From: a virus
Length of the DNA stretch: 57,473 nt
Direction: 5' to 3' (one strand)
IMG/VR virus record: IMGVR_UViG_3300036985_006568
Span: 1 to 57,473 of that record
Shown here: positions 1 to 57,473 of the stretch, piece by piece
Position numbering within the stretch: position 1 is the first letter of the stretch
Layout of the letters: each line of letters starts with the position of its first letter
Notes under the pieces: model-generated
Seen by the model: only the letters and a program-made list of their open reading frames with translations
The model's database searches: none
Told to the model about the DNA's origin: nothing
Program-made: the position numbers and the translations under genes

Positions 1-127
1 TGGTTTCAAGTTCATAACAACGGTCACAGCGCTTTGTACCTGTATAGATAGTGCTATCACCGCATAGTTCACAAGGAACACTTTTTCTAATGTCTGGCAT
101 CTCTTACCTCTGCTCTAATGCGGAACG
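1..127. repeat. Left copy of 127-bp terminal direct repeat
   Basis: Bases 1-127 are identical to 57347-57473. The repeat cuts through an intact small gene at the right end, so it is not a natural gene boundary. A length of exactly 127 is what a de Bruijn assembler run at k=127 leaves on a circular contig. The simplest reading is a circular or circularly permuted genome of 57,346 bp. A real short terminal repeat is less likely but not excluded. Confidence 0.95.
2..100 (-). CDS. Duplicate 5' part of the zinc-finger gene (residues 1-33)
   Basis: This is the first 33 codons of the small zinc-finger gene that is complete at 57279-57446, present again because of the terminal repeat. It runs off the left edge and should not be counted as a second gene. 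Its start is preceded by an AGAGGT-type ribosome binding site. Confidence 0.85.
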   Translation of the reverse strand, partial: MPDIRKSVPCELCGDSTIYTGTKRCDRCYELET

Positions 128-313
128 GAGCGCCGATTCCGAAAACACAAGCAGCGCCCCCCCCCTATACGAGCAATCCTCAAACGCCTCAGGGTCTGTG
201 CGGAGCAGTATTTGGATGATCCTTTCCCTCTCTTGTTTCTGAATTTTAGGAACCGACTTTGCGCAATGATAGCAAAGATCAACGCCTGATTTCAGTGGAT
301 TATAGTCACTCAT
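104..313 (-). CDS. Small hypothetical protein with one CxxC pair
   Basis: A 69-residue protein of unknown function. CYHC lies near residues 14-17, followed by a charged helix rich in Lys, Arg and Glu. With a single CxxC, any metal site would need a partner or a second chain. The ATG overlaps the stop codon of the 25-residue membrane peptide gene upstream (ATGA), with GAGGT just before it, so translation is probably coupled. It is followed three bases later by the zinc-finger gene that crosses the contig junction. Confidence 0.7.
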   Translation of the reverse strand: MSDYNPLKSGVDLCYHCAKSVPKIQKQERERIIQILLRTDPEAFEDCSYRGGALLVFSESALRSALEQR

Positions 314-387
314 ACCTCACCTCTAATCAGTGCGCCCAACATCCCGAGCGCGAGGAACAATACGACTGGGTAAATCTGCTGATACAT
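310..387 (-). CDS. 25-residue single-span membrane peptide
   Basis: A tiny gene beginning MYQQIYPVVLFLALGMLG and ending with a short charged tail. Nearly the whole peptide is one hydrophobic helix. It is supported by a strong ribosome binding site (GAGGTGA three bases before ATG) that overlaps the stop of the preceding gene, and by an ATGA overlap with the next gene. Function unknown. It is one of at least six such peptides in this genome. Confidence 0.6.
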   Translation of the reverse strand: MYQQIYPVVLFLALGMLGALIRGEV

Positions 388-394
388 GATCACC

Positions 395-943
395 TCAAAA
401 AGGTTGAATTCCACCCGAAGGCTTGCGGTAGTCTCGGTAGCCCTTTGGTGCGGGAGAAATGGCCCCCTTAAATCCCAGGACCGAGAAAAATGGACGACCC
501 GTCGCATCGCACAATGCAAAAGAGATGTCAGACCCTTCCTGAAAGACCTTTACGGAATAAAGTTTACCGTCCATAGGGAAGTCCGCAAGTGGCTCGGTGC
601 CCTCGAGAAACCCATCAGGCGCATATGATAAGCGAAAGGCGAATTTTACAGACGGCATGGAGCAGATAGCCAGCACATGATCGAGGCTGTTGTAAAGTAT
701 GATCACTTGTCCCGCTGCACGGACGGTGTATTTCTCTTTCCCAACTGTTTCACTCCCAACGTAGGCAGCCTCTGTCATCATGCGGTCGGAAAGGGCCTGA
801 CTCTCGGGTTTCAGGCCCGGGGTAGGTGAAATGACCACCACAGGGACGACCTGCGCGGCCTCCGGGATCGGCACGTTTGATGGCGGGGCAGATGGCGAGA
901 GCCCAAGCAGGGCGGTGGTGATGAGGGTGAAAATGTAGTTCAT
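395..943 (-). CDS. Putative exported protein of unknown function
   Basis: 182 residues. The N-terminus MNYIFTLITTALLGLSPSAP has a hydrophobic core like a signal peptide, followed by a Pro/Val-rich linker (residues 17-45). The rest looks globular, with three cysteines (near 92, 142 and inside the core) that could form disulphides in the periplasm. TAGGAG precedes the ATG at a good distance. The stop codon lies in the ribosome binding site of the membrane peptide gene below it, so the two are probably cotranslated. An envelope role is inferred from the leader only. Confidence 0.7.
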   Translation of the reverse strand: MNYIFTLITTALLGLSPSAPPSNVPIPEAAQVVPVVVISPTPGLKPESQALSDRMMTEAAYVGSETVGKEKYTVRAAGQVIILYNSLDHVLAICSMPSVKFAFRLSYAPDGFLEGTEPLADFPMDGKLYSVKVFQEGSDISFALCDATGRPFFSVLGFKGAISPAPKGYRDYRKPSGGIQPF

Positions 944-957
944 GGTTTGCTCCTAGG

Positions 958-1167
958 TTAAATACGGTTTAATGAGATTATAACAAAATCCTCGTTAGTT
1001 ACAGGAGGGGAGAATGTTGAACCTATATATTTCAACATTTCAGGAAGATTATCTTTTATGTTCCCTTTTATAGAAAAGATACCTGAAGTCGACAAAGTAT
1101 GCCCAAAGGTTTCTTTTGCCTCCATTCTTGCAGAAAAAAAGTAATCGACTTCTTTTGCCGTGGTCAT
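958..1167 (-). CDS. Small hypothetical protein, paralogue of the 6570-6761 product
   Basis: 69 residues from an ATG with AAGGAG seven bases upstream. An in-frame upstream start at 1212 lacks a comparable site. The C-terminus NEDFVIISLNRI closely matches DDNFVITSLTRL at the end of the 63-residue protein at 6570-6761, which suggests two members of one small phage family. No catalytic motif is seen. It follows the nucleotide kinase gene in the leftward operon. Confidence 0.75.
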   Translation of the reverse strand: MTTAKEVDYFFSARMEAKETFGHTLSTSGIFSIKGNIKDNLPEMLKYIGSTFSPPVTNEDFVIISLNRI

Positions 1168-1177
1168 TTTGACTCCT

Positions 1178-2347
1178 TTAGTTTGTGGGAATTGAGAATT
1201 TAAGTTCGTCATGCCTTACTCCTAGAAGATTACTCAGGTCCCTTATGAGCATCTCCTTTTGATTAAATCGCATGGCGTAACTAGGGTGGCATGTTTTGTA
1301 TATCTCGGGGTATACTGCGAGAGATTGTAGATAACCTTGACACCGTGTCTTAACCCCATCTAAAGCCTCATTCCCGAGACAAAGTATACGTAGATTTGGT
1401 TTTTTCTTCAGTGCCTCAGTTATTCCGATCGCACCATAATGATCGTTGACATTAATGTAGATGGCCCGTGTTTCATCAAACCCGATCTCATGGAGACAGG
1501 TAGAAAGAAACAAAGATGAGTGTGAATAATCAAGGAATGGATATCTAATGGCCCTATATTTAGGATTGCACATGTCCCCAACAATGAGCCATTCAGCCGT
1601 ATCTAGGAAACCCCCAAAATTATGGTTGTATCCATTTGTTTCACCGTTCTGTGGTTGACCTCGTTTTGTTACAAATGCGGGTTGTGACTGCCAGCGGGCA
1701 TCCACCTTGTCGAGGGTTAATAGGGCGAAATCATTAACTGTTGTTTTATTGGCAATGTTCTCCGGAAAACAATACCTTAGAAAATCATCTCGGTCCTTTA
1801 CCCCACCAAGTCTGGTCAGTTGTGAGACGTAATCATTGCCTGTACTATCTTTATTTCCATCCCAGAAGTCTAAAAATCTTTTTGCAACATTCCTCTGGTT
1901 ATCATACATCTCATAACGAGTATTTTTCATCTTATTAAATAAGATATTGTGGTCATCGATATTTTCTGGTATACAAACAACGTTTACGGTTCCCATGCCG
2001 CGAAAAGCCCTATCCATCATACGTCCCATGTGGGGCCACTTAGATCCACCACGATAGACACTAGCGTAAACTCCTTCCGACATCCACTGTCTATCTATGA
2101 CCACTATCCCGAAATGAGACCACTTATCTGCTAGGTGTAGGGCTGCAAGCTGATACAGAAACATGTTGTCGGGATATTTGTAGGATAGGTGGTAGTACTT
2201 ACTATATTTCGGTCCGGCTATCTTTAATAGTTCCTTTGCAAGGGTTGTTTTACCTGTTGCATCAGGCCCATCTAAGATAACAACTCCATGGTACGGGATG
2301 AGTCTTTGTTTTGCATGAACCATTCCGTTACTTACTCCGTAAGGCAT
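1178..2347 (-). CDS. Deoxynucleoside monophosphate kinase with C-terminal UDG-like domain
   Basis: 389 residues in two parts. Residues 20-200 look like a thymidylate/dNMP kinase: P-loop DGPDATGKTT (26-35), then a DRQWMSEGVY segment (86-95) like the DRY/DRW nucleotide site of this fold. Residues 245-375 resemble the uracil-DNA-glycosylase fold seen on phage kinases: WLIVGDMCNP, a conserved PFLDYSHSS segment, INVNDHYG, LCLGNEAL and CHPSYAMRF. Expected chemistry is phosphorylation of a (modified) dNMP by ATP in the cytoplasm. The role of the C-terminal domain is unknown. GAGGAG precedes the ATG and overlaps the MazG-like gene upstream. With the hydroxymethylase homologue and the pyrophosphorylase-like protein it could supply a modified dNTP. 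Confidence 0.82.
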   Translation of the reverse strand: MPYGVSNGMVHAKQRLIPYHGVVILDGPDATGKTTLAKELLKIAGPKYSKYYHLSYKYPDNMFLYQLAALHLADKWSHFGIVVIDRQWMSEGVYASVYRGGSKWPHMGRMMDRAFRGMGTVNVVCIPENIDDHNILFNKMKNTRYEMYDNQRNVAKRFLDFWDGNKDSTGNDYVSQLTRLGGVKDRDDFLRYCFPENIANKTTVNDFALLTLDKVDARWQSQPAFVTKRGQPQNGETNGYNHNFGGFLDTAEWLIVGDMCNPKYRAIRYPFLDYSHSSLFLSTCLHEIGFDETRAIYINVNDHYGAIGITEALKKKPNLRILCLGNEALDGVKTRCQGYLQSLAVYPEIYKTCHPSYAMRFNQKEMLIRDLSNLLGVRHDELKFSIPTN

Positions 2348-2350
2348 AGC

Positions 2351-2845
2351 TTACTCCTCAAAAAGGTCATCAAAACAAGGTGGTTGCCAACCTTCCGGTT
2401 TACAAGCATCAAAGAGCGTCCCTCGTTTAGATTGCTCTACACGATCAACACGCACTTTTGCCATATTTGCCTGTTGAACACGAGCAAATCCCTCGTTCCA
2501 AATCGACCAGTGTGGGTCGGTGTTATTCGCTGGTTCACTAAACCCCATTAGATTGGCCGTGCCTAGAACGACGTACACTGTATCTAGAAGACCATCAAAC
2601 GCCTCATGTAGGTTTCTTGTCGCCATCATCTCCCCTATAGGGAGAGGAACAAAAGCAAGATCTCCTCCTTGACCATCGTCACCTTGTTCAATAACGAGTT
2701 CAAATCCACAGGCAATAGCTGTTTCTATTAGTTCCTCCAGTATGAAATTTAGTCTTACCTTCATGTGATCGGGAGGTAAAAAACCCGGTTGATCTAGGGT
2801 CTTGAACCCAAACTTCCTGTGAAAAACCTCTACAAATTCTATCAT
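2351..2845 (-). CDS. MazG-like nucleotide pyrophosphohydrolase
   Basis: 164 residues from an ATG with AGGAGAG upstream; a longer reading from 2881 lacks this signal. The pattern is that of all-alpha NTP pyrophosphatases: F..KF near the start, then R-LNFILEELIETA (31-43) with the EExxE metal site, then a second helix DGLLDTVYVVLGTANLMG (85-102) with ExxD-type acids. The family hydrolyses dNTPs to dNMP and pyrophosphate. In phages with modified DNA such enzymes often remove the normal nucleotide, which would suit this neighbourhood; the substrate here is inferred. The start overlaps the stop of the gene above. Confidence 0.8.
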   Translation of the reverse strand: MIEFVEVFHRKFGFKTLDQPGFLPPDHMKVRLNFILEELIETAIACGFELVIEQGDDGQGGDLAFVPLPIGEMMATRNLHEAFDGLLDTVYVVLGTANLMGFSEPANNTDPHWSIWNEGFARVQQANMAKVRVDRVEQSKRGTLFDACKPEGWQPPCFDDLFEE

Positions 2846-3054
2846 TTTTCTCTCCTGTATGGTCGATAGGCATAATCCCATTCATTACAAAGAAAATTTA
2901 TTGCACTGTGATCTATATTCGTAGGCACATATCCACTCATTGGAGTAATCATTCCGTCATCATCTGTAAAATGTTCACCGAATTTTAACTGAGCAAAAGC
3001 GAGATCTGTATCTACTCCCCATATTCTGCGCAACTCATTTGACGCCATAGGCAT
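2842..3054 (-). CDS. Hypothetical protein, 70 residues
   Basis: An acidic small protein with no motif I recognise. It begins MPMASNELRRIWGVD; GGAG lies eight bases before the first ATG, and an ATG two codons later is possible. The TGA overlaps the ATG of the MazG-like gene, so translation is likely coupled. It lies between a methyltransferase and the pyrophosphohydrolase. Confidence 0.7.
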   Translation of the reverse strand: MPMASNELRRIWGVDTDLAFAQLKFGEHFTDDDGMITPMSGYVPTNIDHSAINFLCNEWDYAYRPYRREK

Positions 3055-3065
3055 TGAGATATCTC

Positions 3066-3647
3066 CTAGTTAGCTCGTATGATAAATTGATAATACCCAA
3101 CCATAGTGGTGATTGATCTAGTATTTTTCAACAGAAACTCGTCTATCGCTTTTTTAACCCCAGGGCAATTTGGCCATTCATAGTCGTCAAAAATTAATAT
3201 CCCACCAGTAGAAAGTCTTGGGATAATTAACTCAAGAGTCTTCCTCGTACCGATATAGGTGTCTGTATCACTATGGACGAAAGAAAATTTCTGGTATCGT
3301 TGTGTAAATGTATCTGGAAACTTACCAACCCTGTATACAACCAGACTGAATCCAATAAGACGACTCACTGCCTCAAAACTAGTGTCACAGAACTCGCCAT
3401 CCTTGTGAACATCGATAGATGGATCGGAGTTAACAAGCCCTGTGAATGTATCATATAGATAAAGAGTTTTTTCTGGTATGGTGAGTCTCATTAACTTTGC
3501 AGTATTTCCCTTATAGACTCCTATCTCAGCCATCACACCAGGTACATTTTTTGTTTTGAGTAGTTCCTGATATAATGATTGGGACTTAGTTCTACCTAGG
3601 ATTGCTCCATTACCCATCATAGACCAGATCTCTGAAAATTCCGTCAT
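3066..3647 (-). CDS. TylF/MycF-like class I methyltransferase
   Basis: 193 residues. It has the macrocin-O-methyltransferase layout: GVMAEIGVYKGNTAKLM (37-53) as the SAM-binding loop, LYLYDTFTGL (63-72) with the acid that follows strand 2, and GGILIFDDYEWPNCPGVKKA near the C-terminus with the metal-binding DD. The family methylates sugar hydroxyls on small molecules using SAM and a divalent metal. In phages these genes are often next to glycosyl- or other methyltransferases, and the target (DNA adduct, surface glycan or other) is open. GAGGAAA precedes the ATG, and the gene overlaps the cytosine methyltransferase homologue upstream by four bases. Confidence 0.85.
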   Translation of the reverse strand: MTEFSEIWSMMGNGAILGRTKSQSLYQELLKTKNVPGVMAEIGVYKGNTAKLMRLTIPEKTLYLYDTFTGLVNSDPSIDVHKDGEFCDTSFEAVSRLIGFSLVVYRVGKFPDTFTQRYQKFSFVHSDTDTYIGTRKTLELIIPRLSTGGILIFDDYEWPNCPGVKKAIDEFLLKNTRSITTMVGYYQFIIRAN

Positions 3648-4657
3648 GGTTTCCTCACATCATAAATTCTAACCACAGGGACCCCTTCGAGTTCACCCCA
3701 GGGTAGACCATTTAAAACAGCAGTCGCCATCCACTTTCCAACCGGCGCTAAAACACAACGAGATAGGAACCCAGAGATAGCTGACTCGGTGTAGGATTCA
3801 AGTTGCCAATTTTGTGGGAGACCACACAATGCAAGTAACTCCCCATAGGTAAGTTTCCTCGGTTCATGTGGGTGCCAGGCATTTATTGGAAAAAGAACCG
3901 GACATGGCTCATCTGCACGTAATCTTTGTGAGAGGAATCCGGGTTTTGTGCCGGTCTTCTTATCTTCTGGTAGTGCTTGATAAGCAGCCAGGAACTTACC
4001 TTGATGATCCTTAGATATATCCCAAATAACCTCGTCAAAGGGTCTCCTTGCAAAAACCTTCTCATTTTCAAGTACCTCTACCTCAGCTAGGACTTCATCA
4101 ACGGTCCTTTGGTTGGTGAATTCGGGAAAGATGAGTGGTGTTTGGTGAGCAATAAAGAACATGCGCTTTCTGTTTTGAGGGGCTCCTAGATACATGTTGT
4201 TTTGAAGGATGATTGACACATGGTAACCGGCGTCAATCCACTTTTTTGCTTGTAGGTCTACAAAAGTTTTTCCTTTAGTGAAGCACGTGATGACAGATTC
4301 CCACATCCAAACATTGGGTCGTATGGTTAACCCAGCCTCTACTAGCGTCGTGATGCAGTCTAATCGTGGATCATCTTGCCAGTCTACACCCTTATTACCA
4401 GCAGCTGTAGACCAAGGGGCGCAGGGTGGGTTTGTAAAGAAAAGATCAATCTCTTTGAAGTCTTCCAGGTGCCATGCTTCCTTTCCAACCCTTATGTCGA
4501 GCCCCGGGAAGTTAAGCTTGGATGTCTTTACACCATAGTCATTGTGTTCAAGCTGTGCAAGGACGTTGAACCCCGCGTCCTTGACTCCTTTAATAAAAGG
4601 TCCCCCAAATACATTACCTGCCAAGGCCGTAGGTTTCATGTTAGTGCCATCTTTCAT
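3644..4657 (-). CDS. DNA cytosine-C5 methyltransferase homologue, divergent motifs
   Basis: 337 residues from an ATG with AGGTGA upstream. C5-methyltransferase motifs appear in order: I-like NVFGGPFIKGV (15-25), IV TNPPCAPWS (75-83) with the catalytic Cys at 79, VI as WES (119-121) in place of ENV, VIII GAPQNRKRMFF (158-168), then a variable region (180-270) where target recognition would lie. C79, E120 and Q161/R163/R165 are kept, so activity is plausible. IV reads NPPCAPWS rather than GPPCQxFS, so the enzyme is an outlier. It might protect DNA from restriction or act on a modified base. The first 17 bases overlap the preceding gene. Confidence 0.85.
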   Translation of the reverse strand: MKDGTNMKPTALAGNVFGGPFIKGVKDAGFNVLAQLEHNDYGVKTSKLNFPGLDIRVGKEAWHLEDFKEIDLFFTNPPCAPWSTAAGNKGVDWQDDPRLDCITTLVEAGLTIRPNVWMWESVITCFTKGKTFVDLQAKKWIDAGYHVSIILQNNMYLGAPQNRKRMFFIAHQTPLIFPEFTNQRTVDEVLAEVEVLENEKVFARRPFDEVIWDISKDHQGKFLAAYQALPEDKKTGTKPGFLSQRLRADEPCPVLFPINAWHPHEPRKLTYGELLALCGLPQNWQLESYTESAISGFLSRCVLAPVGKWMATAVLNGLPWGELEGVPVVRIYDVRKP

Positions 4658-4928
4658 AAAATTCACCTGGTCTTGGCAAGTTGTCCTCACCATAGACCTT
4701 TTTAAGTTTACCTGAAGCGATATCCTCTTTAAATTTAAACTCCGCTTGAACTAGTCGATTCATAAGTTCTTTCACATCCCCGACTAGTAAAGTATCTTTA
4801 CCATGTTTTAATAGCAAGTTATCCATGAATCTACAAGCGGGTCCTTTTATACCAAAAATCTTTATGACGGTTAAAACCCACGTCTCGAGGGTTGAATTTT
4901 CTGGTGGGATGTGGTCATCTAGATTCAT
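4641..4928 (-). CDS. Hypothetical protein, 95 residues
   Basis: Predicted mostly helical: an acidic start (MNLDDHIPPENSTLETW), a central helix with GKDTLLVGDVKELMNRL, and a Lys-rich segment. No family recognised. Its start overlaps the stop of the class I methyltransferase upstream, and its 3' end overlaps the start of the cytosine methyltransferase homologue. A role as an accessory to the methyltransferases is only a guess from position. Confidence 0.7.
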   Translation of the reverse strand: MNLDDHIPPENSTLETWVLTVIKIFGIKGPACRFMDNLLLKHGKDTLLVGDVKELMNRLVQAEFKFKEDIASGKLKKVYGEDNLPRPGEFYERWH

Positions 4929-5827
4929 AAGTTCCTTTCCGCGATCTCATAAATAAATTCGGACCATTTATCTGAACTGGAATGACTGGTCGCACCATAG
5001 ACTATTAAACTACCAAAGTGGCAAGAGCCGATGGATGATCCGTCTTCATTAATTGTTACTCGCCTAACCTTCCAAAGACAGTTCCTGGAGTAGGCTGGGA
5101 ACAGGGGGGCAAAGATAGTTGCTAGATAGTTACTGTCGTAGTATTCCTGCAGCTGATTAAATACGTCTCTTTGAGATGGCGTCATGTAAGGTTTGTAATC
5201 CTTCATTGAGGCAAATGTCCCATGCGAGTCGACGATATCAAGTCCGGTATATTCCAACATGGCCCCAAATGCTTGATAACTCATCTCATTCACATGGTTC
5301 CCTGCAGCCCCCGTTTCGGCATTATAGCAAGGTGTGGAGATGAAGGCAACACCTTCCTCTGTCAGGTGATCATGGATCCCCCTGAGGAGTTTCAGTGTTC
5401 CTTCTGGCTCCACATGCTCAGCAACCTCAAAACAGATGATCACATCATACTTATCGGGGATCTTTTCTGACGGTGTGAATTGATCTGGGAACACACAATT
5501 CTGAATCAAACGTAGTGGGAATTTACCACTTCGCAGCATCTCAGGAATTGTAAGGGCATTGTAGTCAACACCTACGTAGCATCCCCCTTCTTCTGGTACT
5601 GGGATCAATCTACTCGAATACATGAGCTTTGCCAGGGGGACTTCTCTCCCACAACCCACATCTAGGATCTTTAGAGACTTGTATCGTCTACTTGCACTCA
5701 TGTATTTTACCACATGAGTCCAACGAAGACAGTGGGCAATATAGTCCCTATGCAAAAATCCACGAGCCTCAGCTTGATCAATACTAAGATGCGTGTTGTC
5801 GATCTCTTTGCCTCTGATGTTTGTCAT
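4925..5827 (-). CDS. Class I SAM-dependent methyltransferase
   Basis: 300 residues from an ATG preceded by AAGGGG; an upstream TTG at 5866 is weaker and would overlap the preceding gene. SAM-binding motif I is LKILDVGCGREVPLAKL (near 52-68), motif II YVGVDYN (85-91), and post-motif II CFEVAEHVEPEGT (near 132-144), like the UbiG/Methyltransf_11 group. A C-terminal half of about 130 residues has no motif I know. Substrate unknown. It is the third methyltransferase in a 2.8-kb block. Confidence 0.85.
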   Translation of the reverse strand: MTNIRGKEIDNTHLSIDQAEARGFLHRDYIAHCLRWTHVVKYMSASRRYKSLKILDVGCGREVPLAKLMYSSRLIPVPEEGGCYVGVDYNALTIPEMLRSGKFPLRLIQNCVFPDQFTPSEKIPDKYDVIICFEVAEHVEPEGTLKLLRGIHDHLTEEGVAFISTPCYNAETGAAGNHVNEMSYQAFGAMLEYTGLDIVDSHGTFASMKDYKPYMTPSQRDVFNQLQEYYDSNYLATIFAPLFPAYSRNCLWKVRRVTINEDGSSIGSCHFGSLIVYGATSHSSSDKWSEFIYEIAERNL

Positions 5828-5862
5828 ATAACCCCTTTGGAATATTTTACAAAGTGTAAAAA

Positions 5863-6099
5863 TCAATCCCCTGTATTTAGGCGAGAGGTCACAATATTGG
5901 TTTCAGGATCAAGGATATAGATTCGATTATCTTTGCCATGTTTTTCTAGGAAGTCTCTTTTTGTGGCTACATGCCACCACCAATAGGCGTCATTATAGCC
6001 GGTCCATGTTATTTTACCTGCAGCCTTTGTATAGATGGACCAGTAGATATCATTACTATATTGAGCGAAGACTGCTGTTCCAACTAGGGTAGGGCTCAT
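5863..6099 (-). CDS. Hypothetical protein, 78 residues, aromatic-rich
   Basis: Unrecognised. The centre is unusually rich in Trp and Tyr (IYWSIYTKAAGKITWTGYND then YWWWH). The ATG overlaps the stop of the gene upstream (ATGA), which itself ends in a GAGGT-containing stretch. Function unknown. Confidence 0.7.
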   Translation of the reverse strand: MSPTLVGTAVFAQYSNDIYWSIYTKAAGKITWTGYNDAYWWWHVATKRDFLEKHGKDNRIYILDPETNIVTSRLNTGD

Positions 6100-6560
6100 G
6101 ACTGGACCTCCTTTATAAATTTGATAATTTTACGAGTGTCGTTATATCCGGGTTCACCTTCACGTTGTTCTAGCATTATCATAGTTGGACTATCAGTCAA
6201 CCCAGACCTCTGTACAACCACAACATGCTTAAAAAGATCTTTGACCCATTTTAATTCATTTTCTGCACCCCATTTTTCGCCCCATGTTTTCCTCAGCTCT
6301 ATATTCTTACTTTCTAATTGACGAACCAAATCAGCTTCTGTAGTCAACTTGAATCCTTCTAGGATCCTTTCTCGCATATTAGCGAGAGTCGAACTACATG
6401 GATAGGAATCTTGATTTGTATATCCATCGATAAGCAGTGTTATGAACTCATCCATGAAGCCGGAGTCACAAACTAGTTGGTCATACAGCTCCTTCTTTGC
6501 TTTTGGATTATTCATTATGTCTGACAGATCAAGTGCAACCTTAACTTCCAGGTTTGCCAT
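6096..6560 (-). CDS. Hypothetical protein, 154 residues
   Basis: Mostly helical by composition. Residues 75-110 (LTTEADLVRQLESKN and following) look like a coiled coil, and the C-terminus is basic. GGAGAGA precedes the ATG. It resembles small non-enzymatic phage proteins in length and charge, but I recognise no family. Followed by an ATGA-coupled gene. Confidence 0.72.
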   Translation of the reverse strand: MANLEVKVALDLSDIMNNPKAKKELYDQLVCDSGFMDEFITLLIDGYTNQDSYPCSSTLANMRERILEGFKLTTEADLVRQLESKNIELRKTWGEKWGAENELKWVKDLFKHVVVVQRSGLTDSPTMIMLEQREGEPGYNDTRKIIKFIKEVQS

Positions 6561-6569
6561 TTGTCTCTC

Positions 6570-6761
6570 CTATAAACGGGTGAGCGAGGTGATGACGAAA
6601 TTATCATCTTCCCAGGCTGAGGCCTTGGAGATATAATTCCTGGCATCAACATAATCACTAGCAGTGAGTGGCTTGCCAGACTCTAGGATTCCATCTGAAT
6701 AGTCCGTGTAACCACTGGGGGAGTGCTTTTCAGCACAGTAATGGTAGGTAATCAAGGGCAT
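6570..6761 (-). CDS. Small hypothetical protein, paralogue of the 958-1167 product
   Basis: 63 residues. Ends DDNFVITSLTRL, matching NEDFVIISLNRI at the end of the protein at 958-1167. The N-terminus MPLITYHYCAEKHSPSGYTD is not shared, so similarity centres on the C-terminal strand. TAGGAG lies six bases before the ATG and overlaps the TAG stop of the upstream membrane-protein gene. Confidence 0.72.
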   Translation of the reverse strand: MPLITYHYCAEKHSPSGYTDYSDGILESGKPLTASDYVDARNYISKASAWEDDNFVITSLTRL

Positions 6762-6769
6762 GGTTTCTC

Positions 6770-6949
6770 CTAAGGGTTAAATGACATGGCAACGACGTTC
6801 AGGATTAGATCTAGCGTAAAGAAGGCAACGAAACCCCACACAACATACCACGTGATTGTTTTTTCACCACTTGTGTTACTTCGTTTTCGTGGACGGCGTG
6901 AGGCATGAACGAATATTGCAAAGTTTTCGAGGGGGGTAAAGTTGCTCAT
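6770..6949 (-). CDS. 59-residue membrane protein, basic N-terminus and one C-terminal span
   Basis: The reading frame holds a 59-codon gene beginning MSNFTPLENFAIFVHASRRP, then a basic stretch (RRPRKRSNTSGEK, 18-30) and one hydrophobic helix (about 35-54). The ATG overlaps the upstream stop (ATGA) and the TAG lies in the ribosome binding site of the gene below, so it fits the operon exactly. Basic-in, helix-last topology suggests a cytoplasmic N-terminus. Function unknown. Confidence 0.68.
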   Translation of the reverse strand: MSNFTPLENFAIFVHASRRPRKRSNTSGEKTITWYVVWGFVAFFTLDLILNVVAMSFNP

Positions 6950-7224
6950 GACAACTCGTCTAAAGGTAATGAGATTGATTCGGTTCCATTTGACGAGGCC
7001 TCTATACGAGATTCTTCATTTGCCGCCTTAACATATAACTCAGCATCTCCCCTATTCGTAAACTTAAAGATGGAGATGACTTGTCCATATTGCTGACCGA
7101 ACCAGGTCTTCGCTTCGTAACTCCAAATGCACCCTGTCACCCGACCCCCCACTGTCTTAAACTGAAATCCAGGGGGGACACACTCCCATGCTCCTCGGAA
7201 GCAGAGATACGCTTTTGTTATCAT
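6946..7224 (-). CDS. Hypothetical protein, 92 residues
   Basis: Unrecognised. Begins MITKAYLCFRGAWECVPPGF and ends in an acidic, Ser-rich tail. AAGGAGAAAGT lies directly before the ATG. Alternating hydrophobic stretches suggest a beta-rich fold. The stop overlaps the ATG of the membrane protein gene. Confidence 0.7.
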   Translation of the reverse strand: MITKAYLCFRGAWECVPPGFQFKTVGGRVTGCIWSYEAKTWFGQQYGQVISIFKFTNRGDAELYVKAANEESRIEASSNGTESISLPLDELS

Positions 7225-7263
7225 ACTTTCTCCTTTTTATGATATCCCCTTCCTGGGGAGGGT

Positions 7264-7596
7264 TTATTTGGTGCACGTTGGATGATGTCCCCACTCATGC
7301 CTGTTAGGGATCCATATCCCCTTGCAGCACGCGTGTGGGTTAGGAAAATCAGGATGATGTAACGCCCAGAGGTTATTTAGGCGTGTTGCCACCTTACGGG
7401 CCTCCTCTTCTATCAGATGGTCTGATTGAAAGATGTAGTCACCATTATCTTCACGCATGAAGATAAACCACAGTTTTCCCATAGAGGGGTTGACTTGGTC
7501 TACTCTCTTGTAGAAGTATTTACTCTTAACAGGTGTTCTCTGGCTTTGAGAGTTGACCTCTAAGTCCATTGAATTGTCTTTGTCATTGGTTATCAT
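7264..7596 (-). CDS. Hypothetical protein, 110 residues, Cys/His-rich C-terminus
   Basis: Start chosen at an ATG with GAGGAG five bases upstream, rather than a TTG at 7641 that lacks one. The last 25 residues contain CCKG, two His pairs and a final Cys (HEWGHHPTC), which could bind zinc. The middle part (KYFYKRVDQVNPSMGKLWFI) looks beta-rich. No known family. Confidence 0.7.
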   Translation of the reverse strand: MITNDKDNSMDLEVNSQSQRTPVKSKYFYKRVDQVNPSMGKLWFIFMREDNGDYIFQSDHLIEEEARKVATRLNNLWALHHPDFPNPHACCKGIWIPNRHEWGHHPTCTK

Positions 7597-7637
7597 AGAC
7601 TCCTCTTTCAAATTATCTAGGAGAGTGAGATTCCATA

Positions 7638-7823
7638 TCAATAATACTCTTCATCGATTGGAGTGCATCCTTCATGTTGGTAGATAGAGCAAAATCCCCA
7701 ATCATAACCTACGTTTACCTCTCGGATCGCGGGTGATCCTTCCACTATCATCAAATCACAAACACAGCATTGATGCTGCTTTTTTGTCTTTTTTACGTTC
7801 CGTCTACTAAGCACAACACCCAT
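7638..7823 (-). CDS. Small zinc-finger-like protein, 61 residues
   Basis: A basic N-terminus (SRRNVKKTKKQHQ) leads to CCVC (20-23 region), and a further Cys-x7-H-x2-C follows near residues 45-55, giving four possible zinc ligands. An AGGAGG site stands nine bases before the ATG (six before a GTG one codon earlier). The 20 bases holding this site are repeated before the gene at 7846-8031. Nucleic-acid binding is likely but untested. Confidence 0.7.
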   Translation of the reverse strand: MGVVLSRRNVKKTKKQHQCCVCDLMIVEGSPAIREVNVGYDWGFCSIYQHEGCTPIDEEYY

Positions 7824-7845
7824 CACTACTTACCTCCTGAAGGAA

Positions 7846-8031
7846 TTACGTTTTGATCGTATCCAATCCTACAAAATCTCCTATTCCTCGTTTCTGTGGT
7901 GATTCTTGATCACACCTATGTAGGCACAAACACTCACTATACGGGTTTTCTTTTTCATCAACAACTTCACCACTAAAAATTTGCCCGCATCTTCTACATT
8001 TATACACACGCTGAAATGTTGGACTTGCCAT
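7846..8031 (-). CDS. Small zinc-ribbon protein, 61 residues
   Basis: CRRCGQIF (12-19) and a later CLCLHRC (34-40) give the CxxC...CxC pattern of a zinc ribbon. AGGAGG stands before the ATG. The stop lies just before the second copy of the 20-base leader. Likely binds zinc and perhaps nucleic acid or a host factor; no more specific family recognised. Confidence 0.72.
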   Translation of the reverse strand: MASPTFQRVYKCRRCGQIFSGEVVDEKENPYSECLCLHRCDQESPQKRGIGDFVGLDTIKT

Positions 8032-8032
8032 A

Positions 8033-8140
8033 TTACTTACCTCCTGAAGGAATTAAGGCATAAGCACAAGCCTTTAAGATGGTTAGGAACAGGAATAATA
8101 GTCCGGAACCAAGAAGGATAAAGATTGACCATATCACCAT
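8033..8140 (-). CDS. 35-residue single-span membrane peptide
   Basis: Begins MVIWSIFILLGSGLLFLFLT, so one helix fills residues 2-27, ending with a short PSGGK tail. AAGG stands five bases before the ATG. The last codons overlap the AGGAGG site of the zinc-ribbon gene below (Gly-Gly-Lys-stop), an efficient coupled arrangement. Function unknown. Confidence 0.62.
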   Translation of the reverse strand: MVIWSIFILLGSGLLFLFLTILKACAYALIPSGGK

Positions 8141-8171
8141 CAAAGCCTTTACCTCAGAGCTTATTGTCTTG

Positions 8172-8393
8172 CTAGTCTTTTTTTGCACGGAGGGCACCTT
8201 TCTTTGTTAGCCAGAGGTATTGTCCAAGTTGTTCTACAAGACCCTCTAATATAAGGCCACGGAGAATTACCTTAAGACTGCCCTCAGTTACCCCCTCCCT
8301 CTTGTAAGCGAGTAGGAAATCTTTGACGAATAATCCCGGTCCCCGGACCGCTAGACAGGATAACAGTCGTTTTTCTAGGTTGAATTGATCCAT
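8172..8393 (-). CDS. Putative winged-helix DNA-binding protein, 73 residues
   Basis: Layout fits a small winged helix: helix 1 (NLEKRLLSCLAV), helix 2 with FVKDFLLAYKREGV, recognition-like helix TEGSLKVILRGLILEGLV, then a beta wing (EQLGQYLWLTKKGAL). AGGAGG stands before the ATG. Could be a transcription regulator; target unknown. Confidence 0.6.
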   Translation of the reverse strand: MDQFNLEKRLLSCLAVRGPGLFVKDFLLAYKREGVTEGSLKVILRGLILEGLVEQLGQYLWLTKKGALRAKKD

Positions 8394-8439
8394 TAACTAC
8401 CTCCTGATTGATCTTCTTTCTATACTTCAGTGTAATGCC

Positions 8440-8628
8440 TTATTCAGCGCTGATTCCCCAGTGCGCCATAAGTCGACGGTCCACTTGTGTAAAGACCAAT
8501 GAAGTTGGTTGCGGTTTAGGACCAACACAATCAGTGCCATCGACCCATGCCCAGAAGGCCTTTGGATCATCATCCTTCCACTTACACTGTTCCTCAGGGG
8601 TCATGCCGGACCAGGTTGCTTCGTCCAT
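8440..8628 (-). CDS. Hypothetical protein, 62 residues, Trp-rich
   Basis: Begins MDEATWSGMTPEEQCKWKDD and contains FWAWVDG. Compact, acidic and aromatic; no known family. GGAGG lies six bases before the ATG. Gene density and the ribosome site support it. Confidence 0.65.
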   Translation of the reverse strand: MDEATWSGMTPEEQCKWKDDDPKAFWAWVDGTDCVGPKPQPTSLVFTQVDRRLMAHWGISAE

Positions 8629-8643
8629 AACTGCCTCCGTGTA

Positions 8644-9090
8644 TCAGGCGTTATATTCAAAGGTGTTTGTAAATTCACCGAAGAACCAAGAGGGTAGGAC
8701 GTCTTGGTTTTCCAAGAAGTTGTAGTATTGTGATAGAGCTAATGCAAATTGAAAGCCGAAGGTCCTAATGATGCTAGAACCTGGAAGGGTGTCCACTCCA
8801 GCGTGCATGCTAAACAGCAGGCTTCCTTTTTTCTCCCTGACACTGCAAAGAAGCCACTGTGTCCCATGTTTCGTAAGCAAAAGTGGTGTGCAAGATAGCA
8901 AGTTCTTTTCTTCACAAGCAGCGCAGTCATGATCGCAAGCTTGCACCCTCTCCTGATTGATAAAGAATAAGGTCAAACTTGGTTGGTCTATGATCATCAG
9001 GGAGGCCGCTGCATCTTCCTGCTTCGTCCTACTGAGCACCTCTAGTCGCACCGCCTCTAAAAATATACTATCTGGTAAGGCCTCAAGCAT
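8644..9090 (-). CDS. Hypothetical protein, 148 residues, Cys-rich segment
   Basis: Start chosen at an ATG with GAGGAGG six bases upstream; a longer frame from 9156 would lie inside the preceding gene. Residues about 50-66 hold CDHDCAACEEKNLLSC, four or five Cys plus a His, a possible metal site. Flanking parts look alpha/beta. It overlaps the upstream gene by eight bases. Function unknown. Confidence 0.72.
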   Translation of the reverse strand: MLEALPDSIFLEAVRLEVLSRTKQEDAAASLMIIDQPSLTLFFINQERVQACDHDCAACEEKNLLSCTPLLLTKHGTQWLLCSVREKKGSLLFSMHAGVDTLPGSSIIRTFGFQFALALSQYYNFLENQDVLPSWFFGEFTNTFEYNA

Positions 9091-9607
9091 TACACCCTCC
9101 TCTTTTTTCCAGAAGGAACTTGTTGTATTGCATGAGAGAATCGACGATTGCCTCACACTTATTTGCTGGGATCTCTCTTCCGTTCAGGGCATAGTAGAAT
9201 AAGGTCTTACCAACAGGTATTGGACAGGTGGGGCCTAGCATGCACCAGGCCATCCTCTTACTTCCAAACAGTCGGTATATGCTACGGATAACTGCTTGAT
9301 CTAGGCACTTTAATTCGTTGCACCCCTTTATGGTCATCTTGTTATTGAAGGACAGGGGAGATAGGTTGTCATCCTCTATCGTGATCAACCCAAGATCTTT
9401 GACCACGGCCCTTATCATCTTAATCTTGTCGAGTGAAAGCATTAGCCCATTCACTGCATCAAGTAAGTCTGAGGGGCCTATCTTTATCTCTAGAAGCTTT
9501 GTCCTGCTTCCAAATTCCCAATATAGGGCAGCTGAGTTACCTTTACAGTATCTGTACAAGGTAGAGATCTCAGTCTTAGTTAGTGAATCAACCCTTGTGT
9601 CGAGCAT
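9083..9607 (-). CDS. Hypothetical protein, 174 residues
   Basis: Mostly helical with charged termini. Start placed at ATG 9607, with AAAGG about twelve bases upstream; a TTG four codons earlier is possible. No motif recognised. A segment near residue 125 (GPTCPIPVGKTLFYYALNGR) has a GKT but lacks the rest of a P-loop, so it is not called an NTPase. Its 3' end overlaps the next gene. Confidence 0.7.
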   Translation of the reverse strand: MLDTRVDSLTKTEISTLYRYCKGNSAALYWEFGSRTKLLEIKIGPSDLLDAVNGLMLSLDKIKMIRAVVKDLGLITIEDDNLSPLSFNNKMTIKGCNELKCLDQAVIRSIYRLFGSKRMAWCMLGPTCPIPVGKTLFYYALNGREIPANKCEAIVDSLMQYNKFLLEKRGGCNA

Positions 9608-9639
9608 GGCTACATTCAACCTTTCTGTCTACTGGGTGG

Positions 9640-9873
9640 TCAGATGACATCCGTCAACTTTGCATAGCACCAGTAGCCACCTCTGCCCGCCCAGGAAATC
9701 TCTGCGTGATGGAGGTGACCATCCTGGCTCCACTTTATAAGGAAGAGACATACCTTTACTTTCTGGTTTCTCGTCAAGGTAAATGTATCTCTTCCCGGGT
9801 AAGAGGATCTTACTTCCGCCCCTTTCTTTACCACCACAATGTCCCCAAGCTTAATCTGCCGCTCAGTGCTCAT
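9640..9873 (-). CDS. Hypothetical protein, 77 residues, SH3-like
   Basis: Begins MSTERQIKLGDIVVVKKGAE, a pattern like the first strands of small SH3/KOW-type barrels, and continues with alternating strands. The ATG overlaps the stop of the upstream gene (ATGA) just after a GAGGAGGCGG stretch, so it is strongly coupled. Fold suggestion only; no function known. Confidence 0.68.
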   Translation of the reverse strand: MSTERQIKLGDIVVVKKGAEVRSSYPGRDTFTLTRNQKVKVCLFLIKWSQDGHLHHAEISWAGRGGYWCYAKLTDVI

Positions 9874-10226
9874 ACCGCCTCCTCAAAATGCTTGTTCAAC
9901 ATGTTAATCAAACTTGAGAGATTCTCTTCCAAGTACTTAACCCTAAGGGAAAGGTCCTGAACTACTAAAGACATATCTGATACCACCTCTTTATCACTGC
10001 CCAACGGGGCTAGACCTTCACTGGGTAGTTGGACTAAAGTCGATTCCGGTAGGCTAATAACCTTACAGACATGGCCCTCTAACTCCCATAACCATACTTG
10101 AGTGCCACCAAAATCATGACCCCTCACTATAAGAGTTGGATCACCATTGTCTAAAAGTACTGTTGCTTCCTGGCCTCTGTAGGCAATCACAGTGCCTTTT
10201 GGTAAAGAAGATCTGTTGGGATTCAT
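9870..10226 (-). CDS. Hypothetical protein, beta N-terminus and C-terminal coiled coil
   Basis: 118 residues. The N-terminal 60 (PKGTVIAYRGQEATVLLDNG) look like a small beta barrel; the last 40 (DLSLRVKYLEENLSSLINML) form a clear heptad coiled coil, suggesting oligomerisation. AGGAG stands before the ATG. Lies just after a pentapeptide-repeat gene. Function unknown. Confidence 0.7.
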   Translation of the reverse strand: MNPNRSSLPKGTVIAYRGQEATVLLDNGDPTLIVRGHDFGGTQVWLWELEGHVCKVISLPESTLVQLPSEGLAPLGSDKEVVSDMSLVVQDLSLRVKYLEENLSSLINMLNKHFEEAV

Positions 10227-10235
10227 GGCCTGCTC

Positions 10236-10760
<525 letters not shown>

Positions 10761-10761
10761 C

Positions 10762-11016
10762 TTACTCTCCGAATAGAAGGCTGATTGATTTGTACGTTCC
10801 ATCCTTCATTAATTGCTTGTCTAGGTCCTCGAATCGCTTCACATTGATAGCAGTTCCACAACCACCACGCATAATCTCGTAGAAGGTCTGTATCCCTAAC
10901 CCTCTAAATTCTACATTGGATAAGAACAGTCCACCTAGGTCGCCGTTGCAGTAGACTTTTAATCTCATCATGACGTCGTTTGAGATATAATCTATCTTCT
11001 CTGTCCTTCGACCCAT
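10762..11016 (-). CDS. Hypothetical protein between two pentapeptide-repeat genes
   Basis: 84 residues, begins MGRRTEKIDYISNDVMMRLK. Contains GGLFLSNVEFRGLGIQTFYEI and a C-terminal Lys-rich helix. No known family. AGGAG is well placed before the ATG. Its stop overlaps the ribosome site of pentapeptide protein 1, and the three genes form one coupled unit. Confidence 0.72.
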   Translation of the reverse strand: MGRRTEKIDYISNDVMMRLKVYCNGDLGGLFLSNVEFRGLGIQTFYEIMRGGCGTAINVKRFEDLDKQLMKDGTYKSISLLFGE

Positions 11017-11018
11017 GA

Positions 11019-11597
<579 letters not shown>

Positions 11598-11627
11598 GGC
11601 TAGTGTCCTTTCTAGATGCCTTTATAC

Positions 11628-11656
11628 ATTATAGGTCTTTTGGGTATTGAAGTAAA
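11628..11656 (-). promoter_or_regulatory. Sigma70-type promoter for the pentapeptide operon
   Basis: On the minus strand TTTACT, 17 bases, then TATAAT (11633-11628). This leaves a leader of about 25 bases before the ATG of pentapeptide gene 2. The TTTAC -35 is shared with the promoters at 17040, 18394 and 52040. Confidence 0.7.
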
Positions 11657-11859
11657 TAGTGTTTGTAAAATATATCTTGCCTATTACCGGGGTGCTTCTC
11701 TACCACCAACGGCAGGTTTTTAGTCCTAAATTACATGGCGTCCTCCTATGCCTCCTTGTTGGCGGCGTTTGAGTAGATGATCCTATCGTTTCGATATCAT
11801 CCCCTCTTCTCTCTTAACCCCAAAGGCCCGCCGATGCGAGCCAGAGGTGTGGGTATTGT

Positions 11860-11916
11860 TATTTGTATAGAGAGCGAATTGAGCGCAAAACTATATGAGG
11901 TATCAAAGTGTTTTTG
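11860..11916. repeat. 57-bp direct repeat, copy 1
   Basis: Identical to 11929-11985 and separated by 12 bases, a period of 69. It contains AGAGAGCGAATTGAGCGC near its left end. It is non-coding by codon pattern and gene context. Confidence 0.95.
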
Positions 11917-11928
11917 TCGAGATATTAC

Positions 11929-11985
11929 TATTTGTATAGAGAGCGAATTGAGCGCAAAACTATATGAGGTATCAAAGTGTTTTTG
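11929..11985. repeat. 57-bp direct repeat, copy 2
   Basis: Exact copy of 11860-11916. The flanks (GTATT before copy 1, ATATT before copy 2; GAGATAT and AGATATG after) are also partly alike, so the duplicated unit may once have been longer. Confidence 0.95.
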
Positions 11986-12079
11986 AGATATGGTGGTATT
12001 TTTGAAGAAGTCAATAATTCAATAACGTGGAATGTAACGTCAAAGGTATTAATGTATGGGAGTATTGAGGATTAAATTT

Positions 12080-12110
12080 TAGGCAATAACAGGTGGTCTG
12101 TAGGCAATAA
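12080..12110. repeat. Two TAGGCAATAA direct repeats
   Basis: TAGGCAATAA occurs at 12080-12089 and 12101-12110, 21 bases apart, two helical turns, so a protein could bind both on the same face of DNA. Possible operator pair. Confidence 0.5.
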
Positions 12111-12239
12111 TCCTGAATCATGAGGCCGGGCTCGTTTTCGTAAAGAATAATATCTCATAGAGTCTGGTGCTTAATCCTTCCCTTATACGTAAAGGAGAAA
12201 AAATGCACTTTTACGAGCTTGCAGTCTCATGCTTCAAGG

Positions 12240-12446
12240 TTATCGCTGGATTGCGTTGAGGACAACCTCGCCACTCATTGGGCGAGCGAAGTCCAGGGCA
12301 TTTGCCAGGTCTGCCGTAATCTCTGGCCCGATTGTAGTTGTCCGGATCCAGATACTAATACAGTTGGCCGTGCTCTTGTCAAAGTAGGAGACCCTCTGGT
12401 GTAGAGATGTGATCTTCGTCTTAGCCGCGTAGAGGATGAGGATCAC
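12240..12446 (-). CDS. Hypothetical protein, 68 residues, GTG start
   Basis: Begins at a GTG that overlaps the TGA of the upstream gene, with GGAGG seven bases before. The C-terminal half (GPEITADLANALDFARPMSG) has good coding character and GC-rich third positions. Function unknown. A frame on the other strand (12219-12404) has a CQVC...CSC zinc-ribbon look but no ribosome site, so this strand is preferred, with some doubt. Confidence 0.55.
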   Translation of the reverse strand: MILILYAAKTKITSLHQRVSYFDKSTANCISIWIRTTTIGPEITADLANALDFARPMSGEVVLNAIQR

Positions 12447-12598
12447 CAGAGGTCCTCCCAGTAATCAGACAGCTTACACCTAAGGGAAAGTTCAACCTTG
12501 CAAGCAACAACATTAAGACCTGCACGGATAGCTCTCTTGAGTTGCTTCCTAGTAAGAAAAGTGGGGAAGCCATATAAAGAACTCTTTCTGACTCGCAT
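12443..12598 (-). CDS. Small basic protein, 51 residues
   Basis: From ATG 12598 with AAAGGA upstream; a longer frame to 12667 would overlap the preceding gene without a ribosome site. Begins MRVRKSSLYGFPTFLTRKQL and is rich in Arg/Lys, ending in a Trp-containing acidic tail. Perhaps nucleic-acid binding; not recognised. Confidence 0.62.
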   Translation of the reverse strand: MRVRKSSLYGFPTFLTRKQLKRAIRAGLNVVACKVELSLRCKLSDYWEDLW

Positions 12599-12611
12599 AT
12601 TATGGTATCCT

Positions 12612-12887
12612 TTAGAGCATGTTTTCGGGGGAGTTATCATGGTGGATATCATCTTCATACTCACCACAGTCTAGGTCGCATTCTATCTTTCCAGTGAGGT
12701 CAATAAGTTCTTCGAGAAAGACCTCCCTGGCCTTTTTGACCTGCTGACGCATCGACTCCTTGGCTTCAGGACTGAGATCTTTCATTACCTCAGGACCGTT
12801 AAAAGCACTTTCCCAGTGGTCCAATGCCTTATCGAAGGTGTGCTCAAAAAGAGCGTGGTAGAATTCGAAATAGGTTTGAGTTGCCAC
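12612..12887 (-). CDS. Hypothetical helical protein, 91 residues
   Basis: Strongly helical with alternating charges (SPEAKESMRQQVKKAREVFL) and an acidic tail (CGEYEDDIHHDN). AAGGAG stands before the ATG. It lies just downstream of a 14-bp hairpin in the leader. Function unknown. Confidence 0.72.
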   Translation of the reverse strand: MATQTYFEFYHALFEHTFDKALDHWESAFNGPEVMKDLSPEAKESMRQQVKKAREVFLEELIDLTGKIECDLDCGEYEDDIHHDNSPENML

Positions 12888-12904
12888 GTTTTACTCCTTT
12901 AGAC

Positions 12905-12944
12905 AACTATGGGGTCCCTAGTTTAATCCTGGAACCCCATAGTT
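12905..12944 (-). promoter_or_regulatory. Strong leader hairpin, 14-bp stem
   Basis: Arms 12905-12918 and 12931-12944 pair over 14 positions around a 12-base loop. The one imperfect pair is G-U in minus-strand RNA but C-A in plus-strand RNA, so selection seems to act on the leftward transcript. It lies 17 bases before the start of the 12887 gene, with no U tract after it, so it is more likely a processing, stability or translation-control element than a classical terminator. Confidence 0.6.
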
Positions 12945-12961
12945 ATTAGTTGGAAGAGTTA

Positions 12962-13348
12962 CTAACTTGTGACGATTTCCTTTGTGATCAAACCATTCTT
13001 GATGAGGAGGGGGATGTAGTAGAAGATGACACGGCTGACTTCCTGCCTGGTCTTGAGCTCTTCGATGGTGATACTATTGACGAGGGCCTGGCGATCGCAC
13101 ATGCCGAACTCTCCACAGATCATAGAGATGTGGGAGTAGATGACTGAACACTGAGAATTCAACTTGTCTTCCTCGGTGACCTCACGGCCAAGGAGGTAGG
13201 CAATGCTCTTCGTCACCTTGGCGACGGGAGCAACCTTTTCCTTCTTCACGCGGGGGGCCTTTACCACGGCAGCAGTAATCGCCGGACTAATGACCTCCTG
13301 GCCGTCAGAACCTTCGATGATCTCGGCAACCTTACTCTTCTTAGCCAT
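12962..13348 (-). CDS. Putative winged-helix regulator with basic N-terminal tail
   Basis: 128 residues. Residues 1-48 are Lys/Ala/Val-rich and likely disordered (KKSKVAEIIEG, APRVKKEKVAPVAKV). Residues 55-128 look like a winged helix; LKTRQEVSRVIFYYIPLLIK (98-117) matches LHTRQSVKRIVNYYLPLLKA in the protein at 15704-16003, so the two are paralogues. Likely DNA binding. AAGGAG precedes the ATG. The leader carries a perfect 20-bp palindrome, a plausible autoregulation site. Confidence 0.7.
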   Translation of the reverse strand: MAKKSKVAEIIEGSDGQEVISPAITAAVVKAPRVKKEKVAPVAKVTKSIAYLLGREVTEEDKLNSQCSVIYSHISMICGEFGMCDRQALVNSITIEELKTRQEVSRVIFYYIPLLIKNGLITKEIVTS

Positions 13349-13365
13349 TGCTGGCTCCTTTCTGA

Positions 13366-13385
13366 AAGACCTATCGATAGGTCTT
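13366..13385. promoter_or_regulatory. Perfect 20-bp palindrome in the leader of the winged-helix gene
   Basis: AAGACCTATCGATAGGTCTT reads the same on both strands. It lies 17 bases upstream of the ATG of the 12962-13348 gene and downstream of the probable promoter. It may be an operator for a dimeric regulator or a hairpin that occludes the ribosome site. Confidence 0.6.
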
Positions 13386-13477
13386 AGTGGTTATTGTCTC
13401 AATGCAGGAGAAGTTCCAGCATTAGAGTGTGGGGCATTTGTTCTTCTTTCGAGTTGTAGATTTACTCTACATCTATA

Positions 13478-13507
13478 ATTATAGTCCAGATTTCACTCCA
13501 GGACATA
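13478..13507 (-). promoter_or_regulatory. Putative leftward promoter with CTGGAC/TATAATTATA element
   Basis: The minus strand reads CTGGACTATAATTATAG. The -10 TATAAT is good, but no close -35 is found at 16-18 bases. The same 17-base string occurs at 52035-52051. It would drive the 12962-13348 gene with a leader of about 130 bases. Confidence 0.5.
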
Positions 13508-13556
13508 CTTTTTTGAGATATTCCTGATAAATTTTACGATTAATATACCCTGTTTC

Positions 13557-13727
13557 TTAACCCATCTTCTTGAAAGCTTTCTCCCAGGCTTTCCTTGCAG
13601 AGTAATCAGGCAGCTTCCTCGCAGGAATGAAACCCCGTCCATAACAGACCTGGCATTTGTAATCATTGATGGCTCCTTCACCATTACACTCAGGGCAGGT
13701 TATGATGTAACGAATCAGGCGTCTCAT
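13557..13727 (-). CDS. DnaJ-type zinc-finger protein, 56 residues
   Basis: Begins MRRLIRYIITCPECNGEG and continues with CQVCYGRG, so two CxxCxGxG-like knuckles (residues 11-18 and 25-32) form a DnaJ-type zinc finger, followed by a basic helix (RKAWEKAFKKMG). AGGTG precedes the ATG, which overlaps the stop of the 42-residue membrane peptide upstream. An overlapping frame at 13493-13684 was rejected in its favour. Likely zinc-binding; partner unknown. Confidence 0.78.
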   Translation of the reverse strand: MRRLIRYIITCPECNGEGAINDYKCQVCYGRGFIPARKLPDYSARKAWEKAFKKMG

Positions 13728-13852
13728 ACCGCACCTGGGAGGACGCCGAAGATCATCAGGTAGAGCTTGTAGATGAACACGAGCATGAGACCAAGCACTG
13801 ACAGTTCAACAACACGAACCAGAAGATCGAGGATTTCATTGAGGCGGTTCAT
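13724..13852 (-). CDS. 42-residue single-span membrane peptide
   Basis: Begins MNRLNEILDLLVRVVELSVL; a short amphipathic start leads into a long hydrophobic helix (residues 15-40). It is ATGA-coupled at both ends, to the 80-residue gene upstream and the zinc-finger gene downstream, which strongly supports translation. Function unknown. Confidence 0.68.
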   Translation of the reverse strand: MNRLNEILDLLVRVVELSVLGLMLVFIYKLYLMIFGVLPGAV

Positions 13853-14091
13853 TGGACTGTCAACTTAAAGGTGCACTCGAAGAACTCAGGTGCGTAGGTG
13901 GTATCAAACACGCTGGGATCAAGGGCGCGGACTGAATTTGCCTCCTTAGAGGTATACGCGGCCACTCGTCCAGTTGAATTTTCACTGCATGGAGGAAAAA
14001 GGCCTGTCAGCCTGTAATAGACACCGGTTCTCGTCCTTAACCAGTCACCTGGTATGAGGGGAGTTCCATACTTGTTGTAGAGTTTATACAT
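13849..14091 (-). CDS. Hypothetical protein, 80 residues
   Basis: Start chosen at ATG 14091 with GGAG upstream, not the earlier codon at 14130. Begins MYKLYNKYGTPLIPGDWLRT, with a beta-rich look like small SH3-type proteins. Stop overlaps the membrane-peptide ATG. Function unknown. Confidence 0.68.
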   Translation of the reverse strand: MYKLYNKYGTPLIPGDWLRTRTGVYYRLTGLFPPCSENSTGRVAAYTSKEANSVRALDPSVFDTTYAPEFFECTFKLTVQ

Positions 14092-14159
14092 GTTTCGCTC
14101 CGTTCCTGCAGGATTGCAGGCTGGAACCACCTATACTGTGGGGTGGCTCCCGTCTGGAA

Positions 14160-14354
14160 TCACACTAAGCATGTTACCCTATTAAGATTCTTTGCGACTT
14201 GAAGTTGATCTTTAATTTCATCTCGTTCTTTAAAAGCAGAAATCATTGCCCACTTATATGCACGGGCGGCATGCTCCCAGCAGTATTTGCCTTTGCTGAA
14301 TTCAAACTCGTCGAATGTGAGTTGGATGTTGCACTTGTTACAGAAGGATTTCAT
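14160..14354 (-). CDS. Small zinc-finger-like protein, 64 residues
   Basis: CNKC at residues 5-8 and a later CWEH near 25-28 give a CxxC...CxxH zinc pattern, followed by a charged helix (FKERDEIKDQLQVAKN). AGGAG precedes the ATG. First gene of the leftward operon read from the promoter at 14400. Confidence 0.7.
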   Translation of the reverse strand: MKSFCNKCNIQLTFDEFEFSKGKYCWEHAARAYKWAMISAFKERDEIKDQLQVAKNLNRVTCLV

Positions 14355-14399
14355 CTGGATTCTCCTGTCTTGATGAAGGATAGATTTATTTCCTATATA

Positions 14400-14428
14400 A
14401 TTATAATTCCAGATTTTACGGAGTGTAA
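14400..14428 (-). promoter_or_regulatory. Leftward promoter for the 14354-12240 genes
   Basis: The minus strand has TATAAT (14405-14400) inside TATAATTATA, preceded by CTGGA. The -35 at 17 bases is TTACAC, a partial match. Its leader is about 40 bases. It is back to back with the rightward promoter at 14530. Confidence 0.55.
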
Positions 14429-14529
14429 CCTTTGCCCGGAATAATAGTTAAAATAGCTTTTTGCCTGGAAATTGTTTTCGCGTGGTGGGTATCTTTTGAA
14501 AACCATTGTCGTCCGATGGCACTTACTCG

Positions 14530-14558
14530 TGTACAAATGCTCAATCAGGTTGTATAAT
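14530..14558 (+). promoter_or_regulatory. Rightward promoter for terS
   Basis: TGTACA, 17 bases, TATAAT. Transcription should start near 14565, about 19 bases before the terS ATG and just ahead of its AGGGGGC ribosome site. Confidence 0.65.
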
Positions 14559-14583
14559 TCTAAAGGCACAGGGGGCAAAGAAC

Positions 14584-15240
14584 ATGGGATATGGTGGAAT
14601 TGAGAACAAAGGTAAGGAAGAACTGAAAGTGATCTATAAGGCAATGATCTTAAATCTGCGTAAGAAGGGGTATCCGTTTCAAAAAATTGCAGATGAGATA
14701 GGCATACCGATGCAGACGGCATACCTTTATTATCGTGAGGAGATGGTAGTTGCGGCGAAACGTCGTGATGAGGACCAACCCATATTTTTAGAGCAGACCA
14801 TTGCTGGATTCGATCAACTTGAGGAAATAATCCTGGCCCGGGGTCGTATCAACCTGGAGGCGAGTCTAAGGCGGGCGGAGATGCACCACAAGGAGTCACT
14901 TGGGAAGGCAGGTCAGGTAGCTGGTCGCAACACCCGTGAGTGGGAGATAGAACTCAGTCGACTTAGTCAGTTATCCGAATGCACCCTTGGCATGGAGAAT
15001 GAGGACATTGATAGGTTGCAAAAGATCCGTGATCGTAGAGCCTCGTTCCTTGGTGTAGAACCACCACAGAAGATTGCTGTTGAGCATGTAATCGTGACGC
15101 AGGCTAATGCTGCTCAGTCACGGCTACGCATGAAGTTAGGGATAGACGAAAAAGTGCCCGAGGCCGAGGTTGTTGAGCCGGTTGAAGTTGGGGATGGTGG
15201 GGTCGGTATTGGTGAGAGTGGGATTGCTGAGGGTTCCTGA
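14584..15240 (+). CDS. terS: Terminase small subunit
   Basis: 218 residues from an ATG with AGGGGG seven bases upstream. Starting at the earlier 14506 codon would place the start upstream of the promoter. An N-terminal helix-turn-helix (YPFQKIADEIGIPMQTAYLY, about 29-48) would bind the packaging site. A long central helical region (70-140) should oligomerise, and an acidic Gly-rich tail follows. This is the usual TerS plan: DNA recognition and control of the large subunit. Unusually it is 1.8 kb from terL, with a leftward operon between them. Assignment rests on order and the helix-turn-helix. Confidence 0.75.
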   Translation: MGYGGIENKGKEELKVIYKAMILNLRKKGYPFQKIADEIGIPMQTAYLYYREEMVVAAKRRDEDQPIFLEQTIAGFDQLEEIILARGRINLEASLRRAEMHHKESLGKAGQVAGRNTREWEIELSRLSQLSECTLGMENEDIDRLQKIRDRRASFLGVEPPQKIAVEHVIVTQANAAQSRLRMKLGIDEKVPEAEVVEPVEVGDGGVGIGESGIAEGS

Positions 15241-15324
15241 AGATGGTGGAAGCGGGATGTCATAGTCGTAGTCGGCATGATGTGGATCATTCTCAAAAAG
15301 GTAGGAAGGGTCGTTGGCACGCAT
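15136..15324 (-). CDS. Possible small acidic protein overlapping terS antisense
   Basis: 62 residues. Begins MRANDPSYLFENDPHHADYD and is rich in Asp, Pro, Thr and Asn, probably disordered. GGAG stands six bases before the ATG, and the gene continues the leftward operon. Its last 105 bases lie opposite the terS 3' end, where composition is biased, so the C-terminal part could be accidental. Confidence 0.45.
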   Translation of the reverse strand: MRANDPSYLFENDPHHADYDYDIPLPPSSGTLSNPTLTNTDPTIPNFNRLNNLGLGHFFVYP

Positions 15325-15337
15325 GTTGGACTCCGTT

Positions 15338-15403
15338 TCAGAGTGGATCCCTACCCGTGAGTAGGAACCAGATGAAGTAGATGAACTCCCAAAGGTAGTT
15401 CAT
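15338..15403 (-). CDS. 21-residue membrane peptide
   Basis: Begins MNYLWEFIYFIWFLLTGRDP: an aromatic hydrophobic helix followed by a polar tail. The ATG overlaps the stop of the 73-residue gene upstream (ATGA), which supports translation by coupling. Very short, so confidence is limited. Confidence 0.5.
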   Translation of the reverse strand: MNYLWEFIYFIWFLLTGRDPL

Positions 15404-15621
15404 GAGTTGGTTAAGCACAAGATGTTCTCGTCGGTATTCGTAAGAGCACGTTCGAGACGATTGATGACAGGTGTGTAGGGATCCGCTTGAAGGGGTCGCG
15501 TACCGTTCGCAGTCGCAGGTAACTGATTCCGGTAGATTGCCCGCAGGTTACAGAGCCGGTCGAGATCCTTTTCGAGAACGTAGGAAAGAGTTATGAGTAA
15601 AGGTAGATATGCTTGAGTCAT
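15400..15621 (-). CDS. Hypothetical protein, 73 residues
   Basis: N-terminus MTQAYLPLLITLSYVLEKDL is hydrophobic then charged; the rest is helical with Arg and Asn. GGGGGT stands near the ATG. It is the gene downstream of repeat copy A. Function unknown. Confidence 0.6.
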   Translation of the reverse strand: MTQAYLPLLITLSYVLEKDLDRLCNLRAIYRNQLPATANGTRPLQADPYTPVINRLERALTNTDENILCLTNS

Positions 15622-15633
15622 AAAAGACCCCCT

Positions 15634-15702
15634 TTGTGATTAATCACTCATGAGTAAGTGATTAATGAAATGCTCATTGAAGAGCACTTCACTAATGACT
15701 TA
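15634..15702 (-). repeat. 69-bp intergenic repeat, copy A
   Basis: Identical over 69 bases to 16015-16083 and 16337-16405. It contains the palindrome GTGATTAATCAC, a second dyad AATCACT/AGTGATT around CATGAGTA, and a TGCTC/GAGCA stem. It separates the genes at 15400 and 15704. Confidence 0.97.
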
Positions 15703-15703
15703 T

Positions 15704-16003
15704 TTAAAGAAGGATTGAAAAGGTGGAACCTCGCATGGATTCATAATTAATTAATTCACATGCTTTGAGAAGTGGCAAATAATAATTAACAATTCGCTTT
15801 ACACTTTGTCGCGTATGAAGGTCCTCTTGAATGAATGACTTAATGATGTCTTCGCGTGCACACTCACCATTCACTTCTTTGCAAGCCTTTGCAATGGCTT
15901 GCATTACAAGCGCTGCCTGAGGAGGAATGCTCCTCTTGCATGATGTATTCATGAGTGTAATTTTACACTCACATGATGTATGGTTAGTTATATTGATAGA
16001 CAT
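15704..16003 (-). CDS. Putative winged-helix protein, paralogue of the 12962 product
   Basis: 99 residues. LHTRQSVKRIVNYYLPLLKA (61-80) aligns with LKTRQEVSRVIFYYIPLLIK of the 12962-13348 protein, and the preceding helices align in pattern (ALVMQAIAKACKEV). Likely a small DNA-binding regulator. GAGGTGA precedes the ATG and joins repeat copy B directly. The placement between two copies of a palindrome-rich repeat makes autoregulation through the repeat a natural hypothesis. Confidence 0.68.
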   Translation of the reverse strand: MSINITNHTSCECKITLMNTSCKRSIPPQAALVMQAIAKACKEVNGECAREDIIKSFIQEDLHTRQSVKRIVNYYLPLLKACELINYESMRGSTFSILL

Positions 16004-16014
16004 GTTATCACCTC

Positions 16015-16083
16015 TTGTGATTAATCACTCATGAGTAAGTGATTAATGAAATGCTCATTGAAGAGCACTTCACTAATGACTTA
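16015..16083 (-). repeat. 69-bp intergenic repeat, copy B
   Basis: Exact copy of A and C. Its last three bases form the TAA stop of the 16081-16326 gene. Copies B and C also share the adjoining TCACCTC, the complement of the GAGGTGA ribosome site. Confidence 0.97.
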
Positions 16084-16326
16084 ATCATAATGAATGGTGA
16101 GGCCAACCATTCCTAATTCATTTAAATTAATCATAATAACGTTAAGTACTTCGTATTCAATGTTTGGAAAATGATTTACAAGATCATTCATTGACACTTC
16201 ATCACGCTCGTTTTTATGTTTTTTAAGGACTTTTATAAAAAACTTTTCAACATCGTTTAATTCATCTAAATGAATGAATTCTTCATCATTGATTTGAATA
16301 TCTATAATAGTAAATTCTCTTTTCAT
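16081..16326 (-). CDS. Small acidic protein, possible winged helix
   Basis: 81 residues. Helices with DVEKFFIKVLKKHKNERDEV and SMNDLVNHFPNIEYEVLNVI followed by a short beta end could be a winged helix like its neighbour, but the key TRQ segment is missing. Strongly AT-rich. GAGGTGA precedes the ATG next to repeat copy C. Function unknown. Confidence 0.62.
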   Translation of the reverse strand: MKREFTIIDIQINDEEFIHLDELNDVEKFFIKVLKKHKNERDEVSMNDLVNHFPNIEYEVLNVIMINLNELGMVGLTIHYD

Positions 16327-16336
16327 GACTCACCTC

Positions 16337-16405
16337 TTGTGATTAATCACTCATGAGTAAGTGATTAATGAAATGCTCATTGAAGAGCACTTCACTAATG
16401 ACTTA
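16337..16405 (-). repeat. 69-bp intergenic repeat, copy C
   Basis: Exact copy of A and B, between the 26-residue peptide gene and the 81-residue gene. Three perfect copies within 0.8 kb imply recent duplication or strong selection. Confidence 0.97.
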
Positions 16406-16425
16406 CTAATTATGTGTTGTTAATA

Positions 16426-16506
16426 CTAAGAAGTAATGAATAACACATAACCAAAGATCATCAGTGCTGGTAATGAGTAAGCAATGACTACTACGATGTA
16501 TCTCAT
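16426..16506 (-). CDS. 26-residue membrane peptide
   Basis: Begins MRYIVVVIAYSLPALMIFGY; the whole peptide is hydrophobic. AGGAG stands six bases before the ATG. First gene of the leftward operon that runs to 15136. Function unknown. Confidence 0.55.
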   Translation of the reverse strand: MRYIVVVIAYSLPALMIFGYVLFITS

Positions 16507-16539
16507 GTTATCTCCTATGTATTAAGTGTAATCTATTAG

Positions 16540-16920
16540 TGTTAATAACCATCATTTTTTATTAATAAACAAAAATATATTTTTATTATTTTCTTATTAA
16601 GAAAGAACTATGCCATATAGATTATACATTAAGATATATATCATGCCAATTAGTTATTAATAAAGTAAATGATAGCAAGAACTATGCCATATTAACTATC
16701 TATAATATATCATCAAATATAGCGTTATATGATAAATGATACATAATTTTAATATATTATTTATTATATTATATTTATATAATTATATTATATATATCAT
16801 TTATTAAGCAATATCAATGCCATTATGAATGAATAATGAAGATATATTCTATGCCAATTAACCATTGATAATAAAGATATGTGTAAATTATTAGAACTTA
16901 TGATAAATGCGTATACTACC
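16540..16920. other. Very AT-rich region with ATGCCA repeats, candidate replication origin
   Basis: A stretch of about 380 bases of mostly A and T, the most AT-rich part of the genome by eye. ATGCCA occurs at 16610, 16643, 16684, 16817 and 16851, always followed by A or T. The 16-base AAGAACTATGCCATAT is repeated at 16603-16618 and 16677-16692. A run with almost no G or C lies at 16741-16805. Iterons beside an easily melted tract are typical of origins. No convincing gene is seen between 16507 and 17074. Confidence 0.5.
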
Positions 16921-17039
16921 AGCCAAACATGCAACGGGGAAAAAGTTGAGGTTGTTCGTTTGAGGTTTGTGAATTGAGACATCACTATCTAACATCCTCA
17001 GAAAGGTCCGGGAGCCGTGAGTAAAAAACCAAACCCCTA

Positions 17040-17068
17040 TTTACATCTCTTCACGCACGACCTATAAT
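17040..17068 (+). promoter_or_regulatory. Strong terL promoter
   Basis: TTTACA, 17 bases, TATAAT. Seven bases after the -10 is the A of the terL ATG, so the message probably starts at or within a base or two of the start codon. Confidence 0.78.
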
Positions 17069-17074
17069 AGATCT

Positions 17075-18385
17075 ATGAAGCGTGCATCCTCTGAAGAAAG
17101 AACCCGAGTCCTTAAACTAGCCGCCATGTCCTCTGACCCCATGGACGCGCTTGTAGCGTCCTATATGTGGCGGGACCTGATCGCGCGTGATGATCAGTTG
17201 TGCCCAGATATACATTCACCAGACTGGACCTACTGGATCCCACTGGCAGGACGCGGGTGGGGTAAGACGCGTTCGGGAGCCGAGTTTACTCGTGAGATGA
17301 AAGACATCGTCTCCCGTATAGCTTTGATAGGCCCTACGGCGTCAGATTGCCGGGATACGATAATAGAGGGAGAATCAGGCATCCTGGCTACAGCGCCTCC
17401 CTGGGATCGTCCCTTATACGAACCGAGTAAAAGAAAACTAACCTGGCTGAATGGGAGTGTAGCTTATACTTATTCCGCAGAAGAACCAGAACGACTTAGA
17501 GGACCACAGCATGGCGCGGGTTGGTGTGATGAACTTTGTGCATGGAAATATCCTGAAACATGGGATATGTTCCTATTCGGTCTGCGATTAGGCAAATCAC
17601 CAAAAGTTGCTATTACAACCACGCCTAAACCAACCCCTTTAATTAAACAATTAATCAAAGATAAGCTAGCAGTGGTCGTAAGAGGATCAACGTATGACAA
17701 CCTTGAAAACCTAGCAGGAACCTTCCGGAAGACGGTTGTAGAAAAATTTGAGGGAACGAGGTTAGGGCGCCAGGAATTACATGCCGAGATCCTAGAAGAT
17801 AACGAACGTGCCCTCTGGACCCGGAAGATGATTGATCCATACCGGTTACAGAAAAAGGAACTTCCAGACTTCGAACGGGTAATTGTAGCAGTTGATCCAG
17901 CAATCACGTCGAATGAACTCTCTGCAGAGACAGGGATTATTGTGGCGGCAAGAGGGATTGATAAACGATTGTATGTGTTAGACGATTTCAGTTGCAAGCT
18001 ATCCCCCGACCAGTGGGCTCGACGTGTAAAGATTGCCGCGGAGGTTTGGCATACAGATAGAGTTATCGGTGAGATAAACAATGGTGGAGATCTAGTAGAG
18101 GCGGTAATACGTCACGTGATGCCAAATGCTTCATACAAATCAGTTCGTGCCTCTAGAGGAAAGATCACCAGGGCAGAACCGATAGCTGCATTATATGAAC
18201 AAGGTCGGGTAAGTCATCTCGGTGCCATGCCCACCCTAGAAGATCAACTTTGCGATTATGATCCGGTTAATAGTGATAGGAGTCCAGATAGATTAGATGC
18301 TCTTGTTTGGGCGTTAACAGAACTCTCAGAACAGGGGTTTAATTCAACTGAGATCATTTCATTGGGAAGGCGTTTGCATAGATAA
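17075..18385 (+). CDS. terL: Terminase large subunit (ATPase and nuclease)
   Basis: 436 residues. Walker A GRGWGKT at 59-65, Walker B GWCDE at 149-153, coupling motif TTTP at 181-184, nuclease strand VAVDPA at 271-276 (D274), and a late acidic site in DRLDALVWAL. The protein drives DNA translocation into the prohead and cuts the concatemer. It is at the usual length for the family. No ribosome binding site precedes the ATG, and the promoter -10 ends six bases before it, so translation is probably leaderless; an ATG at codon 18 also lacks a site. Confidence 0.95.
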   Translation: MKRASSEERTRVLKLAAMSSDPMDALVASYMWRDLIARDDQLCPDIHSPDWTYWIPLAGRGWGKTRSGAEFTREMKDIVSRIALIGPTASDCRDTIIEGESGILATAPPWDRPLYEPSKRKLTWLNGSVAYTYSAEEPERLRGPQHGAGWCDELCAWKYPETWDMFLFGLRLGKSPKVAITTTPKPTPLIKQLIKDKLAVVVRGSTYDNLENLAGTFRKTVVEKFEGTRLGRQELHAEILEDNERALWTRKMIDPYRLQKKELPDFERVIVAVDPAITSNELSAETGIIVAARGIDKRLYVLDDFSCKLSPDQWARRVKIAAEVWHTDRVIGEINNGGDLVEAVIRHVMPNASYKSVRASRGKITRAEPIAALYEQGRVSHLGAMPTLEDQLCDYDPVNSDRSPDRLDALVWALTELSEQGFNSTEIISLGRRLHR

Positions 18386-18393
18386 AATAATAA

Positions 18394-18422
18394 TTTACCT
18401 GGACTGGATTTTGACCTATAAT
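18394..18422 (+). promoter_or_regulatory. Promoter for portal and head genes
   Basis: TTTACC, 17 bases, TATAAT within TATAATTATA, with CTGGACT inside the spacer. Gives a short leader to the portal ATG at 18439. Confidence 0.7.
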
Positions 18423-18438
18423 TATATATGAGGTGCCT

Positions 18439-19815
18439 ATGGGCTGGTGGCCTTTTGCAAGAAAAGGTAGTGACGTTTCGGAAGCACCAAAACCGGCAAC
18501 TGCCTCCCTGTATACAGATGTCGCTGTCTCTCAACTAATAGGATTGATGACCTCACTTCCTGAGATGGACCAAGTATTACTGGCTGCGGGGATTACTAGG
18601 GCGTCCCTGTCAAAGTTAGAGACTGATGATGAGATATTTCAGGCGCTGCGCACGCGCCGGGATGCGGTGATCGCGACACCATGGCGTTTGGAACCAGGGA
18701 CAGGGAACGTAACAGAATTCATCATTGAAGAACTTACCCCGATAATGGATACATTGGTGGGTAATGCCTGGCGTGCGATCTCCTACGGGTATAACGTCCA
18801 AGAGGTAATATACAAGGAACGGCAAGATGGTAAGATTGGCCTTGCAAGGGTGGTTACGAAACCTTTACAATGGTTTGAACCACAACCGGACATGACATTG
18901 AAATACTACCCTCCTCAGGGGTTAGGGGCCCTAGGAAAACAGGTGGACACGACATACAAATTCCTATTGACGCAGCATGACGCAACGTATGAAAACCCAC
19001 GCGGGGAAGCAATCCTTTCCAGGTTGTACTGGCCATGGTTTTTCAGGTTTAATAGTTGGAGATTTTGGGGCCAGTTCCTGGAAAGGTTTGGAACACCAAT
19101 CCTCGTTGGAAAATCAGGTGATCCAAAGAAGATGGCAGAAGCTCTGTTAGCAGCACATCAGGATGCAGTAATTGCTCATGGACCTGATGATGAGATCACG
19201 ATGCTGGACAATAAGGGAGAGGGACGGGCATTTGCTTCAATTGAACAAGCGATCATCATGCGAATTCAGAAACTGATCCTTGGACAGACCTTGACCTCAG
19301 GTTCAGGAAATGCTGATTCAGGTGCCTCATATGCACTTGGCGTTATCCATAATACAGTTCGTGATGACCTTAGAAAAGCTGACCTGAGACTGATCCGAAA
19401 GACGGTACAGGTACTAGTCGATGCTCTCTGCGCCCTGAATTTCCCAACACGTATCATTCCTAAGTTCATGTTTGATGATGGTACTGGACTGGCCAAGGAC
19501 AGAGCAGAGAGAGATACACTCCTGTGGAAGTTGGGAGTGACCTTCACGAAGCAGTACTATACAGATCGTTATGATTTGACTGACGTAGACTTTGATTTAG
19601 ATCCCGCCATTAGACTGAAGACACAAATGATTCAAACAGATAGTTTGGATACCCCTAATGATGGGAAACCGCTTCCTCAGAATACTCAGGGATTGAAGAT
19701 CAATACACCTACACAAGCAAAAGGACGTGGAACTACCGATTCCAAGAGTGATAACAACAAACCAGATGAAACGAAGGGTGCGCCTAAGAGTGCTACCGGT
19801 GGGAGTGTGAAATGA
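18439..19815 (+). CDS. Portal protein, DUF935/Mu gp29 type
   Basis: 458 residues from an ATG with GAGG five bases upstream; a GTG two codons earlier is less suitable. The conserved DUF935 core is visible: ENPRGEAILSRLYWPWFFRF (181-200), FGTPILVGKSGDP, IEQAIIMRIQKLILGQTLTS and a helical C-terminal wing. Twelve copies should form the connector through which DNA passes. The C-terminal 45 residues are polar and likely disordered. Follows terL as expected. Confidence 0.9.
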   Translation: MGWWPFARKGSDVSEAPKPATASLYTDVAVSQLIGLMTSLPEMDQVLLAAGITRASLSKLETDDEIFQALRTRRDAVIATPWRLEPGTGNVTEFIIEELTPIMDTLVGNAWRAISYGYNVQEVIYKERQDGKIGLARVVTKPLQWFEPQPDMTLKYYPPQGLGALGKQVDTTYKFLLTQHDATYENPRGEAILSRLYWPWFFRFNSWRFWGQFLERFGTPILVGKSGDPKKMAEALLAAHQDAVIAHGPDDEITMLDNKGEGRAFASIEQAIIMRIQKLILGQTLTSGSGNADSGASYALGVIHNTVRDDLRKADLRLIRKTVQVLVDALCALNFPTRIIPKFMFDDGTGLAKDRAERDTLLWKLGVTFTKQYYTDRYDLTDVDFDLDPAIRLKTQMIQTDSLDTPNDGKPLPQNTQGLKINTPTQAKGRGTTDSKSDNNKPDETKGAPKSATGGSVK

Positions 19816-20774
19816 CCTTTGATATAGATAAGATCAAATCAGAAGATCTTGAGTTTAAGATCTCATCAACAGTTGAAATAGGGGTAGTAGGTCAAGGACC
19901 AAGACGTTTTTCAGGCATAGGATATTCAGGTGAACCTATTATAGGTCATCCCTATTGGGGGACTGTTGCCTTTGATCTGTCTGGTATGCAGATTCCAAAT
20001 CCGATGCCCATCCTACTTGGGCACGATCCAGATAAGATTGTTGGGCATTCCCAAAGTTTTTCAACAGCAGGAAGTTTAAAACTTGAAGGCATACTTTCAA
20101 GAGTTACGGAGTTTGGTTCTCATGTAGAAAAACTTTCGGATGAAGGTTTCCCCTGGCAAATGTCAGTAAGGATAAAGCCATCTGTAATTGAAGAACTTAT
20201 GCCAGGTGTTACTGCGGAGGTTAATGGAAGAACACTACAAGGTCCGGCAGTTATTTTCCGCAAGTCTAAGGTCTCAGAAACTAGTTTTACGCCGATCGGT
20301 TGGGATGATAAGACTTCCGCAACGGCTTTGAGTCTCACAACTATCAAAAAGGAGGACGACATGTCCGCTGAACTTGAAGCCAAGGTCAAACAATTGACCG
20401 AAGAACTCCTGGCTTCCAACACTCAACTAGAAGCTGCTACGGTGGCTATCTCTTCCCTAAGTGATCAAATTGCCTTGTTTAAGGAGGCAGAGCAAAAGGT
20501 AGTTAAGGAAATTCGTCTATCTAAGGTAAAAGAACTCTTCACTAAAATGAAGAAGGAAGCAACGGATGATGCCATTATTCCTTTCCTGTCAATGGATGAG
20601 ACTACTTTCGCCTTGGTTCTAACCAACATTGACGAGATGTCACGAACCCTCGTCCCTAAGACATTGTTTGAAGAGCAGGCTGCCGGAAATCCAAGAGAAG
20701 GAGGAACGCAAAATAAACCGGCTATTGTACAAGATGCTGAACGAAGAGCAGAAGCCTACTCTCATCGTAAATAA
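19812..20774 (+). CDS. Prohead protease with C-terminal scaffold (Mu gpI-like)
   Basis: 320 residues. The N-terminal 175 form the protease: LLGHDPDKIVGHSQ (68-81) with candidate catalytic His, and GFPWQMSVRIKPS (113-125) with candidate Ser. From 184 the protein becomes a coiled coil (MSAELEAKVKQLTEELLASN) followed by a helical end, the classical scaffold. An internal start yields the scaffold alone. GGAG precedes the ATG, and it overlaps the portal stop by four bases. It matures the capsid and is normally lost on DNA filling. Confidence 0.88.
   Translation: MTFDIDKIKSEDLEFKISSTVEIGVVGQGPRRFSGIGYSGEPIIGHPYWGTVAFDLSGMQIPNPMPILLGHDPDKIVGHSQSFSTAGSLKLEGILSRVTEFGSHVEKLSDEGFPWQMSVRIKPSVIEELMPGVTAEVNGRTLQGPAVIFRKSKVSETSFTPIGWDDKTSATALSLTTIKKEDDMSAELEAKVKQLTEELLASNTQLEAATVAISSLSDQIALFKEAEQKVVKEIRLSKVKELFTKMKKEATDDAIIPFLSMDETTFALVLTNIDEMSRTLVPKTLFEEQAAGNPREGGTQNKPAIVQDAERRAEAYSHRK
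20361..20774 (+). CDS. Nested scaffold protein, in-frame internal start
   Basis: 137 residues, the C-terminal part of the protease reading frame. The internal ATG has AAAGGAGG five bases upstream, one of the best ribosome sites in the genome, right at the start of the coiled coil. This is the lambda Nu3/Mu gpZ arrangement: free scaffold made in excess over protease-scaffold fusion. Role known for the families; use of this start inferred from the site. Confidence 0.82.
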   Translation: MSAELEAKVKQLTEELLASNTQLEAATVAISSLSDQIALFKEAEQKVVKEIRLSKVKELFTKMKKEATDDAIIPFLSMDETTFALVLTNIDEMSRTLVPKTLFEEQAAGNPREGGTQNKPAIVQDAERRAEAYSHRK

Positions 20775-20810
20775 AAACGATACTTTGTTAAAAAAGCGAT
20801 AAATCGTATG

Positions 20811-20816
20811 TATAAT
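20811..20816 (+). promoter_or_regulatory. Putative -10 for the decoration/capsid genes
   Basis: TATAATTAGATA stands 37 bases before the gpD-like ATG. The -35 region is poor (TTAAAA at 17 bases), so an activator may be needed. It would give extra transcription to the most abundant virion genes. Confidence 0.45.
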
Positions 20817-20852
20817 TAGATAGTACACTTATACTCTTTCAAGGAGAAAAAC

Positions 20853-21239
20853 ATGACTACGCTGAGTGAGTCCGCCCGACAAGGTGATTTCCTTCGTTGG
20901 GAGTTGGAACCTAATTTTTGCCGTGAAGAAGTTACAACTGTTGCAGTAGCCGCCCTTAAAAAGGGTCAGGTCCTAGCCATTCTTACCTCTGATGGTAAAT
21001 ACTATCCGTCAGTGGATGGTGTATCTTCAGGGTTGGAAAATCCTGTTGGTATCCTACTTGAGGATATGGCTATTACTACAGGTCGACTTGCCGTTGTTCT
21101 TCTTCGCTTTGCAATCCTAGTCCCAGGAGATATGATCTGGGGTGCTTCTTATGATAGTGCTGGTAAGATTGCTGCTGGCGTCGCTAAGTTGAAGTCCGCG
21201 TCCAACATCCTCGTGGTTCCCGCCGCGAAATACGTGTAA
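20853..21239 (+). CDS. Head decoration protein, lambda gpD-like
   Basis: 128 residues. GDFLRWELEPNFCREEVTT (11-29), ALKKGQVLAILTSDGKYYP (34-52) and the late GLENPVGILLEDM fit the gpD family, trimers that cap the mature capsid surface. AAGGAG precedes the ATG. Placed between scaffold and major capsid as usual. Confidence 0.9.
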   Translation: MTTLSESARQGDFLRWELEPNFCREEVTTVAVAALKKGQVLAILTSDGKYYPSVDGVSSGLENPVGILLEDMAITTGRLAVVLLRFAILVPGDMIWGASYDSAGKIAAGVAKLKSASNILVVPAAKYV

Positions 21240-21251
21240 GGAGAGACCCAG

Positions 21252-22268
21252 ATGCCGCCCATCGATCCCTTTAATGCTACCGGGTTTAATCTTACGACCC
21301 TCACCCAGTCGATCAATAAGCTACCCAATCAGTATGGACGATTGGAACAACTTGGTTTGTTCCCAATTAAGGGTATCTCCACTAGAACGCTTGAAGTTGA
21401 AGAGCGTAATGGTGTGCTTGCCCTTGTTCCTACTCATGGATGGGGCGCACCTGGTGCGCAGAATAAATCAGGGAAGCGTATCCTTCGCACCTTTAGCATT
21501 CCTCAGATGACCCTTGAGGATGCTGTTCAGGCTGCTGATGTTGTTGGCATCCGCCGATTTGGCTCCGAAAATGAACTTGAAACGGTTGAGATGCGCGTGA
21601 ACGATAAGCTGCAGGAGATGCGCAATAAACTCGACCAGACCCTAGAGTATCGACGTTTTGGTGCTCTTAAGGGTATCATGTATGATGCTGACGCTTCTAC
21701 CGTGCTTTATAACCTCTACACGGAATTCAGTGTCTCTCCGATGGCGATTGATTTTGCTCTCAACGTGACCACGACTGAAGTGTTGACCAAGTGCTTGACT
21801 GTTAAACGTCATGTTGAAGATAAACTCATGGGCGAGCGTTGTTCAGGGTATCTTGCCCTTGTGTCCTCCGAATTCTACGACAAACTTACTACCCACGCAG
21901 TTGTCAAGGATGCCTATAAGTATTGGGCTGCTGCACAGCGCAATCTGACTGAAGACCAACGTTCCGGTTTCACTTTCGGTGGTATCACTTTCGAAGAGTA
22001 CCGAGCGACCGTGACCAACACCGGTGGGACCCAGACGAAGTTGATCACTGCTCTCGACGGCCATGTCATTCCTCTTGGAACCAGTAGCACATTCTCTACT
22101 TTCGCTGCTGCTGCAGATTTCGTTGAGACCGTGAACACCATCGGCCAGCAGTATTATGTTAAGTCTGAAGTCCAGAAGTACAACAGAGGTTTGGACATGC
22201 ACGTTCAGTCAAACGTACTTCCTATGTGCATGCGTCCTGAACTTCTTGTCCGCATCTACACGAGCTAA
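21252..22268 (+). CDS. Major capsid protein, lambda gpE-like
   Basis: 338 residues. Begins MPPIDPFNATGFNLTTLTQS; the central ALVPTHGWGAPG and RTFSIPQM segments and the C-terminal CMRPELLVRIYTS are typical of lambda gpE-family capsid proteins (HK97 fold). AAGGAG precedes the ATG. Codons favour C-ending forms compared with neighbours, in keeping with high expression. Confidence 0.92.
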   Translation: MPPIDPFNATGFNLTTLTQSINKLPNQYGRLEQLGLFPIKGISTRTLEVEERNGVLALVPTHGWGAPGAQNKSGKRILRTFSIPQMTLEDAVQAADVVGIRRFGSENELETVEMRVNDKLQEMRNKLDQTLEYRRFGALKGIMYDADASTVLYNLYTEFSVSPMAIDFALNVTTTEVLTKCLTVKRHVEDKLMGERCSGYLALVSSEFYDKLTTHAVVKDAYKYWAAAQRNLTEDQRSGFTFGGITFEEYRATVTNTGGTQTKLITALDGHVIPLGTSSTFSTFAAAADFVETVNTIGQQYYVKSEVQKYNRGLDMHVQSNVLPMCMRPELLVRIYTS

Positions 22269-22271
22269 TCA

Positions 22272-22697
22272 ATGGCGTATTCTGCTAAAACAGATATGAT
22301 ATCTCTGTTCGGTGAGACGGAAATAATCCAACTCACCGACAGAGATTCTCTCGGTGTAATAGATGATGTCATCTTAAGCCGAGCGATCTTATCAGCAGAT
22401 GGAGAGATTGATAGTTATATCGGCGCTGTATACGAGTTGCCACTTCCATCAGTTTCCGATATGCTTGTGACAGCCAGTTGCAACATCACTCGTTTTCGTC
22501 TCTATTCAAGTAGGGCGACTGAAGAGGTAAAGATACGTTATGATGATACTATTCGTTGGTTGAGAGATGTTTCAAGAGGCATAGCAACCCTCGGATTAAA
22601 GATAACGGATGATCAACCAACAAATAATCTCGTAGTTGTATCAACAAGGACACAAATTTTTACTGATGACATCTTTAGTAAGATGGATTTGACATGA
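22272..22697 (+). CDS. Head-tail connector, DUF1320/Mu gp36-like
   Basis: 141 residues. Begins MAYSAKTDMISLFGETEIIQ, then LSRAILSADGEIDSYIGAVY (36-55) and a helical C-terminus with YDDTIRWLRDVSRG, the DUF1320 pattern. This is expected to add to the portal ring after packaging. Weak ribosome site, so it is probably read through from the capsid gene. Confidence 0.88.
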   Translation: MAYSAKTDMISLFGETEIIQLTDRDSLGVIDDVILSRAILSADGEIDSYIGAVYELPLPSVSDMLVTASCNITRFRLYSSRATEEVKIRYDDTIRWLRDVSRGIATLGLKITDDQPTNNLVVVSTRTQIFTDDIFSKMDLT

Positions 22698-23278
22698 GTA
22701 ATAAGATCATAGGCCTCAAGATGAAAGCCACTCCTGAAGGGTTATACCTTCAGAATTGGAAAAAACTTGTTGCCTTGATCGAGCACCCTAGTCCAATGTG
22801 GGGTGCAATTGGTAAGTTCATGGTTGAATCTACAATGGATAGGTTTTATACCCAGTTGGATCCTAGTGGAAGAAAATGGCGTCCTTCTGGAAGAGTTCTT
22901 GGTTTCAAATCAAAGTTTCCAGCTCATCGTGTGATGGAGATTGTAACAAATCTAGAGGCCTATACACGATCGACCCTCACCCTTGTAAAATCCGGTAAGA
23001 TGGCTAGTAGGACAAGTTTCCAGTACAGAGCCGCTGATAGCGGTGTTGAATGGGGTTCAAAGACTGTTTACGCAATGAGACACCAATTTGGAGCCGTTGT
23101 AAAAGCAAAGAAAACTTTTATGCGGTTTAAGACCGATAATGGTTGGGTGACAGTAAAAAAGTTCATCACACCTAAAAGATCTTTTCTTGGCATGTCTACA
23201 GCCGATCGTGAAACTATCCGTAAGGTTGTAAAAGATTATATCTATATTTGTTTTAATGATGTGGTACAACCATCATGA
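22694..23278 (+). CDS. Virion morphogenesis protein, Mu gpG-like tail/head completion
   Basis: 194 residues. The segment MDRFYTQLDPSGRKWRPSGR (49-68) and a basic C-terminus (PKRSFLGMSTADRETIRKVV) are as in Mu gpG-type tail completion proteins. Its start overlaps the gp36-like stop by four bases. Role from family and order. Confidence 0.8.
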   Translation: MSNKIIGLKMKATPEGLYLQNWKKLVALIEHPSPMWGAIGKFMVESTMDRFYTQLDPSGRKWRPSGRVLGFKSKFPAHRVMEIVTNLEAYTRSTLTLVKSGKMASRTSFQYRAADSGVEWGSKTVYAMRHQFGAVVKAKKTFMRFKTDNGWVTVKKFITPKRSFLGMSTADRETIRKVVKDYIYICFNDVVQPS

Positions 23279-23703
23279 ATGATTACTTTGTAGCAGAAAA
23301 ACCAATAGTAGACCGTCTAAAGGTAGAGGTCCCTGAAGTTAATGGACGAGTCTTTACCCTGAGTAACATTGAGCAAGTGACAGAAGAACAGCAAACTACT
23401 CCAGCTCTTCATGTATTGCATGGAGGGGACATCATAGGAAAATCTTCAAGTGATGGACAAGCTCAGACATTTGATCAGATCTGGATAGTTGTAGTAGCCG
23501 TAAAGAATGCAAAAGCACAAAAATCCGGTGAGTTACTTCGTGAGATAGCCGGACCAATCATCTTTAAACTCCTACGAGCGCTTCAGGGTTTTCAGCCAGA
23601 TGTCTCTTGCGCACCTCTTCATCGAATGGAATCAGCAGAACCAGAGTATAAATCGGGATTTGCCTTTTTTCCGTACGCTTTCACAACCAAGATTGTCATA
23701 TAG
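23275..23703 (+). CDS. Tail terminator-like protein, DUF1834/Mu gp37-like
   Basis: 142 residues, begins MNDYFVAEKPIVDRLKVEVP. The strand-helix pattern with TPALHVLHGGD and a closing FFPYAFTTKIVI fits gp37/lambda gpU-type terminators, which cap the tail tube for joining to the head. Overlaps the previous gene by four bases. Confidence 0.78.
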   Translation: MNDYFVAEKPIVDRLKVEVPEVNGRVFTLSNIEQVTEEQQTTPALHVLHGGDIIGKSSSDGQAQTFDQIWIVVVAVKNAKAQKSGELLREIAGPIIFKLLRALQGFQPDVSCAPLHRMESAEPEYKSGFAFFPYAFTTKIVI

Positions 23704-23712
23704 GAGGCTCCC

Positions 23713-24483
23713 ATGCCTTATTACCGCGGACAAGGAAAACTATACGTGGCGGAAAGAAATCTTACCACCAGTTACCCTCTAGCCTTTCGATATGTGGGTA
23801 ACGTGCCCGAGTTGAAGGTGGCTTTTGAAGTCACTAAGCTCGAGCACAAAGAATCATTTTCCGGAAATAACCTAACTGATCTCCAGTTGATCACTGAAAA
23901 GAAATCCTCCATGAGCTGTATCTTGGAGAATTTTACCAAGGAAAACCTAGCTCTTCTGTTCAATGGCACAGATACCTCTCTAACTGGTACAACTCCTGTA
24001 ACGGCCTATCCACTACTTGGATCTACCACTCCGGCTGTGGGACAATGTTTCATGCTCCCGCGTAAGAATGTTTCTGCTGTTGTGATTAAGGATTCAACTG
24101 GTTCGCCTAAGACCCTAGTTTTGAATGTCAATTATACTATCGACCTAAAGGCCGCTATGATCGAACTCATTGACGTCACCACAGGGGCTCCCTGGGTTGG
24201 TCCTCTTACTGCGGATTTTACTCCTGCTGTGAGTGTTGAGGTTGCTATGTTTAATGCCGCGGCCACGGATAAGTGGTTCCGTTTCATTGGTTTGAATACA
24301 GCGAATAACAGCATCCCTTGCGTCGTGGATCTATTTAAGGTTCAACTCGATCCAACGAAGGAATTTGCAATGATCGGTGATGAAGTTGCCAAGTTCGCTC
24401 TTGATGGTGCTGTTCTAATGGATCCTTTGCGACTCTCCAGTGATACCCTCGGTCAGTTTGGTTCTGTGACGCTTCTAGCCTAA
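23713..24483 (+). CDS. Major tail (tube) protein
   Basis: 256 residues. Begins MPYYRGQGKLYVAERNLTTS and contains GNVPELKVAFEVTKLEHKES, typical of tail tube proteins that start with a beta sandwich. AGGAGG precedes the ATG. Directly upstream of the chaperone and tape-measure genes, as in most siphoviruses. Codon use is that of a well-expressed gene. Confidence 0.85.
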   Translation: MPYYRGQGKLYVAERNLTTSYPLAFRYVGNVPELKVAFEVTKLEHKESFSGNNLTDLQLITEKKSSMSCILENFTKENLALLFNGTDTSLTGTTPVTAYPLLGSTTPAVGQCFMLPRKNVSAVVIKDSTGSPKTLVLNVNYTIDLKAAMIELIDVTTGAPWVGPLTADFTPAVSVEVAMFNAAATDKWFRFIGLNTANNSIPCVVDLFKVQLDPTKEFAMIGDEVAKFALDGAVLMDPLRLSSDTLGQFGSVTLLA

Positions 24484-24511
24484 TAACGACATCTAGCAAG
24501 GAGAAATTCAG

Positions 24512-24931
24512 ATGTCAGATCTAGACACTCTAGTCCCGATAAATCGTACAATTATTTTGCAAGGAGAGACCTTAGTAATTGAGCAGTTTAGGTTTACTCA
24601 GTTTTCTAAGGTCGCTAAGATAGTTCAGCGAGTAAAGAAAAATGTAGGCGATTTCGATGTTAAGATTGACACAGATGAAGATGGAAATAAAAGTCTTGAC
24701 ATGGATTATCTTAAATTAATTGCTGAGTGTGAAGAAGAGATCGTAGAGCTATGCATCCTAGCTACCAATAAAGATAGGAACTTTATTGACAAGTTAGAAG
24801 GAGATGAGGGTATCGCCTTGTTGACCCTTATCTTCGAGGTAAACATGGATTTTTTTTCCCAGAGAATACTACCCCAACTGCTATTAGCGATTCAGCGCGT
24901 GTCAAAACAGACGATGGGTGGTGTTCTATAG
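24512..24931 (+). CDS. Tail assembly chaperone, short form (gpG-like)
   Basis: 139 residues; acidic, helical (LKLIAECEEEIVELCILATN). AAGGAG precedes the ATG. It bears the slippery T TTT TTT at 24850-24856 (codons Phe-Phe of MDFFSQ). The short form binds the tape measure and tail protein during tail assembly in lambda. Identification is by position and frameshift. Confidence 0.85.
   Translation: MSDLDTLVPINRTIILQGETLVIEQFRFTQFSKVAKIVQRVKKNVGDFDVKIDTDEDGNKSLDMDYLKLIAECEEEIVELCILATNKDRNFIDKLEGDEGIALLTLIFEVNMDFFSQRILPQLLLAIQRVSKQTMGGVL
24850..24856 (+). other. Programmed -1 frameshift site
   Basis: T TTT TTT in the zero frame (GAT TTT TTT TCC). Slipping back one base joins the -1 frame, open from 24808 to 25149. 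Both tRNAs can re-pair perfectly after the slip. This is at the place expected in the lambda G/GT system. Confidence 0.85.
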
Positions 24932-25149
24932 TTTCTAGGTTGATTCATTTTGGTCACACTTGGTCGGAAATAAACCAGTACACCTTGAAGCAAATTCTCT
25001 TGTTCCATGAGCATTCTTTTCGCGTGCAATGCTTAGATAGGGCGGAGGAAATTAATGACCGGGCTCTTGCTCAGAATGGTACTGTTGAGCAACGAGCCCG
25101 AGTTACATCAACGCTATATGACATATCATTAGGGTTGTATCATGGCTGA
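24856..25149 (+). CDS. Frameshift extension of the tail assembly chaperone (gpT-like)
   Basis: 97 residues added in the -1 frame after 115 residues of the short form, giving a fusion of about 212. The extension begins FPENTTPTAISDSARVKTDD and continues into HTWSEINQYTLKQILLFHEH. It has no useful start of its own (only a TTG at 24940), which supports synthesis by frameshift. It overlaps the tape-measure start by eight bases. Confidence 0.85.
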   Translation, partial: FPENTTPTAISDSARVKTDDGWCSIVSRLIHFGHTWSEINQYTLKQILLFHEHSFRVQCLDRAEEINDRALAQNGTVEQRARVTSTLYDISLGLYHG

Positions 25150-28100
25150 TATGCGAATAAAGTTGAATCTAGATGCCTCTACAAGTGGGGCAGAGGCAAT
25201 AAAGGCACTAATAGCCGATTTGTTGAGGATTCAATCGGAAGCAAAAGCTGCTGATAAAGCCGCTCAGTCAGTGAAAAAAAGTGGGTCCCCAGTAGCTAAA
25301 TCCGATACGGTTTTCGCTAGGGAAGTCGGAAAGGTTGCTGATGCTGCTGCAGAAAAGAGATTTAAATCTGCTGAAGCGGTAGCAAAAAAGGAATTCAAAC
25401 TTATTAAAGAAGCTGGACAGTTTGCTCAAGCAGAAGAAGTAAAACGAACGAAACTAGCAAATATAGAAGTTGCACAGAGGGAAAAGATTTCTGCCGCTTC
25501 AGCAAAAAGAGATATGGCTTTTGCTAGAGAAGTTGGAAAAGTTGCAGATGCAGAGGCGGCAAAAAGAACAAAAGCGGCAGATGCTGCGGCAAAAAAAGCC
25601 GCGAATATAGGTACTAAGACTGTGCCTCGTGGCCTTATAGAAACTGCTGCCTACTTTGTAAAGATCAGTATCCTAGCTAATATTATTCGTACAGCAGTCA
25701 TGGCTATTCCAAGGGTCTTGGCAGCTGTTGTTACAGAAGGAATTAGAATTAATGCTGAATTTGAGAGTATCAAGTTTGGTATTGCTTCTGTGATCAATGC
25801 TCAGTTGCGTCTTGGGGATGCTAGTGGAAACCAATATGAAGGAATAGAAAAATATAACGCAGCCTTAAAATTATCAGAGGAATGGTTCAATAAGATCCGT
25901 ATCGCAGCTCTTAAAACACAAGCGACCACAGAACAACTTTCATTAGGGTTTCAAACTGCAGTTTCTGTTGGCGCAAGTCAGGGAATAACTGATCTTAAAC
26001 AGATCTTTGATCTGACAATCGGCATAACAAATGCAGCAACGGCTATGAACATTAGTATGGACATGGTCCCAGTTGCTATTCGTGCTGTTTTAACCGGGCG
26101 CATGGCAACACATAACGTTGTTGCTAGAACACTAGGTATTACTCTAGCCCAGAATAATGCTTGGAAGGCTGAAGGAACCCTAGTTGAAAATCTAACTAAG
26201 CGCCTTTCTCCATTTACTGCAGCAGCAGAGATTTCGGCTAAATCATTTAAGGTTATGTCCTCAAACATCCTGGAAGCCTTCCAGATCTTGTCTGCGGATG
26301 TGACCTCCGGTCTATTTTCAAGTCTAAAAGTGTCAATGAATAAATACTTTTGGGATTTATTCGATTTTAAGAATCTATCTTTAGCAAGTCGATTTCAACC
26401 GCTTGTTGACGGTTTGAAAGGATTATTTACCTCATTAGGTGAGATGGTTGCATCCACTGTCGATGGTATTATGTCTGCTTTGGAAAAGATAAACACCTGG
26501 ATAAAGGAACACCCAACTAAGGTAATGGAGTTACAGGTCGCTTGGGATACACTATTAAAAACTATATCTAGTTCAATGGGTGAGATTTTTAGAACCGGAA
26601 CTGATAAAAGTGGGGCATTTACAACTGTTTTATCGAGGGTGATGAATACCATCTCTCTTATAATTGCTGCATTTACAGATGCTTATAGAATAGCCACTAC
26701 CTTCATGGATATGGCTTTCTGGGCTCCTTTATCAGATATTTTTAAGAGTCTTGGAATTTTGTTCAGAGAGGGTCCACTTGCTGCAATAAGGGAATTTGAA
26801 AGAGTTGGAAACGCTGCGACGAATGCTTTTAAAAGTATCTTTACTACCAGAATGGATATGGCAAAAGTATTTGACAATGTAGATGCAACGAATGGTAAAT
26901 TAGCAAATACGAAAAAAAGTATTGATGCTATTGCCGATGCTATTAAAAGAATGGATACTTCAAATCTTGAAGCAAGGGATATAATAAAGCTACCAAAAGT
27001 ACAGCAAGATGAAAGTTTGCTTTCTGCTCGTGAGGTTATAGAAAAGAAAAAAGGTACCGGAACTCAGGTTCTAGGAGCCGCTTGGGCTCCACCCGAAAAG
27101 AAGGTTCCTTCAACAACGAATGCTGAGATACGAGAAGACAACTTAGTTGCGAAACATAAACTTGCTTTATTAAAAGAATACTATGCACTAAGGAATAAAT
27201 TAGAAGCTGATAGTTTGAAACTAGGTGAAATATCAATTGAAGAGTATTATACTCGTCAATTAGAGCGTATTGAGGAAGAAAGTAAAGCCGAAATAGAAAT
27301 AAAACGAGATCAAATAAAAGAGATAGAAAAATCTTCAGCAAAAACAGCAGCTGATGAAAAGAAAAAAGCTTTTGAAGTATTAAAGATCAATCAAGAGATT
27401 GAACTCATACAAGTAAAGACAGATAAAGAGAAAACTCTTAGTGGATTAGCTCAGCTAGACGCCCTTAAAACGTACAGAACCGAAGCACTTAACTTGGCTG
27501 ATGAACTAGCAAGGAAACAAGTCACAGATCCAAGAAGTTCTAAGGATAGGGTTGCAGCTCAATATGAGGCAACAATAGCTAAGTTAAAGGCTAATGCAAC
27601 TCCAGCTGATGAGGCTTTGTTAGTAAAACTTTTAGGGGCTTGGGAAGCGGAACAAGACCTTGAAGATTTTACCCTTCTATATACAACAAAACTCTCCAGT
27701 ATGGAGGCTCAACTCGCTATAGTTGAACAAAGTGAAGCGTCAGGAGCTATTAGAAGTATTGAGGCTAATAGGCAAAGAATTGCTGTATATCAGCAATGGA
27801 TTCCCGTTCTTCAAGAGATAAATGATAAGCAAATCCAGGCAGCTGCAACTTCTGAAGAACCTGGATTGATGGAAGCAGCGGAGAGGACAAGACTTAGCAT
27901 TGTAAAACTTAAGGATAGTCTCATCATTTTAAAAGATAAGTATGCTGAATTAAAGCAAGGAGCTTATGACTCTATATCGGAAGGGCTTATAGCCGCTTTA
28001 GACTCTATTGGTAATCATACATCGTCAGTATCTGATGCTTTTAGAAATATGGCTCTTTCCATTGTGGAATCAATCCAACAAATTATTACTAGAATGATTG

Positions 28101-28534
28101 TCATGCGCATGATGCAGGCAGCAATGAGTATGTTCTCCGGGCCTAGTAATGCTAGTAATTGGGGTTCAGGTAAATCCCCAGGCATGGCAGGAGGGGGTCT
28201 TGTAGAAGGTCCGGGAACAAGTACCTCTGATTCTATCCCCTGTAGACTTTCCGATGGAGAGTACGTTGTGAGAGCAGTTGCCGTTCGCAAATTAGGTCTT
28301 CCTTTCATGGACGCCATTAACGGTTTAAAAAGTAGGCCAAATATAGCTTTTGCAGAAGGTGGACCAGTTCAAAGTACAGTAACCCCCACCCGCGCGGAGC
28401 CGGGAACAACAAAAATGGAGATAGGATTAGAAGAAGGACTCTTCGTGAAGCATCTACAAACCCCTAAAGGTGAACGAGCCATACTTGAAGTCCTTGGCCG
28501 TAATCCAAACTACCTAAGGAGTATGACCACATGA
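25142..28534 (+). CDS. Tape measure protein
   Basis: 1130 residues, the longest gene. N-terminal 160 residues are Ala/Lys-rich coiled coil with repeats such as KVADAEAAKRTKAADAAAKK; hydrophobic helices lie near 165-200 (ISILANIIRTAVMAIPRVLA); a second coiled-coil block spans 680-760; the C-terminus carries a Gly-rich stretch (GMAGGGLVEGPGTS). At about 0.15 nm per residue the tail would be about 170 nm. Scaffolds tail length and may enter the envelope on infection. Confidence 0.93.
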   Translation: MADMRIKLNLDASTSGAEAIKALIADLLRIQSEAKAADKAAQSVKKSGSPVAKSDTVFAREVGKVADAAAEKRFKSAEAVAKKEFKLIKEAGQFAQAEEVKRTKLANIEVAQREKISAASAKRDMAFAREVGKVADAEAAKRTKAADAAAKKAANIGTKTVPRGLIETAAYFVKISILANIIRTAVMAIPRVLAAVVTEGIRINAEFESIKFGIASVINAQLRLGDASGNQYEGIEKYNAALKLSEEWFNKIRIAALKTQATTEQLSLGFQTAVSVGASQGITDLKQIFDLTIGITNAATAMNISMDMVPVAIRAVLTGRMATHNVVARTLGITLAQNNAWKAEGTLVENLTKRLSPFTAAAEISAKSFKVMSSNILEAFQILSADVTSGLFSSLKVSMNKYFWDLFDFKNLSLASRFQPLVDGLKGLFTSLGEMVASTVDGIMSALEKINTWIKEHPTKVMELQVAWDTLLKTISSSMGEIFRTGTDKSGAFTTVLSRVMNTISLIIAAFTDAYRIATTFMDMAFWAPLSDIFKSLGILFREGPLAAIREFERVGNAATNAFKSIFTTRMDMAKVFDNVDATNGKLANTKKSIDAIADAIKRMDTSNLEARDIIKLPKVQQDESLLSAREVIEKKKGTGTQVLGAAWAPPEKKVPSTTNAEIREDNLVAKHKLALLKEYYALRNKLEADSLKLGEISIEEYYTRQLERIEEESKAEIEIKRDQIKEIEKSSAKTAADEKKKAFEVLKINQEIELIQVKTDKEKTLSGLAQLDALKTYRTEALNLADELARKQVTDPRSSKDRVAAQYEATIAKLKANATPADEALLVKLLGAWEAEQDLEDFTLLYTTKLSSMEAQLAIVEQSEASGAIRSIEANRQRIAVYQQWIPVLQEINDKQIQAAATSEEPGLMEAAERTRLSIVKLKDSLIILKDKYAELKQGAYDSISEGLIAALDSIGNHTSSVSDAFRNMALSIVESIQQIITRMIVMRMMQAAMSMFSGPSNASNWGSGKSPGMAGGGLVEGPGTSTSDSIPCRLSDGEYVVRAVAVRKLGLPFMDAINGLKSRPNIAFAEGGPVQSTVTPTRAEPGTTKMEIGLEEGLFVKHLQTPKGERAILEVLGRNPNYLRSMTT

Positions 28535-29733
28535 GTTATGAGATTGGGACAGCTACTAATTATGCAGATTTACTTAACAAGCTTAATACTTTTTTAACAG
28601 CAAAGGGAACAGCCTACTACCCTACGTACACAGGTACTGGAAATGGGATTATTTCTGCGTGGGATGGAGGAGTTTCTTCTATTGCTGAAACTTTCACATT
28701 AACTGCTACAGGTGCGACAGCATTTGATGTAGTTGGATCTATTACAGGTTCAATAGGTTCAGCGACTGTAGGAACACCTTTCGTACATGCTAATGTAGTG
28801 TTTACCCTTACTGCTGGTACCACCCCCTTTATTGCAGGTGATATTTTCCTGATCAATACAGCTTCCCCATGGGTGAGTATGCGAGCAGTAGCTGGTTCTG
28901 AAATGATTTGGAAGGCAAAGGGAAATGATGACACCAGGGAAATTTACGTAGGGGTTTACTGCTTTTCAGATGGTGGTGGAGATTATTATAATTGGAGACT
29001 TCAAGGATTTACGGCCTATACACCTGGGAATACGTTTTTTAATCAACCAGGTTGTATCGGCGTCCTGAGCGTTCCAAGTCCAGTTTTACCCTTGTGGAAT
29101 GGGTCCATCCCATATTGGTTTGTTGCAAATGGACAGAGGGTTATTATCGTAGCAAAGATTTCCTCAGTGTATGAGCATGCGTATCTAGGATTGATTAATC
29201 CATACATTGCCCCAGGAACGTGGCCCTTACCTCTTTTTATCGGTGGGGGTTTAGCTTACTCATCAGAACCAGCAGTTGGAAGTGTTCTTTGGAAATATTC
29301 CAATAATACAGTTAATGCCGGGGCGTATTGGTGTGGGAGTATGGTAGGAGGTGTTGTTGCTAATGCTTGTCCGGGAAGATTACGAAGGGTTGATGGGGTT
29401 TGGATGGGGTTTAATTATTTTACAAATTATCTAGTAGGATCAAACTATCCAGGTCAAATGTGGCCTTATTCAACTATAGTAAACCCTGTGTTGGTACTTC
29501 GTGAAAATTTAGATGGGACATACCCTCTTCTTCCTATTATTCTTAGTTCAGATGATGGGGTAGTTGCAGGGAATGACGTAAATGTGTGGGGTGAGTTAGA
29601 TGGTGTTAAGGCAACATCCGGATATGTACAATCTTCAGAAAATACAATCACCGAAGGGTTCATAACACAAGTGGTATTTCAAAATATTTTTAGAGTAACA
29701 AATGATTCCTTTTGTGTAGTGGCTTTAGATTGA
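28531..29733 (+). CDS. Minor tail protein, GTATN-family member 1
   Basis: 400 residues. Begins MSYEIGTATNYADLLNKLNT, matching MTYETGTATNPSDLLQKLAV of the next gene. After residue 40 a Thr/Gly/Ala-rich segment (50-115) looks inserted relative to the neighbour, and a Tyr/Trp/Gly-rich beta domain follows. Such proteins occur in the tail-tip modules of Yuavirus-like phages. AAGGAG precedes the ATG. Exact role unknown. Confidence 0.75.
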   Translation: MSYEIGTATNYADLLNKLNTFLTAKGTAYYPTYTGTGNGIISAWDGGVSSIAETFTLTATGATAFDVVGSITGSIGSATVGTPFVHANVVFTLTAGTTPFIAGDIFLINTASPWVSMRAVAGSEMIWKAKGNDDTREIYVGVYCFSDGGGDYYNWRLQGFTAYTPGNTFFNQPGCIGVLSVPSPVLPLWNGSIPYWFVANGQRVIIVAKISSVYEHAYLGLINPYIAPGTWPLPLFIGGGLAYSSEPAVGSVLWKYSNNTVNAGAYWCGSMVGGVVANACPGRLRRVDGVWMGFNYFTNYLVGSNYPGQMWPYSTIVNPVLVLRENLDGTYPLLPIILSSDDGVVAGNDVNVWGELDGVKATSGYVQSSENTITEGFITQVVFQNIFRVTNDSFCVVALD

Positions 29734-29741
29734 GGTGAGTT

Positions 29742-30743
29742 ATGACCTACGAAACAGGTACCGCTACCAATCCATCTGATCTACTTCAAAAGCTTGCTGT
29801 ATGGGTCGCAGCAAATGGATGGGTTATAGATAGTAGTATTGCAGATGGAAGTGGTTGGCGATTGCACATACATCGAGGAACAATGTATATGAATTTTCGA
29901 GCGGCTGTAGCTGAGACGGCGGCTATAGCTGCTTTTGAACATGCTTATGGTGCTGCTTCCTTTAGTGGTATTGGATTGTACGCTGGAAGTGGTTATAGTG
30001 GGGCAAGCAGTTGGAAATTACAAGCAGGTGGACCGTTGCTTGCAGTCTCATATACAACACTTTTCGGTGTTGGAATGGCTCTAACCTCCGGTTCTATTGC
30101 CTCTTATCATTTTTTCTCAGACGCTAGTGGAGATAACATCTGTGTAGTTGTTGAAAGGTCAAGTGGAATTTTCTCTCATTGCTATTGGGGAGTAGCATTA
30201 AATAAAACAGGAATTTGGACTGGAGGTAATTATTTCGGTGCCAGTCTTGGTTTCTATGAATACTCACAAGCCCTTTCAACAAATTTACCAGGACTGTTAC
30301 TTTCAACTAGTCCACCTGGATACTCAGAGAATACAACACAGTCCCTTATAAAAGTTGATGTAGATTCTTTCACAAGCAAATGGGTGACAATAGGTCCTAC
30401 TACAATTGCATGGTATAATGGGTATACAGGAAAATTAGGTCGTTCTTCACTTTCTTATGGAAGTAATGAAACAATACCAGGATATTATCCTCTATTTTAT
30501 CGGGTAACTGGTAAGCAAAGCACTCAAAGTTTACTTCTTCCTGTAGTTTTTGGCACTGCAAGAGATACATCCGGACATTCTATTATTGGTGATGTTCCAA
30601 ATATCTTTTTCACTAATGCTTGTGTAAAAGGATTTACACCTAAGACCATTTATAATTGGGGATCAGATGAGTATATGGTCTTCCCAGGAAATGCGTATAA
30701 TGCAAATTTAACCCATTGGGGTTTTGCTGTAAAGAAGGTTTAA
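29742..30743 (+). CDS. Minor tail protein, GTATN-family member 2
   Basis: 333 residues. N-terminal 30 residues closely match those of the gene before it, then the beta-rich body differs more, with shared features such as FFSDASGDNICVVVE and a C-terminal VNP/WGSDEYMVFPG block. The two are likely ancient tandem duplicates. GAGGTGA precedes the ATG. Confidence 0.75.
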   Translation: MTYETGTATNPSDLLQKLAVWVAANGWVIDSSIADGSGWRLHIHRGTMYMNFRAAVAETAAIAAFEHAYGAASFSGIGLYAGSGYSGASSWKLQAGGPLLAVSYTTLFGVGMALTSGSIASYHFFSDASGDNICVVVERSSGIFSHCYWGVALNKTGIWTGGNYFGASLGFYEYSQALSTNLPGLLLSTSPPGYSENTTQSLIKVDVDSFTSKWVTIGPTTIAWYNGYTGKLGRSSLSYGSNETIPGYYPLFYRVTGKQSTQSLLLPVVFGTARDTSGHSIIGDVPNIFFTNACVKGFTPKTIYNWGSDEYMVFPGNAYNANLTHWGFAVKKV

Positions 30744-30744
30744 T

Positions 30745-32454
30745 ATGACTGCCTATCTAGGTACGTCTATGGTCAAAATTCAACAACTTATTAATCCCTC
30801 TAATTTATCTGGGGATATATCTGCTGTAGATAAGACCTTAGGAATACTTAGATTAGTTAGAGGTATATCTATTAATAGCGGGTTACGTACAATTCAAGTT
30901 CCGACAGTGATGCCAAAATTAGCTAGAATTGGTGATTCCATTCCCTGCACTGATCAGGAATTTGCAGGAGATATCACAATCTGGCCATATACTATTGATA
31001 TGGGGCTTGTTTTGACGGCTCAAGTTTATACGCTAGGAGTCTGGAATCTTACCGGACGTGCTCAATACATGGTTAACTGGCTTGTTGTAGGGATTGATGG
31101 GGTAGCGCTAACTAATCTGGAGGGTTATCCTATATGGTACGGCCCAACGCAATACAGAGAGTACAGACTAGATGTAGCAGTGCAAGGACAAGCAGAGATA
31201 AATGGTACCATAACAGTTAACTTTACCGGGTTTGCAGGGCTAGTTACAACAATCACCGGATTACGTTTAATCACATTTTCTTTCGAACCTAATTGGAGAG
31301 AACCTGTCATAGAGAGTTTAGAATGGCTTACGGATGTTCTGACCTCCCACTCCGGAAAAGAACAAAGAATAGCTTTGCGTACTAATCCTAGACGAGCTAT
31401 AAAGTATTTGTATACACTAGATTATCAGAATAAGGTCTCAAATTTCGAATCATATCTCTGGGGCTGGCAGCATCGAGTATTTGCCGTCCCGGTGTGGACT
31501 GATTGGATTAGACCTACCACGTTAATTCCTACTGGAGCTATGACAATAAACGTTGTTACAAGCTTACGGGATTTTGCCAATACTCGTTTAGCGATCATAT
31601 GGCGGGATTTTTTAAATTACGAGGTTGTAGAGATACAAAGTCTGACGGCATCCACTCTTGTATTAGCTAAGGCAACCATTTATAATTGGGAAATAACAGA
31701 TAGAATTATTCCAGTTCGTCTTGCTCGTCTTGATAAAACAATCAGTATCGATCGTCCTACATCAAATATTGCCGAAGCCTCAGTAACATTTACAATGGAA
31801 CCCATTACTGCTACAGATACAACTAGATTAGGGACGTCTATATGGCAACAGTATCAGGGATTGGATGTCCTTAACGTTCCTGTAAATTCAACGGAGAAAG
31901 TTAGCGAAGAATACACACGTGAGATGGTTGTGTTTGATAACAAAAAGGGTTCATGGAATACCTTAACGCTATCCGATGGACCAACTGCTGTAAGACCTTA
32001 CTCCTGGCTTTTAAAAACAAGACAAGAGATTATGAATTTTCTAGCTTTTTTAGAAGTGCATAAGGGAAAACAAGTTCCTTTCTGGATGCCCACATGGAGT
32101 AAGGATATAGAGTTAATGCAAAACATTAGTTCATCTGATACAACAATCTTAATTAAAAAAATAAATTATACTAAGATGATTGATGTTCATCCGAATAGAA
32201 GGGATCTTGCTTTTTATCCAACTAACTCTTCACTGATACCAATAGTAAAGCGGATAACAAGCTGTGTTGAGGTTACAGGTGGAAATGAGCTATTGACTAT
32301 TGACACGTCATTTGGTGTCGCAAAATTGATCACAGATTTTAGAGCTATTTCATTCTTAACCCTTGGTAGGTTTGATCAAGACAACTTTGAATTGACCTGG
32401 CGTAGTGACTCAATTATGGAAGTTTCTACTTCTATTCGTGAGGTACTTCAATGA
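30745..32454 (+). CDS. Large tail-tip protein, distal-tail type
   Basis: 569 residues, beta-rich throughout. Segments HRVFAVPVWTDWIRPT and KGKQVPFWMPTWSKDIELMQ resemble phage tail-tip proteins in GTA-like and Yuavirus-like modules. AAGG precedes the ATG. Lies between the GTATN proteins and the BR0599-like protein. Structural role inferred from position and fold. Confidence 0.72.
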   Translation: MTAYLGTSMVKIQQLINPSNLSGDISAVDKTLGILRLVRGISINSGLRTIQVPTVMPKLARIGDSIPCTDQEFAGDITIWPYTIDMGLVLTAQVYTLGVWNLTGRAQYMVNWLVVGIDGVALTNLEGYPIWYGPTQYREYRLDVAVQGQAEINGTITVNFTGFAGLVTTITGLRLITFSFEPNWREPVIESLEWLTDVLTSHSGKEQRIALRTNPRRAIKYLYTLDYQNKVSNFESYLWGWQHRVFAVPVWTDWIRPTTLIPTGAMTINVVTSLRDFANTRLAIIWRDFLNYEVVEIQSLTASTLVLAKATIYNWEITDRIIPVRLARLDKTISIDRPTSNIAEASVTFTMEPITATDTTRLGTSIWQQYQGLDVLNVPVNSTEKVSEEYTREMVVFDNKKGSWNTLTLSDGPTAVRPYSWLLKTRQEIMNFLAFLEVHKGKQVPFWMPTWSKDIELMQNISSSDTTILIKKINYTKMIDVHPNRRDLAFYPTNSSLIPIVKRITSCVEVTGGNELLTIDTSFGVAKLITDFRAISFLTLGRFDQDNFELTWRSDSIMEVSTSIREVLQ

Positions 32455-33293
32455 CATATGATGCCTTTGAAAGAAGTGAATACTCCGGAACCCCAGTTGA
32501 ACTCTATCATTTTGCTTGTGGGACTCAAAATTGGTATCTAACAGATTCAGATGCCGATTTTATATTTGCTGGAATCACCTATTCTGCTGGATGGGCGATA
32601 GAAAGATCAGAACCAGAACTATCAAAGGAAACAACTAGGGCGAGTCTAAAAATTACATCAGCCATAGACATGCCTGTGCCTTGGCTATATAGAGCAGGAG
32701 CACCTTGGGATTCAGTCTGGGTCACAGTACTTCGTGCGCATAGGGGAGATACACAAAGTGTGCTTCTATGGCAGGGACGAGTTAAGGGTGTCATTTTTCA
32801 TCTATCAAAGGGAGAGGCCGAGATCAATTGTGATCCTATAGCAGTCTCAGTAGGTAAGACAGGTTTTCGTCAAAATTGTGGACCCCAATGCAATAAGCAA
32901 CTCTATTCTACTCGATGTGGAATGAGTGAAGCACTTTTTAGTAATGCAGCAGTCATCACGGGTATAGATCCCACAGGTCTTATAATTACATCCGCGACTT
33001 TCGGAACTAGAGCAAATAACTTTTTTAAATTAGGTGAGCTATACGTAAACGCTCTCGGCGCTAGGATGCAGATTGTAGCTCATACAGGCAACAACATCAC
33101 ATTGCGTCGGCCAATAATTGGGTTAGTTCTTGGTATGGCTGTAAGAGGTATAGCAGGTTGTGATCATGTGTGGAAATTATCTGGTGGAGTTACTTACGGG
33201 GATTGTATTACTAAATTCAATAATGGTATTAATTTTTTAGGATTTCCCTTTATCCCCACAAAAAATCCATACACTGTAGGTTTGGAGGGTTAA
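32451..33293 (+). CDS. Tail-tip protein, BR0599/DUF2163 family
   Basis: 280 residues. The N-terminal part (ELYHFACGTQNWYLTDSDAD) and the Cys-rich core (QNCGPQCNKQLYSTRCGM) lead to the signature GCDHVWKL...CITKFNNGINFLGFPFIP (240-275). These Cys probably bind an iron-sulphur cluster or zinc in the tail tip, as proposed for related GTA and lambda gpL proteins. GAGGT precedes the ATG. Confidence 0.88.
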   Translation: MTYDAFERSEYSGTPVELYHFACGTQNWYLTDSDADFIFAGITYSAGWAIERSEPELSKETTRASLKITSAIDMPVPWLYRAGAPWDSVWVTVLRAHRGDTQSVLLWQGRVKGVIFHLSKGEAEINCDPIAVSVGKTGFRQNCGPQCNKQLYSTRCGMSEALFSNAAVITGIDPTGLIITSATFGTRANNFFKLGELYVNALGARMQIVAHTGNNITLRRPIIGLVLGMAVRGIAGCDHVWKLSGGVTYGDCITKFNNGINFLGFPFIPTKNPYTVGLEG

Positions 33294-33294
33294 G

Positions 33295-35871
33295 ATGTAT
33301 CAAATTTTTTGGTGGATAATCTGTTATTTGGTTAGTGCGGCTCTAACGCCAAAACCAAAAGTTAGTGACGCAGCGGTAGCTAACTCTAATGACACAAATT
33401 TCCCACTAGCTTCTGCAACCGCGCGTATTCCAGTTGTATGGGGTAAAACGAGACTTCGTCAGCCAAATGTTATTTGGTACGGTGACTTTAGGGCTGTTCC
33501 TATTATTAAAACCCAGTCAGGTGGCTTATTTCATAGTGATATCCACCAGACTGTAGGATACCGTTATTATTGGGGACAACAGCTCTTACTTTGTCATGGT
33601 GAAGTAACTCTCTATAAAGTATGGGCTTCTGAGAGAGTTATATGGGGTGGGTCAATAGCTTCAGGTTTGGTTGCGTTAGATATTCCGTTCTTCTATGGTG
33701 GAGATGACCGTGGGGGCGGATATCAAGCAGTATTTGTTTTTTATCCTGGAAGTAATACTCAAGTCCAGGATCCATATTTAACACAAATGTTAGGAGTAGT
33801 TCCAGCTTATCGAGGTGTTGCACATATCGTTTGGTATGGGCCTTCAGGCGGTCAGCATACGGGTATCTCTTATCAGAGATTTGTTCAGCAAGCCGTGTGG
33901 TCTACAGATGTTCCTCCAGTATTAACCTTCACTTGGCGATTAACAACCTTCTATAACATAAGTGGCTATATTGGAACATCACCAACGCCCCAACCTCTAT
34001 CATTTGAGGTAAGTCGTTATCCGCATCAACTTTACGGTTCTAAGCATATTATCGGAGTAGACTCTAATCCAGCAGAGATCATATATGAATTACTCACAAC
34101 CGACGTACTAGGAGCAGATGGAACAGGATTAGGTTTATCTCCATCTATGATTGATATTGCCGCCTTTAATACTGCCTCAGATACATTGTATGCAGAGGGT
34201 TTCGGACTAAGTCATTCCTGGAATCAAGCTTCTTCTGTTGAGGATTTGATTGAGGAATTTTGTAAGATAATAGACGCGGTATGTTATCGAGATTTTAGGA
34301 CGGGACTGTATACGATTAAGTTAATTCGAGGTGGATATGCTGTAGGAACATTACCTGTTCTCGATCAGGACAACATTATTTCTGTTGATAGTTTTACACA
34401 GGCCAGTATTGAGGGTACAACGAATGAGGTTAAGTTAACCTATTTGAATAGATCTAGAGGATACACACAAACTTCGATCCAAGCGCAAGACTTAGCGAAT
34501 ATGAGAACGCAATCAGATATTAATTCTCAAACAGTAACTTATCTACCCGTGACCATTGCTTCTCTTGCCGATCGTATTGCAAATCGTGAGCTACTTGCTT
34601 TATCCACACCCTTAGCTTCAGCTGAGGTCATCGTCAACCGTGAAGCCTATGCTTATGGACCTGGGGATTTGTTCGTACTCAACTGGCCTGATTTAGGGTT
34701 TACCAACCTCGTTATGCGCGTTATGAAATCAGCCATTGGCATGCCTACAGCTAATCAAATTAGATTAAGTCTGATTCAGGATATCTTTGCACTTAATGCC
34801 ACAGCGTATACAGATGGTAATGATACGGATTGGACTGAACCAATTCTATCACCTGCAATTGTGACGCTACAGAAAATAATAGAATTACCTTATGGACTTA
34901 ATTCCGATGAGAGTTATGGAAAAGTGTTAGTTACAGCGGGTCGTCCTAATCAAGGATGCGTCACTTATGCGTGCTGGGAAAAAGAAACAGGTTCGGGTGG
35001 TGACTATGCTTCGTTAGGTAATTGTCAGGAGTATACCCCTACCTCTACTACCATAGCAATATACCCAATAACAAAAGCCATAGATGAGTCCGGCACTCTT
35101 GAATTAACAGGAACAGATGATATTACTTTGTTAATGACCCATTCAGAAGATGCTCAGCGTCAGGGTGCGGGTTTGTTCTACTGGGCAGCAACCGGTGAGT
35201 GGTGCTCGTACAGCACCATTGAGTATGTCATCGGTGGAACATATAAAGTATATGGAGTGTGGAGAGGACTATTTGGAACAGTGCCTACTGCCCATGCATT
35301 GGGTGAGCGGATATATTTTATAGGTGGAGGATGCTTTTTCCCAGAAGGTGTTTTTGATCAAACAGATAACATTAGTGTAAAGATCTGTCCTTCCGGTCCA
35401 TTGGGAACTATAGCCTTAACCAGTGCAACAGCAATGACATTACTCCTAACTGGTGTGAATAAACTGCCTATACCTCCTGGTAGAATCTTAGTAAACAATC
35501 TCATGTATCCAACTTTATTAAGTGTCTCAGCAGATGTAACCTGGGAGCATCGGAATAGATTAACAGATACGGGTCTCATAGTTAGACAAGATGATCTTGG
35601 AGGAACTTCAGCAGAAGGTACTTACACCTGGCAACTGTTGGTAAATGGTGTAGTAAAAGAAACTGCTTCAGGATTAACAAGTAAGACCTGGGCGCGCGGG
35701 GGTCCGTACACAGCCGCGCAACGGATTCAAGATGATGCAAATGGAAATCATCTCGTCGAGATACAGATTCGTCAGACAAATGCATTTGGGAATTCGGTTT
35801 ACAATACATCTGGATTATTCCAGATGACAGGATTTGGAATGTGTTTTGGTCAACACTTTGGAGGTGTCTAA
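33295..35871 (+). CDS. Central tail hub / gpJ-like host-specificity protein
   Basis: 858 residues. N-terminal hydrophobic stretch MYQIFWWIICYLVSAALTPK is usual for this class. Then SATARIPVVWGKTRLRQPNV and a long beta-rich hub with domains like Phage-tail_3. The C-terminal 100 residues (TYTWQLLVNGVVKETASGLT) look like a fibronectin-type or receptor-binding domain. It should plug the tail tip and contact the host. GGAGGG precedes the ATG. Confidence 0.85.
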   Translation: MYQIFWWIICYLVSAALTPKPKVSDAAVANSNDTNFPLASATARIPVVWGKTRLRQPNVIWYGDFRAVPIIKTQSGGLFHSDIHQTVGYRYYWGQQLLLCHGEVTLYKVWASERVIWGGSIASGLVALDIPFFYGGDDRGGGYQAVFVFYPGSNTQVQDPYLTQMLGVVPAYRGVAHIVWYGPSGGQHTGISYQRFVQQAVWSTDVPPVLTFTWRLTTFYNISGYIGTSPTPQPLSFEVSRYPHQLYGSKHIIGVDSNPAEIIYELLTTDVLGADGTGLGLSPSMIDIAAFNTASDTLYAEGFGLSHSWNQASSVEDLIEEFCKIIDAVCYRDFRTGLYTIKLIRGGYAVGTLPVLDQDNIISVDSFTQASIEGTTNEVKLTYLNRSRGYTQTSIQAQDLANMRTQSDINSQTVTYLPVTIASLADRIANRELLALSTPLASAEVIVNREAYAYGPGDLFVLNWPDLGFTNLVMRVMKSAIGMPTANQIRLSLIQDIFALNATAYTDGNDTDWTEPILSPAIVTLQKIIELPYGLNSDESYGKVLVTAGRPNQGCVTYACWEKETGSGGDYASLGNCQEYTPTSTTIAIYPITKAIDESGTLELTGTDDITLLMTHSEDAQRQGAGLFYWAATGEWCSYSTIEYVIGGTYKVYGVWRGLFGTVPTAHALGERIYFIGGGCFFPEGVFDQTDNISVKICPSGPLGTIALTSATAMTLLLTGVNKLPIPPGRILVNNLMYPTLLSVSADVTWEHRNRLTDTGLIVRQDDLGGTSAEGTYTWQLLVNGVVKETASGLTSKTWARGGPYTAAQRIQDDANGNHLVEIQIRQTNAFGNSVYNTSGLFQMTGFGMCFGQHFGGV

Positions 35872-36254
35872 TGTCAATTACGAACGGCCCTTATCTCAGC
35901 ATCATGATTGATGCTCTTTCCGGGGATACCCACCCAAACGATTTTAGAAAGGTACTGCGGGCGTTAGATGCTTTATTTTTCTTGTCAGTAAAATCTATGA
36001 CCACAAATGCCCAGCCCCTAACTCCCGCTGATGGTGATCGCTATCTAATGACGGCAACACCGAGTGGAACCTCCTGGGTGGGTAAGGCTCAAGGTACTTT
36101 GGCGGTCTACTCTACCCACATCACAACAACAAGTGGAGGTGTAGATACAACAGTAAGTGGTTGGGAATTCTATACTCCTAAACGAAATTGGGAGGCAAGG
36201 GTCGAAGATAACTCAGACATCATGGTCGTTTATTCTGGAACAGCTTGGGTTTAA
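35871..36254 (+). CDS. DUF2793-like tail protein
   Basis: 127 residues from the ATG that overlaps the gpJ-like stop (TAATG), with GGAGG upstream. AQPLTPADGDRYLMTATPSG, SWVGKAQGTLAVYS, GWEFYTPKRNWEARVED and VVYSGTAWV are the DUF2793 pattern. Usually attached to the tail fibre or hub. Function as a fibre connector inferred. Confidence 0.82.
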   Translation: MSITNGPYLSIMIDALSGDTHPNDFRKVLRALDALFFLSVKSMTTNAQPLTPADGDRYLMTATPSGTSWVGKAQGTLAVYSTHITTTSGGVDTTVSGWEFYTPKRNWEARVEDNSDIMVVYSGTAWV

Positions 36255-36285
36255 TTACCCACTAAACTAAAGACGGAGGTCTACA

Positions 36286-36561
36286 ATGACGGTAAATCTA
36301 GACAGTCCCTTCTGGAAGGCGATGAGTTTTGTAATGGCTGGTTTGGTTTCAGGAGCCATTTTTATAGCAGTCACATCCCTAAATAAACTGGATAAGGTAA
36401 GTGACGCGCAAATTGAAACGAAGACAATGCTGACTATTTTACTAGCCCAGCAAGATAAAAATAGTGCCCTTTTGTATGATAACATTTCTAATGTGAATCA
36501 ACTTAACATAAGAATGGTTCGCGTTGAGACTATGCTACAGCCACAGAGTATGCCGAAATAA
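36286..36561 (+). CDS. Membrane protein with short coiled coil, possible holin partner
   Basis: 91 residues. One hydrophobic helix (MSFVMAGLVSGAIFIAVTSL, 13-32) followed by a charged helical tail. GGAGG precedes the ATG. Directly before the endolysin, so a lysis role (holin or antiholin-like) is likely, though such proteins can also be structural. Confidence 0.65.
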   Translation: MTVNLDSPFWKAMSFVMAGLVSGAIFIAVTSLNKLDKVSDAQIETKTMLTILLAQQDKNSALLYDNISNVNQLNIRMVRVETMLQPQSMPK

Positions 36562-36569
36562 AACATAAA

Positions 36570-36599
36570 TTGCCCTGGACTCCTCAGATGATGTATAAT
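36570..36599 (+). promoter_or_regulatory. Promoter for the lysis genes
   Basis: TTGCCC, 18 bases containing CTGGACT, then TATAAT within TATAATTATA. Stands about 38 bases before the endolysin ATG. Confidence 0.6.
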
Positions 36600-36637
36600 T
36601 ATACTAGTGGTTAGTACTTACACTTCAGGAGCTATTT

Positions 36638-37123
36638 ATGCTTAGTGAGCTTGTTAAGATTGCAGAGCAATATATTGGAGTAAAGGAACTTGGTGAAAAT
36701 AGTGGTCCTGAGGTTGAAAAGTTTCAAATGGCAGTAGATGGGAAAGCCTCAGGAGAATCTTGGTGTATGGCCTTTGTTCAGTACTGCATTTTAGAACTTG
36801 AACAAAAAACAAATAAGAGAAGTAACATTTTTCATAGCGAGCACTGTCTCACCACTTGGAATAAATCACCTATTGAATTGCGTAGAACTAGTCCTGAACC
36901 TGGATATATTGTAATATGGAAGCATGGGCAAACGGCAAATGGACATACAGGTATAGTTTCAAAAGTTATTGGTTCTGTTAAATTTGAATCGATTGAAGGA
37001 AATACCTCTGACAGTGCCTGTGTTAATCGTAACGGAGATGGTGTGTATCGTAAAATTAGGAATATTGACCCTGCTGGTGAGATGAAAATTATAGGATTCC
37101 TGGTTCCCTTTGAGGAGAACTAA
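36638..37123 (+). CDS. Endolysin, CHAP-type peptidase/amidase
   Basis: 161 residues in a single CHAP-like domain. Catalytic Cys in ESWCMAF (C43), His in NGHTGIV (H103) and an acidic position in ESIEGNTS (E120). The family cuts peptide or amide bonds in peptidoglycan. No signal peptide, so a holin is needed. AGGAG precedes the ATG. Next genes are holin- and spanin-like. Confidence 0.88.
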   Translation: MLSELVKIAEQYIGVKELGENSGPEVEKFQMAVDGKASGESWCMAFVQYCILELEQKTNKRSNIFHSEHCLTTWNKSPIELRRTSPEPGYIVIWKHGQTANGHTGIVSKVIGSVKFESIEGNTSDSACVNRNGDGVYRKIRNIDPAGEMKIIGFLVPFEEN

Positions 37124-37124
37124 T

Positions 37125-37349
37125 ATGCTATTTACTCGCGGTGGATGGGAATTAAAAAAGGTTTCTTTTTTCCTAGTTGTCCTTGCCTCTATTGTTTGGT
37201 TGTCTTGTAGCTTAGCAACGCCCTTTTCTTTCTCGTGGTTCCTTGCTTATTGTGTTCTACTAGCTCTTGTTGGTGGACCATATTTTGCAAGTAAACTTTT
37301 CTTTTTCCTAACTGCTTTTATTGGAGGGAAAAATGATATTAACAAGTAG
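37125..37349 (+). CDS. Putative holin with two or three membrane spans
   Basis: 74 residues from ATG 37125 with GAGGAG seven bases upstream. Hydrophobic helices near 12-30 (KVSFFLVVLASIVWLSCSLA) and 34-66. Short charged C-terminus. Overlaps the endolysin region closely, as holins do. Family not identified. Confidence 0.7.
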   Translation: MLFTRGGWELKKVSFFLVVLASIVWLSCSLATPFSFSWFLAYCVLLALVGGPYFASKLFFFLTAFIGGKNDINK

Positions 37350-38019
37350 AGTCAAGTGGATACTAGGGGGAATATTACTCCTAGTTATTTTTTCTTCGGG
37401 ATCCTGCGTTGGGTACAAGTGGGCCGTAGGAAAAGTGAATGCCGATATTGAAGAGCATGAAACAGAAGCAAATAACCAGCAAGCACAAGCAGTAAGCCAT
37501 AACGAAGAAGTAAAAAAATACGAAGAGATTATCAAGCAGCAAAAGCAAGCTTCCATACTACAAACTGAGACTTTAACGGAAGCAAATAGGAGAATGAAGA
37601 TTAAGGACAGTGAATTCAAAAACCTCCTATCCTCTGCCGCTACTGTAGAGGATAAATTATCAGGGGCAATCATTGTTATTGAAGAAAAAGATATCTACAT
37701 AGAAAAGCAACAAAAACTTCTAACTATGAAAGATGACATTATAGATTCCCAAGATAAAAAGTCAAATGAACTTGAACAAGCTTACGCGCATGAAGCAAAA
37801 CGTTCGGAAGAATTAACAAAAGCCTTAACTAAAGCTAAGACCATCCGTCAATATAAATGGACGATTGGTGGATCCTACGACCCTATCAATAAAGATTGGA
37901 GCATTGAAGGATATAGGAATTTTAAGGTTGCACGAGTCGGACTTTCCATTGATCAAGTTACGGTGAATCAAAATAAAAAAGAGTATAGACCTAGACTTCA
38001 CCTTGGAATAAATTTCTAA
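37333..38019 (+). CDS. Rz-like i-spanin candidate
   Basis: 228 residues from ATG 37333 with GGAGGG upstream. N-terminal span (VKWILGGILLLVIFSSGSCV) then a long coiled coil (40-170) and a small C-terminal beta domain (YKWTIGGSYDPINKDWS). This fits an inner-membrane spanin, though it is longer than lambda Rz and no separate outer-membrane lipoprotein gene was found. The 17-base overlap with the holin supports a lysis cassette. Confidence 0.65.
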   Translation: MILTSRVKWILGGILLLVIFSSGSCVGYKWAVGKVNADIEEHETEANNQQAQAVSHNEEVKKYEEIIKQQKQASILQTETLTEANRRMKIKDSEFKNLLSSAATVEDKLSGAIIVIEEKDIYIEKQQKLLTMKDDIIDSQDKKSNELEQAYAHEAKRSEELTKALTKAKTIRQYKWTIGGSYDPINKDWSIEGYRNFKVARVGLSIDQVTVNQNKKEYRPRLHLGINF

Positions 38020-38048
38020 TATGGAAACTACCATTCTCTATCACTTTG

Positions 38049-38070
38049 TGTAGTATAACCCTATACTACA
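38049..38070 (+). terminator. 9-bp hairpin after the lysis cassette
   Basis: TGTAGTATA/TATACTACA pair perfectly around the tetraloop ACCC, followed by ATTTAAA. No real U tract, so termination is uncertain. It may stabilise the upstream message. Lies between the spanin-like gene and the fibre genes. Confidence 0.45.
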
Positions 38071-38105
38071 TTTAAACTCGCACTTCCTAGATGAAAGGAA
38101 TCAAC

Positions 38106-38393
38106 ATGTTAAACACCTTCTATGAAAATCTCCCTACCACAAGGATTGTGCAAAGAACCACTGTCCTTGGTCCGGGTGAGACTAATACCTTAGTCTCTAT
38201 AGCCCCTTTAACCTTAGTCCAGGTTATCGTTGTTAAAGCAACCACGTTAAATGCCACTATGAGAGTAAGTGGAGTTACGGAAGAAGCTATCCCTATCCTA
38301 CTAAATGAGGTTAGAGATGGTCTTGCAGTTGACACGATTCATCTATCTACTACAGCTGCAGGATCAGTTATCCTTGAACTGCAAGGGAGGTAG
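38106..38393 (+). CDS. Small beta-rich structural protein, 95 residues
   Basis: Starts at ATG 38106 with AAAGGA upstream; the ATG at 38091 would place that site inside the gene. Begins MLNTFYENLPTTRIVQRTTV. Alternating Val/Thr strands, probably a virion decoration or fibre-associated protein. No family recognised. Confidence 0.68.
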   Translation: MLNTFYENLPTTRIVQRTTVLGPGETNTLVSIAPLTLVQVIVVKATTLNATMRVSGVTEEAIPILLNEVRDGLAVDTIHLSTTAAGSVILELQGR

Positions 38394-38396
38394 GTC

Positions 38397-39821
38397 ATGA
38401 CATACTATATCCCTCCTGCAGGTGGTGGTGGTCTAACCATAGGGGACGTGAAAGCAGATCCAGATATTGCTGATTCTTTAGCAACTAAGCATACTCAAAA
38501 TATGGATACATATCTCAATAACCTCCCCGGAAATACATTTTATATTGATGTAAAGCGAGTTGATGCCTACACGGAAAATGGATCTATAACTAAACCATTC
38601 AAAGCTATTCAAACAGCGATAAATAAGGTCATATCAAATGGGGATAACACGCAAACTAATCCGTATGCTCTAAAGATAAACCCCGGAACTTATGTAGAAA
38701 ATGTTGTCCTAGAAAGTGCTAAGTTAGTAAGTCTAATAATTATTGGTCTAGGGTCAAGATTACAGGTTCAAATAAATCCGGCTAGTGGGTATTCTATACA
38801 ATCGATGGCGGACAATAGCAATTTAACGGATCTCCATATAGAAAATATCCAATGTATTAAACCAACTATGTTTGTTGGTAGTGCAAATGGAACCTATTTT
38901 GGTTTTAATCATTTCTATGTTGATTGTTATTGGCCTGATACAGCCCAGGCAACTTTCAAAAATATGACTTATCCAACATTTATGGGGTTAGTAACAAAGT
39001 TCTCAGGGGGTTTACTTCTTAGTAATATTACCCAGGTAAGTATTAATAACATCGGGGGATTTAAAACGGGGGCCTTTACAATTGAAACAAATGAAAGTGC
39101 TAATATGCCCTATTTGTTTGGAAATGGTACTGCAGTAATTGTAACTAGTGGAACAATAGCTAATACAACCTGGAGTCTTTTGAATATTGTCACAAAAACC
39201 GGAACAGCTTTACAAGTAAGAGGGGCCAGGCATGGGAGTGCAGGGGAAACTATCCCTGTAAATGCCACACTCCTAGCATATAATTCAACCCTTGTAGGTA
39301 ATTACGTCAATAATGGTTCACTCTCTCTTTATAATTCTTATGTAACAGGGACTGTAACAGGAAATGCTCCTGTACTTTATAACTTTGCTGCGCAAATCAA
39401 GAACGTTCCTGCAGGAACAATTGCCTCAACAACTGTTCAAGCTGCTATCAATGAATTGGATTCTGATAATGCGACTAAGGTTACCCTCGGTGGAGCATTT
39501 GCCATTAACCAAGCCTTCCAATTAGCAGCTGGTGTTACAATTCCGATTACCTCACTAGATGTTGTCTGTCCTGCAATTGACGGAATTATACTTGAGGCTG
39601 GTATACTTAACGCCATTGTTAATGCAGCAATGATACAGGGGAATAGGTACACAACTACAGTCACCCTTCCTACGCAAGAAGAACTTTGGCTTGGTCAAGA
39701 TGGTAAGATAACTGGTACAGTTCCATCCTTATTGGCTGGCGATGTTTGGCTAGTTTCACTCGGGCATCGAGATGATGCCACTCATTTCACATTGGATCCA
39801 CAAGATCCGATTAAGTTATAG
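38397..39821 (+). CDS. Tail spike/fibre with right-handed beta-helix character
   Basis: 474 residues. N-terminal head-binding-like part (GGGGLTIGDVKADPDIADSL) followed by FKAIQTAINKV and INPGTYVENVVL, the phage pectate-lyase-like entry to a beta helix, then many Asn/Thr/Gly-rich turns. C-terminal 100 residues resemble a fibre tip (PTQEELWLGQDGKITGTVPS). GGAGG precedes the ATG. Likely binds or degrades a surface glycan; no catalytic site identified. Confidence 0.75.
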   Translation: MTYYIPPAGGGGLTIGDVKADPDIADSLATKHTQNMDTYLNNLPGNTFYIDVKRVDAYTENGSITKPFKAIQTAINKVISNGDNTQTNPYALKINPGTYVENVVLESAKLVSLIIIGLGSRLQVQINPASGYSIQSMADNSNLTDLHIENIQCIKPTMFVGSANGTYFGFNHFYVDCYWPDTAQATFKNMTYPTFMGLVTKFSGGLLLSNITQVSINNIGGFKTGAFTIETNESANMPYLFGNGTAVIVTSGTIANTTWSLLNIVTKTGTALQVRGARHGSAGETIPVNATLLAYNSTLVGNYVNNGSLSLYNSYVTGTVTGNAPVLYNFAAQIKNVPAGTIASTTVQAAINELDSDNATKVTLGGAFAINQAFQLAAGVTIPITSLDVVCPAIDGIILEAGILNAIVNAAMIQGNRYTTTVTLPTQEELWLGQDGKITGTVPSLLAGDVWLVSLGHRDDATHFTLDPQDPIKL

Positions 39822-39828
39822 GTGACGT

Positions 39829-41745
39829 ATGACAGTTAAAAAAGTTCTAGTTAAAAATTTAACAACAGGGGTCACTACCCAAGAAACTGTTAACATCAGT
39901 GAACTAGCTGGTGTTACCGTTACTAATCCAGTCACAGACGAGGTTATGAGATTTAATGGCAGTGAGTTTGTAAATGGACCAGGTGTTGCAACCTCTGCTG
40001 GTAAAGGTGTTGGATGGTATTATAATGGAACGCTTATTATAGGAACTGGGAATGATAACTCAAATCGTGTTGAGACAATTTCAAGTGTTCCATGGGTTGC
40101 AACAGAAAAGGTTGAAGATACAACTGTAACGGATGTTGGTCCAGTACTAGCAGATATCTATTTATATGATGTTGCTGTTGGTAGAGTTACCCTTGAGGCA
40201 GGGGCCTGGATTTTTTCTTGCTACGCAGCAGTGGATGCAACAAATGGTACCACTGAGTGCCTTCATAATATCATGCGCGTTCGTCCTGGAACCGGAACTG
40301 TAACATTCACTGATGGTGTAGATTCAACGCATAAGATCGTTACCTCGACGGATGCCTCTGCATTCCTTGCAGCAACTATTGATGTGGGTGGTACATTAGA
40401 TTCCGACTCATTCCTGCGCACCCCAAAAGGAGTATACAGAATCACTGAAAGAACTGATAACAGTCACTTGATTGTGTTAGTCCCTTCAACCTATACTAAA
40501 GAGGTTACAGTAGCTTTTAGCGTACACAAGAGATTGTTTCAGGTAACAACTGGTGATCTTAATAATACGGCAACATCACCTCTTTATGCTGGGATTCAAC
40601 TTATTACTATACACTCAGTTCAACCGGCTTATACTGTGTTGGCAACTGATAAGGTGGCAGTACATAGATTTGCTAAGACGGATAGTGCTGTTTCAAAACA
40701 TCTTTATTTTGCCTACGGTGGAGTTACTCGTTATTCCCGTATAGATACTCCTTTGGCTACACTTCATGGAGATCTAGCGGGTAAACAAGGCGGGTTGGGT
40801 TCTGTTCCCACTGAAGAATATTACCATATGAGCAAAGCTGAATATGACATAATGCATGCGGTAACAACTATTGGTAGTAACCTAATTAGACTTGCTAATC
40901 CAGGTGCTATAGCCTTCCCTCGTTTTAATGCAGATAATACACTCAGTTCTTTATCCGCGGTAGACTTTCGCGCGGCGATTGGTGGTACTGGAAACTTATT
41001 ATCTCCATTAGCTGATGCTGAGATTGCTATTACGACTACAGCCACACTTACACTTGGTCGCATGCATGTATGTAGTGGTACAACTTCAGACTATACAGCC
41101 ACACTTCCCGCTCTATCTAGTTCTGATCGTGGATTCGTAGGTGTGCGAATGGCTCCAGCTCTAACAAAGATGGTCACAATTCAAGGGGCTAGTGCTACGT
41201 TGATTGACGGAGTTAACACTCGCCCTATGCATAATAATGAAACGGCTTTTCTTCATTGGGATGGTGCCGCCTGGACTAAGTTTATGGGTAAAACCATCCC
41301 TATGAGAGGGGCTCTTGTTCGTTCAGCAGGAAGTGCAACTTTTGCTGTTAACACATGGACTGCTTTGATTAAGCTAAACACCTCTCTTTATAACCATGCA
41401 CCTGGTGCTTTCCAAACACCTTCTACATATAGGCATACAATCCTACGTTCTGGGGATTATGACCTACGTTTAGAATTTACAACTTATATAGATAATGCTA
41501 CTCCTTGTTCAGTATTACCTGGAGTATATAAAAATGGAGTCTTATTGGTTGCAAACTATGACTATGCTTTAGCTTCTTCTTTAACTGGAGGAAGAACGCA
41601 ACGAGTTGGACCTTTGACTATTGGCGATGTGCTAGAACCTTATGGTATTTATACAGGTGGTCTTTTTGGAAATAATTTTTTATATGATGATAGTGCTTCA
41701 CCAACATGCAACTGTTTTATGGTTGAGGAGAGATTCACATGGTAG
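39829..41745 (+). CDS. Tail fibre protein with KVLVxNxTTGV N-terminus
   Basis: 638 residues. N-terminus MTVKKVLVKNLTTGVTTQET shares KVLV-N-TTGV with the protein at 43143-43682, suggesting a common docking segment. The long beta-rich body includes a repeated structural region (residues 60-400) and a C-terminal jelly-roll-like domain (STYRHTILRSGDYDLRLEFT). AGGTGA precedes the ATG. Likely a fibre; target unknown. Confidence 0.75.
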   Translation: MTVKKVLVKNLTTGVTTQETVNISELAGVTVTNPVTDEVMRFNGSEFVNGPGVATSAGKGVGWYYNGTLIIGTGNDNSNRVETISSVPWVATEKVEDTTVTDVGPVLADIYLYDVAVGRVTLEAGAWIFSCYAAVDATNGTTECLHNIMRVRPGTGTVTFTDGVDSTHKIVTSTDASAFLAATIDVGGTLDSDSFLRTPKGVYRITERTDNSHLIVLVPSTYTKEVTVAFSVHKRLFQVTTGDLNNTATSPLYAGIQLITIHSVQPAYTVLATDKVAVHRFAKTDSAVSKHLYFAYGGVTRYSRIDTPLATLHGDLAGKQGGLGSVPTEEYYHMSKAEYDIMHAVTTIGSNLIRLANPGAIAFPRFNADNTLSSLSAVDFRAAIGGTGNLLSPLADAEIAITTTATLTLGRMHVCSGTTSDYTATLPALSSSDRGFVGVRMAPALTKMVTIQGASATLIDGVNTRPMHNNETAFLHWDGAAWTKFMGKTIPMRGALVRSAGSATFAVNTWTALIKLNTSLYNHAPGAFQTPSTYRHTILRSGDYDLRLEFTTYIDNATPCSVLPGVYKNGVLLVANYDYALASSLTGGRTQRVGPLTIGDVLEPYGIYTGGLFGNNFLYDDSASPTCNCFMVEERFTW

Positions 41746-42110
41746 TCGGACTTTGGATTGATCGCATGGATGGAAATGGCCCACAGCGTAATCCAGCATT
41801 GACAGATGCAGAATATGAGGCCGGTCTTATTTGTCAGATGAATGATAATGTAAAGGCACTCTGGCAGGCAGCTCATGATTATGAGTATGCCGAGATTAGT
41901 GGATCAGCTATCGGGTTAATTGTACTGGGGAATCTGTCTTCTAAACCAAAATGTATTGCTGTTCAAACCTGGATAAGTTCTATTTGGACTTTGTATTATA
42001 CTAGAAAACCTTTAGTCACTTATACGTGGAATAACACTTTGTATGATTTCTCTTCTTGTGGATCATGTCCGCATACTTGTCCGGAATTAATGGAAGAGTT
42101 AGGATTCTAG
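41739..42110 (+). CDS. Hypothetical fibre-associated protein, 123 residues
   Basis: Begins MVVGLWIDRMDGNGPQRNPA. The C-terminus CGSCPHTCPELMEELGF has three close Cys that may bind a metal or form disulphides. GAGGAG precedes the ATG, and the gene overlaps the fibre stop by seven bases. Could be a fibre chaperone or a small structural protein. Confidence 0.65.
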   Translation: MVVGLWIDRMDGNGPQRNPALTDAEYEAGLICQMNDNVKALWQAAHDYEYAEISGSAIGLIVLGNLSSKPKCIAVQTWISSIWTLYYTRKPLVTYTWNNTLYDFSSCGSCPHTCPELMEELGF

Positions 42111-42111
42111 T

Positions 42112-43164
42112 ATGAAATTTAACCCAATCCAAAAGATATACATCATCGCAACAACAGGGGCGTTAGGTGATACTGTATCCACTTTTCCAACCCTTAAACT
42201 TCTAGTTGACCGTGGGCACATAGAAAAAATATTCGTTGATGGACGATTTTATGCCTTGTATCAATTATTCTTTCCACAAGAAGTTCTTGTTCCACTCTCA
42301 GAAGCCTCTATATTTATCCCGAAAGAAGAGATCACCTCAGATATTCCTAAAGAAAATATCGATCCTACCACTGGTGGAACTACCATCTTTGACTATCCTG
42401 TTAACCCAAACTTACCAATAATTAAAACATTACGTAATTTTCCTACATCAATCCATACCCACTTGGTTGATCACTTCTCAATGTCAATCTGTGACGCTAT
42501 GTTTAAGGAGCATCAAAAAGATTACCCATTAATTGATCCAGGTAAATTACCTATAAATAAGATGCTTGGTAGAAAATATGTAGTCATTGCTTACGGAGCA
42601 ACAACAGAACATCGTAGGATGCTGCCGGAAGTTCTTGCTGGTTTGGTTGATTATTTTAGTTCACGAAACATTGAGGTCGTGCTTATAGGTAAGCGAGATC
42701 ACGCTCTTAGATGCAGTAGCACAATTACTAATCCAACTTTTGATGCTATCCCCGAAGGAGTGATAAACTTTATCGATCAAACCACGATGCCTGAGGCTCT
42801 TGCCATCATACGAGAGTCTGAAATGGTGATAGGCTTAGATAACGGATTAATTCATATGGCTGCCTTGACAGATGTTCCTATTGTTGCTGGATATACAACG
42901 GTTGATCCTTACTACAGACTACCATATCGGCATGGAGTAAAGGGTTGGAATATATACACAGTTGAACCTGATTCAAATTGTAGGTACTGCCAAACTGAAA
43001 CGTTCTGTACATATGCTTTAAACTTTTTGAAATGTCAAACAAGAACTAAGGAGTGCATGAACTCCCTTACCTTAAATTCCTGGTTGTGCAAGATTAAACT
43101 AGTTGGTTCTCAATCTGAGACCATTTTTAAAAGGAGCCAGACATGGCTATTCAGAAGGTTTTAG
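42112..43164 (+). CDS. Glycosyltransferase family 9-like protein (heptosyltransferase type)
   Basis: 350 residues. GALGDTVSTFPTLKLLVDRG (16-35) is the entry of GT9/ADP-heptose transferases, and GLDNGLIHMAALTDVPIVAG (242-261) is their nucleotide-sugar site. Two central Rossmann domains fit GT-B. The Cys-rich C-terminus (CRYCQTETFC...CQTRTKEC) is unusual. It sits between fibre genes, so it may glycosylate a virion protein or change host lipopolysaccharide after infection. Overlaps the next gene by 22 bases. Confidence 0.82.
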   Translation: MKFNPIQKIYIIATTGALGDTVSTFPTLKLLVDRGHIEKIFVDGRFYALYQLFFPQEVLVPLSEASIFIPKEEITSDIPKENIDPTTGGTTIFDYPVNPNLPIIKTLRNFPTSIHTHLVDHFSMSICDAMFKEHQKDYPLIDPGKLPINKMLGRKYVVIAYGATTEHRRMLPEVLAGLVDYFSSRNIEVVLIGKRDHALRCSSTITNPTFDAIPEGVINFIDQTTMPEALAIIRESEMVIGLDNGLIHMAALTDVPIVAGYTTVDPYYRLPYRHGVKGWNIYTVEPDSNCRYCQTETFCTYALNFLKCQTRTKECMNSLTLNSWLCKIKLVGSQSETIFKRSQTWLFRRF

Positions 43165-43682
43165 TAATCAACTCCACCACGGGTGTACGTGAGCAGTACA
43201 CCCCCATCGATACCTCTGCTGGTACCGCCTCCGCTGGGGCAATTGCTGCGTTGAGTGCTGATGGCAAGTGGAATGCTAACATGATTCCTGGTACCATCGG
43301 CCAGACCTCTATCGAGGCTGTTGTTGTTGGTGGGACCATTGGGGTTGGCAAGTTCGTCAATATCACCAATGATGGTACGGTTGCCCAGGCTCAGTTGGCT
43401 GATTGTACTGACGGAACGAAACCTGCGAATGGTTTCTGCCTCGTTGGTGGAACTAACACGGAAACTGTTACCGTGTATCTTGAAGGACGCAATGATGTTA
43501 TCGCGTCTGCAATCGCTGTGACTGATATTGGTGATCGTATCTTCTTGTCTACTGCTGGTGGAGTTACCCTTACTCCTCCTGCGACTACTGGTAACTACAT
43601 GCAGGTGCTTGGCCAGTGTCTTGCTGCTGATGGCACTACCACCAGCCTTGAGTTTGAGGCTGCTGAGGGCGTGATCATGTAG
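43143..43682 (+). CDS. Highly expressed-looking virion protein with KVLVxNxTTGV N-terminus
   Basis: 179 residues. Begins MAIQKVLVINSTTGVREQYT; residues 35-50 (LSADGKWNANMIP) look like a fibre linker, and the rest (EAVVVGGTIGVGKFVNITND, VTVYLEGRNDVIASA) resembles DUF2190-type beta proteins of capsid or fibre surfaces. Its third codon positions are clearly more GC-rich than neighbours, like the capsid and tube genes, suggesting an abundant product. AAGGAG precedes the ATG. Confidence 0.75.
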   Translation: MAIQKVLVINSTTGVREQYTPIDTSAGTASAGAIAALSADGKWNANMIPGTIGQTSIEAVVVGGTIGVGKFVNITNDGTVAQAQLADCTDGTKPANGFCLVGGTNTETVTVYLEGRNDVIASAIAVTDIGDRIFLSTAGGVTLTPPATTGNYMQVLGQCLAADGTTTSLEFEAAEGVIM

Positions 43683-43690
43683 TGTACAAC

Positions 43691-43728
43691 TGCGAGGTCT
43701 ATCTGACGTGTGTTGGATAGACCTTGCA
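43691..43728 (+). promoter_or_regulatory. 13-bp hairpin whose loop holds the next start codon
   Basis: TGCGAGGTCTATC (43691-43703) pairs with GATAGACCTTGCA (43716-43728) around a 12-base loop. One G-U pair on the plus RNA would be C-A on the other strand, so it acts in the rightward message. The loop includes the GTG at 43708, and the stem includes the only GAGG ribosome site. It may protect the abundant upstream message and limit translation of the downstream gene. Confidence 0.6.
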
Positions 43729-44376
43729 AGTAATCCTAATTCTGTAACAACACCAGGTGTTGGTGCCACGCAAGGTGGATTTTGTTCAATTTTAGGTTGT
43801 GGTGGATACCATGCCTTAAATTCATTCTCTTTTGTGCAATCATCTGCCGATTTTATTGGTAGATTATCAATCCAGCATAGTAATTTTTATTGTGGAACAT
43901 CTAGGAGTCAAAAAACTGTTGAAGCTGGAAGTGTAAATACTATCGTTGATGTTGATAACAAATCCTTCGGCTTAAATTTTCAACCTGTATATTCTTCAGC
44001 TGGCGCTTCTGGTGGTAGAAGAATAATAGATAGTGCTGAAGAGATTCCCTGGACTCCTACCTTTGCTAACCTAGCTGTTGTTGTTGGCGATGGAGAGGCT
44101 ACATACACGGGGACATGTACAAGGATAGGGAGACGCTATGATTGGACTGCTAGGATAACCACAACAGGAACATGCACGACAGCTTCAACAGGTGGAAATA
44201 CAGCAATAGATAAGGCCCCTTTTCCAATATCTGTTCATTCACCTTTTAACGTCGTTGATAGTACCTTAGCAAATCTAGGTGTTGGTTGTGCATGGGCAGC
44301 GTCCAATTATCTAATGACGCCAACTTGGGCTGCAAATAGTAATGACATCTTTATGTCTGAAACGTGCGTTATTTAA
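43708..44376 (+). CDS. Putative fibre/tail protein, 222 residues, GTG start
   Basis: Begins at GTG 43708 (MCWIDLASNPNSVTTPGVGA). Rich in Gly, Ser, Thr and Asn with a cysteine-containing N-terminus (CSILGCGGYHALN) and a C-terminal beta domain (YTGTCTRIGRRYDWTARITT). No earlier or later ATG is suitable, so the start is less sure. Probably a tail fibre tip or adaptor. Confidence 0.6.
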   Translation: MCWIDLASNPNSVTTPGVGATQGGFCSILGCGGYHALNSFSFVQSSADFIGRLSIQHSNFYCGTSRSQKTVEAGSVNTIVDVDNKSFGLNFQPVYSSAGASGGRRIIDSAEEIPWTPTFANLAVVVGDGEATYTGTCTRIGRRYDWTARITTTGTCTTASTGGNTAIDKAPFPISVHSPFNVVDSTLANLGVGCAWAASNYLMTPTWAANSNDIFMSETCVI

Positions 44377-44387
44377 TCGAGGTTATT

Positions 44388-44840
44388 ATGGCTGCACCTA
44401 GCGCTTTGATCTTTTTTGAATCTTTCCGTGAATACTTAGTAGATGGCACATTCGATTTGAATGCTGACACCTTCATGTGTCAACTTCAAACGTCAACCTT
44501 CATACCTCTAGTATCTGCCATGACTGTACTTGCAGACCTTACAAATGAGGTTGCAAATGGGAATGGGTATACTACCGGAGGTAATCTCCTAGCTAGCGTC
44601 TCTTTATCTAGGGTGGCAGGTGTGGTTACCTGGAATGCGGCTGATACTTCCTGGACTGCTTCTATTGCCCCTTGGACCGCACGTTATGGAGTGATCTATA
44701 AATTAGGAACAGCAAATAGTAGGGTAAATCCTCTTATTGGGTATTTTCTACTTGACTCAGCACCTGCAGATATAACCTTTAATATTGCCGTTCTAACAAG
44801 TATTGAGTGGAATGCTGTTGGTATCTTTACCCTCACTTAG
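44388..44840 (+). CDS. Minor virion protein, 150 residues
   Basis: Begins MAAPSALIFFESFREYLVDG; FDLNADTFMCQLQTSTFIPL and TNEVANGNGYTTGGNLLASV are common in a family of small tail or capsid-associated phage proteins. GAGG precedes the ATG. An earlier ATG at 44364 lacks a site. Role unknown. Confidence 0.75.
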   Translation: MAAPSALIFFESFREYLVDGTFDLNADTFMCQLQTSTFIPLVSAMTVLADLTNEVANGNGYTTGGNLLASVSLSRVAGVVTWNAADTSWTASIAPWTARYGVIYKLGTANSRVNPLIGYFLLDSAPADITFNIAVLTSIEWNAVGIFTLT

Positions 44841-44849
44841 GATACAGTT

Positions 44850-44987
44850 ATGCTCATCCTACCTTGTCCAACACCTTCTATCTTAGTTTTGACAACACTA
44901 ATTCCTGTGTTGGAAAATGAGTCGTTCATCCTAGATTACGATGAGAAATTTGATGTAACTGAACCCTCACATCGTTATAACGCTTAG
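44850..44987 (+). CDS. Small hypothetical protein, 45 residues
   Basis: Begins MLILPCPTPSILVLTTLIPV and ends with an acidic tail. AGGA lies seven bases before the ATG. It fills the space between two virion genes. Unknown function. Confidence 0.5.
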   Translation: MLILPCPTPSILVLTTLIPVLENESFILDYDEKFDVTEPSHRYNA

Positions 44988-45004
44988 AAAGTAAACGAGG
45001 ATGT

Positions 45005-45325
45005 ATGATGATCCTATCTTTTAGTCCTAAGTCAACGACTGAAAAAATTACCCTCACTTTTAACTTTTCAACAATAGGAGTTATGGGTGGGGCGGAGTTA
45101 ATTATCTCACAAACCACAATTGTTGAAGTACAAAAAGGAATAGACCCTACACCTGCTAATATTTTAAATGGTCCTGCTAGTCTCGATCCAACTCATCCGC
45201 ATAGGATATTGCAAAGAGTTCAAGATGGAATTGAGGATGTGATATATCTTCTTATTATGCGAGTGACCACTAATTTCGGCAATACTTATGAGATGTACCG
45301 TTTACTCCGCATTGACAACCCCTAG
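45005..45325 (+). CDS. Small virion-associated protein, 106 residues
   Basis: Begins MMILSFSPKSTTEKITLTFN (ATG ATG; the second has a better distance from GAGG). GIDPTPANILNGPASLDPTH and VIYLLIMRVTTNFGNTYEMY match a small beta protein found at the ends of other phage tail clusters. Its TAG overlaps the stop of the leftward SNF2-like gene. Confidence 0.7.
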   Translation: MMILSFSPKSTTEKITLTFNFSTIGVMGGAELIISQTTIVEVQKGIDPTPANILNGPASLDPTHPHRILQRVQDGIEDVIYLLIMRVTTNFGNTYEMYRLLRIDNP

Positions 45326-46833
45326 AGCCATTGTTTCCACCCGTCACCAGTTACAAGATCGGCAATTGTCTTCTTATCTCGTAGAGCTTTGATGATTTTT
45401 TCATCAACAGTTCCCCTGGAGATAAGGTCAATATAGGTTACATTATTCTTCTGGCCTATCCTATGTGACCTATCCTCACCTTGAAGCCTGACTTCGAGGT
45501 TATAATCATTACTGTAGTAAATAACGGTTGTAGCCGCCGTGAGTGTGAGGCCATAAGCTCCCGTACGATTTGCAACGAAGAACCTACAGTCACCGTCTGT
45601 CTGAAACCTCCTAACTGCAAGATCGCGATGTTCCTTAGAAGTTTCCCCGTAATAACTAACCACTGACCGTTCCCCATATTCCTCGCTAATGGCTTTGACA
45701 ATCGCCTGTATATCTGCAATGTATGTAGCGTAGAGTATGAACTTACCTGAACCTTCATCAATTGTATCAAGTAATACGGAGATTCTGTTATTGGGTAAGG
45801 CATGATTTACTCCTTCATCATCTTTAAGATTTCCACAAACTATTTGGTGAAGGCGTAGAATCTTTGTCAAAGCTAATGTTACTGTTGCTAGTTCCCCTTC
45901 CAATTCAGCATACGCGGCAGTCTTCATTGTTGCGTAGGCTTTTATCTGTTCAGGGGTAAGTTCTACCTCACGATATTCATAAAGTTTTTCCGGTAGATCA
46001 AGGCAGTCTTTCTTCAATACTCGAAATGACCAAGGTTTAATCTTCTCTGTAAGTTCATCTAGGTGACAGAATCCTTTTATCTTCCTAAATGATCTCGAAC
46101 CTAATATGACCTGTATCATCTCTGCATACCTTGCTCTAAAGGCAAAATAAGATGTAAATCCAAGTAGATGGTTTCCTAAGAAAGAGGCTTGAGAATATAC
46201 ATCGAGAGGATTATTCGTAACTGGAGAACCTGTCGCAATGCGACGATATCTACATAACCGCCCAATTTCAATCGCCGATTTGGTCCTATGCGCCTTAGGA
46301 CTTTTGATAGAAGTCGACTCATCAATCACCCCATATGTAAGATGCGTCTTACAAAATAACTTGGCAAACTTAGTCGCCTTGTCGTAGGCTAATGCTTCGA
46401 TATTCATAACAAAAATCTTTAACCCGTTAAAAGGTTGCATTAACTTAACATAGCTATGCTGTAATGAAGTTGAGGCGGCAGAATCCCAATACGTCATCTG
46501 ATAGTTGATATGTTCTGGAAGATGAACGGGAAATTCCTGATTAATCCAGTTTTTATAACAACCTTTATTTGCCCAAATAATTACAGCGTTAATCTTTCCT
46601 TTACTATATAATCGAGTAAGTTCATCGATGAAAACCTTTGATTTTCCTGTCCCCATCTCCATGAACAAGGCAAACTCAGCTTGATCTTCACTTTTCTCAA
46701 GAGCTGTTAGTTGGTGTTCAAATGGAGGAAGGTTAAATGAGTACTCACTTAGATTCAGTTTCTTTTTTGGAACTGAGACAGTGAGTGGAACCTCAGTCAT
46801 ATTTTTGTGCGGGACTAAATCAAAGATACCCAT
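45322..46833 (-). CDS. SNF2-like superfamily 2 helicase/translocase
   Basis: 503 residues. Motif I EMGTGKS (59-65), Ia region VIIWANKGCYKNWI, II-like VIDES, III ATGSPVTNNP, motif V TGAYGLTLTAATTVIY and VI QGEDRSHRIGQ. This is the usual SNF2 set. It probably uses ATP to move on duplex DNA in replication or recombination. AGGAG stands ten bases before the ATG. Its 3' end overlaps the stop of the rightward structural gene. Confidence 0.92.
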   Translation of the reverse strand: MGIFDLVPHKNMTEVPLTVSVPKKKLNLSEYSFNLPPFEHQLTALEKSEDQAEFALFMEMGTGKSKVFIDELTRLYSKGKINAVIIWANKGCYKNWINQEFPVHLPEHINYQMTYWDSAASTSLQHSYVKLMQPFNGLKIFVMNIEALAYDKATKFAKLFCKTHLTYGVIDESTSIKSPKAHRTKSAIEIGRLCRYRRIATGSPVTNNPLDVYSQASFLGNHLLGFTSYFAFRARYAEMIQVILGSRSFRKIKGFCHLDELTEKIKPWSFRVLKKDCLDLPEKLYEYREVELTPEQIKAYATMKTAAYAELEGELATVTLALTKILRLHQIVCGNLKDDEGVNHALPNNRISVLLDTIDEGSGKFILYATYIADIQAIVKAISEEYGERSVVSYYGETSKEHRDLAVRRFQTDGDCRFFVANRTGAYGLTLTAATTVIYYSNDYNLEVRLQGEDRSHRIGQKNNVTYIDLISRGTVDEKIIKALRDKKTIADLVTGDGWKQWL

Positions 46834-46846
46834 ATTCTTCTTTCTC

Positions 46847-48337
46847 CTACAGCTCGTAAAATCTAGGTGTTCTTGGTGTTACAATGTGGAGAGATTCTTT
46901 AGCCCGGGTGACTCCCACATAAAATACTCTGTGCTCATCATCGGGGTTTGATTGCATGCCATCATAGACCCGGGAGTAAACGTCAGATATGATTGCAACA
47001 TTATCCGCTTCCCCACCTTTAACTCCATGGATTGTAGATAGGCGAACCCTGGGTTTATTATCTAGATTCTCCCCATTAGTAAAAGCTGTGTTGAAATAAT
47101 CAATGTCATCAATGAACATCTTATCAAGTGTTACAGACCAATCTAAGTTATCTTTTGGTAAGTTACAGTTTATACAAAGCCACGAATAACTGACAAGTGA
47201 CTCATCATCGATATTCTTTAGACTTTTGACTTCCGTTTTTGAGCATAAGGATAGCATATTCTTTGCACTATCCACCCGGATGTCAATTCCTTTTTGAAGA
47301 AACCTGTAAGATTGAATGGCTTTATATTCATCCGACATAACAGGAGATTTATCAAATAATGCATAGTGGTATCCCTCCTGTTTACAAATTAATTCATACT
47401 GATACAACTGACGTCTGGAACGTGCAAGGCATAACCATTCTCCTGAGGATAGATCAATGTCTTCTACGTCAGGGTGATAGGTGAGAGTACCGATCGAGTC
47501 TCTTGGTTTAAATATCTTCTCTGATCTTTTTATAATATTATAGGAGATACTTGTAGCTTGAATATGTACGACTTGTGGTATTCTATATGATTGTGCAAGG
47601 ACCAGGCGATCCCCAGGCATGTTGATGAAGTGGGCCACATCTGCTCCTGCCCATGCAAAAATTGCTTGATCGTCATCCCCGGCGAGGTAAGTAATGCCAC
47701 TGTTCGAGGCCAGTCTTTCAATGAGGAGCCACTGTAGTGGTGATAGATCCTGAGCCTCATCAACAAACAAAACGTCAAGATTAGGAAGAGAGCCTTCCTC
47801 ATAGCATTGACTAAGAATGTCTGTGAAGTCATAGAGAGAGTTTCCCTTCTTGTAGTTATTTATTGATTCAGCAACTTGTTGTAGTTCAAACCAATCCACC
47901 CTGTCATCATTCATCTCTTCCCATTGTTGCCGAAGAGAGACTCTCCGAAGGCGCGATAGTCCCTCGATGAAGATAAGGTTATCCCCGGGAAGCGCCCCTG
48001 AGGAAGATCCTTCGTTGAAGTCGACTGAGGTCGTAAACTCAATTCCCAACTGATTAGCAATCTCACTATAGTTCTCTTTTTGCATGAGCCTGTTATGCGA
48101 CCATCCCAATTGACGAAAGGCGAGAGAATGAAGTGTACGGAAATACGGCGTCTCTTCCTCGAGAAGATTAAAACGCGATATGGCACGATCTCTACCCTCA
48201 TAAGCTGCCTTCCTTGTAAAACTGATAAAACCTATCTTACTAGGATGTATTCCCTTCTCCAGGTAACTCTCCATTTGATTCAGAAGATAGGTTGTCTTCC
48301 CCGTCCCAGGGGGGCCCAAAACAATATGTATCGGCAC
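46847..48337 (-). CDS. UvrD/PcrA-like superfamily 1 helicase
   Basis: 496 residues from a GTG with GGAGAG five bases upstream, just before the P-loop GPPGTGKTT (8-16), as in related phage helicases. Further motifs: FISFTRKAAYEGRDRA (Ia), VDEAQDLSPLQW (II), YLAGDDDQAIFAWAGA (III), STIHGVKGGEADNVAIISD (V) and FYVGVTRAKESLHI (VI). Expected to unwind DNA 3'-5' at the fork or in repair. A GTG at 48436 is possible but adds 33 residues unlike the family. Confidence 0.9.
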   Translation of the reverse strand: MPIHIVLGPPGTGKTTYLLNQMESYLEKGIHPSKIGFISFTRKAAYEGRDRAISRFNLLEEETPYFRTLHSLAFRQLGWSHNRLMQKENYSEIANQLGIEFTTSVDFNEGSSSGALPGDNLIFIEGLSRLRRVSLRQQWEEMNDDRVDWFELQQVAESINNYKKGNSLYDFTDILSQCYEEGSLPNLDVLFVDEAQDLSPLQWLLIERLASNSGITYLAGDDDQAIFAWAGADVAHFINMPGDRLVLAQSYRIPQVVHIQATSISYNIIKRSEKIFKPRDSIGTLTYHPDVEDIDLSSGEWLCLARSRRQLYQYELICKQEGYHYALFDKSPVMSDEYKAIQSYRFLQKGIDIRVDSAKNMLSLCSKTEVKSLKNIDDESLVSYSWLCINCNLPKDNLDWSVTLDKMFIDDIDYFNTAFTNGENLDNKPRVRLSTIHGVKGGEADNVAIISDVYSRVYDGMQSNPDDEHRVFYVGVTRAKESLHIVTPRTPRFYEL

Positions 48338-48476
48338 GTTCTCTCCAACGAGGAGGGTTGTATTCACAAATTGTTTCCCATGTTTCACAATTAAGTTGAA
48401 GCATACAAAATGCAGTAAAATAGTGACATGTCCCACATGTCCTTCCTCGCGGAAGAGAATATAGGTTAGAAGTCAC
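48240..48476 (-). CDS. Zinc-finger-like protein overlapping the helicase 5' end
   Basis: 78 residues from a GTG with GAGG six bases upstream. Core TCGTCHYFTAFC (13-24), then a Cys near 30, C37 and C53 gives zinc ligands, and WRERADTYCFGPP is similar to small phage zinc proteins. The last 33 residues are read out of frame through the helicase start, so the tail may be unconstrained. The start lies within the end of the primase gene. Confidence 0.65.
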   Translation of the reverse strand: MTSNLYSLPRGRTCGTCHYFTAFCMLQLNCETWETICEYNPPRWRERADTYCFGPPWDGEDNLSSESNGELPGEGNTS

Positions 48477-49977
48477 CGTTAACCTCTACCTTTAAGGGTT
48501 CTTGTGAACCTGACTGATCTGTATATTCTGGCACAGACCAGGTATTTACACCTTTTCCTTTAAGGATAAAAAATTGATGTTCTGCCCCATTATCCTTCAA
48601 GATAGAGGTTACACGATTTAATCCGGGGTGTTGGATTCTTTTCCTCTCTAGAAATCCAACGAAGTCTACAAGTCTAAAATAGTGACGACCCTTATCTCTC
48701 CATGGTTTTCCTAGGAGTATTTCATCTCTATTTCTAGCTTGAACACGAGAAGTACAAAACAGTTCAATCTGTTCTAGTAACTGTCCTGTTGGAGTAGCAT
48801 CGATTGGAACCTCAATGATGACAAGACCTTCAAGTAGATTTTGAACTATTGCTTGCCAAACCTGTTTCTGTTGTAAAGGGGTCATTAGATTAAGCGTATC
48901 CATACATCGACGTTGAAACCTAATCTGATTTTGAAGGTCCTCAGTCGACAATTCAATGCGTCCTCCACCATCAACATCAAGAAACCAAATCGGTGGCTGG
49001 GAATCATACTTGGTAAGTCCCGTAAGGACTGGCATCCCTTGACTCGGACCCACCCCAAACTTCCGTAGACGGCATTTAGAGGCTTGACAATGAGACTTAA
49101 TTGGCGACTTGTGACACGTGTAGCCATAATCTTTTTTCTCCACAGATCTTTGAATTGAAATAACTTCTGAAGCAGATAGTGGAGGTGAAAGATATTTTAG
49201 GTTGTAATTTTCGAGTTCTACTTCCCACTTATCTGGGAATGCTTTACGAAGGAATACTCCAATATTAAACAAGCCATCGTTTCTCGTTCCGGCTGGAAGT
49301 CCATGTGAAAGCAGATGTTCAAGGCAAGGAGGACCATCTTTTAATTCTTCAACTGAATTAAGTCCTATTGTTTCTAATTCCTTTTCCGTTACTTGTAATG
49401 AGGTAGCGTACTCTAGGAATTCATCAACCAGCATCCTTTCACCGGTTCTTTTTACTGCCCATCTATCTGTTGTATTCATGCCAAAATATGGCATGTTAAT
49501 CCAGTTTCCTGCATCTCCACGTTCAGTTAGTATCCGGGTTTGTTTTGGAAAAACCTCAACAGACCCATGTCCTAATGCGGCAGCAAACTCTCTCAATTTT
49601 CTTTGGACTATTGCTGATGATACTGCTTCTTTCAAAAACATATAAAGATGACAACCCCCCGACTTTGATCTAATTGGAACTAGGGGGAGCTGTAGATCAT
49701 AGACCTTAAGAGCAAGTTCCTTAAGATCTAGGTCGTAGATGTCTACATCAATTGCTCCAAAATATGAAACCCCTTCATCATTGATGGGTATGATTCCAAC
49801 ACCTTGATCTCCATTCAGGTGTCTTTCCCAAACCTTCTCTGTCACCGGTTTACTCATCGTGACGGCTTTACCAACTTGTTTTAATGAACCATCTTTTGAT
49901 CCAGTAACATCATATGTTCCATAGGCTCTATCAAGACCCTGGAATAGCCGCATGAACTGGATAACGTAAGACTCCAC
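48466..49977 (-). CDS. Archaeo-eukaryotic-type primase (primase-polymerase)
   Basis: 503 residues from GTG 49977 with AAGAGG five bases upstream. Catalytic GAIDVDIYD (74-82) with D77 and D79, then SKSGGCHLYMF (104-114) with H110, and SVEVFPKQTRI (about 137-147): the AEP/TOTE-type core. Further on HKSPIKSHCQASKCRLRKFG has Cys for a metal cluster. No Walker motif, so it lacks the fused helicase. It should make primers for the phage polymerase. No DnaG-type primase is present. Confidence 0.85.
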   Translation of the reverse strand: MESYVIQFMRLFQGLDRAYGTYDVTGSKDGSLKQVGKAVTMSKPVTEKVWERHLNGDQGVGIIPINDEGVSYFGAIDVDIYDLDLKELALKVYDLQLPLVPIRSKSGGCHLYMFLKEAVSSAIVQRKLREFAAALGHGSVEVFPKQTRILTERGDAGNWINMPYFGMNTTDRWAVKRTGERMLVDEFLEYATSLQVTEKELETIGLNSVEELKDGPPCLEHLLSHGLPAGTRNDGLFNIGVFLRKAFPDKWEVELENYNLKYLSPPLSASEVISIQRSVEKKDYGYTCHKSPIKSHCQASKCRLRKFGVGPSQGMPVLTGLTKYDSQPPIWFLDVDGGGRIELSTEDLQNQIRFQRRCMDTLNLMTPLQQKQVWQAIVQNLLEGLVIIEVPIDATPTGQLLEQIELFCTSRVQARNRDEILLGKPWRDKGRHYFRLVDFVGFLERKRIQHPGLNRVTSILKDNGAEHQFFILKGKGVNTWSVPEYTDQSGSQEPLKVEVNGDF

Positions 49978-50101
49978 GAAAACCTCTTAAGATAAAAATG
50001 CGAGGGATTCTTTCCCCTCTGTCAACTCGACTGAAACTTTAGTGGGCTATCGAGTGTGCAGGTATTACCTGGTGCATATGATCCCCTCAGTCATAGGATC
50101 T

Positions 50102-50118
50102 CCCCAGACGAACTGGGG
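50102..50118. promoter_or_regulatory. Hairpin in the 49978-50140 intergenic region
   Basis: CCCCAG/CTGGGG around a 5-base loop, between the 50141 gene and the primase gene in the leftward direction. No U tract follows. A second weaker dyad (GATCC/GGGATC) overlaps it. It may partly separate the two transcripts. No gene seen in the 163 bases. Confidence 0.45.
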
Positions 50119-50140
50119 CCCTACATAATGAGGCGATATC

Positions 50141-50950
50141 TTAGTAGTCAGTCACCCCGGAGGTATCTGCAACTTCAATATCGTCAGACACTGAAGGAGC
50201 GAGATCCAAACCGTCCTTGACTACCTCATGGAACTTCTTAGCCGCCTTGTAAAGATCTGGGGATGTAATGATAGTAGGTCGAGTGAAATCCCAACCAAAC
50301 CAAGAATTAGCATCCTTAGTCTCCATCACAGTTTTCATATCAAAAGTATGAGAGAACATGGGAGCATCTAGAGTCTGTTCCCCACGCTTCAACTTTAGAG
50401 ACATCAATTGAGACATGAGACGACGACTCTTTTTCAACTGAGTACTTGACATAGAGATAACAGCTTGTTCATAAGATCCATCATCCGCAACAAGAAGTAC
50501 AAAATGGTAAGCTGTCTCAATAACTAGATTTCCATTGGAAAGTAGGAACTTACCTTTTTCATTCTTCGAACACTTACGCAAGATCTCATCTGTTTTATAT
50601 ACATTGACAAAACCTCCACCAAGATCACGATCTTTCCATTCAACCCAACGTTTCTGGAACCCACAATTGACCACGCGTACATGGATTTTTTCAGGGTTAA
50701 TGGTCATCTGCTTTACAGTGTGCAGGATGTTACCTTCTTCAGCCCCATCAATATGGGCAGCACCCTTCTTAACCTGTGGACTATTAGATTGAAGGATTGC
50801 AAGATAAGGAATGGCAACGTCCTTGATTGAGACGTTCTCGAATCCCTGACCTGAATCGGCACCCATCATATCAATGAGTTCTGCTTGCTCAGTGGTCATT
50901 AGACCACTGACTTCTTCCTGACTAACCTTGATTACTGCTTCTTTTGCCAT
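50141..50950 (-). CDS. Replication-associated protein, possibly ssDNA-binding
   Basis: 269 residues from ATG 50950 with GGAGCAAG upstream. Segment IPYLAILQSNSPQVKKGAAH and a middle beta region (KIHVRVVNCGFQKRWVEWKD) are common to a conserved phage family next to primases and nucleases. The acidic C-terminus (SVSDDIEVADTSGVTDY) is like an SSB tail. SSB role is inferred from this and its neighbours. Start overlaps the stop of the gene above (TGATG). Confidence 0.6.
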   Translation of the reverse strand: MAKEAVIKVSQEEVSGLMTTEQAELIDMMGADSGQGFENVSIKDVAIPYLAILQSNSPQVKKGAAHIDGAEEGNILHTVKQMTINPEKIHVRVVNCGFQKRWVEWKDRDLGGGFVNVYKTDEILRKCSKNEKGKFLLSNGNLVIETAYHFVLLVADDGSYEQAVISMSSTQLKKSRRLMSQLMSLKLKRGEQTLDAPMFSHTFDMKTVMETKDANSWFGWDFTRPTIITSPDLYKAAKKFHEVVKDGLDLAPSVSDDIEVADTSGVTDY

Positions 50951-51531
50951 CACTTGCTCCTTGTAATTTTTGCCTTTTGGCCTATGAAGACCTTAAAGGT
51001 ATCGAGCGGGAAGTTAGGGTTACCGGACTCAACCTGTTCCCGCACGAAGGCAGAGAGAGTCTGGGGATGAACGGATTTTTTATTAGTACAGGGTATATGC
51101 ATAGTTGCAAGGACCTCAAGAACCTTATTAGCAAGGGTATCTTCACCCCTACCGAATGATGTTTTTATCTCGTTCTTGATGATGTCGTCATGCTTATTGT
51201 TTATGAGCCAGTTGAAGCAGTCAACCTGGTTATCTTCCTTGATTGAGGCTGAGTAGTAGGGTTTAACTTGGATAGAAAAACCGTCCTTTGTAGTGAACTT
51301 ATTAATCCCTACCCCCTGCATTGCCGTTGGTAGCTTCATCTCCTGAACTGACTTTAACTGTTCTTTCTTTTCTGCTAGGGTTAACTCAAGAGCCTCAACC
51401 TCATTTTCAAGTTGAATCTGCTCAAAAGCAAGTTGTGAGACAATATCCAAACCAGACATGGCTGTTGTTGCCGCGACTGTATCCATAATCTCTATGGAAT
51501 CAGACATCATCTCATTAAGTAGATCTGACAT
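50950..51531 (-). CDS. Conserved phage protein with coiled coil, 193 residues
   Basis: N-terminal helix and coiled coil (ENEVEALELTLAEKKEQLKS, 42-61) then a folded part (LPTAMQGVGINKFTTKDGFS and VKPYYSASIKEDNQ) that I have seen in replication modules of other phages, function unknown. AAGGAG precedes the ATG. Coupled to the SSB-like gene. Confidence 0.72.
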   Translation of the reverse strand: MSDLLNEMMSDSIEIMDTVAATTAMSGLDIVSQLAFEQIQLENEVEALELTLAEKKEQLKSVQEMKLPTAMQGVGINKFTTKDGFSIQVKPYYSASIKEDNQVDCFNWLINNKHDDIIKNEIKTSFGRGEDTLANKVLEVLATMHIPCTNKKSVHPQTLSAFVREQVESGNPNFPLDTFKVFIGQKAKITRSK

Positions 51532-51701
51532 TAATGGGTCTCCTTATAGTATTCTACACAATCATCGATGGATGCTCCATCATTATATAGGTCAAAAGCT
51601 TCTTCAAGGTCCTCTATTTCTGCCCCAAGTTCTACTTGGACGTCATGAATCCATTTCATAAAAAATGGAGTATACTGCGATTTACACGCTTTTTCCGACA
51701 T
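51531..51701 (-). CDS. Small acidic protein, 56 residues
   Basis: Begins MSEKACKSQYTPFFMKWIHD; the remainder is acidic helix (GAEIEDLEEAFDLYNDG). GGAG stands before the ATG, and the TAA stop overlaps the ATG of the next gene by one base. Acidic size could suit a host-protein inhibitor but nothing specific is known. Confidence 0.65.
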   Translation of the reverse strand: MSEKACKSQYTPFFMKWIHDVQVELGAEIEDLEEAFDLYNDGASIDDCVEYYKETH

Positions 51702-51713
51702 TATATCTCCTTT

Positions 51714-52016
51714 CTATATTGCCGATTGAACTACGTAGTAACGCTTTTCCTCTCTGTCCCATTTAAGAAACTTTACCTTCCCATGATTATTACGCGCGGC
51801 GACGGCTGAAGCAAGACCAATTGCCACAGGATCACCGATAGTTAGCAGATAATCTTTATCTGAGAAAGTCTTAAGTTTCTCATTCAATATCTCTATCGCT
51901 GCAACGGATGAAATTACAATCTGCATACCTAGGGGGAGAAGAGAGATCAAAGGGCCGTAGGCCTCAGCAGAGAGAATATTCCTCCCCTGGACCTCTTGTA
52001 TTACATAGACAGCCAC
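51714..52016 (-). CDS. Hypothetical protein, 100 residues, GTG start
   Basis: Starts GTG with AAAGGAG five bases upstream and a promoter directly before it. Begins MAVYVIQEVQGRNILSAEAY. Alternating strands and helices, perhaps a small alpha/beta fold. No known family. Confidence 0.7.
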   Translation of the reverse strand: MAVYVIQEVQGRNILSAEAYGPLISLLPLGMQIVISSVAAIEILNEKLKTFSDKDYLLTIGDPVAIGLASAVAARNNHGKVKFLKWDREEKRYYVVQSAI

Positions 52017-52039
52017 TTTGATCTCCTTTCTCTACTATA

Positions 52040-52067
52040 ATTATAGTCCAGGTTTGACATTTGTAAA
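52040..52067 (-). promoter_or_regulatory. Leftward promoter inside the end of the endonuclease-like gene
   Basis: The minus strand has TTTACA, 16 bases, TATAAT within CTATAATTATAG. The TAA stop of the gene 52041-52436 is part of the -10. The leader to the 51714 gene is about 18 bases. CTGGAC stands directly before the -10, as at 13478. Confidence 0.7.
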
Positions 52068-52436
52068 TACAGTTTTTAAAAATAATTTTTCAAGTAATCC
52101 CTCCCAATTAAATGGTTTTGATGTCTCAAATACTCTAAAGAAACCACTTACATCAAACCAGTGCACGTAGATTGTATCATTAACCCGGGTTAAAACTAAT
52201 GACCATCCACCATTTTTATGATGCTTTATGTGCCAATTTCTTTGACTAGGATGTAAACCCAAATGGAGGATCTCTAGATTTTCTAGTCTAGTTAGAGATT
52301 TCAATTCAATCCAAGTTGAAACCCCATTTGTACAGTTGTATACATCTGGGGTTCCGTTCGCAACACCGTTCTCTATTCGTTCAGACATCCCAGGTAGGTG
52401 TCCTTTTAATAGATTCCATAGATCAACTTCGGACAT
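52041..52436 (-). CDS. VRR-NUC-like/Holliday-junction-type endonuclease
   Basis: 131 residues from ATG 52436 with AAGGAGG nine bases upstream. The PD-(D/E)xK core is visible: ENGVANGTPDVYNC (near 24-37) followed by STWIELKSL (43-51), with an N-terminal E/L-rich helix. Small size fits phage VRR-NUC nucleases that cut branched DNA before packaging. Catalysis inferred from D, E and K of the motif. Confidence 0.8.
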   Translation of the reverse strand: MSEVDLWNLLKGHLPGMSERIENGVANGTPDVYNCTNGVSTWIELKSLTRLENLEILHLGLHPSQRNWHIKHHKNGGWSLVLTRVNDTIYVHWFDVSGFFRVFETSKPFNWEGLLEKLFLKTVFTNVKPGL

Positions 52437-52881
52437 CCTCCTCATCCTCCTTCAAGATATAGCGCGTTCCTCGTTTCTCTCCGGTTTTTATCAAGATACT
52501 GCCTTCCTCTAGATCCGTAAAGATAGCACGAAGAGCTGCTCCACCCCAAACCTCGTTACTAATCTTAAGAGCGTAGGCCGTTTCTGTCATAGAGATATCT
52601 TTACGCTCATTAAGAAGAGCAATTACTTTACTCTTCAGTTCCTCTTTATCATAAACATCTTTACGTGGACTACCCAATCTTTTACCAGCAAAATGAACGG
52701 GTTTCATATTTTCCGGGGCAACGTAACCCGTATTTACCGTGAAGAGTTCGGACTTCTCTTCCTGAAAAATGATTGCTATAGTCCTAGGATCCCACCCTTG
52801 ACCAACAAGAGCATCAACTAGTACTCCTCCTAGAATCTCACGGTCCAGGATATTATTCGCTTGCACAATTACAATTGGCAT
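52423..52881 (-). CDS. Hypothetical protein with C-terminal winged helix
   Basis: 152 residues. N-terminal 60 residues look alpha/beta (MPIVIVQANNILDREILGGV). From about 85 the SMTETAYALKISNEVWGGAA and LRAIFTDLEEGSILIKTG segments form a winged-helix-like domain. AAGGAG precedes the ATG. Could recognise DNA in replication or regulate the cluster. Confidence 0.65.
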   Translation of the reverse strand: MPIVIVQANNILDREILGGVLVDALVGQGWDPRTIAIIFQEEKSELFTVNTGYVAPENMKPVHFAGKRLGSPRKDVYDKEELKSKVIALLNERKDISMTETAYALKISNEVWGGAALRAIFTDLEEGSILIKTGEKRGTRYILKEDEEDVRS

Positions 52882-52890
52882 GTTTTCTCC

Positions 52891-53826
52891 TTAAAAAGGC
52901 CACTCTAGTGACCAAAAGTTTACGGTCTGCTTGATATATCGTGGAAGGTGAGTCCTTACCCGGCGTATCTTGTCTATCACCCTGCCATGTTTTACTTTCA
53001 TGGATTCATACTTTCTAAATTCACAGAATCCATCCTCCATCGCTTTTATATCAAAAGGGTTTCCATTGAAGTCAAACAAATCTAATTGTTCGAGGTCCAT
53101 TAACCTACAAAGGATGTGGTCCTTTAAATCGCACATCTCTTGAAGTGTTGGGGAGTGACCAAAGATTCCTTCTGCTATGCTCTTTGACCCCGGACCTATG
53201 AATAGGTAGTCGTTACTAGTGAATGGGAACTGAGGGTATAGGTAACAAAGAGAGGTGAACACCTCATATACCCTGAATGGTCCTAGGAGAGGGTATGAAT
53301 CCAACAGATGATGTATGACTCCTTTTGGTTTCTTCATCAACTGAATTAGTTGCACTGTTTGTTCGTAATTTTCCTCTACCATTTTGTAATGATCGAGGAG
53401 GTTATCTTCCCGTGTTTTACCCTCCCTAGTATGTATGAATGGCCACATGATCCCTGTATAGATATAAGTACTTGGATGTTTTTTCTGTACCTGTAGTAAT
53501 CCTTCTTTATCGAAGGGAATACCTACGGTATCAAAGTAGTTCATTATTGACGGGGACCAATGCTGTCGATAAAATAAGATAAATTTAACTTGTTCTGGAA
53601 AAGGGAGCCCTCTTATACCTCCTAACTCATACTTAGTTAGATGATTCTGTCTCCTAAATATATCTTCAAGTCGTCCAGGTCCATTTCTACGGTCCTCAAG
53701 TATAATCGGATCTGTTATCTTGTCTGATTGACCTGTTAATTCCAACATCCGGATCCCCTGGTAATATACCAGGAATTCGATATATCTCTCAAGGAGATCC
53801 GGATCCTTAATGTCGGAGGGGTTCAC
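52891..53826 (-). CDS. HMUDK-helical/aGPT-pyrophosphorylase superfamily protein (base hypermodification)
   Basis: 311 residues, GTG start after AAGGAAAG. Motifs fit the helix-hairpin-helix superfamily that includes 5-hydroxymethyl-dU DNA kinase helical domains and alpha-glutamyl/putrescinyl thymine pyrophosphorylases: KITDPIILED (36-45), RLEDIFRRQNHLTKY (52-66), KFILFYRQHW (81-90), PLLGPFRVYEVF (179-190), FTSNDYLFIGPGS (202-214) and EDGFCEFRKYE (264-274). There is no P-loop, so it is not itself the kinase. Family members replace an activated (pyrophosphorylated) 5-hydroxymethyl pyrimidine group in DNA with an amine. Placed beside polymerase and nucleotide genes. Substrate and amine unknown; this copy is quite divergent. 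Confidence 0.72.
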   Translation of the reverse strand: MNPSDIKDPDLLERYIEFLVYYQGIRMLELTGQSDKITDPIILEDRRNGPGRLEDIFRRQNHLTKYELGGIRGLPFPEQVKFILFYRQHWSPSIMNYFDTVGIPFDKEGLLQVQKKHPSTYIYTGIMWPFIHTREGKTREDNLLDHYKMVEENYEQTVQLIQLMKKPKGVIHHLLDSYPLLGPFRVYEVFTSLCYLYPQFPFTSNDYLFIGPGSKSIAEGIFGHSPTLQEMCDLKDHILCRLMDLEQLDLFDFNGNPFDIKAMEDGFCEFRKYESMKVKHGRVIDKIRRVRTHLPRYIKQTVNFWSLEWPF

Positions 53827-54167
53827 TTCTTTCCTTTCTTCACCTTCTTAGTTGGAACCTTCTTTGCTGGGGGAACTACCAACTTCTTTGAAGTTTTCTT
53901 GCTTTTTGCACAAACCTTGGGCGTGATGTAGGTAGCAAATTTGATACTTTCACCACTCAAGATCGTACAGGTGTCTTCTCCTCCTACTGATCGTTTGCCA
54001 TATACAAGGCGATCGAGAACTACAGCTTGTTTTTTCAATAGCTTAGATGCAGCATTAAAGAAAAAATTCTCGGCCGTTTGCTTATTAGACAGGCTTACAC
54101 TATTAACCTGACCATACTCAAAAAATCTAACGCGATACCTCACACCGGCTTCAATCGGCTCGTTCAT
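53823..54167 (-). CDS. Hypothetical protein with Lys-rich tail, 114 residues
   Basis: N-terminal 80 residues are compact (YRVRFFEYGQVNSVSLSNKQ), and the last 30 are strongly basic (AKKVPTKKVKKGKK), likely DNA or RNA binding. AAGGAGG precedes the ATG. The ATG overlaps the polymerase stop (ATGA), so it may assist the polymerase or the modification protein downstream. Confidence 0.7.
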   Translation of the reverse strand: MNEPIEAGVRYRVRFFEYGQVNSVSLSNKQTAENFFFNAASKLLKKQAVVLDRLVYGKRSVGGEDTCTILSGESIKFATYITPKVCAKSKKTSKKLVVPPAKKVPTKKVKKGKK

Positions 54168-56032
54168 AACTCTACCTCCTTAGCTTCGCCCCAACTTGGT
54201 CCGAGTTCTACGTCGAGTTTAAGTGGGACTTCGAGTTGTACTGCATTAAGCAAGATATCCCGGACGATCCGAGCATCCTGCAGAGTTTCAATTGGTGTGT
54301 CAACCTCATCATGTAGCGTGATGTAGGGAATATAGTCAGCATCATACATGTCTAGCATAGCTAACTTGATCATGTCAGCAGATGTTCCCTGAATAACAGA
54401 GTTCATTGCTTTATGGATGAAATACCTTGTTACAGGTGGTCCATACTCCTTGAGCGCTTCTACTTTAGGTAATGGGATGCATCCATCCGTCCATTTCCTT
54501 GGACCGAATAGTATAAAACGTCTTTTTCTTCCAAGTACTGTTTTGACGTATCCTCTGTCATTAGCAACGTGCATACATTCATCCCCGAGTAATTTGATAA
54601 AGGGGACCGCGGCATGGTATTTGTCATAGAGTATAGTCGTTTCACCCGCCGTCTTTCCAAGTTGTTCAGCCATCTTTTTCTTTCCCATTCCATAAGCCAA
54701 TCCCAGGTTGAGACCCTTGGCCTCCTTTCTTGTAATGTCTGCCATGTCGGCGATAAGTTGGTGATAGTCTGTTGATGGATCTTTGATATACCTATCCCGA
54801 GCTTCTTCTGCTCCCTTAAATCCTCGTTTATACGCGTAATGCACAGTGACTCTGGGTTCTTGCTGTGAGTAATCGAACACTCCCCATTGTGTCCCAGATT
54901 CAGGAACGAATATGGATCGTATAAGTGGGGCCAGATACTCATTTTTTGCTGGTACCTGCTGCATATTAGGGTTCGCGGAGGCAAAACGCCCTGATTTGGT
55001 GCCCCCATCATCTGATCTAACCTGTCGATACGTTGGGTATATCCTCCCATTTGTAGCCATCTCCAGGATTTTCTTTTGTATGAAGACTGATCCACCACGA
55101 TCAAGTTGCCTGGTGAATAGTAACTTCTTAAAGAAGGGATCTTCACATGAGTGAAGCCATTCTGCCTCAAAACTTGGGTTTCCTTTTCCTGTTCGTGGGT
55201 AGATAAGTCCCAACCTGTCACAAGCCTTGGCAATATCCGTCCCAGACCAGATGTCAATATCTCTTCCTGCGAGTTTACCCAATTCTGAAAGTGATTGTTT
55301 ATGCTCCTTTGATAGGCGTTCATGAATCTGTTCTCCTTTAGCATAGTCTACGGGTATCCCTAATAGTCTCATTGCTAATAGGAGTCTAGTCATGCGTGAT
55401 TCTATTTCAAATACATTCCACAGACCTTCCTCCTTCAACCGTGGAATTTGTAAGTTGAATATTTGCAATGTTAAGGCAGCATCATCTTCGCCATAAGGTC
55501 CTACAAATTTAGCTGGAAATTTCCACATGTTCTCTTTGATTTTACTCTCAGGAATTCCCATGCACTTTCCCGCTTCTTTTAATAGGCCCTCATTTTTATG
55601 AACGCCACAGTATTCAAGTGCAAGAACGTCCAACTTATAACTTCGTTTGTTCTCATCTAGTAGAGGTTCAGCAATTTGAACGTCGTAGACGGGGCCATTG
55701 ACCTTAACATCTTCAGTTAAAAGCCACTCTAGATCATATATAGTGTTGGCCCCAACCTTCGCCCCCGGTCCACTAAGTTGATCCCGCAACCAGGCGAAGA
55801 CATTAGGTGCGTCCAGATTTCCTCCACCTTCATGTCGAACAGGATAGTAGCCCTTGAAACCGTCATCTGTAGCGACGGAGATTCCAATAATATAGCCACC
55901 TCCTCGCTTACAAGAAGGTCCCTTCGTGAGTAGGTCTGGGTCTTTAGTCTCTGTGTCGAGTCCGATGAGTTTTGCATCTCGTATATCCGGAAATGTTGTT
56001 GGCGCAATCCATGTCGATTCTGGAAGTATCAC
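54164..56032 (-). CDS. DNA polymerase, family A with 3'-5' exonuclease
   Basis: 622 residues from GTG with AGGAG upstream. Exonuclease: GLDTETKD (24-31), NTIYDLEWL (96-104), YGEDDAALT (180-188). Polymerase: motif A WGVFDYSQQEPRV (383-395), motif B RKEAKGLNLGLAYG (435-448) and motif C ITLHDEVDT. Leu443 is at the place of E. coli Phe762. No 5' nuclease domain. It replicates the genome. Downstream of dCMP deaminase and coupled to the next gene. Confidence 0.95.
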   Translation of the reverse strand: MILPESTWIAPTTFPDIRDAKLIGLDTETKDPDLLTKGPSCKRGGGYIIGISVATDDGFKGYYPVRHEGGGNLDAPNVFAWLRDQLSGPGAKVGANTIYDLEWLLTEDVKVNGPVYDVQIAEPLLDENKRSYKLDVLALEYCGVHKNEGLLKEAGKCMGIPESKIKENMWKFPAKFVGPYGEDDAALTLQIFNLQIPRLKEEGLWNVFEIESRMTRLLLAMRLLGIPVDYAKGEQIHERLSKEHKQSLSELGKLAGRDIDIWSGTDIAKACDRLGLIYPRTGKGNPSFEAEWLHSCEDPFFKKLLFTRQLDRGGSVFIQKKILEMATNGRIYPTYRQVRSDDGGTKSGRFASANPNMQQVPAKNEYLAPLIRSIFVPESGTQWGVFDYSQQEPRVTVHYAYKRGFKGAEEARDRYIKDPSTDYHQLIADMADITRKEAKGLNLGLAYGMGKKKMAEQLGKTAGETTILYDKYHAAVPFIKLLGDECMHVANDRGYVKTVLGRKRRFILFGPRKWTDGCIPLPKVEALKEYGPPVTRYFIHKAMNSVIQGTSADMIKLAMLDMYDADYIPYITLHDEVDTPIETLQDARIVRDILLNAVQLEVPLKLDVELGPSWGEAKEVEL

Positions 56033-56033
56033 C

Positions 56034-56462
56034 TCAACTCCTATGAATCCATGAACGTCCAGCAGCTAACCAAAGTAATTTTGATTGGGGATGGGGATAC
56101 TCAGATGTAAATACTATTCGCTGACAGCTCGTATTTAACAGAAGTTTAATACAGGTGATGCATGGAGAGGCTGTGCAGTAACAGGTATCTATTGAATAAA
56201 CGTCATGACATTGGAGCAAGGCATTCTGCTCCGCATGGATTGCCTCACAAAGATCTAACCCCTGACCTGATGGAGCAAATGCTCCGGCACAAGGATTATC
56301 TATGCAATGAGGTAAACCAGCCGCCACGCCATTATAACCCGTTGCAATAACATGATGTCGACTATTTACTAGGACGCATCCTACCTTTCTACGAGTGCAG
56401 GTTCCCCTAGTAGAAACTAACTTTGCCATCTCAAGAAAATACTCATCATGTGAAGGTCTCAT
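56034..56462 (-). CDS. dCMP deaminase
   Basis: 142 residues from ATG 56462, which overlaps the upstream stop (ATGA), with AGGAG ten bases before. Zinc site: CEAIHAEQNALL (His and catalytic Glu) and TASPCITCIKLL (two Cys). The extra Cys/His near CTRRKVGCVL and the CIDNPC segment are typical of phage dCMP deaminases with a second zinc. It makes dUMP from dCMP, feeding thymidylate or hydroxymethyl-uracil synthesis. Confidence 0.9.
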   Translation of the reverse strand: MRPSHDEYFLEMAKLVSTRGTCTRRKVGCVLVNSRHHVIATGYNGVAAGLPHCIDNPCAGAFAPSGQGLDLCEAIHAEQNALLQCHDVYSIDTCYCTASPCITCIKLLLNTSCQRIVFTSEYPHPQSKLLWLAAGRSWIHRS

Positions 56463-57268
56463 GTGAAAAGGTCTCCTAGCCAGAGTGGGTTTGGGTTGCA
56501 ATTCTTGTTTTTCGCTACATTCCATAGGTGCTCTACAACCTCGTCATAAGAATCAAAGATATCTGTGTCTACGGATCGTATTGTAAAAATCTCACGTTTA
56601 CTTAGGATTGAGCTAACAATTTCAAATTGTTCTTTATAAAGATGCTGTGAGGCAGCATTGAAATAAAGTTCACCCAATGTTATTATACATTCTTTTTTCA
56701 TAAATGTATTAATTTGTTTCATTATTCCTAATGATAAACAACTAAAATTAAATATATCATAAGGAACACCCATCCAAGCGTCAGATGAACGCATATTCAG
56801 GAAACAATGGAGTTTATCTTCTCTTATCATCCACTGAGCGGATATTGTGCATGGAACATCTTTTGTTATCGGAGGATTCTGTCGCCATATTGTTAGAACT
56901 GCTTGACGTGATTCTCTATCATTCACTAGCGATTTAACAATATGCCCGACCTGATCTATGATCCTCGGACCATAGGCCCCAAAGAACCGTTCCCCGTCAT
57001 CGCTAAAATTTGAGATCATCTTTGAGAAGGGGGCAATCGTCTTTACTCGGTTATCACCACTCATTATCCAAGCGGCTTCTGCGGCCATGAAATGGTATCC
57101 TAATTTGCGTTCCCTTACACAAACTACCGGGTTATTCATATTGATTGTCATACTTCGCCCTAATATCTCCCTAGTTTCCTTTCCTCTAGGATTAACGGGT
57201 CTTCCATTAAAATAGACATCACTTAGTAGATAAAACCAAGATAAAGACGTTGAATTATCGAGTCTCAT
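56459..57268 (-). CDS. Thymidylate synthase/deoxypyrimidine hydroxymethylase homologue
   Basis: 269 residues. Catalytic KDVPCTISAQWM (136-147) with Cys140, Arg121 in ESRQAVLTIW, and NMRSSDAWMGVPYDIFNFS (158-176). The Asn that in thymidylate synthase recognises uracil (GLPFNI) is Asp171, as in T4 dCMP hydroxymethylase; NMRS and CT after the cysteine also follow the T4 enzyme rather than QRS and CH. So it may act on dCMP, or be a divergent dUMP hydroxymethylase. Substrate carbon (methyl or hydroxymethyl) not determined. GAGG precedes the ATG. Confidence 0.85.
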   Translation of the reverse strand: MRLDNSTSLSWFYLLSDVYFNGRPVNPRGKETREILGRSMTINMNNPVVCVRERKLGYHFMAAEAAWIMSGDNRVKTIAPFSKMISNFSDDGERFFGAYGPRIIDQVGHIVKSLVNDRESRQAVLTIWRQNPPITKDVPCTISAQWMIREDKLHCFLNMRSSDAWMGVPYDIFNFSCLSLGIMKQINTFMKKECIITLGELYFNAASQHLYKEQFEIVSSILSKREIFTIRSVDTDIFDSYDEVVEHLWNVAKNKNCNPNPLWLGDLFT

Positions 57269-57278
57269 TTAACGCCTC

Positions 57279-57446
57279 TTACAGTACTGGTTCTGAAATT
57301 ATTGCTAGTAATATCCTGCAAGCTATTCCCGGAGCCTTCTTTATTCTGGTTTCAAGTTCATAACAACGGTCACAGCGCTTTGTACCTGTATAGATAGTGC
57401 TATCACCGCATAGTTCACAAGGAACACTTTTTCTAATGTCTGGCAT
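57279..57446 (-). CDS. Small zinc-finger protein, 55 residues (junction gene)
   Basis: Begins MPDIRKSVPCELCGDSTIYT, then CDRC near 25-28: two CxxC knuckles as in a zinc ribbon, followed by a basic helix and a hydrophobic end. GAGGT stands before the ATG. The contig break falls in this gene. In the circular genome it is downstream of the 69-residue gene at 104-313 and upstream of the thymidylate synthase homologue. Confidence 0.78.
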   Translation of the reverse strand: MPDIRKSVPCELCGDSTIYTGTKRCDRCYELETRIKKAPGIACRILLAIISEPVL

Positions 57447-57473
57447 CTCTTACCTCTGCTCTAATGCGGAACG
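57347..57473. repeat. Right copy of 127-bp terminal direct repeat
   Basis: Identical to bases 1-127. Joining the ends at this repeat restores continuous leftward genes across the junction, which supports a circular map. Confidence 0.95.

Follow-up and report, generated by a model that had tools for sequence, protein, structure and literature searches.

The window, an entire viral record of 57,473 nucleotides (IMG/VR record IMGVR_UViG_3300036985_006568, positions 1 to 57,473), encodes a divergent HMUDK_hel (PF18723) protein in the company of predicted cytosine-altering enzymes. The best explanation of the whole, which is considered on balance probable, is that this member of the HMUDK_hel family works in a cytosine rather than a thymine pathway. 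As the same association is found in at least 14 other phages, the protein probably contributes to an undescribed cytosine decoration; most likely, it would help to phosphorylate or otherwise decorate 5-hydroxymethylcytosine (hmC) in DNA. The earlier note on this DNA had suggested an undescribed modification, and the end product is indeed probably undescribed.

The known cytosine hypermodifications consist of hmC carrying a sugar or a carbamoyl group, or start from carboxymethylcytosine, and we know of a kinase/transferase route only for thymine. The occurrence of the HMUDK_hel family with both bases suggests that this route has been transferred between the two bases. The combination of HMUDK_hel with a D177 hydroxymethylase could serve as a marker for undescribed cytosine decorations and, if true, an hmC DNA kinase would give the pathways of thymine hypermodification a counterpart for cytosine. 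Cultures exist of several cytosine-type carriers, namely Microbacterium phages, and of a phage with the cassette described below (Stenotrophomonas phage AXL3). An enzyme phosphorylating hmC in DNA would be useful for hmC mapping, because the existing kinase leaves hmC untouched (PMC6457204).

Family and fold of the 311-residue protein

The ORF was confirmed as a divergent HMUDK_hel protein. The profile search proposed in the earlier note gave PF18723 as its single Pfam match (E 2.2e-12; 47.4 bits, with a curated cut-off of 25 bits), covering residues 138-279 and reaching the C-terminal half only; the assignment of the N-terminal half comes from the family alignment together with the structural model. 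A six-frame search detected the window record (E 3.5e-14), and 14 control genomes gave nothing. An alignment of 47 family sequences has ten invariant columns, and the window protein retains every one (R58, R87, F184, G211, P212, G213, C268, E269, K272 and Y273). These residues fall within the motifs by which the protein had been recognised, with the exception of TDP, whose conservation is only partial.

Structure prediction with AlphaFold2 gave a good model (pLDDT 84.5, pTM 0.82). The named proteins that it matched best in a viral library were those of the HMUDK_hel family from Nodularia phage kac68v161 and Delftia phage PhiW-14. In BFVD, a named HMUDK_hel protein was matched at an E-value of 1.4e-3 (TM 0.56/0.55), while an amino acid:DNA transferase appeared as a weak, lower-ranked match. 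Profile score, invariant residues and predicted fold thus bear out the claimed membership of the HMUDK_hel/aGPT-Pplase superfamily. An HhH-glycosylase fold, suspected from GxGPF motifs, was dropped because the fold search of the PDB with the model gave no match.

No close homologues were found when viral contigs were searched with the window protein as a single sequence; relatives were instead reached through family alignments, and L017, L097, L155, L182 and L183 score 58-150 bits against PF18723. The lack of a fused P-loop had been presented as a new context, but M6 gp55, Sonora 042, ViI 130c and BouleyBill 52 are stand-alone HMUDK_hel proteins as well. PF18723 was formerly called aGPT-Pplase1, a name that persists in public records, and PF18724, the former aGPT-Pplase2, is now named amino acid:DNA transferase. 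Domains of the aGPT-Pplase and 5-hmdU DNA kinase types have been listed among bacterial defence genes (PMC13092281). Relatives of HMUDK_hel were also observed on contigs assigned to Patescibacteria and archaea by binning (L217, L218 and L219, one of them of 576 kb), with no thymidylate synthase (TS) homologue nearby.

The operon, the cassette and the probable modified base

The window carries a direct end repeat of 127 bp; its genome is therefore taken as complete, so that absences count. The operon runs in the order hydroxymethylase, dCMP deaminase, family A polymerase, 114-aa protein and HMUDK_hel. The HMUDK_hel gene starts with GTG in a 4-nt overlap with the upstream stop (GTGA), behind a GA-rich ribosome-binding sequence; AAGGAG precedes the next gene. 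The genes for MazG and for a kinase joined to a uracil-DNA-glycosylase-like domain (kinase-UDG) lie close to the hydroxymethylase, on the other side of the end repeat, and complete a cassette of MazG, kinase-UDG, hydroxymethylase and dCMP deaminase (Table 1). The polymerase, TS homologue, dCMP deaminase, kinase and MazG-like enzyme that the earlier note had listed are thus all present, and its placement of HMUDK_hel in a base-modification gene set agrees with the operon and cassette genes found.

Table 1. Genes of the operon, the cassette and their surroundings in the window
Feature	Coordinates	Strand	Evidence or remarks
HMUDK_hel (PF18723) protein, divergent	52891..53826	-	311 aa, all invariant family residues kept
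114-aa protein, Lys-rich tail, no family	53823..54167	-	between polymerase and HMUDK_hel, translationally coupled
Family A DNA polymerase	54164..56032	-	same operon as HMUDK_hel
dCMP deaminase	56034..56525	-	PF00383, 5.4e-21
TS homologue, dCMP hydroxymethylase-type	56459..57268	-	D143 C146 T147 D169 D177, as T4 gp42
Thymidylate-kinase-fold nucleotide kinase fused to uracil-DNA-glycosylase-like domain	1178..2347	-	profile and fold matches
MazG-like NTP pyrophosphohydrolase, candidate dCTPase	2351..2881	-	PF01503, 25.7 bits (cut-off 21.3); phrog_671
TylF-like methyltransferase	3066..3647	-	PF05711, 5.2e-14
DNA cytosine-C5-methyltransferase homologue	3644..4693	-	PPC motif kept, Arg replaces motif-X Asn
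SAM methyltransferase	4925..5866	-	PF13489, 1.9e-12

The window record has a single TS homologue, as does each cytosine-type record examined. At positions 143/146/147/169/177 (E. coli numbering) it reads DCTDD, identical to T4 gp42, in comparison with DCNDN in the dUMP hydroxymethylases SPO1 gp29, M6 and Sonora, and LCHDN in ThyA. Asp143 is found in all the hydroxymethylases compared and is absent from ThyA, and the best PDB match of the window protein is the CMP 5-hydroxymethylase 5b6d. It has been reported that residue 177 sets dUMP versus dCMP specificity, that N177D switches TS to dCMP, and that, in native metagenomes, no other positions track cytosine modification as well as 177 and 147 (PMC8670742). 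Judged by these residues, the window enzyme is predicted to be of the dCMP-hydroxymethylase type, with hm-dCMP as its product. Since the residue set is that of dCMP and not of dUMP hydroxymethylases, the pathway points to cytosine, and a cytosine pathway in the window phage is held to be highly probable, in place of the thymine pathway assumed previously. The suggested amine donor has nothing to support it either, because a profile scan of the proteins of this end-repeat-complete genome found no PF18724 amino acid:DNA transferase and no PF18748 (5-hmdU DNA kinase P-loop) match was recognised among those scanned.

In T4, the counterparts of the cassette genes are a hydroxymethylase, a dCTPase, a nucleotide kinase and a dCMP deaminase, and on this analogy kinase-UDG is read as a candidate hm-dCMP kinase first. 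Its UDG-like domain, matched to UDG TM0511 by profile (E 7.6e-5) and to 5gn2 by Foldseek (E 3.5e-3), contains GDMCNPK and HPSY motifs and no clear catalytic residue. The fusion is common among phages (203 loci confirmed in viral contigs, 80 of them kept), and no paper discussing such a protein was found. All the typed relatives from viral contigs have a cytosine-type hydroxymethylase. In raw counts, uncorrected for kinship, in which those of the 80 fetched relatives that have a typed hydroxymethylase are pooled with the other loci, 77 loci with kinase-UDG carry D177 and none N177, versus 8 and 47, respectively, among the loci without it. HMUDK_hel is present in the retrieved flanks of 4 of the 83 kinase-UDG loci carrying a TS homologue, so the main job of the kinase would lie elsewhere. 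The idea of a fixed HMUDK_hel and kinase-UDG complex was weakened by the other 79 flanks and by the relative L183, in which HMUDK_hel abuts MazG, lying directly upstream of it, and kinase-UDG is missing. In the window genome, no P-loop kinase other than kinase-UDG is a candidate partner for HMUDK_hel.

The TylF-like methyltransferase, which none of the other loci compared has, is a possible later decoration step. The C5-methyltransferase homologue, which also occurs in the L097 and G035 genomes, has NPPC and, in a by-eye alignment that did not include CmoX, an Arg at the position of HhaI Asn304; most cassette relatives' homologues have Arg or Lys there. An Arg at this place in CmoX binds the carboxyl group of carboxy-SAM (PMC12783734). 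As no CmoA was recognised in the window, a CmoX-like reading of this gene is only a lead. Homologues of the SAM methyltransferase were detected by profile in 39 of the 83 kinase-UDG loci carrying a TS homologue.

Elsewhere in the window, a GT family 9, heptosyltransferase-like gene (42112-43164, +) lies among virion genes; this location and its likeness to heptosyltransferases are the reasons for keeping it out of the pathway. Three 85-bp repeats, 88-96% alike and possibly regulatory, were observed between small genes at 15627-16414, together with two pentapeptide-repeat proteins (10236-10802 and 11019-11597, -).

HMUDK_hel across phages and the proposed reaction

HMUDK_hel loci were fetched by family alignments and typed by their hydroxymethylase, the ViI-like phages being labelled thymine-type from the literature (PMC6449724). 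Among 72 representatives, 53 were labelled thymine-type and 15 cytosine-type; the cytosine-type set contains the window, isolated Microbacterium phages and five phages that have little else in common with the window. Only polymerase/replication genes and the module are common to the window and G001, G002, G003, G035 and G036 (GC 48-69%). The base label changes 3 times on the HMUDK_hel tree; shuffled labels change 13.7 times on average, and none of 500 shuffles gave so few changes. The set in which the window groups, with L017, L182, L183 and L097, is entirely cytosine-type (SH-aLRT 98), although this is a quick tree with long branches and the exact placement of the window, on a very long branch, is unsure. 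HMUDK_hel directly follows PolA in L017; in L155 it stands immediately upstream of contiguous MazG, kinase-UDG and hydroxymethylase genes, and in L097 immediately upstream of a C5-methyltransferase homologue, followed by kinase and hydroxymethylase. A Glu after the invariant Arg58, found in 51 of 53 thymine-type and 3 of 15 cytosine-type proteins, is a lead for base choice that is confounded by kinship.

Two side observations concern these relatives. The dCMP hydroxymethylase of L097 (13608-15158, +) is split by an apparent intein directly ahead of the catalytic Cys146 (GIIAHN/C). In the T4-like Aeromonas phage 31, the 795-aa ORF233c (L220:37184-39571, -) scores 17.2 bits against HMUDK_hel, below the cut-off, and also has a structural match; it is possibly another hmC carrier.

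According to the proposed mechanism, the hydroxymethylase, with the residue set observed, would make hm-dCMP, kinase-UDG would phosphorylate it by analogy with T4 gp1, and MazG would remove dCTP by analogy with T4 gp56. 5-Hydroxymethylcytosine would then be copied into phage DNA. After replication, HMUDK_hel would recognise hmC in the DNA and join in modifying its hydroxymethyl group; that hmC in DNA is its substrate seems fairly likely. The most likely step would be phosphorylation with a P-loop partner, for which kinase-UDG is available, and phospho-hmC would either remain unchanged or receive a further decoration from the methyltransferases nearby. The reaction is the least certain part, and phosphorylation specifically falls somewhat short of an even chance. 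It is conceivable, and proposed with considerable caution, that the cytosine-type HMUDK_hel forms the DNA-recognition half of an hmC DNA kinase, with phospho-hmC, or a decoration built on it, as the outcome.

The best support for a kinase part comes from Bacillus phage Goe26, in which a PF18748 P-loop kinase is fused to HMUDK_hel, with further support from the kinase neighbours of the family: M6 gp54 and Sonora 041 are separate PF18748 P-loop kinases adjoining HMUDK_hel, and BouleyBill has a Ploopntkinase3. This natural fusion, the adjoining kinases and the Pfam name favour a kinase partner over a rather unlikely alternative, in which HMUDK_hel would act on hmC DNA as the transferase itself or as a base-flipping reader for a glycosyl- or methyltransferase. 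For this alternative, however, it counts that the fold is common to amino acid:DNA transferases, one of which was found by the fold search, that the window module holds several methyltransferases, and that in the cytosine-type L035 the neighbours of HMUDK_hel are a TET-associated glycosyltransferase and a dCMP hydroxymethylase. The thymine-type L037 and L051 have HMUDK_hel with glycosyltransferase-like and radical-SAM-like genes, and L037 also a cytidylyltransferase/cupin protein, with no adjacent small P-loop kinase; their gene sets are probably another thymine decoration. Such pairings, and the L035 glycosyltransferase, speak against phosphorylation. PF18748 matches 10 of 40 HMUDK_hel records, and since many thymine-type genomes have no recognised PF18748 kinase, HMUDK_hel may not be a kinase part there; PF18724 matches 9 of the 40, none of them cytosine-type.

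The TS homologue might instead methylate dCMP, yielding the 5mC known from phage Xp12, in which case there would be no hydroxymethyl group to act on and the role of HMUDK_hel would lie elsewhere. N177D alone makes a thymidylate synthase form 5-methyl-dCMP (PMC8670742), but D143 and T147 of the window enzyme match the T4 hydroxymethylase, and this reading is regarded as very improbable. D177 and T147 in the sole TS homologue, the absence of PF18748 and PF18724 genes from the record and the uniformly cytosine-type cassette relatives likewise oppose thymine hypermodification as in M6 and ViI, by which the TS homologue would make hm-dUMP and HMUDK_hel would help to phosphorylate hmU. It is scarcely to be expected here, even though all the characterised HMUDK_hel systems are thymine systems and the commercial 5-HMUDK phosphorylates hmU and not hmC (PMC6457204).

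Comparison with known systems

One of the closest parallels is the thymidine hypermodification pathway of Pseudomonas phage M6. The M6 protein gp55 is likewise a stand-alone HMUDK_hel protein, comparable in size and sharing the invariant residues, and the M6 genome also encodes a TS-family hydroxymethylase and a phage polymerase. However, M6 has a dUMP-type hydroxymethylase (DCNDN), the adjacent PF18748 kinase gp54 and a PF18724 transferase, whereas the window has a dCMP-type enzyme, the kinase-UDG fusion and neither PF18748 nor PF18724. The two HMUDK_hel proteins share only 22% identity.

The T4 hmC system comprises the hydroxymethylase gp42, the dCTPase gp56, the nucleotide kinase gp1 and the dCMP deaminase cd. 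The window has the dCMP hydroxymethylase residues of gp42 and a dCMP deaminase, and its MazG and kinase-UDG would correspond, by analogy, to gp56 and gp1. T4 glucosylates its hmC, whereas no T4-type glucosyltransferase was matched in the window, which has HMUDK_hel, the kinase-UDG fusion and the methyltransferases instead. In the literature searched by name, a scope that leaves out key pathway papers, no mention of an hmC DNA kinase was found.

In the carboxymethylcytosine system of CmoX, CmoA and CmoY (PMC12783734), the likeness lies in the Arg of the window C5-methyltransferase homologue, aligned to the CmoX Arg350 position in an alignment without CmoX. The window differs in having NPPC rather than SPPC, with no CmoA or amide ligase recognised.

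The Microbacterium phages BouleyBill, Pajaza, Golden and Koji combine HMUDK_hel with a dCMP-type hydroxymethylase, as the window does, although their HMUDK_hel proteins form a separate cytosine-type clade. A P-loop kinase is adjacent in some of them, as in BouleyBill, and the kinase-UDG fusion was either not found in the regions examined or weakly matched in Pajaza (E about 1e-3). Finally, Stenotrophomonas phage AXL3, in which a search for HMUDK_hel gave no match, has the same cassette as the window, with methyltransferase, MazG, kinase-UDG, hydroxymethylase and dCMP deaminase. Its DNA was cut by 2 of 37 enzymes, TasI and Tru1I only, whose sites contain no G or C (PMC7504290), a restriction pattern that fits the replacement of cytosine.
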